Shown here: positions 1 to 64,000 of the stretch, in pieces
Layout of the letters: each line of letters begins with the position of its first letter
Position numbering within the stretch: position 1 is the first letter of the stretch
Assembly: GCF_000003815.2 (NCBI RefSeq)
Contig: NW_023365701.1
Location: forward strand, 415,287-479,286
DNA: 64,000 bases
Source: Branchiostoma floridae
Taxonomy: Eukaryota; Chordata; Leptocardii; Amphioxiformes; Branchiostomatidae
Direction of reading: 5' to 3'
Program-made: the position numbers and the translations under genes
The notes under the pieces: model-generated
What the model was told of the DNA's origin: nothing
What the model saw: only the letters and a program-made list of their open reading frames with translations
The model's database searches: none

Positions 1-97
1 GTGACAAGGTAGACATGCGTTCTCACAAAGTCGTACCACCTATCAAATAAGAATTAATCTAAACATCCTAATCTAAATATGTTTGGATGTAAGTTGG

Positions 98-262
98 TCA
101 CTGACAGACCTTTGGGGGGTGGGATTGTGGCGGCTTCGGCGGAAGGGGGTCAGGCCAAGGGGGTTTTGAACCTCCTTGGCCCGCAGCCACACGGGCACGT
201 GGCCTGATCCTGGACCAGCCAGACAGCTTGTCACAATTTCAACCCTAAAGGTCTGTCAGTGA
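98..262. mobile_element. MITE-like element with 16-bp terminal inverted repeats
   Basis: TCACTGACAGACCTTT at 98-113 is matched exactly by its reverse complement at 247-262. The 165-bp interior is GC-rich and contains a short hairpin (154-180) built on the CAAGG/CCTTG motif that recurs elsewhere in the window. There is no coding potential and no clear target duplication, so the superfamily is not assignable. Confidence 0.6.
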
Positions 263-1651
263 TGCAACTAAAACAGGCATTCCCAAAAAACCGTCTTGGC
301 AGAGAAACAAAGAGTAGTATCCTACAGCTCTTTTTTTCAATTTTGATTTTTGAACCTATTGAGCAATCTGAAGCATTGATTAAACTGTCCTATAAAAGAA
401 TGACGGTCTCAGTAACACAGTACATCTGTAAGCTGACTCGACAGGTCAAGTTCTTTTGTTTGGAAATCCTGCTTTAATTGTAAAGAATCAGTGATGATGA
501 TGATGATGATGATATCTGTGATGATGATGATGATGATTATGTCCAATGTCAAGATGCCCCAAAGTCACCTTTTCAGGCTTAACAGAAAATTAACTTAAAG
601 TTGCTTCAGAACAAAACTGATTGAATGTGCAAGCTTAGAGAATGCCTCTTGATCAGATCGATCAACACTTACAGAAAGCAGCAAATTACTGTGCAAGGGA
701 AGCCAAAGTTCCATCAACATTGCATTTATCCTTAGAGTTGGCCAAAGATTAGATGGGAAACCAGAAAGTCATGACTCTTTGCTGGCCCCAGCCCCTTAAG
801 TCCTCAGGGGTAACAGATTCGAAATTGTCATGACTTACAACTGAAATCTCAGTGAATATTTTCACAGGGATGGAAAATGTACGAAGCAAGCCTTTACCTG
901 GCCAACGCTTTGGTGACTACACAGATGTCACTATGATCCTATACTGACTGATTCTACTTCACACTGCAGTTACAGTTCCTGCACTGTGTGAACAAAGTGG
1001 TCCCAAACCGTCCTCTCACTGGAGTGAGAAAATGAAATGGCATAATTGAAAAGAAACAGAAATTAAAATGAACTTGAAATGAAATGACTGGATGCCGCCA
1101 CATACATGCCGTTACTTTGTTGCATTATTAAATTTTATCTTTTTGCGCTGCACAATCGTTGTGTAAAATGTAGTATCTAAAGCGGTTTCCTACTGACGCA
1201 ACAGTTCGCCCCAAAGGACGTTAAAGACGCACGCTTTCTCGGCAAAGTTCAGGAAGGGCTGAACTGGAAGGTCTCGTACCACGTTTTTAGACCTTGCGTG
1301 TTGTCAAGCACGATTGTTGTCAGCATGTGCCACGCAAGACAACACCCAAAACCCCACAGGGCATTCGCCTAATCACGCGGGGCGACTTGCGTGGCCACGA
1401 AGCACAATGATGTAAAACACGATCCCCGCACTGTACATGTAGCAGAGGTGTTTGCGACATGTACAGTACATGTTTGCGAGTTTGCCTTTTGCACTCTGAG
1501 GTCAGCAAGTCAACTCATTTGCATAAGTACACTGCAAAAGTCACTGCAAAGGAGTTTGCATAATATAAACCATGCGCCATGCAGCCGCGAACCAAAGAGA
1601 CAAAAAAATGATGAATAGTCTGAATCACTACTTGGTATAACTAATAACAAC
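263..1651. other. Intergenic DNA, no gene recognised
   Basis: Only short unconvincing reading frames are present. A (GAT)n microsatellite lies at about 492-537. The stretch 1190-1450 is GC-richer but shows no splice-flanked exon. Confidence 0.6.
492..537. repeat. GAT trinucleotide microsatellite
   Basis: Two runs of the GAT triplet are separated by a short interruption (ATCTGT). Confidence 0.9.
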
Positions 1652-1870
1652 TAGGGCTGGGTACCGGTACAGAAAATGCAGGTCCGGTTCAAGTCCAGAG
1701 GATCAGGTCCAGGTCCAGACCTGAACCTGATTAAGTTTGTAGTGAAATGGACCATTGTTTTGAGCATGGTCCATTCACAAGTTCTCACAAAGTAATCTGT
1801 TTAATGTAGTATTCGACTCCCACTGGCGTTTTAAATCTGTGCTATGATTGACTGTAAGACTTGGAAAAAT
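1652..1870 (+). mobile_element. Left part of a hAT-like MITE (GGGTACCGGTAC family)
   Basis: It begins TAGGGCTGGGTACCGGTACAG, 20 of its bases matching the left terminal repeat of the full-length copy at 21263-21671, and shares the following GGTCC-rich interior. The right half is missing: similarity fades into the satellite that starts near 1905. Confidence 0.6.
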
Positions 1871-1904
1871 GACTCGTCCCTTTCTCTCTTTGATAAGTTC
1901 TAAA

Positions 1905-3135
1905 TTGGTCAAATTTTTAAACTACTTGCTATAAGCCCCGTCCCTTCAAAACCCCATCCCTTGATCTAAGTTCCAAATTTCTTGAATTTTGAGACTAAAA
2001 GCCCCGTCCCTTGTTCCAAATTTGTTGAATTTTGAGACTAAAAACCTCGACCCTTGATTTGATGATTATTAAGCTCCAAATTGGTTGAATTTTGAGGCTA
2101 AAAACCCCGTCCCTTGATCTAATAAAGTTCCAAATTGGTTGAATTTTGAGACTAAAAGCCCTGTCCCTTGATGTAATAATATAGTTCCAAATTGGTTGAA
2201 TTTTGAGACTAAAAGCCCTGTCCCTTGATCTAATAAAGTTCCTAATTGGTTGAATTTTGAGACTAAAAGCCCTTCATCTAATAGTATAGTTCCACATATT
2301 GGTTGAATTTTGAGACTAAAAGCCCCGTCCCTTGATGTAACAAAGTTCCAAATTTGTTGAATTTTGAGACTAAAAGCCCTGTCCCTTGATGTAATAATAT
2401 AGTTCCACATTGGTTGAATTTTGAGACTAAAAACCTTGCCCCTTGATTTAATGATTATTATTAAAAGCTCCAAATTGGTTGAATTTTGAGACTAAAAACC
2501 TCGCCCCTTGATTTAATGATTATTAAGTTCCAAATTTGTTGAATTTTGAGACTAAAAGCTCCGTCCCTTGATCTAATAAAGTTCCAAATTGGTTGAATTT
2601 TGAGACTAAAAGCCCTTCATCTAATAAATATAGTTCCACATTGGTTGAATTTTGAGACTAAAATCCTCGTCCCTTGATGTAATAATATAGTTCCTAATTG
2701 GTTGAATTTTGAGACTAAAAGCCCTTCATCTAATAATATAGTTCCACATTGGTTGAATTTTGAGACTAAAAGCCCCGTCCCTTGATCTAACAAAGTTCCA
2801 AATTTGTTGAATTTTGAGACTAAAAACCTCGACCCTTGATTTAATTATTTTTAAGTTCCAAATTGGTTGAATTTTGAGACTAAAAGCCCCGTCCCTTGAT
2901 CTAATAAATAAATTAGTTCCAAATTTGTTGAATTTTGAGACTAAAAACCTCGACCCTTGATTTATTGATTATTAAGCTCCAAATTGGTTGACTTTTGAGA
3001 CTAAAAACCTCGACCCTTGATTTAATAATTATTAAGCTCCAAATTTGTTGAATTTTGAGACTAAAAACCTCAACCCTTAATTTAATGATAAGTTCAAAAT
3101 TGGTCGCATTTTGAGACTAAAAGCTCTTTATCTAA
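1905..3135. repeat. Minisatellite with units of about 54-60 bp
   Basis: A tandem array of roughly 20 units containing GTTGAATTTTGAGACTAAAA followed by GCCCCGTCCCTTGAT-like and TAATAA-like spacers. Unit length varies because the spacer expands or loses short AT runs. Long apparent reading frames through it are repeat artefacts. Confidence 0.92.
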
Positions 3136-3324
3136 TATACCTGCTAAAGCCCATCCGACTATTTCATCATCTTGAATTCATTGGTGGAATTCTGAAACTG
3201 CCTGCTACAAGCTTGTCCCGAGACAAATCTAAAATGAATTAGGTTGACTTTCTGACCGCTGAACCTGTCTCCCGAACTTTCCATCCAATATGTCGGGTGA
3301 AATTCTGAAACAGCACCCGCTTAA

Positions 3325-3645
3325 GCTAAGGGCACAACCCGCCGTACGTGCGACTTGTCCGTACGTCTTCTGGGGAGGCCACGTCCGCCATGTATTTCTA
3401 TAAAGGTGGGGAACGACTGCAAGAGCAGGGAGGGAGTACATCAAAGCACGTCACTCGCACTCGCAGGGTGCACACAAAGTTGTGCCTGCACGTAAAGTTA
3501 GTTCTATGGCGTGTCTGCGTGCTCCAAAATCCGTCGGATTCCCTACGAGTTCGTACGGAGGGGGTACTTACCACTTACGGATCCCCAAACTTGGCCAAAG
3601 ATTGACAGCACGTATTTGCACGTACGGTGGGTTGTGCCCTTAGCT
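3325..3645. mobile_element. TTAA-flanked MITE, copy 1 (piggyBac-like)
   Basis: The ends are GCTAAGGGCACAACCCGCC and its near-exact inverted copy. TTAA lies directly outside both ends (3321-3324, 3646-3649), which is the target preference of piggyBac-type elements. A related copy is at 20429-20773. There is no transposase. Confidence 0.65.
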
Positions 3646-4178
3646 TTAAGCCCATCCTCAGGATTTGTTGGTTAGAAACTGTGCACACCCTAAACTCCAG
3701 TTCCCCCTGAACGCCTATTTTTAAATCATCCAAGTAGTGATTCAGACCATCAGAATTGCTCCTACTGCAAACCAAAGGGAGGCCATACATTACTTAGGCC
3801 CGCACACAGCAAATGACCTTTGCCCCTCGCAAACTGGGACTGTACATGTCTCATAAGAGGGGGTATCCCTTTAGGGGGTGTGTTCCCTTGAGGGTGTGTG
3901 TGAAAATGTACCTCCTACCACATGTCTCTGCAAAGGAAAGCTGAATGATTATTAGTGTATGTGACATTTTGGACGTTGAAATTTTATTGTGAAACATGGA
4001 CAGTCAAATATTCAATGTGCATTTTGTGTTGGAATTGATGTTACTGTTAAGTGCTTACCAGGAGCTGCCGACAGGAGACTGTAAGTGTTGAATTTCCAAA
4101 TACCTATAGTAAATTTTTATTATTTTAAATTTTTTTAAATTTTTAACCTTTTATTTTTTTAATATTGTATAGTGTAAA

Positions 4179-4250
4179 TATTGTAAATACTGTAAATATG
4201 TAAATACTGTAAATATGTAAATATGTAGATACTGTAAATATATAAATTTG
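4179..4250. repeat. AT-rich short tandem repeat
   Basis: Repeats of TGTAAATAC/TGTAAATA with small variations, embedded in a generally AT-rich stretch (about 4100-4270). Confidence 0.8.
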
Positions 4251-4300
4251 TTGTTTTTAAATTTTTATCCTTTTAACTTATTCCGCCTTTTAACATGCTC

Positions 4301-4770
4301 ATTTGGGCGGCTGCGACCTTGTAGTGCAGGCATGGAGATCCTTTGGGTGTGTTTAGGTTAACCCATTCCATCTGTCTTACCTCTTTTTGTTTTTTTATTT
4401 TGAATTTTTATTTCTTCCATCTGTTCTTTGAATACGTGAATGTGTGTGTGAATGTGTGTGCGAATGTGTGTGTGAATGTGTGTGCAAATGCGTGTGCGAA
4501 TGCGTGTGCGAATGAGTGCGGATGTGTGTGCGAATGCGTGTGCGAATGAGTGCGAATGTGTGTGCGAATGTGTGTGCGAATGCGTGTGCGAGTGCGTGTG
4601 CGAATGCGTGTGCGAATGTGTGTGCGAATGTGTGTGCGAATGCGTGTGCGAGTGCGTGTGCGAGTGCGTGTGCGAATGCGTGTGCGAATGTGTGTGCGAA
4701 TGTGTGTGCGAATGTGTGTGCGAATGCGTGTGTGAGTGCGATGAATGCACTACAAGGTCTCCGCCCAAAT
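4301..4770. mobile_element. Inverted repeat enclosing a 12-mer tandem array
   Basis: The arm at 4301-4328 (ATTTGGGCGG...ACCTTGTAGTGCA) is the reverse complement of 4746-4770, apart from a 3-4 base internal difference. Between the arms, 4432-4742 is an array of 6/12-mers of the type GTGTGCGAATGC. The arrangement looks like a MITE whose interior has been filled by a short tandem repeat. The His-Thr-Ser and Cys-Glu-Cys-Val reading frames here are artefacts. Confidence 0.7.
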
Positions 4771-5200
4771 ACGTCTGTCTTAACTCTCCTTGCCTCCCCT
4801 GAAACGCCAAAAGTCCTGTCCTCAAACACGCGTCTGACCTCGGAGTGGGTTCCGGGGTCGCTGCTTGGTGCGGAGCTCCAGTTGAAGGTCATTGCACAAG
4901 GGTTCACGACGACCTTCACCGCCCTGCCTTCTCCGTCGGACCTCACCCGGACGTCAGATCAAAGGCCTGCGCGTGTTCCCAGACTTCCTGGAGCCTTCCG
5001 ACTGGTGGTGTTCCGAGGTGGCCCACCGTCCAGCACGCGGGCCAGCTGCTCTTACCGGCGACGACATGGATCGGAACGGACCGCACACGGATGATCCCCC
5101 CCTCTGTAAACCCTGCTGACAAAAAGTTTCCCTCTGGCGTATGTATTGACCTAGACCCTTACTGACTTTCGCATGAAATACGGACTATGATTATGCCCAA
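4771..5200. other. GC-rich unique DNA, no gene recognised
   Basis: It is noticeably GC-richer than its surroundings and open in several frames, but has no recognisable domain and no convincing splice context. It may be residue of an older transposon. Confidence 0.4.
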
Positions 5201-5204
5201 TTTT

Positions 5205-6610
5205 TTTTTTTTTTTGGCATTTGGTTTCTCTAAAACAAAATGAAGAATTTCAAGTTGATGTTATTTTTGGTTTCTCTAATACAAAATGAAGACTTTCAAA
5301 TTGATGTTATTTGGCATTTGTTTTCTCTAAAACAAAATGAAGACTTTCAAATTGATGTTATTTTTGATATTTTCTTCTCTAAAAAAAGGAAGACTTTCAA
5401 ATTGATATGTGTAATATGATATTTGGCATTTGGTTTCTCTAAAACAGAATTAAGACTTTCAAATTGATATGCGAAATATAATATTTGGCATTTGGTTTCT
5501 CTAAAACAAAATTAAAACTTTCAAATTGATATGTGTAATATAATATTTGGCATTTGGTTTCTCTAACACAAAATGAAGACTTTCAAATTGATATGTGTAA
5601 TATAATATTTGGCATTTGGTTTCTCTAAAACAAAATTACAACTTTCAAATTGATATGTGTAATATAATATTTGGCATTTGGTTTTTCTAAAACAAAATTA
5701 AGACTTTCAAATTGATATGTGTAATATAATATAATTTGGCATTTGGTTTCTCTAAAACAAAAGAAGACTTTCAAATTGATATGTGTAATATGATATTTGG
5801 CATTTGGTTTCTCTAAAACAAAATTAAAACTTTCAAATTGATATGTGTAATATAATATTTGGCATTTGGTTTCTCTAAAACAAAATTAAAACTTTCAAAT
5901 TGATATGTGTAATATAATATTTGGCATTTGGTTTCTCTAACACAAAATGAAGACTTTCAAATTGATATGTGTAATATAATATTTGGCATTTGGTTTCTCT
6001 AAAACAAAATTACAACTTTCAAATTGATATGTGTAATATAATATTTGGCATTTGGTTTTTCTAAAACAAAATTAAGACTTTCAAATTGATATGTGTAATA
6101 TAATATAATTTGGCATTTGGTTTCTCTAAAACAAAAGAAGACTTTCAAATTGATGTGTAATATGATATTTGGCATTTGGTTTCTCTAAAACAAAATTAAA
6201 ACTTTCAAATTGATATGTGTAATATAATATTTGGCATTTGGTTTCTCTAACACAAAATGAAGACTTTCAAATTGATATGTGTAATATAATATTTGGCATT
6301 TGGTTTCTCTAAAACAAAATTACAACTTTCAAATTGATATGTGTAATATAATATTTGGCATTTGGTTTTTCTAAAACAAAATTAAGACTTTCAAATTGAT
6401 ATGTGTAATATAATATAATTTGGCATTTGGTTTCTCTAAAACAAAAGAAGACTTTCAAATTGATATGTGTAATATGATATTTGGCATTTGGTTTCTCTAA
6501 AACAAAATGAAGACTTTCAAATTGATATGTGTAATATAATATTTGGCATTTGGTTTCTCTAAAACAAAATGAAGACCTTTGGTATGTGTTATTTGGCATT
6601 TGGTTTTGAA
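5205..6610. repeat. Minisatellite of about 60-bp units with higher-order structure
   Basis: More than 20 units contain CATTTGGTTTCTCTAAAACA and ACTTTCAAATTGATATGTGT. A marked variant (GTTTTTCTAA followed by an expanded TAATATAATATAATT) starts at 5691, 6055 and 6365, so blocks of several units (364 and 310 bp) have themselves been duplicated. Confidence 0.92.
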
Positions 6611-6614
6611 AAAA

Positions 6615-6910
6615 ATTTTTTTCAGAAATTGTATCGAACCTTCCAAATTCAATAACATCTGAATTTGATGAGGATTTCCTTCATCTTTAACTTGAACTAG
6701 AAGGAAGTGGGTAACTGACTTGCAACAGGGAACTGTTGACCCGCACACCTCAGGTCGCAGCTCAATTGTCCAAGAATGTTTTTTTTCTTCCTCTCTTGCG
6801 AAACGTTACTGGGTTTCACCTTCAAGTTCAAAGTAAACGATGACAATCATCTATGATTTGAATTTTCAAAAAAACTTTTATTTGTAAAAATTACACATGG
6901 CTCCAGAATC
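6615..6910. repeat. Detached unit of the ~300-bp degenerate repeat
   Basis: It shares the order TCGAACC, AACTAGAAAGAAGTGGGTA-like, GACCCGCACACCTCAGGTC, CAGCTCAATTGTCC and ACACATGGCT with the tandem units at 8980-10560, from which it is separated by about 2 kb. Confidence 0.65.
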
Positions 6911-7560
6911 TTTGGTCTGAAAATAGGAAAAAAATCATTTTCAAACCAGTTGTTTTCCTTTAAAATGTAAATGAACATTTAAGCTGGCCCTGCAGTACCA
7001 GACTTCTTATCTTATAAGTCCATCTAATATTTATAAATTGGTATAAAATAAGGTCATTTTGCGATCCCCAAATAAAAAAGCTACATTTGTAAGTCTTCTT
7101 CTTGGCTACCCCTTCCATTCGACGATCCTGGAAAATGACTATAATCTAATCTTCTTTGGTCTGAAAACTTTTCGAACCAGTACTGTTGTAACAGTTATCC
7201 TTTTGAAAAGGAACTTTTGGAAGTACATGTAGTTGTTTTCCTTTTGAAAAAAATTTATTTAGCCTGGCCCAGTACCTAATTTTTCATCTTTCAAGTCCAT
7301 GTAATATTAATAAATTGGTATAATTATAAAACTGGTCATTTCTTGAGCCCAAAATACTAGTAAACATTTTGAATTTGTTAACTCCCCTGAGCTAAGACTC
7401 CTTAATTACAGTCTAAAATCCAACAAAACCTAAACTTTGATTCATTAATCTTTGGTCTGAAGAAAGGAACTTTTTGAACCAGTTTTCCTTTTGAAAATTA
7501 AAATGTAAGCCTAGCCAAGTACATTTTGATGGGGGAGGGTTGGGCTTTCTAGCTGATTTG
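6908..7560. repeat. Three degenerate tandem units of about 250-290 bp
   Basis: TCTTTGGTCTGAA followed by AACCAGT, TTTTCCTTTTGAAAA, CCTGGCCCAGTAC-like and AAGTCCATNTAATATT blocks recurs at about 6908, 7154 and 7447. No coding potential. Confidence 0.65.
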
Positions 7561-8280
7561 TTAACATGTTTACTGTAACCGGCACCCAGTACCAGTACAC
7601 AATTCAAAAGGCATCCTGTGTGAAAATTTGTTTTCCATAGTTTCAGACGTTTCATCTGAACCAGGGAATTCGATAATGTTTTTCTGGCCCATTGATTTTG
7701 TTCCGGTGCCCATGTTCACTTATAAATTTTTGATTTAAACATAAATCTGATATCTTAATCTTACAAAAATTACATGTTATTAATCTGACAAAAATTACAT
7801 GTTATGAAGTTGAAATTTTTTGGATGGATGGGTGATTCTGGGTGGTCCTGGCAACTGCAACTTTCCATACCAGGTCCTGGAGACAGCTGTCCAGATCCCC
7901 AACGTTCCAGGATTAAATTCAAAGTCCAGTCTACTGATTTTTTTCAGGTCCGTTATTTTTCTGGATCGTTCCAACAAGAAAAGTGTTTTTTTTTTTACCA
8001 GCACATCATGCCTACTGAATTAGTAGGTCATGCTAAGCCCTATAAAATTGCAGATACTGGTGGATTGAATTCGAGTTTGTTGCATACATACATGTGTATG
8101 AATTGCATGTGTGACAGTCACTGTGTATACTTGTCATGTGATAAAATTTGTAGATACTGATTATTTCCAATGTTGGATTATATTGGGGACTCGGTTTTAG
8201 CCTGACTTTAGATCAAGCTTGAAGCAGCCCATCCAATGACCTGGGCCCTTAAAGCTTGATGACCAAGTCCTCTACATCAG
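7561..8280. other. Unique AT-rich DNA with a decayed hAT-like fragment
   Basis: The stretch 7810-8000 resembles the right half of the GGGTACCGGTAC MITE (CAGGTCC, CTGGATCGTTCCAACAAGAAAA). No gene is recognised in the rest. Confidence 0.4.
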
Positions 8281-8284
8281 GAGA

Positions 8285-8770
8285 ATGGCTAAGATTTGTC
8301 TGTTACCATGGTGTTGGCTGAGATCTGTCCATTACCATGGTGTTGACTGAGTTCTGTCTGTTACCATGGTGTTGGCTGAGTTCTGTCTGTTACCATGGTG
8401 TTGGCTGAGTTCTGTCTGTTACCGTGGTGTTGGCTGAGATCTGTCTGTTACCGTGGTGTTGGCTGAGATCTGTCCGTTACCATGGTGTTGGCTGTGATCT
8501 GTCTGTTACCATGGTGTTGGCTGAGATCTGTCTGTTACCATGGTGTTGGCTGAGATCTGTCTGTTACCATGGCATTGGCTGAGACCTGTCTGTAACCGTG
8601 ATATTGGCTGAGATTTGTCTGTTACCGTGGTGTTGGCTGAGATCTGTCCGTTACCATGGTGTTGGCTGTGATCTGTCTGTTACCATGGTGTTGGCTGAGA
8701 TCTGTCTGTAACCGTGATATTGGCTCAGATTTGTCTGTTACCGTGATATTGGCTAAGATTAACTCTGTTA
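8285..8770. repeat. 29-bp minisatellite
   Basis: About 16-17 tandem copies of a 29-bp unit containing TTACCATGGTGTTGGCTGAG and ATCTGTCTG. It has no spacers, so it is not a CRISPR array. Variants such as CCGTGATATTGG cluster at the 3' end. Confidence 0.93.
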
Positions 8771-8979
8771 CGGTACCGTGGTATTGGAAGCTGTGATCAC
8801 CGGTTTCTATGGTGACAGAGGATCCTGAGCTGCCATTGGACAGATTTCAGTGTGTGATGAAGAATCCTTTTGGAGACACTTAAAGTCAAAGTTTATCTTA
8901 GTACACAATGTAGCTCTTTGGGAGGTGGTCAAATCAGCCCCCGATAGCTGCAGAATGTAAAATTTGTAAAATTGTTTGT

Positions 8980-10560
8980 TATTTTGTTGTTGTTTGCCTT
9001 CAACTTTCCAACTCTCCATAGTCTGTTCAAATTGTTTGCTGAAATTTAGATACCCAGTTCTTTCTACTTGAAATTTCAGCAGAGCACCTCAGGTCGCAGC
9101 TCAATTGTCTTTTTTTTCCTCACCTTATGTTATGCCTGCAAAGAAATGATAACATTTATGATCTGAAGTTGGTAAACTTAAAAAAAGGCTTTCTTTGAGT
9201 TCAAATTGCACATGGCTGCAGAATGTGACTGTGTACTATATGTGAATTGTTGCCTCGAACCTTTCAAATTTCCATAGCTGTTTGGATTAAATTAGAGTGT
9301 GTGCATGCAAAATGTTAAATGAGGATTTTCTAATCATTTCAACCAGAAAGAAGTTGGTATCTGATTTAAAGCAGATCAAGTTGACCCGAACACTTCAGGT
9401 CACAGCTCAATTGTCCATTTTTTTCCTTCTCTCTCACCTAAAATATTACTGCATAGTGTTGCCTGCAAAGTAATGATGACAAACATTTATGATTTCAATG
9501 TGGATTTTCAAAAAGCCTGTACTTTAAATTATGGAAATTGCACATGGCTTAAGATTTTTTTTAATAATATGTGATAAGCTTTGCAAAATTGTTTTTTTTC
9601 CTCCAGAACTTGCCTCGAACCCCCCAAATGTCCATTACATTGGATAAAAATGGAGTGTGTTTAAAAGTAGAAACAGTTTCAAGTAGAAACAGAGCAAGTT
9701 GACCCTCACACCTCAGGTCACAGCTCAATTGTCCATGTTTTTTTCCTTGAGGCTTCTCACATATAAAATGTTACAGGGTGCCTCCTGCAAAGTAATGATA
9801 ATGTTATGATTTGAATTTGGCTTTATTTGAGTGGTGCAAATTGTACATTACTGTAGAAAAAATGTATGATGGTGATGAAACTTGTAAATTGTTTGATGTT
9901 TTTATTCAGAATTTGTCTCCAACTTTCCAAAAATGTTTGGATTAAGTCTGTTCAAGATGTTAGATGAAGATTTCTTTCTTTTTACAACTAGAAAGAAGTG
10001 GGTACTTGACTTTCCAGAGATCAAGTAGACCCGCACACCACAGTCACAGCTGACTCAAATGTCCTCTCTCACCAAATGCCCCTAATGTAACTGGGTGTCG
10101 CCTGCAAAGAAATGTACTACTTTTAAATTTGGGTTTCACAAATTGCAGTAGCTGCATAATTTGTGTACTACATGTGATGAAATTTTGTTTTTTCCCTTCA
10201 GTTATAAGTTTCCTCGAACCTTTCTAACTTTCAATTGTAACTGTTTGGATTAAATTTGAGTCTGTAAAAAAACATAATGATTGATGAATCCTGGATTTCC
10301 TTAAAGTTTGTATTTCAAATAGAAAGAAGTTTCGCTGAGTGTCTGACTTTCAGCAGATTAACTTAGACCCACACACCGCAATCTTTTTCATTCCTTCTCT
10401 CACCTAATGTTACTGGTTGTTGCCTGCAACAACCTTAATGATAATATTATGACTTGAATTTGACTTTCAAAGGCCACTGAAACTTGTACAAATTGTATGT
10501 GGCTTCTGTATGTGGCGTCAGAATGTGTGTACTATATGATGAAATCTGTACTATGTTTTG
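8980..10560. repeat. Degenerate tandem array of ~300-bp units
   Basis: About five units share CCTCGAACCTTTC, GTTTGGATTAAAT, AGAAAGAAGT, GACCCNCACACCTCAGGTCAC, CAGCTCAATTGTCC, CTGGGTGTNGCCTGCAAAG and ATTGCACATGGCT. Units differ by many substitutions and indels, indicating an old array. Confidence 0.7.
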
Positions 10561-10579
10561 CAAATATACTGTCATATCA

Positions 10580-11170
10580 TAGTTTTAGCTGCTTCTGAAT
10601 ACCTTAGTGAGATGTAGTTTTTTGTCCTTCCCACATCAAATTGTGCATCAGGCATTGGCCATAGCATGGTTCTGTAGCCATGGCTCACACAACTTTTGTG
10701 CCATCACTGCAACAGGGGCTAGTCCACTAACAGTGGTCTCTGTGAATTCAACTCCCATAGTATGCATGCCCAAATTCTGAGATAGCAGCATGCACTATTT
10801 TTCTTGGCTCGGGATTGAAATTGGTAGACTTTCATTTGCTAGTAATGTTGTGCAATTGCATGTGGCTGCGAAATGTGTGTACTGTATTATATAAGATGAC
10901 ATTTGTAGAATATATGAATGGTCTTTTTACTGACTTTAGTTTTCAGTTTAAGTCCTTCCCACACCAAACTGTGCATCAGGTATATCTATAGCGTCCAACT
11001 CTGTTTCTGTTAGGTGCTAGGCCACACAACTTTTTTTTGGACTAGTCAACTGACAGTGGTCTGCGTGTTCAACTCAGGTAATTTTCTCAAAATAAAAAAT
11101 GCTGAGTGCTAAGTAGAAAAAGTAGCTTGCACCATTTTTCTCGACTGTTGATTGAACTTACAACCTACAG
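10580..11170. repeat. Two tandem degenerate units of about 350 bp
   Basis: GTCCTTCCCACANCAAANTGTGCATCAGG, GGCNACACAACTTTT, CTANNCACTGACAGTGGTCT-like and GCACTATTTTTCT blocks occur in the same order at 10580-10835 and 10930-11170. Confidence 0.6.
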
Positions 11171-11217
11171 ACGAGAGGCAAACACAGTGACTCTATCCAC
11201 TTAACCATTGCACTCCT
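11143..11217 (-). mobile_element. tRNA-derived SINE head
   Basis: On the minus strand this reads GGAGTGCAATGGTTAAGTGG (box A-like) and GGTTGTAAGTTCAATC (box B-like), in tRNA spacing but with mutated loops and no acceptor pairing. It is therefore a SINE, not a functional tRNA gene. The adjacent GCTGAGTGCTAAG block recurs near 13505. Confidence 0.6.
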
Positions 11218-11462
11218 TCACAGAGATTTGTACATTTTCATTACATATTTTCATAATTTGCATACTTGGATTCAATTTCTCTAGGTTTACTAATTCAACT
11301 TAGACGTACTGAAATGTAAAGTAACAAAGATTCAGCCTGAGCCTTTCTCATTTGATTTAATTCTCTTATTCCATCAATTTTGATTGAAATTACAGACAAC
11401 AAATGAAACATTTTCTTGTCAAAATCAGCATGAGTTTTAAAGATTGATCCTAAGTTGAATTC

Positions 11463-11468
11463 TTTATT
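11463..11468 (-). terminator. Candidate polyadenylation signal of AKR-1
   Basis: AATAAA on the minus strand, about 84 nt past the predicted AKR-1 stop codon at 11552-11554. A plus-strand AATAAA near 11503 probably belongs to a retroelement tail (CAATAAAGTCCTTCCATTCAT). Confidence 0.5.
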
Positions 11469-11551
11469 GCAACGTGCTTGATCACATTATTGTAACAGTT
11501 AAGTGCAATAAAGTCCTTCCATTCATATAATGTACTAGTAATGTACTAGTG

Positions 11552-14500
11552 TCAGAATTCTCCATTGAAAGGCCACTGTGGATGGTCATCACACCTGAAA
11601 TGACAGAAGAAAACAGACTTTAAGGTACTTGTAAAGTGCTTTCGAGTCCTTTTTATCACAGTAAGGAGAAAGGGATTATATTATGATAAGGATTAAGGCA
11701 ATTTATAATGCATTGAAAGTTTATTGTACGTTTTGGCCCAGTGTATTTTTATGTTATCTAACTTGTTACTTATTGTTTGGGAGCCCATGTTTGGGTTGAT
11801 ATTTTCAAAAGTTTGAGGATAGGATTTCCTTGCTACAAGAAAAATATGAATTGAAAGTTGTCATTTAAATTGTAAAGTTGGTTCCCACCAGTAGATTCTT
11901 GCATTTTGTCACTGATTGTTTGGAAGCCCATGTTGCTAAGTTTTGTAAAATCTGTGCTCAACAACTACTTCGTATACTGGGTGTAATCCATGAAATCAAA
12001 TCAACATGGCCTATAACCCTGTGAGTATAAAGATCTGAGGCCTGATAAGACTAATGGCTGAAGATCCCTTGGGACTTCCAACTAAAACAATTAAGATAAA
12101 ATGAACTTCCATTCCAAACTTGACAATCCTGGCATCTTTGTTGAGTCCTGAGATAGTTTCCATGTCTTCTGTGCTCAGCTCAAAGTCAAAGATCTGGAAA
12201 ACAGCAACAGTTACTGTACAGTGTCATTAAATGGGGAATCTGTATATTTTCCATGTTTAAATGCAAATTTTTGTTTATATTTTGTGGTTCTTTCACAATG
12301 TTATAGGCTATTTACTCATATATCTTACAAAACATAGATCAAAACTTTCATGTATATTAACTGTTACAGATTTCTTCCCAATAACTTGCTTCCTGCTGAA
12401 GTTGCCTTTTGGACCAAATTTGTATTTGTTGTTGTGTTAGGCAGACAAAAGGCCAGATGCATTCTGTGGAATGCATGGGTATGAGTTTATTGTATAGTAA
12501 GCATTTGTTCTCTGTATCTATATAGCCGGTATAACCCCCCTTCGGCGTAACACACCAGCTTTGCAAGCATGCGACGCGGCAGCAGCTGGATATATTACAC
12601 CAAAGGACCCGTCACACCTAACTTTTGTCATCTACATGTATCTGCAAGCGTTCTTTGAAACTATCCATACTATGCCCCTACTGTGCTTTAGGTGATAACA
12701 AATTCCACTCTACGATATCGATAGTTCTGGGAAAATACGAATTTTTGAACACATCAATCCTAGGTTGGTACAAATGTAACTCTGGTACTTGGAGTCATGG
12801 CTGTTTCTTCATTTTTTGACAAATGTGAGAATGGTCGTATATGTAGTCTGGGACATGGTTGTCTGCCTAACACGAACATGACAAATGGAGATACTGTTTT
12901 GTGTGTGTCTCTGTCTAGTCTGTCTGTCTGTGTGTGTGTGTGTGTGTGTGTATGTGTCTGTCTGTGTCTGTCACAGATTTATGTGTATCCACATTGCATT
13001 CCCCCCTCTTTATTTTTGGCAAGACAGTGACCGCAAAATTTCTACACTTTAGTGATGTCATTTGAACATTTTCCCAAAATTGTATATTTTGCTCCAAACA
13101 TTCAGAAGTAATTCAGGAGCTTTGGAGATATGTCCAGAAATACTGTAATTCACTAAGTCTTTGTCTTCTTGGTACCAAACTATCGAGGTCTGAGAAGATT
13201 TAACTTGTTTTCGGAACTAAGTGTTCACGGTGGCAGCAGGTGCACATGAAAAATTCTCCTATATCATCTGTATCAGTAATGATAAATTCACGTTATATTC
13301 GTCACCATGAAAACCGTGAACATAATGAAGTACATTGAAAAAATCAGGAATTACAGTATGTGATAACACACCCCACTTTCTTACATGTACCTGAGAATTC
13401 TCCAGGATTCTGGCAGGTGAGGTGCTCTTTGGGACAAGGACCATGCCCCTCTGTACCTGCCACCTGAGGCACACCTGGGGGAGAGGGAACACCTGGTTAG
13501 TTGCTGAGTGCTAAGCAAAAAAAGCTGCTTGTACCATGATTTTTAAAGCCTTTGGTATGACTCAGCTAGGGATAAAACAAAGCTCATCCGTTTAACAGTG
13601 AAAGTGTGAAACCATGTAAAGTTTTTCGTATGTCGGGTTGAACTTACTGGACTCAAATGACAGTGTTCTGGCCAGAATTGTAGTGTAATGGTAATATTTC
13701 TAATAACAAGGATGTTGAGGGTGGTGGGTGTTTGCCCTTCCCTGATGAGATTTTGAAAATGTAAAAAGTTGCCATTCTAAGGATTAGGGGACTTTGCGTT
13801 GGTTGAAAATTAGTGGTGATATTTAGGGGTCTTGTTGCAACTTATAGCATGGTGTCCCATTACACACAAAAATGCACCAGCTAGAGTGAATGGCCTGAAT
13901 GAAAGAACTAAAAAAAAATATACCTGTGCTGGAGTTTTCTTGTGCTTTTCTGCAATTGAAATCACCTTAGGATCCTTGAGGGGACTGACACCATGTAGGC
14001 TTTCCTCCCTGGAAGAGATTGTGAGTCTAAACTGTATCTGTAGCCATTACAGGTTTGAGTACCAAGACAGAAAATGCAGGTACAGGGTACAGTTCAGGTC
14101 CAGATCTACAACATGTAGATGATCAGGTTCAGGTACCTGAACCTGGATCTTTTTGTATGTGAACTTGTGAATGCAATACAAAAGACAATGGACAAGTTCT
14201 CTATCAAGTTTGTTGACTATATATAATGTTGATGGACTGGTAAGCCTTCCAGTATAATCGTTTCATTGTCAATTAGACCGAAATCTAAGACCACTGATTT
14301 ATTTTCAGCAGAGGTCTTTTTTTCTGAACTCACTGACCAGGCCCAATTAGAAAAAATGGTCTGGTATCCTCCCCTATATACAGTACCCACCCCTTTCGGT
14401 CACTGTTTTTTGTCATTTCCCAACATTACAGGTTGAATCTGCCTTAAAGTTTAATATTACACTGCAAAGCGATATTCACAGTGTATAAAAATGTGATTTT

Positions 14501-17500
14501 GTCATGTCATGAAAATGACTTGGAAAAAAATGTCTGGTGGGAAGTGCGCATCTTCCAACTGTGATTTTTGATCCAGCATGAAGTTTTGTAGGTCTGCAAC
14601 CAATACCTTTGCATTCTGGCCTACCAGAAATAAGAGGACAGGACTGGCCGCATGACCTGAATATGTTGTCAACTGGATACAAATGTCAATCTGAATGGAA
14701 ATTTTACAATTCAAAATATCATTTTGCAGTTTGGGCACCAAAATTGTACAATACATTCTTTTAAAGGGCAATAAGTGGCTTGACCTATCTATTACTGAAT
14801 TGGATGTACATGACTGTGTAACAGTGATCTGTAAGCTGTAGCATATCAAAAACACCCAGAACTGGATCAGAATCTGTATAGTATATTTCTACCTTAAGTT
14901 TATCCTATTCAGCGGTAATGTTACACTGGTTTCACAGCATCAAAATCCTTGTCTTGCAATTACTATTTGATCAATGTGTATTGAAATAGCTTATACAGTA
15001 CCCAGGTCTGCCAAGCGGGCTGAACGCCGTGATGACGACGTTGTTGTCCGCAGCACACTTCAGAAGCTTGCTGCACACCAGGTAGGGGTGAGACTCCACC
15101 TGGAGATAGGGAGAATTAAGATGTACTGTAAAAGCAGAAATGTTCCCGATGATTTTATGTTTGCAGTTTTTGCGTTGCAAATTTACTGCGAACTCAAAAC
15201 CACCACAAACATTTTTCCATGGCAGTAACAGACTACAGTGCATGGTGCTGCGAATAGTTCTTTTTCCCACTACTGCAAGATTAAATCCCTGCAAATTTTA
15301 AAAGCACTTACAGTATATTCTGTATATATCTCTGGTATAACTGCCCTTCGAGCTTTGCAGGGACGTGGCGTGGCAGCAGCTGGTTATTATTCACTGAACG
15401 ACTTGTCAAACCTAGCCTTTGCACATCTGACTGCAAATGTTGTTTGAAGCTATCTAGTGAGGTCATGCATAGAAGAAAATACTGTTTGGGTGTGGGTGAG
15501 TGGGTGGTTGGTTGGCTGTGGGGGCTGTAACAGTGGGGTTCCTGAGCTGCCAAAGGGTTTCAGACCTTTTGGTGCAGTGGTTTGCGGTGTTGGGTTTGTG
15601 TAGCCTGAGTATCATCCTCTGTAGTGACCACTGGCTCAATACTGTCGCGTGCTATCCATGGTTAAACCCCCTTTCCACTAGGACAGCGCTCTCACAGCGA
15701 CCTCTCTGCGACCTAAAATTTTACAGATCGCTCAACAAATTCTATAGAAAAGAAACAAATCTTTTTACACTCTCTTTGTGATTTGTTGTCCTCTCAGTCA
15801 CACTTTTACGTTTTATGTACCCAGTGTGAAAGCTGGGGTTACACATATCCTATTCAGGTCGCAGTGAGAGTGCAGCACGATCGCCATCTCAAATGCGATA
15901 CATTCTCATTAGTACTTTTAAAAGCTATATTGATCCTAGAAATTATTGATCACATTAATAGCAAAATCTATAGTTCCTATTGGCTGAGAGGATCATTCCA
16001 CTTACTTGATCGACAGCTAGTTTGATCCTCCCATTGGTCAGATTGTTCAAATCAAGTTGAAGTAACCTTATAAGGTAAATTCTGGGAGGAGCTTACTTGA
16101 TTGACAGCTGGTTTGATCCTCCCATTGGTCAGAACCTCCTCCATCTGTGAGATGTTGAAGTTGGACACACACGATGGCCTTCACCAGTCCTGCATACACA
16201 AGCTTCTCCATGGCCTGAAAAAAGATGAAAAAATTAAATTATATAATAACTGATAGGGAAAAATAACTTGTTTTTGCTGATGTGTTCTTATTCCTTCATT
16301 TTCTTCTTCAGTACTTACACAGTAGTAGCTGTTCAATATGAACAATGACAGGGTATTTTCGAGGTGACCTGATTTGGAGGATAGGGGTAACCAAGGAGGT
16401 TGAACAAGGGGCTTATAATTCAGCCTCCTTGGGGTAACAGTTCAGTTCAGTCATCCATATCAGTTGAGATATGCTGTTTAAGTTGAAGTGTAAGGTGTAG
16501 TTTCTAAAATATGCATTATGTCTAAAAAGCAGGTAACGGGGGCCGCCCTAAGACGGTCACCGTCGTAAGACGGCACGGATTTTTTGCTGATCTGATTATC
16601 CATAAGTACACCGTGTTTGTTGCCACTGATTATGCTGATTACAAAGGTAAATGAACCAAGTCCATGCCACAGCTTTAATTTGCATTCCAAGTATACTTTA
16701 ACATGTTTACTTCATGTTTTTTTAAAAACAGAATTCTAACAGTAATGTTGACAGTGCTGAATCACTGCGGTCACCGGCCTCTGCGTATTGGCGGCTCGTG
16801 TCGCTAGCTATACGAACTCTTCCAGGCAGTCACACAACTGCCATGATACACATAAATAAAGCTCCATAAAACACTATGAATATGGGTCTTCAATTTTTTT
16901 TTGAGTAGAAAAGCAACCAAATGGAAGCGACATAAACATTGCCACCACTGTACTCCCAAGGGAGTGTGGCCGTGAAGGTGGCAACTAGAGAACGGTCCAA
17001 AGATTTATTTGACTGTAACAAATGATTCGTGCTGTCTATGAAAATAAGACTTGATAGAGAGATGTAGATAATATTTTCATATAATCAGACAGAGTTTTGT
17101 TGATGTTGGTGGTGTCTTTTTTTTGGAATGGTTTTTTTAATCGGGCATTCACAATCAGTGCATTCAGCCCATTGCCCGTAAAAACATCAGCTGGATTGTA
17201 CAGGTACAGCCTTCCTCATGCGACAAGAAGTACATACAGTCACGATTTTACTGTCAAAAGAAAGCTAAAATATCATACTATTAATTTTTTTCTGTGTACT
17301 CAAATTTACCACTTACTTCTGAAGAGAGCAAAATGTAAAAAAAAGCGTACCGAGTTAGGCACACTGTCCAGCGTAGCACAAAATTGGAAGGTTACATATA
17401 CAAAATTGTCTCACAGTGTTTGCCGCTTGTAACACGCAGCGCGAAAGGGTCATGAACCACATGAATGCATTTCTTATTCAAGTATGTTGTTGAAATCTAT

Positions 17501-20500
17501 GTGTAAAAAATTCAGTCATCAAAATTTGATCACTCTCAGGCAACTAGCGATGGAGCGTCATGAGTTTGAGCACAAGAAAAAGCGTACCGTGTTGGGGCAC
17601 CTCCCGTTATACATAAACTTTTTGGCGAATCTTATTACCTGGATGTCTAACCTACATCGACGTGTGTGTATGTCGACTGAGAATATCATTGATCATTTTC
17701 TTAGGATTAACATTAAGAATATATTGCAAAATGCATCAGTAAATAAGGCAAACCCCACCCACAAAAAAATTTCCCTCCCTCGAATCTTACTGACCTCATT
17801 AACATAATTTATGCTATTTTCAAAAACAGACAAAGATTTAGGTAGATACACTGACAATTCTGAAAACCTAACATATTTTCATTAGCTTAAACCTTCAAAT
17901 AACACTTGTACGCTAGCATTTCCACCAATGTTAAGTAAATCTTATGGTTTTTAAAACCTAATAGTAGTGAAAGACCATACAGAGTATATGATATGTTTTG
18001 GCATCAATAACGATGCTGACCTAGAAAGCTTTATTACGTCATTTCCGGAGTTAATCCGTTAATTCTAATTGTTTTTGGACGCCCATGATTGACGCTTTCA
18101 ATACATGGGTGGATTTACACACAAAGGAAGTTGTCTGAGTCTAGCGGTAGGCCGCCTGCCAAGGAATTGTTGTCGTGGATGTTATAAAGAGTCAACAGAT
18201 AATGGCTACCCACTGCGCTCAGAAAATGCCCCCGTCAGCGCACACTCATGGCCCTATCAAGAAACATGTTGAGATTGAGAATAATTATAGACACATTGTC
18301 TTGTTACGGTATCATCCTGTTCTGGTCATTTTCTAAGAGCCTTTTTTGTCCTCTAATAATCTATTAGGCTAAAGGGTCTGCCTGCTTTTTTCCGTAAGAC
18401 ATAGCCTATTTTTATTTCCTCGTAGGGAAAACCATCTTATCTACGTAATTCGTAGCGAGGCGACCAAATTTAGCATAATTGCCTTCCTTGATTAAGCGAA
18501 ATACATAGGGGGTTCTTCTGAATTCAGCGTAAATCATTGTCAGGACCCCCCATGCAGACCCAGCTATTATAAAGGCTAGAGCAAGGCTGTTCTGCAGAAT
18601 GCATTCAGTAAGCTTAATCTCCTGATCATTGTGATACAGACCTTATTAACATAATCTTTGCTATTTTTTAAGACTAGACACAATTTGTAAGTAACTGCTG
18701 ACAATTCTGAAAACCTAACATAGCTGATGTGCTTTATTTTTTACATAATACTTATAAGCAGGATTTTCCACCAATGTTTGGTAATAATCTTCCAGTTTTA
18801 ACAGCCTGTATTGTAGTGGAAGACCATAAAGTGTATATGATGCATTTTGGCATCAACCATGATGCTTGCATGATCAACTTTCTACACGATCCTGGCGGAT
18901 TTTGGTTCAACATCTAATCTTCTAATTTTTGGACACCCATTGGCGCCTTGAATGGCTGCCTTTCAATGGGTGGATCTAAACACAAAGGAAGTTGTCTTTT
19001 GATCAATCTAGCTCCACAGGATAAGTGTAAATGCAGAAATGTTCGTGGTGGAATAATGTTTGCAGTTTTCACGGTGACCACTTCACCGCGAACTTAAAAC
19101 CACCTCGAACATATTTCTATTATGGTATTAGACTGCAGTCTATGCATGGTGTTACCGCGTAATTAAAACCACCGCGAAAAGTCCTTTTCCCGCTACCGCG
19201 AAATTAAATCCCCGCAAACTTAAATGCATTTACAGTACTTTGGCCTTAAAGGCAAAAAAGACCAAATTGAATCTATATTCTCTGCAACAGCTAATTTTTC
19301 GTTCCTTTAAATATGCTGTTGACAACTAATATTCAAGCCTGTCATTAATGATGCGCACTGGCCTTACCGAGAAACATTTTGAGATTTAGAATTAGAAAAA
19401 TATATTGTCTTGTTTCATCCTTTCTAAAGAGGATTCTTATCCTCTAATATATACAGGCTAGAGCAAGTCTGTTGAAAAGAATGCATCAGTAATAATATAC
19501 TAAAGTAAGCCTAACCACATCCACTAACTCAAATATCAATCCCTGATGATTTTGGTATAGACCTTATTAGCATGATTTATGGTATCTTTAAGACCAGAGA
19601 AATTGTAAGTAAATGATTTCTGAAAACCTAACATAGTTGATGTGCTTTATTTTTTACAGTACACTTGTAAGCAGGAAGTTACACCAATGATTCAGGTAAA
19701 TCTTACGGTTTTAACAACCTGTATTGTAGTGGAAGACCATATAGTATATGTGACGCATTTTGACATCAATCATAATGCTAGCGTGATCAACTTTTACGAT
19801 ACAGAACCTTCTTGGATTTGTTCTTTTCATATTTTTTGTACACCCATTCAGCGGCCTTTGGCGCTTTTCAGCGGCCTTGGCGCTTTCAATAAATGGGTGG
19901 ATTTACACACAAAGGAAGTTGTACAGTTAAGGTCTCATTGATGTATTACTCCGCGAGTGGGTACCCTAAAATAGATCCGAGCCAAAAACTAAACGGCTGT
20001 ATAGACGCATGTTTTTAGCGGTGAGAAATTCCCTTTTAGCCAGCGGAACTGATATCAAAAGTTAGATTGGTGAAAGCTTGTTTGTACCTGAAGAAATTAG
20101 CAGGTAAAGCTTTGCAGCCGCGCGCTAGGTCGGAGGTACACAGTCCTGGGTTCCGAGTGGTGCGGTTGTACACTAGCAGCGAAAAAGTGCCTTTTGTGGG
20201 AATTAACTAATCGTAGTTTGTAATTGCTATAAAAAAAAGAACCAGCCGTATAGTTGACGTTGGCAATTTTTTCCCACGATATAGGATAAATGTGCTCAAC
20301 ATAGAATGAAAAATCTGCTAAAATTTTACTTACTAATATAGCTTCATTATGAACGCGGCCATGTAAACCACGAATTATAACATAGAAGTCTATGGGAAGA
20401 AGAAACTCATCAATGAGACCCTATTACAGCTAAGGGCACAACCCGCCGTACGTGCAAATACGTGCTGTCTATGTGCCAAAACGTGTGCAATATCTTTTGG

Positions 20501-23500
20501 GATCCGTAAGTGGTAAGTACGGCGCCTCCGTACGAACTCGTAGGGAATCCGACGGATTTTGGAGCACACAGACACGCCGTAGAACTTTACAATGTACGTG
20601 CAGGCAGGCAAAACTTTGTGTGCCATCGGGCTGCGGATTCGCCCCCCGCACGTGCCAGTACGGGCAACGCGCCTGCCCTGCACAGCCTGAACGTTTTCAG
20701 AAATACATGGCCGACGTGGCCTCCCAAAAAAACGGACGGACAAATTGCATGTATGGCGGGTTGTGCCCTTAGCTTAAGTAAACACACTCTCTTTTCATCA
20801 GTCTATCCTCTAACAGGCTTTTTGTAGACCTTATTAACATAATTTATGCCATTTTTAAGACTTAAGACAAATTATAATAAATGCTGAGAATTCTGAAGAA
20901 AACCTAATATAGTTTGTGTGCTGAAACCTTCACATAACACTTGCAGTCAGGACGTTTTGCTTGTGTTTTGTAATTTCTAAGATTTTTACAGGTTGTGTTG
21001 TATTGAAAAACCAAAGAGAATATGTGATGCACATTGGATGCATTCAAGATGCTAGCTATCATTAACTTCACCAAACCGTACATCATTCCCTATAATTACT
21101 AATTCGAATTATTTTTGGAAACCCATGATTGGCGCTTTCAATACATGGGTTGAATTAAACATGAAAGAATGTTTCTACCATGCATGATGTACTCGCGATG
21201 GACAGTTGATTATTATCATAACAAAAGACTTAACAAATAGCTAGTGTTGGCTATATCTAGACTAGGGGTGGGTACCGGTACAGAACATTCAGGTCCAAAG
21301 GATCAGGTCCAGGTCCGAACCTGGACCTGATTCAGTATGACTCATACCAATGGTCCATTTCACTACAAAGAAATCTGTTTGGTGGAGTATTAGACTTACA
21401 CTAGCATTTTAAAATCCTACAACGCTAACTGCACCTGTACGATTGGCTGTAAAACTTGGTAGAAATTACTATAAACTCTACTCTACTTCACTACTTGTTA
21501 TTTTCTTCAACCTGCAAGCGCCAAAACATGTGAATGTCTGATACGATAATTTGTTAATTTTCTAATCGGTCCAACATCTGGTCCACCTTATCTTTTCAGG
21601 TCTGGCTTTTCTGGACCGGTCCAATAAGAAAAAATGGTTTTGTAAGTACGCTGTACCGATACCCAACCCTAATCTAAACAAGTTGGCTTTGACCAACGAC
21701 ATTTTATATATAATGTGTGTTGAAAAAGACCGGTTAAAAGGTTCCAAAATGGAAGGAACATGTTATATTCTGCCCTGCCCAATCCTCATTATCATAATTT
21801 ATGCCATTTCCTTATAAAGCTCAAAATTTAAGTTAATGTAAGAATTCTGAGTAATTCACACACATAAAACCTTTTATTTCATTTGTAATTAGCAATGTAG
21901 TCAGCAACAAATATATGTTTTGTAGATATTTTTGTGAATAGCCAAGAAAATTCTAGAAGAAACCGCAAAATGTACCCTATACTTCTTGTATTTAATTATG
22001 AGGAATGCCAACAACAAGCATTTAATGAAGCTAATCCCCATACTGGGGGGTCATTATGATCCGATTTAATCAAATTTTTGAACACCCATGTTGGCGCTTC
22101 AACATGGGTAGAAAGAAACAAAAAGCATGTTTATTGGTAAAGTGATTAAACACAAGAGTAGAACCACTCTTAGAAAGGCCTACTTAGTACTGTAAATGCA
22201 GAAACTTTTGCACTGGTTTAATGTTCACGATTTTTGCGGTAGCTGCTTCACTGCGAACTTAAAACCACTGTGAACATTTTTCCTTTACAGTGATGTATGG
22301 CAACTTTAGCTTTAGTAGGTCTTGACGAGACCTGGAAACGATTTTGGGCCCCCTAGCAGCTTGTTATGGTACTGAAATGGAACTTCTAGGTTTGGCTATG
22401 ATTGTTGCGAGGTAGAGAGCTCTTGAAGGTGGTACTGCAACTTATATTAAGAGTCACATACATGGTACAGACAGGCCAAGGTAGTCTTTTGCCTCCCCGA
22501 CCAAAGTCAGGTACCCATTGTTACACCTGGGTGAAGTGAGGAAGGTTGACTGTAAAGTGCCTTTCCTAAGTGTACAGCAGCCACTCATGCAACTGGCCAC
22601 ATGTGACCACTATAGAGAGAAAATGTAAATAGACCACAAGCAATAAGTTATTTGCAAACTCAAAATCTTTGCAAATTATGATCATTTTTAAACCTAGTGC
22701 AGGGTGACATACGGCTGCTGTATGGTCACAATAGGCAGTGTTTGTGTACATTGTATCTACGGGGCTGGACATTGCACCACCATGTTAGACAGGTGGCTGC
22801 TATTTACTGATGTCCATGGGAAAAATTTCAAGGGACTGACAAAAAGTGACCACAGCTTATAGCCAGGGATCGATGTGCAAAGAGAGCTCTTGAAGGTGGT
22901 ACTGCAACTTATATTAAGAGTCACATACACGGTACAGACAGGTAGTCTTTTGCCTCCCCGACCAAAGTCAGGTACCCATTGTTACACCTGGGTGAAGTGA
23001 GGAAGGTTCACTGTAAAGTGCCTTTCCTAAGGAAACAATAAGGCCTAGGAAAAAAATGTTGTGTTTCCTGTTTCAGTCCTGAAAAAATTAGGGTCGGTAG
23101 GTAGGGATTATCTTTTTTTTTTCTTTTCTTTTTTTTTTAGGCTGGCCAAAACTCTACTGATACATATTACAATACACTTGAACAAAGTAAACTGAAATAC
23201 ATGATGACACTTGTCTTTCAATGTCAAACTTGCATGATAGATACATTTATCCTTCATTAGATGGGACAAGCACTATTTTACTTCAATAGGAAGCAGGCTG
23301 AATGAAAATTCTAACTGGAAGCTATGTGACTCCACTGCCCACCCAAAAAAAAGTCTAGGGTCGGCAGTTTTTTTTAGGGTAGGTAGGGAAACAGGAAACA
23401 CAACATTTTTTTTTCCTAGGCCTAACCTGGAATCCAGTTTACTACTGGCTCGACCTACCGTAGTTAGTGCAAGCTTTGTACTGGGCCAATGTAGCTCCCA

Positions 23501-26500
23501 GCCGCTGGTGTATTCGGCCACACCTGGTAGGATTTTCACGCGGTTAGATGGTTTAGCCCAGTGGGATAATTTGTCGGCCACACTCCCGCCGTGCAAAACT
23601 CGTACCGGGTGTGAAAGATTACCCCGGCGATGGAAAGACCCTCCTGTCCCGCAGGTAGCCTGGCCAATCCACGGTAGACTGGATTCCAGGTTAAGGACAC
23701 AATGGCGGGGGCATGGCAAACTCGGGACCTATAGATTCAGTGTCGAATGCTCAAGTACAAGTTTGGACCCCCTACTAGTTTATAAAATAATAGAGAACAG
23801 TCTTACCTTCCATGTGTCCATGAAGGGAACATCAGGAGTAGCCAGTACTGCTCGGCCATTCTCGTCTTTAGGATAGTACACATCCCCTCTCTGTGAACAA
23901 GGAAAGTGTGTAGATTGACTAGACGTTAAGAGCCACAGACATGCTTTAGGCCAAGGATGTCCTTGTTTAGAATAGATCAAAGGGGCTTGCATGAATAAAT
24001 GAGGGAAAATGAATCATACAAGTGAAGTCAGCCTGCTTGACTTAAACGATACGTTCAACTGCTGTCTCTTTGTTGAATTTAGCAAAAAAGCTTTGATGGT
24101 ACAGTCAAACCGGTGTACAGCAGCCACTCATGCAACTGGCCACATGTGACCACTATAGAGAGAAAATGTAAATAGATCACAAGCAATAAGTTATTTGCAA
24201 ACTCAAAATCTTTGCAAATCATGATCATTTTTAAACCTAGTGCAGGGTGACATACGGCTGCTGTATGGTCACAATAGGCAGTGTTTGTGTACATTGTATC
24301 TACGGGACTGAACATTAATTGTGCCACCATGTTAGACAGGTGGCTGCTATAGACTACTAGTATTTACTGATGTCCATGGGAAAAATTTCAAGGGACTGAC
24401 AAAAAGTGACCACAGCTTATAGCCAGGGATCGATGTGCAAAGGTGGCCGCTGATACAGTTTAAGATTTTACCAGTTATATATATCATATGGTGGGTTAGA
24501 TAATTATTCCACTGACACAACTGTCCACCAGCTTCTATCAGTTTTGAGTGTAACGTTACAGAGATATAGCATAGAATCGGATATAGATGTTGATTTATTT
24601 TAATTAACTTAGACAAGACAGAATGCAAACCTACCGTCCATGCTACAGGGAAGTGCATGAGGTACAGGTCCAAATAGTCTAGTCCCAGGTCGGTTAGGCT
24701 CCTCTGACAGGCTGGTAGGACATCATCGGGGTGGTGCCTCGTGTTCCACAACTGAAACGGGAGAGACAGAAATTTGATTCAAAGTAGGACAGAAAGTCCA
24801 TAAGTGATGTTAGGTTGCGTAATCAATCCTTTTTCATGTAGGCATGCGCTTTCTGAAGAAAATAAAAAAAATAAGCTACATTGCTTTTTTTTCACTGACA
24901 GTATTAAATCATGCTATCTAAAGAGACAGTAACTGTAGACGTTATAGAGAAGGAAAGAAAGATAATACCACCAAGAAATACAGTATCTGTAGGAGAGAGA
25001 TGAGGAAAGGAAAGAAATCACGCCACTAAGATTAATAATAGTTGGGCATAGCTAGTTGGTGAAAAGTAGTAAGCTAAGAGAGATGCAAATAAGGAAGGAA
25101 AATGATCACGCCACCCATGTTGGTTTATGTTGTATTTAGTTAGACTAACACCCCTATGTTACGTTGGTTCCGTCCGATAGTCAGTCCGACCACCGACTCC
25201 TACTGTACGCCATGTTGGAATAAAGCTCCTCAAGTTAGTTGCACTTGTGTCGCCCGTGAGTCGCTCCCTTTAGCGGCCCTTGTGGTCTCATTGATGAGTT
25301 TTTTCTTCCCATAGACTTCTATGTATTAATTCGTGGTTTAAATGGGCGCGTTCATAATGAAGCTACGTGAAATTTCAGCAGATTTTTCATTCTATGTCGA
25401 GCACATTTACCCTATACCGTGGGAAAAAATTGCCAATGTAAACTATACGTAGGAACTTTTTTTATAGCAATTACAAACTACGATTAGTCAATCCCCACAA
25501 AAGGCACTTTTTCGCTGCTATTGTACAACCGCACCACTCAGAAACCACGACTGTGTACCTCCGACCTAGCGCGCGGCTGCAAAACTTTACCTGCTAATTT
25601 CTTCAGTTACAAATAAGCTTTCACCAATCTAACTTTTGAGATCAGTTCCGCTGGCTAAAAGGGAATTTCTCACCGCTAAAAACATGCGTCCGTGCAGCCG
25701 TTCATTTTTGGCTCGGATCTCTTTTAGGGTCCCCACTCGCGGAATAATACATCAATGAGACCTTGTACCTAACCGGTGCATATACATGTACATTGCAGTA
25801 CGGCGCAAGTTTTCTACCAACCCTTCTGTTTTCATCTTTAATTCTGAACCACCAGCTACATTTTTATCCTATATAAAATATAGCTTAAAATACATTCATC
25901 AAACACAAATATGCATCAAGTGTAGATTACTGTAAACAGGTTGATTTTTTTGTCAAGACTTGAAGGAGTTCCCCCACCCCTTCCTCCCTACATCTGCTTG
26001 GATATTACAGTGAATGAGGCGTTGACGAATCGGCTGCTAACCTTACTGGTGATGAAGATATCCTTCCTCTCCACCACAGATCCGACCTTCTCCTGTAGCG
26101 CCCGTCCGACCGCCTGCTCTTCCGCGTAGGATTCCGCATTGTCGATGTGACGGTACCCCGTATCTATGGCAACCTTCACGGCTTCGTAGATTGGTTCAGT
26201 GGAAGTCTGCAAATCAAAGAATAATTAGTCATTAAATTATCTGGTGTATTTGCAGCCAGTACTAGTAGGTACCCAATGTGTTGAGTAATGAGGCTGATTT
26301 ACATGCTCGAGGCACCTCTTTGAATACGGAATCCCCGTTTTACGTCCTATCCGAAAAATGAATTGTGTGAATTCTTGGTCTGGCTACAGCATCCGGTCGT
26401 GTCTAAGTGGTCTCTCACCCAAGTACTGACCGGACTGCACGTTGTTTAGCTTCCGAGGTCCAAGGGATTGGGTGTACCATCATCATCATCATTGGGTGTA

Positions 26501-27011
26501 CCAATGTGCTACCAAACCTGTGTCTACACAATCTCTTGTCGCTAACTGGGGGCAGGCAGCTAGGAGTGTAACAGTGGGGTTTAAGTGTCACCAACTCACC
26601 AGTCTGATGGGTCCAGACCTTTGGCCTTGTAGTGCATTGGGTTTGTGACAGACAGGGTTCGGCATGGGTTCTAATCCCAGGAGTCAGAATATAAGTGCCA
26701 TGCCCTTTGTATTTCAGGAGCACGATTTAGTAACGCAGATTTCTGACTCATTGCAGCCGCAGCAAAAACATAAATTTCAACATCTATAGTAGTGCGAGGG
26801 TTTGCATGGTAAGGGCTACCCTCCTGAGGTGTCGCCAAAAATTATACATAAAACGGAAACAGTCTACAAAATCATTGAACCAATTTACCTGCCAAGTTCC
26901 TACCGATCCCGGCCCTGTTCCTAGCCCCAGCAGAGGCATCTGTGCCCCGGTTCGGAGTGTGGCTGCAGGCAGGGCCATGTTGGGGGCGTGCCGAGATATG
27001 TACCTGAGCAA
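11552..27011 (-). CDS. AKR-1: aldo-keto reductase gene, ten exons, probably decaying
   Basis: Coding exons from 5' to 3' on the minus strand: 27011-26889 (first ATG at 26978), 26206-26042, 24751-24635, 23890-23807, 16214-16097, 15099-15002, 14008-13924, 13474-13391, 12193-12110 and 11594-11552. Boundaries and phases match AKR-2 exon for exon. The product would be a cytosolic NADPH-dependent oxidoreductase. The catalytic Asp and Tyr (HIDNAESY), the Lys closing exon 2 (ITSK), the His of LMHFP and the nucleotide motif VPKS are all present. Three lesions are seen: exon 16214-16097 is 118 nt instead of 117, with one extra base in the GVSNF codons; exon 12193-12110 is one base longer than its partner; and its donor reads TGGAAGTT where GT is expected. 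Exon 1 carries an extra GPGSVGT segment. It could be a pseudogene, a disrupted allele or sequencing error; the family assignment is secure. Confidence 0.85.
12488..12800. repeat. Interspersed repeat fragment (copy at 15318-15450)
   Basis: TATATAGCCGGTATAACCCCC, CTTTGCAAGCATGCGACG and GGCAGCAGCTGG-TAT-TTACAC here correspond to the order GGTATAACTGCCCTTCGAGC, TTTGCAGGGACGTGGCG, GGCAGCAGCTGG at 15318-15450. The downstream frame reads protein-like ([15 protein letters not shown]), suggesting the 3' part of an old retroelement. Confidence 0.45.
12917..12970. repeat. TG/TCTG microsatellite
   Basis: A run of TCTG and TG dinucleotides inside an AKR-1 intron. Confidence 0.9.
14055..14420. mobile_element. 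Decayed hAT-like MITE copy
   Basis: It has GGTACAGGGTACAG and GGTCC-rich sequence at the left and an AATTAGAAAAAATGGTCTGG / CCTATATACAGTACCCACCCC block at the right, as in the full copy at 21263-21671. The ends are eroded. Confidence 0.45.
15124..15315. mobile_element. MITE of the TACTGTAAA...TTTACAGTA family, copy 1
   Basis: The ends TACTGTAAAAGCAGAAA and GCACTTACAGTA are inverted repeats; the inside carries GCGAA/TTCGC-rich inverted blocks. Related copies are at 19022-19239, 22188-22293 and 61997-62150. This one lies just 3 bp outside the donor-side half of the AKR-1 exon region (intron upstream of exon 15002-15099). Confidence 0.65.
15525..15620 (+). mobile_element. SINE-like fragment
   Basis: GTAACAGTGGGGTT, CAGACCTTTTGGTGCAGTGG and GTTGGGTTTGTG correspond to the longer copy at 26567-26700. 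Confidence 0.4.
16005..16135 (-). repeat. 91-bp duplication of an exon 3' end and splice donor in AKR-1
   Basis: The genuine donor of exon 16214-16097 is at 16096. A second copy of the last ~35 exon bases plus GTAAG lies with its donor at 16005, exactly 91 bp further on. The same arrangement, with the same 91-bp step, is found in AKR-2 (34709-34930). Confidence 0.8.
16391..16432. repeat. CCAAGGAGGTT hairpin
   Basis: CCAAGGAGGTTGAA at 16391-16404 pairs with TTCAGCCTCCTTGG at 16419-16432. It is one of four such hairpins in the window. Confidence 0.6.
19022..19239. mobile_element. MITE of the TACTGTAAA...TTTACAGTA family, copy 2
   Basis: GTGTAAATGCAGAAATGTTCG at the left and AATGCATTTACAGTAC at the right, with CCGCGAA / TTCGCGG-type internal inverted blocks (ACCGCGAACTTAAAACCACC). 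Confidence 0.7.
19931..20420 (+). mobile_element. 490-bp MITE with GGTCTCATTGATG termini, forward copy
   Basis: The 13-bp terminal inverted repeats are exact (19931-19943 and 20408-20420). A copy of the same element in opposite orientation is at 25284-25762, and the two are similar along their whole length. There is no coding capacity. Confidence 0.8.
20429..20773. mobile_element. TTAA-flanked MITE, copy 2
   Basis: The ends match the element at 3325-3645 (GCTAAGGGCACAACCCGCCG). The right flank is TTAA; the left flank is TTACA, a one-base departure. It sits 8 bp beyond the end of the 490-bp MITE. Confidence 0.65.
21263..21671. mobile_element. Full-length non-autonomous hAT-like element
   Basis: The termini TAGGGGTGGGTACCGGTACAG (21263-21283) and the inverted copy at 21651-21671 differ at two positions. 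Flanks ATCTAGAC (21255-21262) and ATCTAAAC (21672-21679) form an 8-bp target duplication with one mismatch, the size typical of the hAT superfamily. Confidence 0.75.
22188..22293. mobile_element. Short MITE of the TACTGTAAA family, copy 3
   Basis: TACTGTAAATGCAGAAAC at the left and CCTTTACAGTGA at the right, with the interior half lost. Confidence 0.55.
22413..23035. mobile_element. SINE fragment in direct duplicate around an inserted element
   Basis: The blocks at 22413-22568 and 22883-23035 are nearly identical and carry the SINE segment CCTCCCCGACCAAAGTCAGG ... GTGAAGTGAGGAAGG ... AAAGTGCCTTTCCTAAG, also present in the SINE at 60870-61090. Between them lies the element described at 22569-22880. 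Confidence 0.6.
22569..22880. mobile_element. GTACAGCAGCCAC element, copy 1 (copy 2 at 24112-24460)
   Basis: The two copies are almost identical over about 310 bp, so they are recent. Copy 2 shows imperfect terminal inverted repeats TGTACAGCAGCCAC / GTGGCCGCTGATACA; the right end of copy 1 is truncated. Confidence 0.65.
23042..23422. mobile_element. Harbinger-like MITE with TAA target duplication
   Basis: GGCCTAGGAAAAAAATGTTG at the left is matched by the inverted copy ending CCTAGGCC at 23422, giving arms of about 33 bp. TAA flanks both sides (23039-23041, 23423-23425). A 3-bp TWA target is typical of PIF/Harbinger. Confidence 0.7.
23426..23690. mobile_element. MITE with CCTGGAATCCAGT termini
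   Basis: CCTGGAATCCAGTTTAC at the left and GTAGACTGGATTCCAGG at the right. The flanks are TAA (shared with the preceding element) and TTA. There is no gene inside. Confidence 0.65.
24112..24460. mobile_element. GTACAGCAGCCAC element, copy 2
   Basis: A nearly identical partner of 22569-22880, here with the fuller right end GGTGGCCGCTGATACA. It sits inside the AKR-1 intron upstream of exon 23890-23807. Confidence 0.65.
25284..25762 (-). mobile_element. 490-bp MITE family, inverted copy
   Basis: Same 13-bp termini as 19931-20420, in opposite orientation. The flanks TTGT/TTGT suggest a 4-bp target duplication. Confidence 0.8.
26567..26700 (+). mobile_element. tRNA-derived SINE-like sequence
   Basis: It contains TTGTAGTGCATTGGGTTTGTG (box A-like) and GGGTTCTAATCCCAGG (box B-like), with tRNA-like spacing but no cloverleaf. 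It is related to 15525-15620. Confidence 0.55.
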
Positions 27012-28753
27012 CTGTCAACAAAAACAACAGAACAAAGCTTCAGTTGGAAGTGAAGGAAGCATATAAAATCTGTACCAAGTTTGGTCAAGTATCTGTGACT
27101 AAGACGGTGCTATTCAAGATAAAAATGGATTTCCATGTTGGAACACAGCAAGCTATAAGTCTATAATAGCTACGAGCCTGCACATGGGACAACCTAACGT
27201 TACATAAAATGTAAACAAAGAATCATGGTAGAATGTGAGAAGAAAATATTACATTTGTGAGCCTAGTCATGCCAAATTCGGCGACGGTTGGTTGTTGCAG
27301 TGCCCTTCCAGTTCTCAGAAAAGTGTAGACGAGCTAGCTAAAGGAATTGTACGTCCAGTTTCGCAAGAAAGAACAGAGTAATGCATGCAGCAGTCTGCAA
27401 AACTACCTACCAGTGTCCCAAATGAAATGCTTACAAAAGACAACGAGGTAGAAGCGACACCTAGCGATCGCTATCCACATAGCAGCAATAAGCAAACACT
27501 CGTCGGAGACTTAAATTGCATAACACCTGAAACTATGTAGACATGGCGTGTTTTGAATTGATGTTTGGGTTTGTTAATATCAACTTTTAGCTGATATTTT
27601 GCCAGTTATTCATAAGGAGATCTTACCTACACTTGACAATACATACTCTCTCTTTGTCAGTCAGTCTATACATACCTAAGTATGTACATTATGCAGTACG
27701 TTCTAAGTTTAAGTTTGACTGCCCCCTAGACCTTCAGCTAAATAATCAAGGATCCTGTCCACATTGGTACCCTTTAACTTTTACTGAATTGCATTGAACA
27801 GTTAAACGAAGTTTTAATTGTGTTGTCCATTTGCAAATACATGTACGACAAGTTTAATGCCCCCTACCTGTAACTGATATGCTTAAATGTTTGTGGCCAT
27901 TCGTACTCGTGTTTTACCTGTGGCTTTGTTCTAATTTCAAAAGAGACCATGGCGTTCAAAAGAAAGACCGCGAACTCAATATACCTCGTGCCATCTTAAG
28001 TCCACTCGTGTATCTAAACCGTGGACGTAGCCAACGTCAACAAGGCAACCGCGGCAACACCCGCTGGCCAAAACAGGTACGTTAACAGTTACTAGGTACG
28101 TTAACGTTCACTTGTTACATCGACAGAAAAATAGAGCAATTTTCATGCTCTTCTAGTAGACTACACGCTACGACTTTTTACGAAACGCGCATGTGTACCA
28201 TGTTGTATGTACATGCCTTTGTATGTATCGTCATGAGGTTTTGTTTACCGTTATAATAGTAACTATCTAGACATTGTAACTTTCTGAATTACATTGTACT
28301 ACTAAGTATACATTTGTTCAAAAATCAAGTCCCGCGTGGTTTTAATACATAACGGACACAAACTTACTATATGTGGTATGATGAACAGGTGGTCTTTGCC
28401 ACTTGTTTGTATACTAGCTAAGTTAGCACGAAATAGCGCGGGTGACCATTATATGCGTTTTGCATTGCATAGGGTTGGCCTAGTAGTGACACCATGAATA
28501 AAGTGCCTGGATTTTTCTACCTCGTTTCAAGGAGGTTATATCACCTCCTTGCTCGTTTGTTATCACATGCAACTCAAAATATGTTGTTACACTATTAACT
28601 ACGTGTGTTCATCTAGTACTAAAACGGCCAATAGTGATTATGCCCATGTCTTAAACGTGATCCATTCTTAGATAAGATCACTGTCATCTTAAGAAATTAT
28701 TGTGTTTCTTTAAGGATTGATCTTCAGTTATCCTGACCTGTGACAAGTGAACC
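27012..28753. promoter_or_regulatory. Shared upstream region of the two divergent AKR genes
   Basis: The first coding exons of AKR-1 (minus) and AKR-2 (plus) point away from each other across about 1.7 kb, so a bidirectional or paired promoter is likely here. I see no clear TATA box. A CAAGGAGGT...ACCTCCTTG hairpin lies at 28528-28551. A possible noncoding exon ends at a donor near 28075 (AAACAG, then GTACGT), but this is weak. Confidence 0.4.
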
Positions 28754-31700
28754 ATGGGCTGCTCGGGGAGCAAAGGGGAAGCCAACGGTACGAAGGTTTT
28801 GTTATTTTAGTATGATACACCACAAATTGATAATATACAAGCATAAAATGTGACGTATACACTTGTTCGCACACGGACACATACGCACAGATAACATACA
28901 CATACGTGTACACATACTCACACACACACATGTACACACACACGCACACACACACACACACATATGCGCACACACATACACACACACACACACACACAAT
29001 CGCACATACATGCACCGTGAAACATATACACACAAACCGTGACAATACTAATAGTTTAATTGCACGAGCTTACTGGTTTCTTGTGGGGCTGTAGAAAGGT
29101 TATAAGGTCACGAGACAAATAACCTTGTTAAACTGGTTAAAACCGCCGCTTTCTTCCTACACGCAGGCGCAATCAACTCATCAAGACATGTGACAAATAT
29201 TCCCTTTATTCTTATGATTTATTTTCACTATGAAGAACAACTCAAACTAAGATGCCGTAGGGGGTAATAAGGACATGTGACTTCATCATTTAAAACATGT
29301 GGTCTCAACTACGTTATACTATCTCGTACTAAAGTTCACACTACTCCGACACGACTACATATACGTGACGCGCACGTATAAGGTGTCTTACTTTGTTCGA
29401 TCTCACTTTAATTCAACGTAAGTTGAGTTCTCGGTGACTCTTTACTTCTAAATAGATGTTTTTTAAAGTCATGCTGGTAATTTATGTAGTAAGACAAGTA
29501 TCACAATTGAAGACAAATATTCATACCCCATTCGTATGGAATTGTACTACAAAGAACGATTCCAACAGAAATGCCGCAAGGGTCCACAAATATAGGCATG
29601 TGACCCCAATTAAGAAGAAAGCCACACCCCTTTCACATTTATAAGGTCCTTCTCTTATCAATGCCCACTCTTTCTGGTCAGGTGAGGTAAGGTTTGTTTG
29701 ATCTCTTCGAACACAAGCTCTCTGAGACTCTACTCTTTTTCGCGGGGTGGTTTTAAGGTGTACAAAAGGCGCTCTCACGGTGCGGTGTTACATATAAAAT
29801 CTCAAAGCAGACGTATACGTATACGTCGTTATTTTATAGTCTAGTTTGATCGCCTTTTACATGGTTTAATTGTTGATAATTGTTTGGTTACTTAAGCATT
29901 CTTGGAGACGGAAAGAAGTCTATCAGACAGATTCAGTAAGGATCCGGCACAGTCTCGATGTTTACGCCTGTTTTTTCAGCATTCAGTACGTCTTCTATGT
30001 GAGGAGTTGTCGTCATCACTATCTTTATTCGTTGATCAAGGTTAGACATTTAGGCTAACAATGTTTAAAAACAATTCAATCTCCGCAACTGGAACTTCCG
30101 CTGAAGTACCATGGACAACCGCTAGGAGGTCTATTATCAAACTTTGTTTTCTCAATGGTTGACAGTGAATTGAAATGGACTTTGCACGGGTTGTCAGTGT
30201 TGCACTAAGCGTGGCTTACGTAATGGCAGTGTTTGGTGATTTTGAATGTTTGTCAAGTGTACGTGTATGTACTCTACATCCCGACCTGATGCCCTTTAAC
30301 CTAGATTTTAGCGATTCTGCACAAATCTGGCTTTACTACATTGAATGTCCTGTCATACATAGCCCTTGCGTATCTCAATACAAGTGTAGTTTAAAATCAT
30401 CATCTAGTTCACCTCCCCTACTGTAGTTGGTAGCGACGAATTCCACACTTTGATGGTTCTGACACAGTTCTAAGGCTGACGAGGGCATAAGAAGTTTCAA
30501 AGGTAAGAAATGGTAAGGTGTGTCATATGGTGTCATGAAAAGGTCACACGTTGATATCGCCATCTAAAGAGAGGCCGGTATTGTACTGAATTGAAACGTG
30601 TTGCACGCTTCGATAGTTTCAAGGGCTGCTCAAACGTTGAAGATCGCGAGTGCAGAAGGAAACTTTGTGTTCTCGCATGTGGTAGAAAGGTAAAGTCACA
30701 CATGTTCAAAGCTTTGGGATAGATCAAAGACTGTTCCAACTTTGACGAGGACTATATAGCTTAGTAAAAGCCAAACGGTTTAGATAATGAAAAGGTAAGG
30801 TGTGTTTTGCTATGCTGTCACGGAAAGGTCGTAGGTGTGTCACAACTTCTAATGTAATCAGTCACGAACCTTTTTCTGTCTCGGTGAACAATGTAACAAG
30901 TGACCGTGACAAATACTCTCACCCGACTTGTCGTGTTGTCAGTAAGCAAGGGTTTATGGCGAGAGCTGTTTGAAAACTCTTCCTGTCCTCTCAGTGAAGA
31001 GGCTGTGCTAAGCCATAAGGTAAGTCTGTTAGCTAGGTGTGTATCTTAGCTCTAAGGTCGCTGTCATGTCTAAGACTTGGCTCAAACTTCTTTAATTTGT
31101 CGGAGTAAACTCGAAGGCCACCGAGTTTTTTCTCCGTATTTCTGGTGATTGGTTTTCATTCGAAATTCGTTGTCTCCTGACACCCCTATCACGGTTCCAT
31201 AGGGAGGGCTAAAGGGGTATAGTCCCGGTCGGTTTCTGAATTTTGGAGGACACCAGCTCTCACAATCGTGCTGCAGGCACATTTGCGAGAACGTACCAAA
31301 ATAATAGCCTCTACCAGGCGCCGTGGATCGTTGGTCAAATAGTAGAAATTGGACAAACAGAGGGAATAGTTTGTTTGGGGAGTCGGTCGGATTCGCGGGC
31401 CGTGTACTGATACTCTACTACTTTTTTTAGTCGTTTTTATCGGGCTTTCTATGTTGGCATTTGGAGTACGCCAGCCAAAGTTAGGTTTTGACAATGCAAG
31501 GTACAAATACAAAATAGAAAGCCCGATAAAAACGACTAGAAAAACGTTAAAAAAACAGCCGGAGCCTAACCTCTGCTTGGATAGTAGTCCTACTCTCCTA
31601 GCACACTGCTAGTATTCCCTCTATTTGTTAAATTTCTACTACATGTACATGTTTTTGACTAATTTCTACTATTTGCCATCGATCTACTGAGACTGGTAGA

Positions 31701-34700
31701 GACTACCAAAATAAAAGAAGTTCCAAAACGAGATAAAAAGTAAACAGCTGTCTCGTGATCGTCACAAGCTGATTATGCTTGACTAGTTTCTATGCTGAAA
31801 GTAACCCCGCCATTTTGTTCCCAACCTTGTATGTTAAGTTGTCTCAAGGTCTGATAGAATGTCCTTGGTTATCTGCACATTCCTGTGACGCTTTGCACAG
31901 TGTAGCGTCAACGTAAATTACCGACAACAACTGCTATCCAAGCAGAGGTCAGGCGCCATCTCGTTTTGGGCGTCTTTTATTTAAGGAGTTTTGTCGGCTT
32001 TTCTATTTGTTTGTTTTTCATTGTAGACTAGTTTACATAAAGGTGGCATAATAGAACGTCCAACCAAACACTAGCCGAAGCCCAGTTTGTTATTAGTCTA
32101 GCACAAACATGAACTTCGGCACTCTTTATATAAACACCTCTGTTCTTAAATACTCATAGTGCACTCATTGCACTTGGAAGCTGAGATTTTCTACTGGAGC
32201 CTTGCCTGGTACTGCAAACTAATTGCACCATTTATAGTGCCAAATCAAGTGGAGAAATCTGTAACAAATACGTTGTAGGTCTGGCATTATTAGAAATCAG
32301 AAACTATGTCAAAACTATGCTTCACAACGCCAGCCCAATGTTTTGTTGTTCTTGATGATGTTTTATGATGAAATGATTTCATCTGCCGTTTTCTCAGATA
32401 CACGTCGCGGCACGACTACAAAGATGACCTGTCCTGTGGTGAAACTGTCGACTGGAGCGTCCATGCCTCAGGTCGGGCTGGGGACGTGGCAGGTATGAAT
32501 TACTCTCCTCAATCACAATGGGTCATGCGCCTGGTTAAAGTGTCGCGCCTAACTACATTTTCACTATCATAAAGAAGCGACAGAATGTCGAACTCATGAT
32601 CAGTAGTATCAAGGAGGTTGACAAATCTTTTTCAACCTCCTTGGTAGGATATGATTCTTGATCATGACATTGTATACATGTTGTGTATCTGTGAACTATT
32701 CTTTTGTTGTGACCTGTACTAAACCCTGTTGGTATATATGTACAATAAAGGTCCTCATTCATTCAATATCCAAGCAGATGCAAGAACCCAGCTTATTCTT
32801 AGTGTTTACGTCTGCTTCGTCGAATTAGGAGAGGGCTTCCCCCGTGTCAACGTACTTTTGTAATGGACTATGTTTCGATGGTGACATGTGTGTATGTTTG
32901 TCGTCGTCTAGAAACGTTCTTGTAATACACGCCCTCTCACTTCTTGCAGTCGAAAGATAACGAATGTTACGAGGCGGTTACGGCGGCCCTGGACGCGGGG
33001 TACCGACACATCGACACCGCGGAACTCTACCAGAACGAGAAGGAGATCGGACGGGCTCTTAAGGAGAAGATGGACGCTGGGATGAAAAGGGAGGAAGTTT
33101 TTGTCGTCAGCAAGGTAAGTATCATTACATTGATGTCTTGAATATTTAGCAATACATCGATTTTTTGTTACAGGTGCTAGCTGCTGAAATTATGTGTTGA
33201 TGTTCGGAGATGATTCTTTTTCTTCTGCCTGCTCTTCTAAGTTCAATGAAAATTGTCCAAGAAAGACTGAAAAAGAGGAATCCATAAATATTATGTAAAC
33301 GTTATAGTTAAAGTGTAGACAATTCTTATCAGGGAAAGGTTGGGTATGTCCTCTGATACCATTGTGTGTACATGCACAATATAGATATAGATGGATCAAT
33401 AAAGACATACACAGATAAATATGATTTTGTATGTAGATAGACGGATCAGTAGATGGATGCATGAATGAATGAATGAATGAATGGATGGAGGAATACTATT
33501 TGATGGTGGTTAGATGGGTGGATGGATAGATAGAGGAACACGTAAGTATAATGTTACATGTATAATGTGTACTAATAAATAATGGTAACTTTACCCCACC
33601 ATCCCCAGCTATGGAACACCCGGCACCACCCTGACGATGTCCTGCCGGCCTGTCAGAAGAGTCTGGACGATCTCGGGCTGGAGTACCTGGACCTGTACCT
33701 CATGCATCATCCTTTCCCATGGGCGGTACGTACAGATCTGTTCCGTTACTCTGTAGTTGGACCTGTACCTCATGCACCACCCCTTCCCGTGGGCGGTATG
33801 TGAATGTTTCTACTAAAGTAACTATGTAGTGATTGTTGAAAACTAGCCTCTACCCATGCTTCCAGGTTTTTGGTCTACAGTATTTGTAGTGCTTGTGAAA
33901 ACCTAGCCTCTTCCAGGCTTCACAGAAACAGGCCGCTGTAGAAATTGGCCTAAAAGGGAGATAATATTCAAGGTCAGTTAGATGTCAGTGGAGTACAGTA
34001 ATAACTATAGATTGAAATTTGTACACAGTCTCAAAGAGTAATTTCAATGTTGACATATAGTATGCCTTCAATGTACAGACACAGCCAATAGTATCAAACA
34101 ACACAAAATACTCAGAATTTTTACTGATGTTGGTAAACGTCTTAATTTAACGTTTATTCAGAGAGGAGACAACCTGTTACCCATCAATGCTGACGGCAAG
34201 GCGGAGCATTCCGATATTCACTTCATGGATACCTGGAAGGTACAGAAAACTAGTGTACTTGTACAGTTTTGTAAGGCAAAGTGATTTTTAACCTAGGTTG
34301 GGATGGTAAATGGCAGAAATGATTTTGGTGTCATCGATCATTGTCGATATTTGGTAATTATGGAGGCTGTGGGAGGTGCGATCGTTGACGCAGGCTAGCA
34401 CTATCATAATAACAGTCCTGTACTATCGACTAGTACTTATGAACATTATGTTGACGTCTGAATCATTTATGTATTGATATGTGTGTGTTAAGTAGGGCTG
34501 TTAATATAACAGAAGCTCCGGAAGAGGGGTAAAGGAAAGATATAAAGATACATTGGAGATTTCTTTCTCATTTTCGTGTCTGGTTACCTCCTGTCTTAAC
34601 ATTGAAATTGTGGGGTTTTTTTTCCAAGGAAATGGAGAAGCTTGTGGATGCAGGACTGGTGAAGGCCATCGGTGTGTCCAACTTCAACATCTCACAGATG

Positions 34701-37087
34701 GAGGAGGTTCTGACCAATGGGAGGATCAAACCAGCTGTCAATCAAGTAAGCTCCTCCCAGAGTTTACCTTATAAGGTCACTACAATTCGATTTGAACAAT
34801 CTGGCCAATGGGAGGATCAAATCAGCTGCCAATCAAGTAAGCTCCTCTCATAATTCACATTATAAGGTCACTTCAATCTAATTTTAACGTTCTGACCAAT
34901 GGGAGGACCCAACCATCTGTCAATCAAGTAAGCATGACTAAACAAGAGCAAATGATCGGGTTCATTTTTCCAACATGACACCTTCCGATTTTCTATGTAG
35001 TTTGATTTTAAGTATTTTAAAGTCTTTAAAAAGTTTCTTGACCAACATATGCATATATGTTTGCATACAGGTTGAGAGTCACCCGTACGTGACGTGTAAC
35101 CGGATGTTGGAGTTCTGCACTGAGAAAGGCGTGGTGATGACGGCTTACTGCCCACTGGGTGCTCCAGGGTACTGTACTTTTCCTTTGCAGTCTTTGGCAT
35201 TCTTGGTTCAATTGTCTACATTCTAACACGTTACTATTGTTATATCTGCTAATAGAGTAAACATGAAGTATCATCTTAAAAAAAATAGCGTAGAAACAAT
35301 TTTGGTTGTCGAAACGTCATACCGAGCTTTGCAGTAAGCAGCGTCTTTCATTGTGATTATGAATGATAAAATGCTAATTTTTGCCAATGTAGTGACCTTA
35401 AGGACCATGGCCTGGCTGTGTTAGAAGATCCCGAACTCAAGAAAATCGCTGAGAAACACGGGAAGACGCCGGCACAGGTAGAAAACTTGGCTTAGATTCT
35501 TGCGCTTCCACCATAGCCAAGGACGTAGTACTACTAGAAACAATATCATCAGCTTTACTGTACTGTTGTATGTATTATTGCATCAACAAAAGCTAGACTG
35601 ACACGCAGCACAGACAAAACGGATTCACAGAATTTGTGCAACTTTAGAACAGAGCGGAGTCGGCCTACAGTTGCATGGAGCTAAATGTGCGACAAAGACA
35701 TGCTACTCTTGCGTTGGCTCGTTTAGGGCTGTTTTAACCATAGGCGGCACTGTCGGGTTGATTTGAATTAGGATTTTACCATGGCCAATGTTGTATTGCA
35801 ATTCTGTTATGTGAGAACGGTTTAATTATATGCACACAGACCATTTCTTGGGATACGTCGCTCTTGCCATGTCTAAAAATCAGGTTTATTTCACTATCAT
35901 TGTCAGTCGGAGCTTGTTCACAGCACCTACCTGTTCTACCATGTATAAACGCGACTTGTACCTGTCCCAGGTGTGTCTCCGGTGGCAGGTGCAGAGGGGC
36001 GTGGTCGTCATCCCGAAGAGTCTGAGGGCCGCCAGGATGGTGGAGAACTCCCAGGTGAGCGGAAGACGATTATCCATGAATCTTATTTTTTACTTCGACA
36101 CACAAAATATGGCATTAGACGTTGCCTTTCTGTATTGTACATTCTACGAGGCAATTCCGTCTTCGGACTACAATCTTATACTTGACATTGTGTGTGTTGT
36201 TATTCAAATAAACCAGTTCTCTCTATATACTAGTATAAACTTAGCATATACTTAGTATATACTCTCTTTCTCTTTCTCTCTCTGTCTCTCTCTCTTCTCT
36301 CTTCTCTCAGTAATGGTCTGATTGTTCTTTTCCCCATCAGATCTTTGACTTCGAGTTGAGCGCGGGTGACGTGGAGACCATCAATAACCTTAACCGGGAC
36401 GGACGGGTGTACAAGTGGGAATGGTGAGTTAACTATTGGTTAATGATAAAAAACCATATAAGAAGCGCTTTATTTAACGACTTAGTTATTATTGATAGTC
36501 GTGTAGATTATCGTATTTAGGACTGTTTAGCCACAGTCGACGCTGTAGGGCTGACATCTTTTTACCATTGTTAATATTGACCGACGGAGGCCATATAATT
36601 TGATAGTCGATGAGTTATTGATAATCGGTATGCTAGTTTTTAAGCTAGGTTTTGGAGGAGGGGTTCTCCTTTTTCCAATGAATGAATGCAGATCTTCATA
36701 CTTCATTTTAAAGGAATAATAAGTTCAAAATGGAGTAACTGTACATTATTAATGAAAGGGCCAATTAACTGACAAGATATACCTTTATTGTTTGTTGATA
36801 TTCCTTATAGCCATATATTAGCCACTACATTGTTTGACATCAAATGAATTCAGTGTTGTCTTGAAATATGTATGATTTTGGATAAATTCAGCCTTTAAGA
36901 ACAGATTGTGCCAACCCTTGCCGCATGGATACTGTGGTCACAAATATTGAAAGGCCTGTATGTTGATATGATGGCGTTCTTTGTTGCATACGTCATTATC
37001 ATAAGTATGGTTTTGAGACTTGCCCATCATTTTTCTTTCTCTAGGAGCAAGGATCACCCACAGTGGCCCTTCAACGAGAAGTTCTAA
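28754..37087 (+). CDS. AKR-2: intact aldo-keto reductase with predicted N-myristoylation signal
   Basis: Exons: 28754-28787, 32398-32492, 32950-33114, 33609-33725, 34162-34239, 34629-34745, 35071-35168, 35393-35477, 35971-36054, 36341-36423 and 37045-37087. All have GT-AG junctions and compatible phases, giving 332 aa. It should be an NADPH-dependent carbonyl/aldose reductase of the AKR1 type. Visible are the catalytic Asp65 and Tyr70 (HIDTAELY), Lys98, His131 (LMHHP), GVSNF at 178-182 and the NADPH-binding IPKS near 277. The first exon encodes [11 protein letters not shown]. Gly2, Cys3, Ser6 and Lys7 fit the N-myristoylation plus palmitoylation consensus, so the enzyme may be membrane-anchored. 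An internal ATG at 32424 would give a normal cytosolic form. The gene is head-to-head with AKR-1 and tail-to-tail with GBP-A. The exact subfamily is not determined. Confidence 0.9.
28883..29035. repeat. CA/ACACAT microsatellite in AKR-2 intron 1
   Basis: Long CA-dominated runs with TATG and GCACAC interruptions. Reading frames through it are artefacts. Confidence 0.92.
29185..29740. repeat. Two degenerate units of about 330 bp in AKR-2 intron 1
   Basis: GACAAATATTC, AGATGCCG-AAGGG / AATGCCGCAAGGG, GGCATGTGAC and TTTGTTCGATCTC / TTTGTTTGATCTC occur in the same order in both halves. Confidence 0.5.
29741..31299. other. AKR-2 intron 1, unique sequence
   Basis: No gene is recognised. Short related motifs (AAAAGGTAAGGTGTGT, GTCACGGAAAGGTC / GTCATGAAAAGGTC) recur between 30480 and 30840, suggesting another old short duplication. 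Confidence 0.4.
31300..31953. mobile_element. Fold-back element with nested inverted repeats in AKR-2 intron 1
   Basis: 31428-31452 (TAGTCGTTTTTATCGGGCTT...) is perfectly complementary to 31514-31538. 31565-31588 (ACCTCTGCTTGGATAG core) is inverted at 31930-31953 with two mismatches. The GTAGAAATT...CAGAGGGAATA block at 31340-31370 is inverted near 31615-31645. The three pairings imply a composite or nested fold-back transposon. Confidence 0.6.
32610..32643. repeat. CAAGGAGGTTG hairpin
   Basis: CAAGGAGGTTG (32610-32620) and CAACCTCCTTG (32633-32643) are a perfect 11-bp stem with a 12-nt loop. Confidence 0.65.
32644..32768 (+). mobile_element. Retroelement 3' tail
   Basis: It ends TGTACAATAAAGGTCCTCATTCATTC, with an AATAAA signal followed by CATT repeats. 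The same kind of tail is seen near 11495-11530. Confidence 0.45.
33450..33535. repeat. GAAT/GGAT tetranucleotide microsatellite
   Basis: Runs of GAAT and GGAT in AKR-2 intron 3. Confidence 0.85.
33756..33797 (+). pseudogene. Partial duplicate of AKR-2 exon 4 with splice donor
   Basis: Thirty bases after the real donor, the last 40 bases of exon 4 are repeated together with a GT donor (GTATGTG). The coding differences I see are all third-position and silent: His, His, Pro and Pro of LMHHPFP. Confidence 0.85.
34709..34930 (+). repeat. Tandem 91-bp triplication of exon-6 end plus donor in AKR-2
   Basis: CCAATGGGAGGATCAAACC...AATCAA followed by GTAAG occurs three times, with donors at 34746, 34837 and 34928, each 91 bp apart. 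The first copy is the coding exon end. AKR-1 has two copies with the same spacing. Confidence 0.88.
36259..36310. repeat. TC-rich microsatellite
   Basis: CTCTCT/CTTTCTC run upstream of the exon at 36341; it lies just before its polypyrimidine tract. Confidence 0.8.
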
Positions 37088-37238
37088 ACATTCAAAAACA
37101 ACACAAAAGACTTAACGCGAGCTGCAGACAGCGATGCCTCATTCAAATGATGCTTATGGTTTGCTTGGCATCATTGCCGGTAATATTAATGCAAAAATGA
37201 GACATAGCCGCGCCTTTACGTCATTATTATTTTCACAC

Positions 37239-37244
37239 TTTATT
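37239..37244 (-). terminator. Candidate poly(A) signal of GBP-A
   Basis: AATAAA on the minus strand in a GTAATAAAGTG-type context about 660 nt past the stop codon. The corresponding position of the duplicated block (50751-50756) keeps the signal in a similar context, supporting function. Confidence 0.5.
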
Positions 37245-37899
37245 ACACAGAAGGAATCGTGCTTCATTGGCACGACAGTACAGAACATCAGAAAGGTGTT
37301 ATACAGCTATACTCACGCAAAATTAAACACACGTGAATCTGATCTATATACAAAGTTAGAAGCACATATATCATCATGTATTGTTTAGCCACTGTTTTGA
37401 ATACTATTCACGAAGCACTCAGGCTACACGCGTATATGTCTGACAGTCAATGATTTACTTGGCATAGAGGCTTTCCGTTAAAGGATGTCGTGTCCGTAAC
37501 TTTCAGCTTAATATTCGAAAAAAATGCACCAGTAGCATAAATTAGCTATCGAGTCTCGCATTACCCTGTCCTATAGATTGATTATTGAATCATTGGCTAG
37601 TACATGCACATACCTATGACTCAAATGACGATGATTACATAACTTTTCTCTATACGTCTGGCTCATTCCACTTAATAGAAACATGCTAACAAAGCCTGCA
37701 TTTTGTACCTTCAACAAGTAAGCACGACAAACAATATTGGAAGATTTCTTGGATTAAACTGTGCAACAGTATAAACTTAAGGTAAATGCCAACATTACAT
37801 GGCAAGAATCAAACGAATAACAGATATGATTTGGGCTACAGAAGAATGTCCTCAAAACGTTTTTAATATCCCATAGCGGCAGTAGGAACATTGACGATC

Positions 37900-40800
37900 T
37901 TACGAGATGGTGCACTTCTCTTTCAAGGCTGCAAGGAAGTGAAAAAGTACATTAGTTAGTGCAGTTGACTAACTGTAGTATCATATGGTATGTACACGTA
38001 TCGTGTAGACCATCGGGAGGGTTGCTGGCTAAGCATCTGAATGTGAAATACAACGAATACATTAACACAGTACAAAGTCAAACTTTCTTCCAACACAAAA
38101 GCACACAAAATCCGTGTGTACTTTTATGTTAATGTGTACTATGATTATTACCAACACTGATGAGCTTCCATGATAATGCGCCGTGATACTTAAGCTTGTA
38201 AGTATTAGCATTAGTGCTAAAAGTTGATTTTCCTGCATAACGATACGACATTCTGTGTTATAGACATATACAATAACGTACATGGCTTAGGAGGTGGAGT
38301 TGCTTTCTTCTGCTGATCTAGCACCTCTTCTAGCTGCCTGTACAAATCTGCCTGTTCGTTCTCCATCTTCTTGATTTTTTCCCTCGTACTGGCTCTTTCC
38401 TTCTCGAGGAGATCCTTGAGAAGAAATTTGGTACCAGATCGTTTATTCAATATTTAGAAGAAACCAATAAGCTATACAATGTTAATTCCAAACACTTTGA
38501 CGAGACTACTAGTACGAGGGCGGTTCAAAAAGTAATGTCACTGGTTTTATAACAGGCTCATTATTTCATCGAATGAGTTGAAATTTGGCACCAAGGTACA
38601 AGAATGTATCCTCTTGAGATTGAAATATCTCAATTTGTGGTTCAGATTTTTATGAGTGACTGAGTTGAGTTCAAGATGACCATACCCTTGTTATTCCGTC
38701 GGAAGAAATTATAGGGTCAATTAACGTGCAATTGGTAATGTCCCTGAATCACTTATAGAAATTGTAAGAAACTAAAATTGCACTTGTATCAAGTTGCATT
38801 TCTCTATAAGCCACATGCCTATTTTCACCTTTTAAATCCAATCACTTATTCTTTTTTCGTTCCTGTGGTGAAGTGAGGTTGTCAGTGTCGTAATTAGCGG
38901 TGGATCAGGGTGGGCTGCTTAAAGTTTCCGTAACCGACTTTTTTGTTATTAACTAAGAAAAAACAAACTTAGCACACTTCTTCGTCTTGAAATAGTTAAT
39001 AATTGTGCCAAGTTTCGCATCTTTTCGCTAATTGAAAAGCAGTATACAAAAACCTTTATTCAACAAATCACGCATTTGGCCATTAATCAAACTGCCTGTA
39101 ATATAGCAACTCGCTCCATTCTAGTGGCTGTAAAATATTAGCCATTAAGAGTTCAAACATGAACTTTGGCATATAATCTATAGAGATATTTGTCATTATT
39201 CAAGTGAAATTTTAGCTTCCTACAATAGTTTTGAAATGGTCAGATCCAGAGGAACTGATCTCTTGACAAGGTTCTAAGAGTGTGGTCACCTTGAAATCAA
39301 CTCAGCTGCTCATAAAAATCTGAACCACAAATTGAGATATTTCAATCTCAAGAGGATATATTCTTGTACCTTGGTGTCAAATTTCAACTCATGCGATGAA
39401 ATAATGAGCCTGTTATAAAACCAGTGGCATTACATTTTGAACCGCCCTCGTAGTTTTAAACATATGAAAAGGAATCTTGAACTTCTGCTGCTTCATCTGG
39501 AATTCTCATTTTGTATTTGACATATGCTTTCTGTAACCATTCATTCTTTCCATGAGCAGGAGGACCTTATGTTCCTATGTTCACGTTGCAATGTAACCCT
39601 GTTGTTCTCCATTCATTCTTAGACCTGTGCATTTACTTTGATTAGATATCACTATTTTTCCTCACCCTTGCAATTTCCGCTTGTTCCGCCATCTTCGCAT
39701 TCTTGAGGTCCTCAATCCTCTGTAGCGCAACCGCATGTCTCTCCTCCATGTCTTGCTTCATCTAAGATCAAAAGTTGTAATAATCAGAAATGACAGCATT
39801 TTACGACGTTTAAAAACCTTCCCAATGGATGGTATCTCCTGGATAAATCAACGCATGGTCAAAGACAAGTTTTCAATTAAATCTAATTAACTCAAAGTAC
39901 AATAATCAAATACATTTGACCCATACTCGTACCTGTGTGATCTGTCTCTCGTACTGTTGAATTATTTCCTGTAGAGTTTCCCGTTGAGTTTGCAGCTGGT
40001 CCTTTAGTTGCTTGAGTTGGTTCAGAATCTCTTCCTCCCTTTCCTTGGCTCTGAGCTCTGCTTCATGTGCCCTTTGTTGTTGTTGCATTAGCTAGAGTAT
40101 CACGAAGATTGAGATATAGCGCATGTCTTGTATATATATGGCTGCTCATTTGCTATAGGCGTTGGATCACTTACGGAAATTAAAAAAGAGATTACCAGCC
40201 TGATCTCTGACATATGTGTAACCAGACGCAAATGACAAGGAAAATACCACACGTTCCATGATGGGCTCACACTGATATATTTCTTTGTTCAAGTGAAAAA
40301 AACAACTTACCTTTTTTTGATACCCCATCTTGTCAATTTGGGCCTGTAGCTTCACTGCGCTTGTGTCCATCTCCTGTAGAACAACCCACTTCTCCGGACC
40401 ACGTGCCTGCTTCTTGTACTGTTCACGTGCGGCAGCAAGTTCTCTCGTCAACTTGTCGAAGTCAAAGTCTGGAGGCGGCGACTCGACTCGTTTTCTAGCA
40501 AACAGACCGGAAGAATATAGACATAACTAACTAACGTATAGTACATGATAATGATTGCAAATCTTAGACGTCATATTTCAACTTCTTGATGCTAAGTTCT
40601 TCGACATTATTGTGTAACATATTGTGACAGAAAAAGGCTTTACCAACAGCTAGTGAATGTACTAGTCTCTACCAGACTAACTGCATTGACTATAGGGAGA
40701 ATAGTTTGCAAGGGGATTTTGGCCACCAGATGGTTTCTTTCTCTGGAGGGGGAATGTTAACCATAGGGTGGACTGATATTCATGGTAGATTGTTCCCATT

Positions 40801-43800
40801 TTTTGCGGAATTCTACGGTTCCCACCAAGAAGGCCTAGTGGAGGCTATATATTACTTTGAAGTCGACGAAGGCTCAAATGGAAAGTAATTTCTGTCTTTA
40901 TAAGGACTCGGTTGGAGAATACCTGATTGGGTCCAGCAAGTGTTCATAAAGTCCTTTGCAGAAGTTCTTGGAGTGTTCTCTGTTCTGCTGGATGTAGTGG
41001 AAAAGCTCCCCACCTGTAACGACCAACCCGCGGATACCATCAACCGCGCGCTCTTCTTGTTGAACTGGAATGAAGAAGGCAATAACGAATTGAAAAGAAA
41101 ATAAAGAAAAGAAGTATATGAATATTTGACGGTTCTAAGTAATGTATACTCAACGTTATAAACCAATTCCTGATAGCTGGAGATTCATTATTCACCATTT
41201 ATGGCACGTAAATGACGTTACGGCGTCATAACCGATACAAAATCACATGTATCACAAATGTCAACTCTACATACCTAAGCGTTTTTGCATCTGGTCCACC
41301 ACAGCGTTGATCTCACCAGAATCCTGATTCTCTGTACCCTGATTCCCTGTGCTGATTTGGAAATGACCAACCTTCTTTAGAAGTATGGATGTAACTGTTT
41401 TGACCGAAGCATTGTGGAGTCCCATGATTGTAGGCTGTATCGGAGTGTCGCTGCAGAGAGAGAGGGGGGATGGGGGTGAGTGAGAGAACAATCTTTATTG
41501 ACACGACAAAAGCACAGCGGCTTTCGTAAGGTCTACATGTATAACAACTACTTACAATACAACTAAACACACATATATGGATATGTATAGGTATGAATAA
41601 ATCAACATATAGGGTCTAGCATGTCATTAACACTATTAGTTCTGAGAGAGAAAGAGACAGATAACAAATGAAGACAATTTATTGAAATCCAGATTCAGCC
41701 ATTCACAAAGATGCGGTCAGGATCACACAATATGAAATTTCAGTTTTGCATGGTGTAAGCGTATCCATCTGAAAAGTTTTGTTAAAATGAAAATAATTCA
41801 AAAATTTTGAAGCATGTTTCCTTACATTTCGCCTTCCTCTAATGGTACTTCCCCATTCTTAGTCATCCGGGCTTCGGCAATCTGAGCCTGCAGAATAGAG
41901 TAACACTAAGCTTACAATAACTGGAAACTATGTATATTGTTATGATACAATTTGTATCATCTGTATCTATTGTAATTATGCATGGTTATCGTTTCTGCTA
42001 ATAGCTGATACAATTGTTGTAACTTTGCCACAAGTATTAAATGTTCATTAGCTCTCACTTGCATCTGCTTGTTGTACTCCATGACCGCTTCCTCGATGGC
42101 CCTGTTCTGCATCAGCTCTATGGTATTCTGCCAGGTGTTGTCCAGGGCAGGAATGGAGTTGGGGTCATTGACCGCTTCCACATACTGCTTGGTCATGATG
42201 CTGAGGGCCAAACCTGAGGGAACATTAGATACGATATTAATCGGTCTAAAGTAAGCACTTTAGACAGGTTCTTGACTTCGAATTCATTGGATCCAAATGT
42301 AGAATACTCCAGATAGATGACATTTTACGTACGAAGTTATTCACCATTCTAGAATCCTGTGGAAGGGATTTCAAGAGACTCGATGCTACAGACAGATTTG
42401 AATACATATGAAGATGCAACAACTCCCAGAATACAAAAAGAATAGGTAAACATATGATAGACTGCTTGACCATTAGGAAAAAATGCCGAAATTCATGATT
42501 TAAAGATCATGTAAGTTTCGAACATTAACCTCTATTTTTTTTAATGGTCCTTTCTTACTCACCACTAACTTTAGAGCCCTCGTGGTAGCCTCTCTTTGCA
42601 CGTGCCTTAAGCAACAGCCTCACCACCAAATCGTCTACTCCCTTGTTGAATTCTGGGTTAAGGCTGTCTGTGTGCTGAGCTATGTTGTTCATCACCTCCT
42701 TCTTGTCAGAGGGTCTCTCCAGGATTGCGCACTCCGCAGATGGGAAGAACGTAAGGATCGCCCGTCGTACCATGTCCGTTGTTGATTCTTCAAATGCATT
42801 AGGATTACGTCTAAAGACCTAAATATAAAATATGATCGATTAAGGCAGATTTGTAATAGTTACCCCATGGGCGGGACGAGGTTTCTGTGTATATCAGCGG
42901 GGGAGACTAGAAATCCCCGAGGTGGCGGGCTTGCTGATATACACAGAAATCGAGGCTAAGGCCATGGGGTAACCAACTTAGCCCATGGCATACTTCCCCG
43001 AAGCTTTTCTACTTCATCAGCTCTACAAAATGTTACTTTATTTTGTCCTGAAAGTCCACAATCTTTCTTATTGATGGAAAAGCTGTGACAGACAGTGTCA
43101 GGCAACAACAACACAAGGTCGTTAATCTTGTCAAGACCTTCCCAAGCTGACTGCCAGGACAGACAGAGGGTCTGTTCATATTCCTCTGGGCAATTAAAAG
43201 TCAAGCATAGGATTGGTCAGTTATCACATGACACAATTCTGGTCTCAGAAGAAGGTCTCAAAGGTAAGCGAGGATTGGTCAGAACAGGTCACATGCGTAT
43301 ATCACCCACACTTTTCAGGCTGATATCACCCCAGTTTTCTTGATATCAACACACTTTTCCCCTCATTTGCGAATGATTATGGTATGAAGGCTAATGCAAA
43401 AAAGACAAAAGATATGGTCATCAGCTGCCGTCGAAATCCGCTAATACCCCCACCACTTACGCTAAGGGGCGAGCCCGTTGAGAGGGTCTCTTCATTCAAG
43501 CTCCTTGGAGTAATGGTCAGCAATGATCTTACATGGGGCCCCCATGTTGAATACATGCAATCAAAGGCTCAACCGCGTATACATTACCTGCGTGTAGCGA
43601 GACGTGCTGGGTTACCTTCAGATTTTCTTTTGCAAATATACATATCTTTCATCCGCCCGTTGCTCGAGTATGCCTCCCCTGTCTGGGGCGGTCTCCCACG
43701 TGGTGTCAGATGACTTGGAAAAAGTTCAAAAGTCATGCCTTAAGATATGTGGCTTACCCCGTAACCATCTGCCAACCCTTGAGTCTAGGCGAAGGGAGGC

Positions 43801-46800
43801 GTCTCTGCGCGAGCTGAAAAGGATTCTGAAAGATCCATCTCACCCCTGCCATGTCTTCCTCCAACCACATGAGGGATCGCCATATGATCTGAGACGCAGA
43901 AAGCCGTTCAAACAGCCAGTCAGCCGCACTGAGAGACACAGGAACTCGTTTGTGGCGAGGGCGGCGAGAGACTTGCCAGACTTAGTGTGAGCCCCATGCC
44001 ACCATGTGCAATATCGTTCGCTCCCATCATGTGCAATATACATGTACTCAGTTATTTTGTTAGTGTTGTGTTGATATGTATGTCGCTAAGAGATGGTTTT
44101 AGTAATTGTATTCTACCTATTTCTTGATTTTAACTATATATGATTTTAACTGCCAATATATTAGTACTATTAACTTGTTTCTATGTCAAATCAACGCAAT
44201 TCAGTCTAAGCGACTTTGACTGCCATGTTGATTTAATAAAGTTTGATTTTGATTTGATTTGATTTGCATGAAATAGCAGCACACTTTTTTTCATAGCACC
44301 ATACTATGTGTATATAGCAACAGGAAATGGGGGCTTCTCATTGGCTGAGGGGAAGTAGCCATGGGCTAAATAAGGTTATAAAACTGATACTCCAGTAGAA
44401 TTTCCTTTTATACTATTGCTATTCGTGTTTATTTTCAAGACTATGAAAAGGGTTGTGCCATTAAATCCTATACCTTACCCTTTTCACCAAGTAGTCGGAA
44501 GGATCCATTTCCTTGCCGTTCTCATCCTCCATCTTCAGAGACACGTCACGTAACAGCCACATGAAGTCCGGGAAGAACTTTCGGAATGCTGACACGTTTG
44601 AAGCCTCGCCTTGCTTCACCGTGACCCCTGTAGCCAGCTTGATGAAGCACCTAATAAAATATTAGGACAAATGTCATGTTTTGACGTGCGGCATTACGCA
44701 ACAGCGAGTAAAAAGAACGAGCATCACTGGAAACATGAGCATGAGCTGTATACAAAATCTACTCACTGCATCTTCTCCAGATCCCCCATGTGCGGCACAT
44801 TGAGTGAGTTATAGATGAGTCTGGAGGACAGCAGGATGGTCATAACCAGGATAGAGGCGTCCTGTCCAGCACTGGCAGTTACTGCATCTAGTGTGAAATG
44901 TTTTTCTTAACACTGATGATAAGGCTATCGACAAATATGGAAATTCTGTACTCTTTAGAATTTTTGCTTTGACCCATAACACTATCACTAGTTGGGAGCC
45001 AAATTCTTAATTGTTGCAGCCTGCATGAAATGGACAATGGTAAGATAGCAATGTATAGTAATATGGCACTTTTTGGTGAACCTTTATTACGTATCGCTAC
45101 TACGTGGTATTTCAGTTATGCATGATACACAATGATAATGTAATGCCATCCAAAGCATTCTTACGTTGATACTAACGAATCTGGGAAATTAAACCCAACT
45201 CTCTAGACGTCAGGCTCGTTATAAACAATACAAAGTACCAATTCCTTCCGTGTCCAGTAGCACGATAGTGAAGTCCTTCCCCCGCAGCACCTTGGTGCCC
45301 ATCCAGATACCAAACGTCTGGGGGTCCATGCGGTGGCCCAGCTCAAAGGCATCCGCAGTGCCAAGTAACCTAGAACAGCAATAATTTCTTTGATTATTTG
45401 TTTTGCATTAGATGTGCAAACATTAAGGTTAAGTGCGACGGGTTATTCGAATACATCTAGCCACCGCTTGCATTTATAATGCTGGTGTATTACGCCGAAA
45501 ATTGCTACACCCAATCTACCTATACGAAACAGATATAAAGTGAGATACGGATAGAAATAAAATACTGTCTGCACAGGTAATGAGCCCCCCCCCCCATTAG
45601 CCACAAGTATTGCGAAACACTGTACACAGTGATAAGCAATTCAGTCAACATAAATTCAAGGATTCAAATATTTGGCTGACCCCTGCCTTTGCAGTTACCG
45701 CGTCGTTGTGCAAATACTGGTAAGATCGAAAGGCCACAGAACGTATAGGTGTGTATGAAGGAATAGGCCAAGTTTACTTTGAGCTTAATTAATACATCAA
45801 ACTCAGAAGTGTCAATGTCTATGAAAAGGTCACAGCCACGAAAACACGCATTTGTTTTGAGTTGATGGGTTACCTCAGCATGGAGAAAGTTGACATGCGA
45901 TTTAACTATTTGCAAACAGCGATCGTGATAAGACCGGTGCTTTGAGACCAATAGGTACGCCAGCAAATTATGATTACCTGGACAGGATGTAGCTTTTCCC
46001 AGACCGACAGGGCCCGCAGATTGCCTGCACACTCACGGGCTCCTCGATCCCTTCCAGTAGCTCCAACGCCTCGGGAACGACATGCAGACTTGTCCGCTGG
46101 TTATCCTGAATCTTCTGTACTGCACCGGTAGAAGCGTTGTACTTCAGATCGTTTGGCAGAATGAGCGGGATGGACGAGCCCGGGACGACATGCCCACCTC
46201 CCTTCGGCTTCAGTTCCTCCACCTTGAACCCGAACTCAGAATGTAACTTTGATATGCCTGCTGGAAATAGATTGCAAAATGACTGGACTGTGAGAATGCT
46301 GCATTTTTTACACGTAATTATACAATATCGCACATGCATGCCAAGCTGCGTGTCACCCTTTATAACATATTTTCATCCTAAAGTTGATTGACCACAGCAG
46401 AGGCGTTTTGTTCCAAAGGCACCTTATATTGAGTCTAGCTTGACTCCACATACTGTATCACAATATCCCATACATCAAGAGCAAATATCTGTAAGGATCA
46501 AACAGTTAGGGGGTTTCCATGGGATATCAATCATATAATGGAATCAATATGGCGTAAGCCAGAAACAAAAGGAACCATAAACATAATTCGCGTATGCAAT
46601 AGCATTATGAAGAAAGGGCCAGAATTTCAACATACTTACTCCTCTGATCCCTCTCCAAATCATCGACTTCTTTTGCTAGCTGTATTTCTTTGAGGGCTAT
46701 CAACAGATCCTTCAGCAATCCAAGGTTTCCCTCGCCAATTTTGTTATCAGCTTCTAGCATAGTGAAGATCTCATGGGGTGTAGCATTTTCAATTTTTCCT

Positions 46801-46946
46801 TTGCCAATATGATGATCAGTGATCAACATAGCTCGCAAACTTTTCACTTGGTCTTCAGATAAGTGTTCATTTATCTTCGAGTAAAGCTTGCTACGAGGGG
46901 ATAGCCCACACTTGACAGGGGATGAGCTGCCCTGTGCAGACGCCAT
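37900..46946 (-). CDS. GBP-A: DED-containing guanylate-binding-protein-like GTPase, 801 aa
   Basis: Exons 5' to 3': 46946-46640, 46260-45978, 45369-45239, 44887-44767, 44650-44479, 42818-42563, 42213-42059, 41887-41826, 41450-41275, 41064-40923, 40494-40311, 40091-39933, 39761-39666, 38414-38282 and 37928-37900. Phases all agree. Residues about 20-100 resemble a death effector domain (INEHLSEDQVKSLRAML, IFTMLE, LLKDLL, VDDLE). The GBP GTPase follows: P-loop GPCRSGKS at 185-192, GIWMG, DTEG at 236-239 and LLRDV near 313. Then comes the helical domain and a Glu/Gln/Lys-rich coiled coil (about 603-790). The protein ends CTIS, a CaaX prenylation box identical to that of human GBP1. The start in CACCATGG is preferred. 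An ATG 48 nt upstream would add a hydrophobic leader (MYLFTYGVLLFF), and a 3' splice site seems to lie between them. By family it should hydrolyse GTP and assemble on membranes. The death-signalling role is inference. Confidence 0.9.
38515..39450. mobile_element. Mariner-like element with ~176-bp terminal inverted repeats
   Basis: It is flanked by TA on both sides (38513-38514, 39451-39452). The ends begin CGAGGGCGGTTCAAAAAGTA and stay complementary for about 175 bp (38515-38690 with 39275-39450). A TA target points to the Tc1/mariner superfamily. The roughly 580-bp middle has no transposase reading frame. It lies in a GBP-A intron. Confidence 0.75.
41490..41640 (-). mobile_element. Retroelement 3' tail in a GBP-A intron
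   Basis: The minus strand reads ...CGCTGTGCTTTTGTCGTGTC then AATAAAGATTGTTCTCTCAC, a typical 3' UTR end with AATAAA. The 5' portion is absent. Confidence 0.45.
42859..42974. mobile_element. Short hairpin MITE in a GBP-A intron
   Basis: GTTACCCCATGG and TTTCTGTGTATATCAGC at the left are inverted at the right (GCTGATATACACAGAAA, CCATGGGGTAAC), with a short GC-rich loop. Confidence 0.7.
42976..44371. mobile_element. MITE split by a non-LTR retrotransposon
   Basis: ACTTAGCCCATGGCATACTT at the left and GAAGTAGCCATGGGCTAA at the right are inverted repeats. Most of the sequence between them is the retrotransposon at 43384-44270, so the older element appears to have been the insertion target. Confidence 0.6.
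43384..44270 (+). mobile_element. 5'-truncated non-LTR retrotransposon (reverse transcriptase 3' end)
   Basis: It encodes the C-terminal part of a LINE reverse transcriptase (FKLLGVMVSNDLTW, SFIRPLLEYASPVW). A +1 frame change near 43690 is followed by DDLEKVQKSCLKIC and a tail domain ending at a stop at 43988-43990. The 3' UTR ends in AATAAAGTTTGATTTTGAT and TTTGA repeats. The best fit is a CR1/L2/Jockey-type element. It is inserted antisense to GBP-A in an intron and is inactive. Confidence 0.8.
45579..45592. repeat. Poly-C run
   Basis: A homopolymer of about 13 C in a GBP-A intron. Confidence 0.7.
46640..46946 (-). CDS. GBP-A exon 1: death effector domain
   Basis: This exon encodes residues 1-102 plus one base. 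Against the DED fold it shows the LxxINExLSxxxVxxLRxML helix 1-2 region, GKGKIENATPHEIFTMLE (helices 3-4) and GNLGLLKDLLIALKEIQL (helix 5), ending in VDDLERD, much like FADD. The E/D-RxDL signature is degenerate: the position reads KEIQL, so Arg and Asp are missing. The exon ends in phase 1 (AGG A, then GTAAGT) and joins the P-loop exon as Thr103. Confidence 0.82.
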
Positions 46947-47034
46947 GGTGACAGCTGTGAAGAATAGAAGGACACCGTAAGTGAAAAGGTACATTTAAGG
47001 TTTGATAAGACATTTGAAAAGATTATCTATCAGT

Positions 47035-47290
47035 GAAAATGTGATAGCACCATCACATTATTTCACCAATACGTTAGAGTTAAAGGATTGTGTATACTAG
47101 TAACAAAATGTGATAACACCCCTGTATCACATTATTTCACATGTAAAAGTTAAAGGATTGTTCATATTATAAAAAAATGTGATAGCACCCCTCTATCACA
47201 TTAATTCACTAGTAAGAGAATAAGTGTTGTCTAAATGTGCTGGTAAAATAATGTGATATCATTGTGACAACCATCATCACGTGTAAAAGT
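47035..47290. repeat. Tandem repeat of ~75-80 bp with internal palindrome
   Basis: About three units contain AAAATGTGATAGCACC...TATCACATTATTTCAC and GTTAAAGGATTGT. TGTGATA and TATCACA can pair within each unit. The array lies just upstream of the GBP-A start. Confidence 0.75.
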
Positions 47291-47875
47291 AGTTCACACG
47301 GTTTTCGACTGAAAACTTTTTTTAACTAAAATCATATGATGAATAGACGGTATTAATTTGTTCTAATCTCACGAAGCTTTTTGGTCCCATTCTTGGAATA
47401 CGACGATGCTTGTGTGATAGGGGATTTGGCTTCCCAGATAAGAATGGTGAGCTGCTAGTTGCATGCTGCTTAACTTCCACTAGACTTAACAAGCCCGACT
47501 GAAAAAAGCCTGACTGAAGAAAGGCTAGTGAACATGCGCATGTCTGGTTGTGGAGTTGTCGTAGTTAGAGTGTGACGCGCAACGCGTACGCTAGCGCAAG
47601 CATAAGCGCTGAAATCTAGCTTAGCCGGAAACCCCCATGTAGGCCTCATCTATGCACATCCCTATACCTCCTCATTCAAAAAATCTTTTATAGTTACTTT
47701 ATCATTAATGCTCGGAAACAGCTAATAAAATTCATCAGGCGCAGCCTCTGAATTACAAGAAAATTCTTGGAGAGGCCCTCTACTGTACTCTGCAACGAGA
47801 GAATTACCCCCTTGGTCCTCTCATTTATTTACCCAGCAGTGACGTGGACCCTACATTATATACCGCCCACTTTAC

Positions 47876-49799
47876 CTGTTTCAGGGGTAACAGTCTACAT
47901 CCACAGCGGAATGTTAACAGGCTAATGTGTTCCGGACCAAGGGTCACCGCAGCCTTGAACCGCGTGATTGACATGTTGACGGCGAGGAGGCGTAAGGCGT
48001 TAAGATCCAAAGGTGACGGCATCTGTTGGTGTCGGCGGATTTGTCCTCAAACGCCCCCAATAATCTTATTTTCCCAAATCTTTCCTCACTTTCCACAAAG
48101 CATATAATGATAGAAAAGTGCATAACACTGATCCAGCAATTACTATGCTTCTAAGACAACCCCAAAATGAATGGTTTAAAAACTGCACATTTTGAATAAA
48201 GGGACACCACTCGAATTCACTAATACAGATTTACCTGTAATAAGTATTGTGTATTCAGTATTGTGCCATTCTCCGTTCAAAATTAGGCGGGGTTAGAGTA
48301 GACGTTTACTGACGCGGAAGGAATTTTTTATTCGGATCAAATTTTCAAATGGTACCTCAATCTATATTTGCCAAGTTCCAGACAGAACCCGTTGGGGGTG
48401 TTTGAGGGTTAACATATGTATCGCTATCTTAAGGTCCTGTTTCATGTAGCAGACATTCCCCCGACCATGGTTATGGGAGATTAAGGAGCTAAGTCTGCTG
48501 TGGCCAGCTGGTGGTCTGCGCGGTTAACGTTGTCTGGTGTTGGGATGCGCCAGTCGAATGTTTTGAAATTTTCGAAACATTCGGCTTTGGACAGGAGTCG
48601 TGTAACGGGTTGGCTGCTGGTTGGCTGGTGTTCGGTTGTGCTGATTTAATCCCAACTAGTTCCCAACCTACATATGACTCCGTAGTCTCTACCAGACTCC
48701 GGTCGCTGGAAAACCGTGGAAATGGAACAAATAGAGGAGTAAGCCGGCCAGAGGAGTGTAGCCGGCCAGAGAACAGTACGCGACCTACATGTCAACAATA
48801 CCAGTACCAGAACCGTTTGTCAACCACCCCAACTTTCACCTAATCGGCACGCGGCTTTAACATACTTGAACCCTAAAATTCGTATTGAAGCTAACTGTGA
48901 TATTTATTTGACTTTTTATTTGGACTGATAAACATCATCTGATCTTCAAGTGAATGGAGAAGAAGTGTACATCATATTGACTTTGAGTCTAAATGAGTCC
49001 TCTTACTGAACACGAGAATAAGTAAACCGCTGCTCACCTTGTTACTGGCACCTATGTCGTAGTTATCTTCGTCTTCCTCGTCTTTATCCAGTATTTCACA
49101 GCCCCTCGGAAAGCGGTTACTTCAAGCTAAAAGTCCAATGTCCACTTATGAACCTCCCGGTCTGACAAATCCTTTCACGCAGCTTGTAAAACACAACCGT
49201 GCCTTTTAATCCAGTGCGCGATCTCATCGAATATTACTTAACGTCGAACACATTTAGCGTTAGCAAGGCTGTCCGAGGATACCAAACTTAGAAAGCTCTC
49301 CTTTACAATAGTAAACCGCAAAGAGTGCCACCCTCAAGCAAACGATAAACTTTTCAAATGTGCAAGGTCACATGGTAAGGGGGAAGTCCATGACTCACCT
49401 GTTCGGGTGGAAAGTCCCAGCCTTTGGTGTAATGCTGAAAAAGCATTTCTGCACAGTTTTTTTTTTATAACAGTGAAGCGTTTTGTTTTAAGATCTTACT
49501 TGTGCCGTACTTATTTGAACATAAAAGAAAATGATAAACTATTATTGCACATCATTTGCATGTGATTCTGTATCATTATGCTTGACTAAGCCAAAATAAA
49601 AAAGGACCACCGACTAGTAATGCCGAGTTATGTTCCTTTGGTCTTACTCGCCACCCATTTTCGTGAACACCTTGAATAGGCGGATAGTCACAGAAAAGCG
49701 CTTAGATTCCCCAACATCAGCTTGGAGATATGCGCGAAGGGACCTCTGTATAACCTGTATTGTTTGCGATAACAGTCGATCGATAGTTTCAACGCGAGA
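47876..49799 (-). CDS. Candidate multi-exon gene of unknown function
   Basis: Four candidate exons on the minus strand, 49799-49648, 49434-49399, 49119-49038 and 48022-47876, each have a strong donor (GA then GTAAGA, CAG then GTGAGT, AAG then GTGAGC, CAG then GTAAAG). In one frame their phases agree (2, 2, 0, 0) with no stop. The conceptual product contains ETIDRLLSQTIQVIQRSL, an acidic KDEEDEDNYDIG stretch and MPSPLDLNALRLLAV. I do not recognise the family. The first acceptor is weak and no start codon is found, so the gene would begin further upstream. The last exon ends in phase 0 and could join an acceptor inside GBP-A exon 1 (GCACAG then GGCAGC), so this may be an alternative 5' part of GBP-A. 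Noncoding 5' exons are also possible. Confidence 0.35.
48100..49000. other. Unique DNA between candidate exons
   Basis: There is no further exon with good splice signals. CGAATGTTT and AAACATTCG form a short hairpin at 48555-48583. AGTCTCTACCAGACT near 48690 resembles sequence near 40663. Confidence 0.4.
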
Positions 49800-50462
49800 C
49801 TTGATGAGTTCACACAGAGGTTAACGTGATAGGTAAGGGCACTAAGCTGCAACGCAGCAATTCGGTATGGTTTGACTGTGCATCACGGTAGTTGTTGTCC
49901 TCTATTTGTTATTAGCCCAGCGCCGAATCTAGCTAAGCATCACTTTGACGTAAGGAAGTATGGCTATCTACTGCGACCAAAGAGGGTATAACCTCCATAC
50001 TACCTGCCTGGAGTCTTGTTAGGTACTAAAGACTTAAGCTAACAAGACTATTTGGTAGCGACCGTTGGAAGGGCTGGATTTCAGGCTACCTTACTTGCTA
50101 CTACCAAAACTTATTCGACATATTCAAGGGGCTGTTCTTGCTAATTGGGAAAGGTAAAAGTAAAGGTTTCATAGCCTTTTTGAGGACATTAAAGGGCTTA
50201 CTAACTGCCATGTGATATCTTTATTTTTTGTTGATATTCCTTACCATTACGCTGTTTGACAGCAAAGTACGTGTGTGTTATCGTAAAAGCATATACTTTT
50301 TGAGAAATCCAACCTTTTAAGAGCAGACTGAAACAACCCTTACAGCAGAAATATTGGGGTCACATAATATTATATTGAAAGTTATGTTATTGCGTGATTG
50401 AATGGATACTTTATCATCTTGACATTATAATTTTTACGTTTTTCTGTCGCTTTTATTCTCTA

Positions 50463-50497
50463 GTAGCAATGATCAATGATTTAATGAGAAGTTCTGA
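50463..50497 (+). pseudogene. Relic of the last exon of an aldo-keto reductase
   Basis: The sequence after TTATTCTCTAG aligns to AKR-2 exon 11 (CTTTCTCTAG, then exon). The Pro-Gln-Trp-Pro-Phe part has been lost by a deletion, but GAGAAGTTCT(G/A)A remains. No other AKR exon is found nearby. Confidence 0.65.
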
Positions 50498-50750
50498 ACA
50501 CCCAAGAACAACACAATAGGCTAAATACGAGCTGCAGATGGCGGCGAGTAATACAAATGATATTTCTGTTTTGTTTTAGGGTTTAAAACGTCTTTACCTG
50601 TAATAATAATGCCTGTTGGCAACTGTCTGTATTCTACATTGCAGCTATTATCGCAAACATTATTTAGAGGACATAAACATTATGCCAGTGGTAGCAAGCA
50701 TGATTATTTAAAAAAAATGACACATAGCCACACTATTGTTCTTGGCAAAG

Positions 50751-50756
50751 TTTATT
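50751..50756 (-). terminator. Candidate poly(A) signal of GBP-B
   Basis: AATAAA on the minus strand, at the position equivalent to the GBP-A signal at 37239-37244 within the duplicated block. Confidence 0.45.
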
Positions 50757-51721
50757 ACGCAGAGGGAAAACTTGATTGGCATGACAGTACAGGACCTAAG
50801 TACGTTCTTCTAGAGCCATAAACAAAGCAGTCAGATATCATCTTCTATTGTTTAACCACTGTTTCTAATACTATCAAATAAGTACAAAGGCCACACGCCA
50901 AAAGGCCTTCCCGTAAAAGGATGTCGCTTGCTTTTAGTTAAATTTTGGAGAGAAAATGCATCGATTATCGATTAGCCATCAAGCTCCACATTACCTTTCT
51001 GTCGTTTAGACTGATATCACTGTTTAGTATATACACAACGTCGTCATTAGCATGAAAGTTCATCTGGGTTGGTAAATTCCACAATGAGAAAAATACACTG
51101 TTCTCAAACTCGGTTATTCAATAATGTTTCAATAATCATGGATTGATCGGATTAATAGAAACATTGTAACAAATCCAGTATTTTCTACCTTCTATATGTA
51201 ACTATGGAAAACAATATTGGGATTTTTTTGGTTAAATGTGAACTTTTCAACGGTAAAAAGATTAACTCTTTAAAAATTAACATTCGAACAAGCATTCTTG
51301 ATTTCATTTTATGTGCACATCTCTCAATTATTCTTTCATGAGTCTTCCACTACATCGTTACTTCATCATTTTGTAAGTTGTTTGAGACATGTTCATTACT
51401 CTTTACATGTTTGGCTATGCTCTAAAGAGGTTGTAGTATATAAGAATCTACAAACTGCAAACTACAAAATGGTAACAAACTTTAATTAAGGTATTGAAGT
51501 TTGCTTGCGTTCGTTAAAATACTTTAAACCAATATCCCTGTACGTTTTTCTTTATGTATATCTTGCTATTGATATTGATTGGTTGCTTGATAGAATTCAA
51601 CTTAAGATAAATGTTCACACCTCTAACTTTGGCTATCGCAGAATTGGTAGACGTGCTCTCAACAGCTCATAATGTTTTCACTGTGTCCATATCCAGGTTT
51701 GTAGTGGGACTATCATGACCC

Positions 51722-54700
51722 TCACAAGATGGTGCATGTTTTTTCCCGAGCTGCAAGGAAGTTGAGAGTACGGTTAGGTAGTGCAGTTGACTAATTGTTG
51801 TGTCATATTGTACTTACCGTATGTTACTAAGCTCCCCTGGGCACAAAGTGTTAATCTGACACAAAGTCCCGCGAGGGGCACTGCTCAGTAATATGTAGAT
51901 GTAGATGTACTGTTCGAGTGGTCTTATACATACGGTATATATATATTCCTAGGCTACGGCTAGAGGGATGCCAAGGTAAGAAATCCCGGTCACTCCTATA
52001 CCCGACGACCGAAACCTCTGCTTTTGGAGTATGTATGGTATGCATTCATGGCAAATGTATGGTAAATGTAATTCAAACGTGAATCTGTGCAAGAGGTTGC
52101 TTTGCTTGAATGATGATCAGTTCAGCTTATTTAAAAAAATCAACTTGCATGTACACCATAAAACATACTATTTAGCCACATGAAATGTGTTGATTTACAA
52201 AGGTACTATTCTTCTCATTAAACATGCTAACGTGACATATAAATTGGACAAGCCAATTAGGTAAAATTGAAATCAACCTGATACTTTCTTTAATAGACAA
52301 TAACTTACATCTTCGCCTTTTCTTCTTTCGTTTTGCGCCAGCCCGCCCCTGCTCCTGCTCTCGTTGCATCTGAGATTAAAAGTGACGTGTTACAGGTGAT
52401 AATCAATCAGCATTCTACGACTTTTGAAAAACTTTATCAATTAATCCTTTAGGTAAGAAACATCAACATAAATTGCTAATTGAATCTTCATTTCAAAGTA
52501 AAATATGATTATCACAGAGTTCTTCTCTTACTACCTCTTCGATCTGCAACCTGTGCTGCTGCTTCATTTCCTGTTGCTGCTTCTTCATCTCCAGTCGGGT
52601 TTTCTGCTGCTGCTCTATTGTCTCCCGTGTTTTCTTTAAAGGTGATAATCAATAAGCATTTTACGACTTTTGAAAAACTTTATCCATGAATCCTATCGAC
52701 AGGAAACATCAACACATGCAGATAAATTGTTAATTGAATCTTCGTTTCAAAGTAAAATATGATTATTACATATTTCTTCTCCTACTACCTCTTTTATCTC
52801 CTTCCTGTGCTGCCGCTGAATTTCCTGTTGCTGCTGCTCCCTTTCCAGTAGGGTTTTCTGCTGCCACTGCACTGTCTCCTGTGTTTTCTTTAGTGTCTGC
52901 TGCACCTTCTCCAGCTCTTGTGTTTTTTCGCGCAGCTCTCTCTCCATTGTTTCTGCCCGGAACTCCGCCTCACGTCTCATCTCCTGTTCCTGCTTTATCT
53001 AAAGCCCCGGTCACAAAGCGCGTACGATTCCTTGCGATTCCTTCCGATGCGCAGTATGAGCGCAGTGCGTCGTAAGTCGGGGGAAAATCGGAAGCAATTG
53101 TTTAAATATATAAAGCCGTGGTCACAAAGCGCGTAGTGCATCGTACGATGAGGTCATAAGAGCGTTCCTGTGTCAATCGCAGTAAATCGGGGAGCGTCGT
53201 ATGACGAAAAATAGAGCTGAAATGGATTTTGAACATGTTCAAAATTTCGCTATCGTCGTAAGATTTTATTTGCCCCCATAGCAGACTTCATTACGGCAAT
53301 TTTTGTCTACTGATGAGGTTATAGATTTATGAATTGTTAGCATGTTGTGATCGTTTCAGTTTTCCCTGATATTGTCGATATTGACGAAAAGGGAAAATAT
53401 ATCAGTCGCAACTGCCACAGTCGCAACCAGAGAACAGCGCGTCCCGCACAGGTGATGCAGACAATTGTTTGATCGCTTCATGCACATGAGTTTATAATTA
53501 GATCAAATCTAAGCTCTCGTCGGTCTTGGGTCAGTTTACCATAATCGTAATAACCATGGGGACAACTCGAACATAAAGGCAGGCTCTATGAGTCGGAAAT
53601 ATATATAATATAATGCTTATGATATGATTTTTGTATGATTGCATCTTTTTGTTGATAGCATATCATGATACGATCTTCGAAAGAGCCTGACACGTAGAGC
53701 CGGCAAGCAGGCCGAGATAATCATACCAGTACTCACGCTTGATTTGAACTTTTCTTGTAATATTCTTGTTGTCATGGTCTCTTTTAATTTATTTTTACAG
53801 TTAAAGATATTATAGGAAGGTATTCAACAGCTAAGTCCACATTTTGTTCGTTAAAGAAGCACAAAAGCGGCCAGGCGGCTATTCAAAAGAGACACAAGTG
53901 AAAAATCGTACGACGCTGGAAAAATTTTGAACATCATCCGATGCGTTGCGATGGCTGATTTTGCTTACGATTTTGCTGCGATTTACTGCGCTCATCGTAC
54001 GATATGCGGAATATACCATCGCAAGAAATCGTACGCGCTTTGTGACCGGGGCTTTAAGTATCGAGAACGCTGCATGTCTTATGTTCCGTAGAACCAACAC
54101 CCGCTTTGGATCACAGAGAAAATCTAAACATTTACCAACCCCGACGTTAGGCGTATGTAGAATTCCAATAACAGTCATCAGCCCAATGTCAATGAAACCT
54201 CACTTCATTTTCCGCCGAACCCATGAATTTCCGCTGTATCTGCTAAAATTCTCTGCCGTACCCGTTAGCTTCTGCCGTACCCTGCCCTTTGACGTACGTT
54301 ATCGCTCGGCCATAGGGCGTACTCACACGAATGTCGTAGGCTCCACCAGGCCTTCCTACTACACCTGTCACATTTGGGGAAAATCGATCGGACGACGATT
54401 CTGAGGCAATCGCCTGAGCCTCGCTTATAATAATAACTTTATTGTACAACAATTGTACAAGGTACAAAGTAAAAAAGTATGGCATATATGTGACAGGGAA
54501 TGTTTTCAGGTGGAAAATACGCGCAACCCTGTGTCGATCTTAAATATGGCCAACCTTCCATCGATACGCCCAAAGATCGTGGATAATGTGACAGGGGTTT
54601 AAGGGGGTACGGAAAGTCAGTCCACACTAAGGTAAATGTTTCCCCTCCAGCTGCGCGGCCTGCCAACTCTTCTGGTAGTAAAATCTCCCTGGCAAATTAT

Positions 54701-57700
54701 TCTCCCTATAACAGCCAGCGTAATCAGTCTGGTCAAGATTACGAATACAATCCCTGCAATGGCAATGACATATCTAACATTACAGAAACTCTCTACCCGG
54801 AGAGTGAACAAAGAGAGCAGGAATAAAAGAGGAAACGCTTTATCAGCACCATGAATGAAATTGTGAAATGCGTGCTTACAGCATCTCGCGTCTTGTCCAT
54901 ATTTCGTTGGCTTCGAAGCTGCTGATGCTAATGCGAACCTCACTTTTGGGTTACTTAGGCTTCTTCATACACACCGCTTCTCATCACAGTTAGCCAATTG
55001 TTTTTCAAGATCGGACGCAGAGAGATCGTCAGAAATGTTTGCCAGAGTATAGGCTATAGGCATGAGACCGCGTATCGTTGCCGTACAGGAAATTTTGGTA
55101 TGACTTTCGTGTGGATACGGCAGAAAAGGACAGATTTTAGGGGGTATGGTAGAAACTAGTGGGTACGGTGGCTTATCATAGTCAACGATTACAAGTCAAC
55201 GATTACAAGCTCCCTAATTTAGGTCACCCCAATATAGTTATCGGCAATAAATAATGATAATTACCGTGGTTTGATACCCCTCAATCTTCTCGATTACGGC
55301 CTCTAGCTTCCCTATGGTTTCGGCCATCTTCTCCTGAACAGCCCCCTTCTCCGGACCACGTGCCCGCTCCTCGTACTGCTGGCGTGCATCAGACAGCTTT
55401 TCCTTCAACTGGTCGAAGTCAACGTGGGGAGAAAGCGACTCCACATCTTTTCTAGCAAACAGACAAGGCGCTTGAACTTGACACTGCAGGTTGCGTGTGT
55501 GGTGTGTGCGTGGGGCGTTTCCGGCATTGTATCTCCAGATTTTCGGTACATGGGTTGGTTGCCTGCTGATGCTCAGGTTTGACTTGTCTGTGAGCCTCCT
55601 GGTGTTTAAACTTGACACTGGAGGTTGCCTTTTGTGTGTGCGAGGGCGTTTCTCTAGAACACAATGGCCAGGTTTGATTTTGGGCCCCCTAATTCTTAAA
55701 CATCATACTGTAGGTTGACCAAGTTGTGTGTGCTTTGGGCGTTCCAACCAATATCTGCTTGGTTGTGTTGAGTACAGCCATGGCTGGGTTTATGTTGCCA
55801 TGTGATTGTGGGTTTATGTCTTAGTTTATATGTGAAACTGTCTCCTGTGTTGCAGGGGCCTATGCCACCTTCAATGTATCAGGTTACTCTGATCCGTCCC
55901 CTGTTGTAGTGGCAAAAGTATGGCATGTCAGGTTCCCTTAATCTGTTGCTTTATTGGTCAGGTATAATGGTATAATTTGTGTTGCATATCAGTCTTTGTG
56001 GTGCTTACAGAGTTGTATAGTACTGTGTTTAAAGTTCTGGTACAAGTTCCTGTGCCCCATTAGGCAATCATGGTTAAACAGAAGAACTTTCTAAAGTGTT
56101 GGAGAAATGTATAGAGCGTGAGCGTAAGAGAAAGGTATGTGTATGATTTTTTTTAAAGTTGATACTATAATGTACTTTATGTCATCATTGCATTTGCTCA
56201 CTTTTGTACTGATGGTCAAATTAGATATTATGTCCTGGGTGTTTTATCTGTATTTTAGTTTGGCCATTTGGGTCGTTAGTCTTATTACTGCAGTTGGCTA
56301 TATATTTTGTGTATGTGGTTGGGATTTCCTGTGTTTCTTTTCTTTTCTTTGATGATGCCATTTCCATACTGTAAATAGGTACTGTGATATTTTTGGACCA
56401 GTCATATTCGCTTTTTTTTGCCTTGTTAATCTATAGTACAGCCAAGTATAGTAAAAGTGGTGAAGGCTTTGTTCTGTTCTAATTTACGTTTCATGCAGGT
56501 TTGAGGTCTACGAACTCTTGTTTTAACAATCTTTGTATCCTATCACTACGCAATACTATTCAAATTGCAAATAGGACGAACAGGTTATTTGCTAAGAAAT
56601 GAATGTATGGAAACATAAGGAATTTATAATTCAATTATGCGTTAATTGTGTGCCAAAGCCTGCCACTTAGACACACACATACTGAAAAATGTTGATATAT
56701 AAATATCTGCCTGGGGTCAAAGTCGATGCTAAGAGCAAAGAATCATTTGATCCCTTTTAACCGGATGATCTACCGTTACTTCAAGCAGCAAGCAGACTGG
56801 GATGGTTTCAGAACATTCATTGCTGCTCGAGATTCCACTTCCAACTAAAACTAAACCTCGAAGATAGCCGCTTCCTGCTTGGACTCGCTGGCATTTATAA
56901 CCTTGTTCCCTCAAAGAAATACAACCAGAACGTTCACCCCAGAACGACAAAGGATTATGTTACTTTCTGTCTCAATTATGCCCCCGTCACATGAGGCAAA
57001 AATCAATCGGACTAGTCTACGAGCTCTAAATGACATTTTCGTGAGTAAGACGTCCGGTGTTCTCACGATCATCTTGCAATTTTTAGGGATCGCCGGCGAT
57101 TTGCAGGGGTCGTACGACGGTCGCGGTGCAGCCAAACATGTACTTAACATAAGCGACAAGTGGCAGGAGATCTCTGAGATCGCAGAGCTCGTTACCGAGT
57201 CCCAGATCGTGCGTGCAAGTCGTGCGTACCTCGCAAGGGTATCGGTCGATATTCGATTGATAGTCGTGCGTCAATCCAGCACACACCTAGTTATTAATCA
57301 TCGAGCGCAAATCGGATGGCGAACGCCGTCAGTCGGGCGACGTTCGCCCGACTACCATTTGTTTACAAATATCGAATTCCTGGGAATGTGAGGGTTATTC
57401 TGACATTGTGGCCCCTGCGGCAGTATGCAGGCTGCCTTTGTGACACAATTTCTTTTCTTTCGTCATTTCTAGTATGCTTGCGTATTCCATTAATTGGTTA
57501 AAAAGATTACGACTACAACACAAACAACATTTAAATTATTGATATCTTGCCTTTCTGTGAGGAACGTTTTGTGTTACCTTATCCGCGGGCAAGAGGTCTT
57601 GGGAGGTTCAATATCATAGATTTATTCACAGACGATCGTACGAGCCTCGCTTATATGTGACAGGGACAGTTTTGGGACCATCTTAAGTTAACTACGATCT

Positions 57701-60700
57701 TTCAATCAGCCGACCTTCCTGCGATCGTGAAATACGCCCTAAGATCGTATATCATGTGACAGGCTATAAGGAATCATGTGAAAGTTACCTGATTGGATCC
57801 ACCAAACTTTCCCAAAGATCCTGACAGAAGCTCTCAGACAGTTCTTTGTTCTGCTGGATGAAGTGGAGAAGCTCCCCGCCATTAACGACGAACCACTCCT
57901 GCTTCCTGGTGGTGCCGTCGGCTGCCACATAATCAGCTGTACGCTTCTCTCTTTGAACTGCAACAAAGAACTTCTGTAAATCTAGTAGGGGAACCTTCGA
58001 CTATTTGAGCCTTTTCTAAATTCATTTCATTAGAATGATATACTGTATATTTGTTGAGGTGACAGTCTTTTAACAATAACATTAATATCAAGGCTTTGTG
58101 ATACAGTGATCCTATAACACCCTTGAGCTGTTGTACCATGGACATGGTTGAAGTGTTCGTCAGAAATATCTTCATTTCCAATGGGTAGTCGTCTCTATCA
58201 TTTTCCTGCTCATGCAAAGGCTGGCAATATTTCAAAGTGCTTACCCAAACGGTTTTTCATTCGGTCAACCAAATTGTTGTTCTCACAGGTCTGATCCTGA
58301 AAATGACCGGCCCTCTCCATAAGCGTGTCTTTGACATTATTCAACGCCTCATTGTGGAGGTCCATCAGGGTAGGCTGGCTGGTAGGACTCCTGAGAAGAG
58401 ATGAAAATAGTCAACTTGGAAGGTGTAGGGTACAGGTTTGGTCATGGATTATAGAAGAACCTTATTGCACCACGATTGCACACGGTACAATGTATGGCAA
58501 CAACTATTACACAAAGTACAAAATAGAGGTATAGAATAAAACTTATAATAATAAGAGCTTACATTATTAGTTTATATAGTATCAACATCGAGTGGACTAA
58601 TCATTAGTTTGGTATTCCTTCTAATAACAAAGCAGCCCTTGATATATTTGCCTATTTTTGCATTATGGGAGTTGTGACATCTAAAGATATATACAAATCT
58701 GTTTGTAGCATCGAGTCTCTTGAAATCTGTACTTAATTCATCACGTAAAATAACGTATATAGCATATTCCATGTGAAATTCATCTTCAATATACTTCGGG
58801 CAGAATGAACGGAACCTTTGGTCAGGTCTGTAGTATCTGCCTGATAACTTGGAATTATTTGCAAGACTTAATGTAGTATCTGCCTGTTTCGATATTAATT
58901 TTTGGCTACTGGTTCGTGATTGAGTTATTGCTGTGCAAATTTCAAAGTTACTTATATCATAAAGGTATGTTTCTTGTTCATAACATTCTTTTGATTTGCT
59001 AAGAAGAGACAGTTTTGAATTGTTTTCAATAGAACTAAACCACTGTTGTATGTATATATCTTGTAGCCAGAGGCGTAATTGGTTGACAATATAATCTGCT
59101 TCATAAGCCCCAGGTTTTGTCAATGTTTGTCGCGGTAATAGAGAATATCCTTAACATGATTAATCCAGTCATAGTCACCAGTAAATACAGTGTTGATATA
59201 TGTGACCTTGTCCGTCAGGATTTGATTTGTTGAAATGCAAATTCCCCGTATAGTGAAGACGGTTTAGACGTGGACAACCGTATAAAGTAATAGTGGAAAA
59301 ATGTGTCATTACACTATAAACTTGACAAAATGTTTTTTCATGATGCATGGCGTAAACGTTACCCTGTACTGTGTGTTCCATTTCCCCGGGTCACGGGTTG
59401 TATTTCATTCTCTGCATGTTCCTCCAATGGAACCTTGCCATTGTTTGTGGCTGCAGCAATCTGGGACTAAGGAATAACAAAAAAATCAACTATAACAACT
59501 AGAAATGTCTTACTGAATACTAGATGCCAGTGGTGGTAAATTCTGCATCGTCATTTACCCAAGAGAGTTACAATCCAAACTGAAGGCTAAACCTACGACA
59601 TCTGGCATTAGGCAGTAGAATAACTAATGATATTCAAAACATAACTAATTTTACAACAGCAATATTAAACAGCTTAAGCAATTCTCTCACTTTCATCTGT
59701 TTATTGTACGCCGTGACCGCTTCCTCAATGGCCCTGTTCTCCATGAGCTCTATGGTGTTCTTCCAGGTGTTGTCCAGGGCAGGGATGGCGTCGGGGGCAT
59801 TGACCGCTTCCACATACTGTTTAGCCATGATGCTGAGGGCCAAACCTGGGATGATCATTCGCATAGATCAAACAACCAAATCTCTGACCAGAATGAAGGT
59901 AAGCTGGGCACAGTGATAAGACTTGTAGAGCATCATCATTCTTTGTACTTACCCCTAATTGTTGAGCCCCTTTTGTAGCCACTCTTTGCATGTGACCTCC
60001 GCAACAGCCTCTCCGTGAGGTTTTCCACACCCTTGGTAAATTCTGTTTTCAGGCTATCTGTGTGTTGAGTAATGTTTTTCATCACCTCCTCGTCACCAGA
60101 AGGCCGCACCAAGGTGGCGCACTCCACAGATGGGAAGAACGTACGAATTGCCCGTCCTACTTTGTCACTGGTTGACTCATCCTCAAAATCATCCTCATCG
60201 CCCTGACGTTGAAGGACCTAAGATAAAGAACAGCCATAGTATGTGACTTGTGCATTAGCCAATAGTGATCATGGCAACTAGGACTTCTTTTTTTTACTCA
60301 ATGGTCACCACGTAACAAGGTCTGAAGGCCACTCAAGGTTACGGGTTACATGATTGGAACTGTAACAGCATCTCTTCGCCCTAGGTCAGAAACATCATGA
60401 TTGAGACCAGCCCAATTGCTCACTATGAGTGAGGACTAACTGGCCCAATAGGCGAAGCAGGGGTTACGAGGGCTGCTCGGGAGATTCCCTACCCCTATTT
60501 TGGCCGGAATGGTTTGATCCGCTCATGTTCGCACATGTGGCGGGTTCTTTAATTAACGTCCCAAATATTCTGAAATACGAAATTCTCTGTACACAAGGCT
60601 GTCATCTTATACACAAGGATTTATCACAATGGACCTGAAGTTCAAATTCAAATACATCATGACATGTGACAATCCCTGCATGGCAGATATAGGAAAATAT

Positions 60701-63700
60701 ATTAAAGAAAGTTTAGACATTAGAAACTCCTCCAATGATTGTAAAAGCCACCAATGACTGTAAGAAACTTATCCCATACTACAACTTCTGTATTAGTTAG
60801 ATATGTAGATGTAGATGCCATACTTTGTACCCCGTACAATTGTTGTGCAATAAAGCTATCTATTTAACGTGCTTGAGGTGTTGCTCTCCCCGAACACGGG
60901 ACCTCCTATCCGAAGGACGACCCGAGCCGAAGCTAGGTACTCATTTTCACCTGAGTGAAGTGAGGAAAGTCGTGTAAAGTGCCTTTCCCAAGGGCACAAG
61001 ATCGGTAACACGGCAGTCGGAGTCGAACCCGCAACCTCTCGGTCACGGGCCGAAGAAACTGCCACTGCGCTACACGGTCCCGCTATCACACGCAAGGGTC
61101 ACAATTCCAGCCTGGCACCAAAGGTAGCCACATAGCAGTTTCTGCCTCCCCAACGTAAGTCAGGTACCCAGTTCTAAACACCTATGTAGAGTGAGGAAAG
61201 TAGAGACAAAATGTATTTAGATTTCATTTTTCCTCTTTGGAAGCACCACTGTCACTACATATCACGTACCTTACCTTGGTATACAAGAACTCGGTAGGAT
61301 CCATTTCCTTGCCGTTCTCATCCTCCATCTTCAGAGACACGTCACGCAGCAGCCACAGGAAGTCTGGGAAGAACTCACGGAACGCTGATGCCTGTGTCTT
61401 CTCACTTTGTTTCACTGTGACCCTTTTAGCCAATTGGGTGAAGCACCTGGCCAAAATTTAGATAAGACAAAGGGCAGAGTGCCATTGTACACTGATCATT
61501 TGTCATATAGCATTTCATTACTCAGAGATAAATAAAAATTACGCAATTGCTAGAATGTAGTCACAACGTCATTCGAATAGCTGTATAATCTACTCACTGC
61601 ATATTTTCCAGATCTTTCTGATGCGGCACGTTGAGTGAGTTGTAGATGAGATAAGAGGACAGCAGAATGGTCATCACCAGGATAGAGGCGTCCTGACCTG
61701 CACTGCCCCCAACTGCGTCTGAAGTTCGAACTTATTTATTTGAACACACGTACACAAGGGTATCTTGAAATATATTTTCTGTACTATTTTGAATTTCCTG
61801 TTTGATCCTGGACACTATCCAAGAGGGAACGAGTTGGGAACGGCATGTACGTACAAACTCCCTGAAATAGGAAATTGTATGATAAACCAGTGATTTGGAG
61901 ATATATGATACATGATACATGCGACTACTTATAGCCTGGGTGCCAAGTAGTTTTGGTCTCCTTAGATTACCGAATTTGGGGGTGACGCAAACCCTATACT
62001 GTAAATGTAGAAATGTTCGCGGTGGATTTATAATGTTCGCGGTTTTCGCGGTGACCACTTTACCGCGAAATTAAAACCACCGCGAACATTTTTCTATTAT
62101 GCTATTAGATTGCAGTCTATGGTGTTACCGCGAAATTAAAACAACCTCACGTACCTATTCCTTCCGTGTCCAGTAGCACGATAGTGAAGTCCTTCCCACG
62201 CAGCACCTTGGTGCCCATCCAGATACCAAACGTCTGGGGGTCCATGGAATGGCCCAGCTCAAAGGCATCCGCTGTACCAAGTAACCTAACAGGTGGTATA
62301 TATTCTTTTAAAGCATTTTGCAGTAACTGTTACTGGTATTCGATATTATAATTATATCAATAAACAGCAAAATGGCCAAAAAACCGCCATGGAATTGTGC
62401 AGTGGTAACTGTATGGACCTAACCGCGTATATTCCAAATTTGTTATCGCACAATGACCTACCTACCAGTTTTATTAGCAACAACGACCCACCGACTCACA
62501 GGAGTTAGAAAGACTTACTTAGAAAGGGCGGGCCTCAAAAAGCCGCACCCCCTTCTCCTCTCAGGTTGACCAAAAAAGGCCCGTCTGAATAGAGTTAAAT
62601 CTAGGTCTATCGCCAAAATTCTGTTGTTGCCCCACCTTGAGAGGATGTAGCTTTTCCCAGTCCGACAGGGGCCGCAGATTGCGAGGACGCTCACGGGCTC
62701 CCCGATCCCCTCCAGTAGAGCCAAGGCCTCCGGAACGGTCTGCAGGCTTTTTCGTGGGACGCCTTGTACCTTCTCGACTGCACCGGTGGACGCGTTGTAC
62801 TTCAGGTCATTTGGCAGAATGAGTGGAATGGACGAACCATGAACAGCCTCCCCACCTTCCTTCGGCTTCAGTTCCTCCACCTCAAACCTGTGCTCAGAAT
62901 CTAGCTCTGATATGTCTGCCACAAATAAATAGCAATGCCATGGTGAAAAGGCTGCGGTATTTCGTAATATGCATTAAAAACTCGAACAAAATGTATGCAC
63001 AAATACGACAGATCCCTGTTTTTGCCTACATACGCGTATTCTACGACAGATGTCTTTCAAGACGTCATCAGATTAGATTTCTAGTAAATATTCAAATTAG
63101 CATGATCAAATTACAACTGAATATGTAGATTAATCATTATTGAACTAGTTAAACTGTAATTTCAAACACAATGTGGACTCACCCAAATTTTCGACTGAAC
63201 AGCACCAGTCTATGTCAAGGAATGACTGCTGTCGTGACGTCACGTTATCGCGTTATGCAGATAGAACACGTGACTCAGTGAGCAGTGGATCATAGGTTGC
63301 AGGAAGTCTATGGCGCCCACCGTCTATGTTCAGGGATGGTTGTAAAGCTCTGATGTAGATGGCTTCTTTGATCCCTCTGGCGGAAAAGTCTGGCTCCAGC
63401 CATCTACATCGGAGCTTTACAACCATCCCTGAACAGAGACTGCTTACCGTGAGTCACGTGTTCTCTCTGCATAACGTGACGTCATGACAGCACTGGATTG
63501 TCAAGACTCGTAAAGCTGCTCGCCCACCCCCGATATTTCTTTTTCCAATTCTAATTAATTGACCACTGGCCCGGGGCTGATGTAAGCAATGTAGATTCTT
63601 AAGCAGCATAAGTCATTACTGTACTAATTTGTTAATAACAGGATGTTATGACGTGTGGATATTACGGGAAACTGTTAACGAAATCATTTCAGCTTGATAA

Positions 63701-63881
63701 AGATCCGAAATGGTGAATCAGAAAATCCACAATCCACATGAAATATAGATACATGGGCATCAAACTGGAAACCACACATGCAATATCAACACATATGCAA
63801 CACAGTTTACGAATAAATATGTCATGTGATTACCTGTTTGTGCTTGGTTTGCTCCAAGCGATAGACTTTTTGAAGCTGTTT
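51722..63881 (-). CDS. GBP-B: guanylate-binding-protein-like GTPase, 5' end outside the window
   Basis: Exons 5' to 3': a possible one at 63881-63834 (phase 1 to 1), then 62915-62636, 62285-62155, 61718-61598, 61446-61275, 60217-59953, 59845-59691, 59466-59363, 58390-58245, 57957-57789, 55451-55265, 52998-52789, 52633-52535, 52369-52309 and 51750-51722. From the P-loop exon this gives about 710 aa in one frame. It has P-loop GPCRTGKS, GIWMG, DTEG and LLRDV, the GBP helical region (NTWKNTIELMENRAIEEAV) and a Gln/Glu-rich coiled coil. The end is AKRKKKRRR followed by nine residues ending CTIL. A CaaX box ending in Leu predicts geranylgeranylation, and the basic stretch predicts binding to acidic membranes. 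It is paralogous to GBP-A exon by exon. The first visible exon starts in phase 1 like the exon after the DED in GBP-A, so a DED exon may lie beyond 64000. That part is inference. Confidence 0.88.
52489..52998 (-). repeat. Tandem exon duplication in the GBP-B coiled coil
   Basis: Exon 52633-52535 and the 3' part of exon 52998-52789, with their flanking introns (TTTCAAAGTAAAATATGATTA; TTTTGAAAAACTTTATC), repeat with a period of about 245 bp. The duplication breakpoint lies inside the exon; the downstream copy uses TTTAAAG as a new acceptor. Confidence 0.8.
53002..54054. mobile_element. TIR transposon with TA target ending at a GBP-B splice acceptor
   Basis: AAGCCCCGGTCACAAAGCGC at the left is inverted at the right end (GCGCTTTGTGACCGGGGCTT). 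TA flanks both ends (53000-53001, 54055-54056). A second, inner copy of the terminus occurs at about 53110. No transposase is evident in 1.05 kb. Confidence 0.75.
54363..54595. mobile_element. CCTGTCACAT MITE, copy 1, carrying a retroelement tail
   Basis: CCTGTCACATTTGGGG at the left and AATGTGACAGGGG at the right. The interior GAGCCTCGCTTA...TATGTGACAGGG is shared with the copy at 56985-57765, but is interrupted here by the retroelement tail at 54427-54485. Confidence 0.55.
54427..54485 (-). mobile_element. Non-LTR retrotransposon 3' tail
   Basis: The minus strand reads ATGCCATAC...TTTGTACCTTGTACAATTG then TTGTACAATAAAGTTATT. It matches the 3' end of the LINE at 58446-59130 and the tail at 60800-60868. 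Confidence 0.6.
54600..55264. other. GBP-B intron, no gene recognised
   Basis: The CCGTACCC / GGGTACGG motifs near 54265-54290 and 55150-55165 are in inverted orientation, suggesting an eroded element. A hydrophobic reading frame at 54617-54943 has no splice or start support. Confidence 0.35.
55465..55790. repeat. Three degenerate ~115-bp tandem units
   Basis: CTTGACACTGCAGGTTG, CTTGACACTGGAGGTTG and ATCATACTGTAGGTTGACC each precede GTGTGTGNG...GGGCGTT. The array lies directly upstream of exon 55451-55265. Confidence 0.6.
55791..56960. other. GBP-B intron, AT-rich unique sequence
   Basis: No gene, tRNA or clear repeat is recognised. Confidence 0.5.
56985..57765. mobile_element. CCTGTCACAT MITE, copy 2
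   Basis: CCCCGTCACATGA at the left and ATCATGTGACAGG at the right, with many TCGTACGA/GATCGT motifs inside and the GAGCCTCGCTTATATGTGAC block shared with copy 1. A 170-codon reading frame over it has no recognisable domain and is probably chance. Confidence 0.55.
58446..59130 (-). mobile_element. Decayed non-LTR retrotransposon 3' end
   Basis: The minus-strand frame at 59123-58572 resembles the C-terminal region of LINE polyproteins (RTSSQKL, KYIEDEFHMEYAIY, KIGKYIKGCF) where EDEYHFL-type motifs and a degenerate zinc-binding segment occur. The 3' UTR ends GTGCAATAAGGTTCTTCTAT. No intact enzyme. It is inserted in a GBP-B intron in sense orientation. Confidence 0.65.
60640..60868 (+). mobile_element. 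Retroelement 3' tail, plus strand
   Basis: GCCATACTTTGTACCCCGTA and CAATTGTTGTGCAATAAAGC match the tails at 54427-54485 and 58446-58500 in the opposite orientation. Confidence 0.55.
60870..61090 (-). mobile_element. tRNA-derived SINE
   Basis: The minus strand starts GGGACCGTGTAGCGCAGTGG (box A) with GAGGTTGCGGGTTCGACTCC (box B), followed by a body with GTGCCCTTGGGAAAGGCACT, CTTTCCTCACTTCACTCAGG and CCCGTGTTCGGGGAGAGCAA. It is a tRNA-like head without a mature acceptor stem. Body fragments also occur at 22413-23035 and 61121-61205. Confidence 0.75.
61121..61205. mobile_element. SINE body fragment
   Basis: CTGCCTCCCCAACGTAAGTC, AGGTACCCAGTTCTAAACACC and GAGTGAGGAAAGT match the SINE body beside it. 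Confidence 0.5.
61997..62150. mobile_element. MITE of the TACTGTAAA family, copy 4
   Basis: It starts TACTGTAAATGTAGAAATG and carries GTTCGCGGTT/ACCGCGAA blocks. The right end is lost, and it stops about 4-5 bp from the splice donor (62154-62153) of GBP-B exon 62285-62155. Confidence 0.65.
63211..63513. repeat. Large imperfect palindrome in a GBP-B intron
   Basis: 63327-63363 is complementary to 63399-63435 with a single mismatch. Outer segments (GTCACGTTAT...GCAGA, ACACGTGACTCA; GACTGCTGTCGTGACGTCA) pair with 63440-63513. One arm carries about 40 extra unpaired bases. It could be a fold-back transposon or a structured transcript segment. Confidence 0.75.
63834..63881 (-). CDS. Possible extra 5' exon of GBP-B
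   Basis: A 48-nt block with good acceptor (TTTATTTTCAG) and donor (CAG then GTAATC) that joins the P-loop exon in phase 1. The frame that fits the join reads TASKSLSLGANQAQT. Another frame (KQLQKVYRLEQTKHKQ) looks more protein-like but would hit a stop in the next exon. Confidence 0.4.
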
Positions 63882-64000
63882 CTGAAAATAAATTCAATAC
63901 AAAAAGTCAAATTTAATTAAGGACTAGGTGATTTTGATGATATACGCATTGAGCCTGACTTCGTGTTTGTAATGCCCTTATATACAATGTAGCCGTTACA

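Follow-up and report, generated by a model that had tools for sequence, protein, structure and literature searches.

Does a GBP-family GTPase of amphioxus carry its own death-fold domain, and if so what might that domain do? The question is raised by a gene on the minus strand of a 64,000-nucleotide stretch of the Branchiostoma floridae genome (contig NW_023365701.1, positions 415,287 to 479,286; hereafter the window). The gene encodes an 801-aa GBP with an N-terminal death effector domain (DED) and a C-terminal CaaX box, and is one of a small DED-GBP family in this genome. Its 15 exons (46946-37900) joined into a single frame with one terminal stop, as the first-pass annotation had proposed, and its positions for the end exons and for the 46640/46260 junction were confirmed. 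All 14 introns are GT-AG with consistent phases, including the one through which the DED exon was predicted to splice in phase to the P-loop exon. Exon 1 (aa 1-102) opens with a start codon in the context cacc-ATG-g and closes with a phase-1 GTAAGT donor. Exon 2 has a NAGNAG acceptor, at 46260 or 46257, hence an 800-aa product is also possible. Models of 797 and 799 aa were dropped in favor of 801 aa because paralogue models indicate that exon 4 starts at 44887; the Pfam residue positions given here for the window protein were computed on the earlier 797-aa version. Coordinates of all features are collected in Table 1.

Table 1. Features of the DED-GBP gene and its tandem paralogue; positions are those of the window.
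Feature	Position	Strand	Basis
Exon 1: ATG, death effector domain (aa 1-102; Pfam over 23-99), donor in phase 1	46640..46946	-	Pfam, PDB FADD match, dN/dS
Intron 1, 379 bp; possible alternative start at an ATG 27 codons ahead of exon 2 and in its frame	46261..46639	-	
Exon 2: N-terminal GBP segment and P-loop GPCRSGKS; NAGNAG acceptor 46260/46257	45978..46260	-	human GBP1 alignment, joined model
Exon 3: DTEG motif and switch region	45239..45369	-	human GBP1 alignment, joined model
Exon 4: GTPase domain; start revised to 44887	44767..44887	-	paralogue models
Exon 5: guanine-recognition motif LLRD (human GBP1: TLRD)	44479..44650	-	human GBP1 alignment, joined model
Exon 6: GTPase domain end	42563..42818	-	Pfam, joined model
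Exon 7: GBP_C helical region begins	42059..42213	-	Pfam, joined model
Exon 8	41826..41887	-	joined model
Exon 9	41275..41450	-	joined model
Exon 10	40923..41064	-	joined model
Exon 11	40311..40494	-	joined model
Exon 12: charged region by eye	39933..40091	-	joined model
Exon 13	39666..39761	-	joined model
Exon 14	38282..38414	-	joined model
Exon 15: ...SLKEKCTIS, then stop; CaaX prenylation motif	37900..37928	-	joined model; CTIS of human GBP1 (PMC2998424)
Tandem GBP paralogue; search as far as the window end found no DED; pattern match to a CaaX-like CTIL	55259..62913	-	tblastn

The profile search that bears on the N-terminal assignment was clear. Exon 1 alone matched Pfam DED with an E-value of 8.5e-13 and 48.8 bits, above the cut-off of 35.9, and the domain was recovered in the full-length protein (E 6.7e-11), in agreement with the earlier reading of this exon as a DED. 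No death domain, caspase, or CARD match was found in the protein with Pfam, the C-terminus being CTIS, and TRADD-N was absent among the Pfam matches at E<=1, a search that a divergent TRADD-N could escape. The further description of the DED as 'FADD-like' held only in part. FADD was the best match in a PDB sequence search with exon 1 (E 5.4e-5), and FADD and caspase-8 together made up the top matches. A single-sequence AlphaFold model of the domain, in which five helices were called, was of low confidence (pLDDT of 67 for the best of five, 50 to 56 for the others); a fold search with it returned no match at E<=0.001, and its best match was again the FADD DED (probability 0.99, E 0.15). However, in the FADD alignments the position of the RxDL motif reads E-I-Q-L and F25 aligns with Ala. 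RxDL and the F25 hydrophobic patch are features of the FADD/caspase-8-type DED. Among non-GBP DEDs that have a recognised partner domain, those of NACHT genes are the closest.

The assignment of the remainder of the protein to the GBP family, also made in the first-pass annotation, was borne out by two profiles. Residues 160-411 matched the GTPase domain (PF02263, E 6.5e-46, 157 bits, cut-off 21.1), and GBP_C (PF02841, E 4.8e-13) matched from residue 416 in two stretches, the better of which covers only positions 1-61 of the 297 in the profile. Human GBP1 was the best PDB match for the GBP part (~320 aa aligned, phmmer E 2e-41), and the P-loop Arg, Lys, and Ser, the DTEG, and the LRD of the window protein (GPCRSGKS, DTEG, LLRD) align with it. 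The P-loop arginine corresponds to human GBP1 R48, and the P-loop, DTEG, and LRD residues would have the roles that they have there. The C-terminal CTIS is a CaaX box of the GBP1/2/5 type, and in human GBP1 the same four residues are described as the prenylation motif (PMC2998424). This ending was found in all three DED-bearing copies covered to their end, namely the window gene and C143:3361 (joined models) and C258 (by pattern behind an acceptor); the fourth copy, C167_95, was covered only in part and lies outside this count.

Given this domain composition, we scrutinized the 513 Mb assembly containing the window for further copies. Exon 1 as a query gave 68 DED matches at E<=1, and the P-loop exon gave 12 matches. 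Four P-loop exons out of the 12, namely those of the window gene, C143:3373, C167:95483, and C258:18112, have a DED exon upstream on the same strand, at distances of 383, 498, 984, and 1015 bp across the loci. Only ~0.0006 such pairs would be expected by chance compared with the four seen, in an estimate that counts same-strand pairs within an upstream limit of 1500 bp chosen afterwards and treats matches as independent. The four DED exons belong to one DED subfamily, and the loci are duplicates of each other and so do not represent four independent events; rather, the layout has outlasted their duplication and divergence. Each of the four has a phase-1 donor at exon 1 and an in-frame acceptor for exon 2. 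A script requiring frame continuity joined the paralogue exons, giving a full 15-exon model at C143:3361-11436 (806 aa, with 68.8% full-length identity to the window protein) and models of exons 1-7 at C258 and C167_95, where the last exon ran to a stop and was trimmed before Pfam scoring. Both DED and GBP scored above the Pfam cut-off in 3/3 of these other modelled loci. The C167_95 model also had a PYRIN match and a GBP_C match, both below cut-off. In a donor scan of 12 DED exons, eight close relatives with a recognised donor were all phase 1 (one with a stop before the donor), three had no donor by a simple pattern, and a C6 exon was ambiguous.

Coding constraint on the DED was evident among these copies. 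For the window DED against the other three, dN/dS was 0.39, 0.32, and 0.37 (bootstrap upper bounds 0.81, 0.58, and 0.68; dS 0.39-0.54), and the interval lay below 1 in five of the six pairs among the four GBP-linked DEDs, the exception being C258 versus C167_95 (0.54, interval 0.25-1.47). Values for the P-loop exon were 0.24-0.39, and those for the 21 pairs among seven related DED exons, irrespective of GBP linkage, were 0.23-0.70. The DED exon is thus protein-coding and under constraint, if slightly weaker constraint than the GTPase. At the level of sequence, profile searches, in-phase splice sites, the four loci, and purifying selection all speak for an N-terminal DED-GBP architecture.

For the other eight P-loop matches, no DED was found upstream on the same strand of the contig among the 68 exon 1 matches. 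These copies comprise the tandem paralogue in the window (62913-55259), two on C167, one on C19, a partial one on C143, and three on C1; sequence close upstream of the C19 copy reads N. In a GBP tree of 11 copies (C1:20339703 was left out), support was weak and the DED-bearing copies formed no clear single clade, such that a single origin of the fusion was not retained and one gain with losses is inseparable from repeated exchange. Two further candidates were set aside. Evidence for another DED-GBP lineage, at C6:24028571 and 24033091, is only suggestive: the donor (GTTTGT) is weak, the intron spans 4.2 kb, and an ATG lies just within the GBP exon. C13:4118855 was not counted, lying ~16 kb from its GBP exon.

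These copies also bear on whether the DED and GTPase are made as one protein. It is very improbable that the window gene is a gene-prediction artefact or a decayed copy: the family does include decayed or partial members (a C19:6472 DED with a stop, a C19 GBP exon 11 with a stop, and the partial C143:495), but the window gene has 801 codons free of stops and frameshifts, a second full copy exists, and purifying selection is seen. Exon 1 and the GBP exons might instead reside mostly in separate transcripts, one for a short product with the DED alone and one for a GBP initiated within intron 1. The frame of exon 2 runs open back into intron 1 and reaches an ATG there in the window gene and, 31-32 codons ahead, in C143:3361, which makes a DED-less isoform possible in these two, and an in-frame ATG heads exon 2 in four of seven DED-less copies inspected (two on C167, C1:17856, and C1:20339). 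The window paralogue has none there, and two of the seven heads were unscorable (C19, which reads N, and C143:495, where only the later part aligns). Yet the intron ATG is absent in C258 and C167_95, and the phase-1 donor of exon 1 and the in-frame acceptor are kept in every DED-bearing copy, so that mostly separate transcripts appear improbable. An in-frame ATG at the exon 2 head was found in 0/4 DED-bearing copies, which fits a translation start in exon 1 where the DED is present.

A weightier alternative is that the fusion is real and its DED does not activate through caspase-8, pairing instead with the DED-NLR class or dampening GBP or caspase activity in the manner of PEA-15 or cFLIP. Outside the GBP genes, the DEDs most similar to it among those that have a recognised partner domain precede NACHT exons (C11:19649496, 57% identity; C6:1860724, 54%), and the RxDL motif is absent. 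On C18, two DED matches lie 3.5 and 4.2 kb upstream of the best caspase match in the genome on the same strand, and the two DEDs close before a caspase reach only 29% identity. Within 6 kb of the DED matches, the neighbours were GBP for five, NACHT for six, caspase for two, and none for 55. This survey took in 68/68 DED, 12/12 P-loop, 12/23 GBP, 12/104 NACHT, and 8/94 caspase matches, picked by eye by contig, and the 55 may therefore still have partners; a 2007 count gave 57 DED proteins in B. floridae (PMC2246300). Against a non-activating role, Pfam scores exon 1 as a normal DED, and zebrafish Gbp4, a death-fold GBP with a tested function, activates (PMC4932187). On balance we regard a non-activating DED as rather unlikely, while coupling of DED-GBP to caspase-8/FADD specifically is itself doubtful, as neither RxDL nor F25 of FADD is conserved.

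Death-fold GBPs are already known; what appears to be new here is one that combines an N-terminal DED with a GBP1-type CaaX box. The first-pass annotation knew of no described N-terminal DED-GBP, and we likewise found none in the literature searched on such an architecture or on invertebrate GBPs, the nearest being Gbp4-CARD, TRADD-N-GBP, and DED-NACHT proteins. Cephalochordate GTPases were reportedly treated by Li et al. in 2009 (MBE). The window protein resembles human GBP1 in its P-loop, DTEG, LRD, GBP_C match, and identical CTIS, and differs in its N-terminal DED and its longer, more divergent C-terminal part; human GBP1 is not known to have an N-terminal DED. Like zebrafish Gbp4 it is a GBP fused to a death-fold domain. 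Consistent with the earlier statement that some fish GBPs carry C-terminal death folds, Gbp4 is described as having a C-terminal CARD, acting through Asc, and being linked to inflammasome signalling (PMC4932187), and by this description it is set apart from a protein with an N-terminal DED. GBP GTPase fusions are also reported for the DEDD2 clade of TRADD-N proteins, which usually carry a death-fold domain such as a DED (Kaur 2021, PMC8195603). The window gene may overlap with that TRADD-N-GBP set and shares its death-fold module; unlike it, the window protein has no TRADD-N match, and the gap between its DED and GBP matches is only ~60 aa. Amphioxus DED-NACHT hybrids were described in 2008, with the suggestion of a direct apoptosis trigger, and GBP, guanylate, or GTPase is not mentioned in that text (PMC2575513). 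As in those hybrids, a DED exon of the same subfamily lies upstream of a sensor NTPase, here a GBP GTPase in place of NACHT. The DEDs of FADD and caspase-8 belong to the same domain family and are the best PDB sequence matches, but the RxDL and F25 positions are not conserved in the window protein, which also has no death domain or caspase match.

The best explanation overall, and in our judgement a probable one, is that DED-GBP assembles on membranes, clusters its DEDs, recruits a DED partner, and starts a caspase-based signal. Such a protein would be prenylated and GTP-binding and, by analogy with vertebrate GBPs, would use its G domain and helical stalk to assemble on membranes of a pathogen or of the host. 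Human GBP1 coats bacteria, for which its farnesyl tail and catalytic activity are needed, and provides a platform for caspase-4 (PMC12091997). With the C-terminus predicted to lie in the membrane and the N-terminus toward the cytosol, assembly would concentrate DEDs at the surface. This dense outward display could recruit a DED-bearing adaptor, DED-NLR, or DED-caspase, which would then give rise to a caspase-based death or inflammatory signal. Candidate partners are the amphioxus pair of caspase-8 and FADD1, in which caspase-8 interacts with bbtFADD1 via DEDs (PMC3196919), and the DED/caspase neighbours on C18. More tentatively, one polypeptide might be both sensor and seed: its GTP-driven coat on a pathogen membrane would expose a dense layer of DEDs that directly nucleates a DED filament and activates caspases. 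This cephalochordate route would merge the GBP coat with signalling of the extrinsic-apoptosis type, the DED being an interchangeable leading exon that GBP copies gain or lose and that DED-NLR genes also use.

In the vertebrate examples considered here, GBP coats and death-fold platforms are mostly joined via separate proteins; DED-GBP would unite both. Judged from a layout that several copies in this genome share, membrane assembly and the triggering of death or inflammation may be tasks of one and the same protein. Because the DED and the GBP1-type lipid anchor occupy opposite ends of a single chain, this link is directly testable in a vertebrate outgroup, and a genome that holds paralogues with and without the DED offers a natural comparison for the contribution of the DED.

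Within the window, the DED-GBP gene is accompanied on the same strand by a tandem GBP paralogue, whose P-loop exon is 77% identical to that of its neighbor and whose C-terminus reads CTIL, a CaaX-like motif, where the DED-GBP gene has CTIS. No DED was found for this paralogue when the sequence was searched up to the window end at 64000. Two introns of the DED-GBP gene contain further elements: intron 13 carries an element with inverted arms that resembles a small DNA transposon, and intron 5 holds overlapping reading frames, which look similar to a C-terminal reverse-transcriptase fragment of a non-LTR element. A separate open frame elsewhere in the window reads as aldo-keto-reductase-like.

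Features located in the window and on contig C143 of the B. floridae assembly
Feature	Position	Strand	Detail
Tandem GBP paralogue	62913-55259	-	P-loop exon 77% identical to that of DED-GBP gene
Inverted-arm element, intron 13	38513-39452		arms 177 nt, 93% complementary, 586 nt between
Overlapping reading frames, intron 5	43324-43990	+	
Open frame	24347-24778	-	
L025, further DED exon of window-DED subfamily	C143:503359-503661	+	phase-1 donor

Related DED exons were also present elsewhere in the genome. Because the contig ends only 1.1 kb from the L025 exon, its partner exons may lie off the assembly piece. The DED at L035 (C10:16947817) is 65% identical to the window DED; a genome search with the P-loop exon found no close counterpart on C10, and caspase matches in this region lie at least 44 kb downstream. 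Two further loci, L037 and L038, each have a DED upstream of NACHT, and these DEDs share 54-57% identity with the DED of the window gene; a genome NACHT search hit both loci, and a Pfam scan covered the L037 frame. DED exons are densely arrayed at C17:18.28-18.90 Mb, perhaps representing the DED-TRADD-N-WD40 expansion that PMC8195603 describes for Branchiostoma. Regarding expression, PMC5752451 lists, for poly(I:C)-treated B. belcheri, FADD at log2 +9.60 and a gene named GBP5 at log2 -10.75.

On C6, a divergent DED exon is followed 4.3 kb downstream, on the same strand, by a GBP of a different subfamily (L031/L032; C6:24028571 and C6:24033091), possibly constituting a second DED-GBP lineage.
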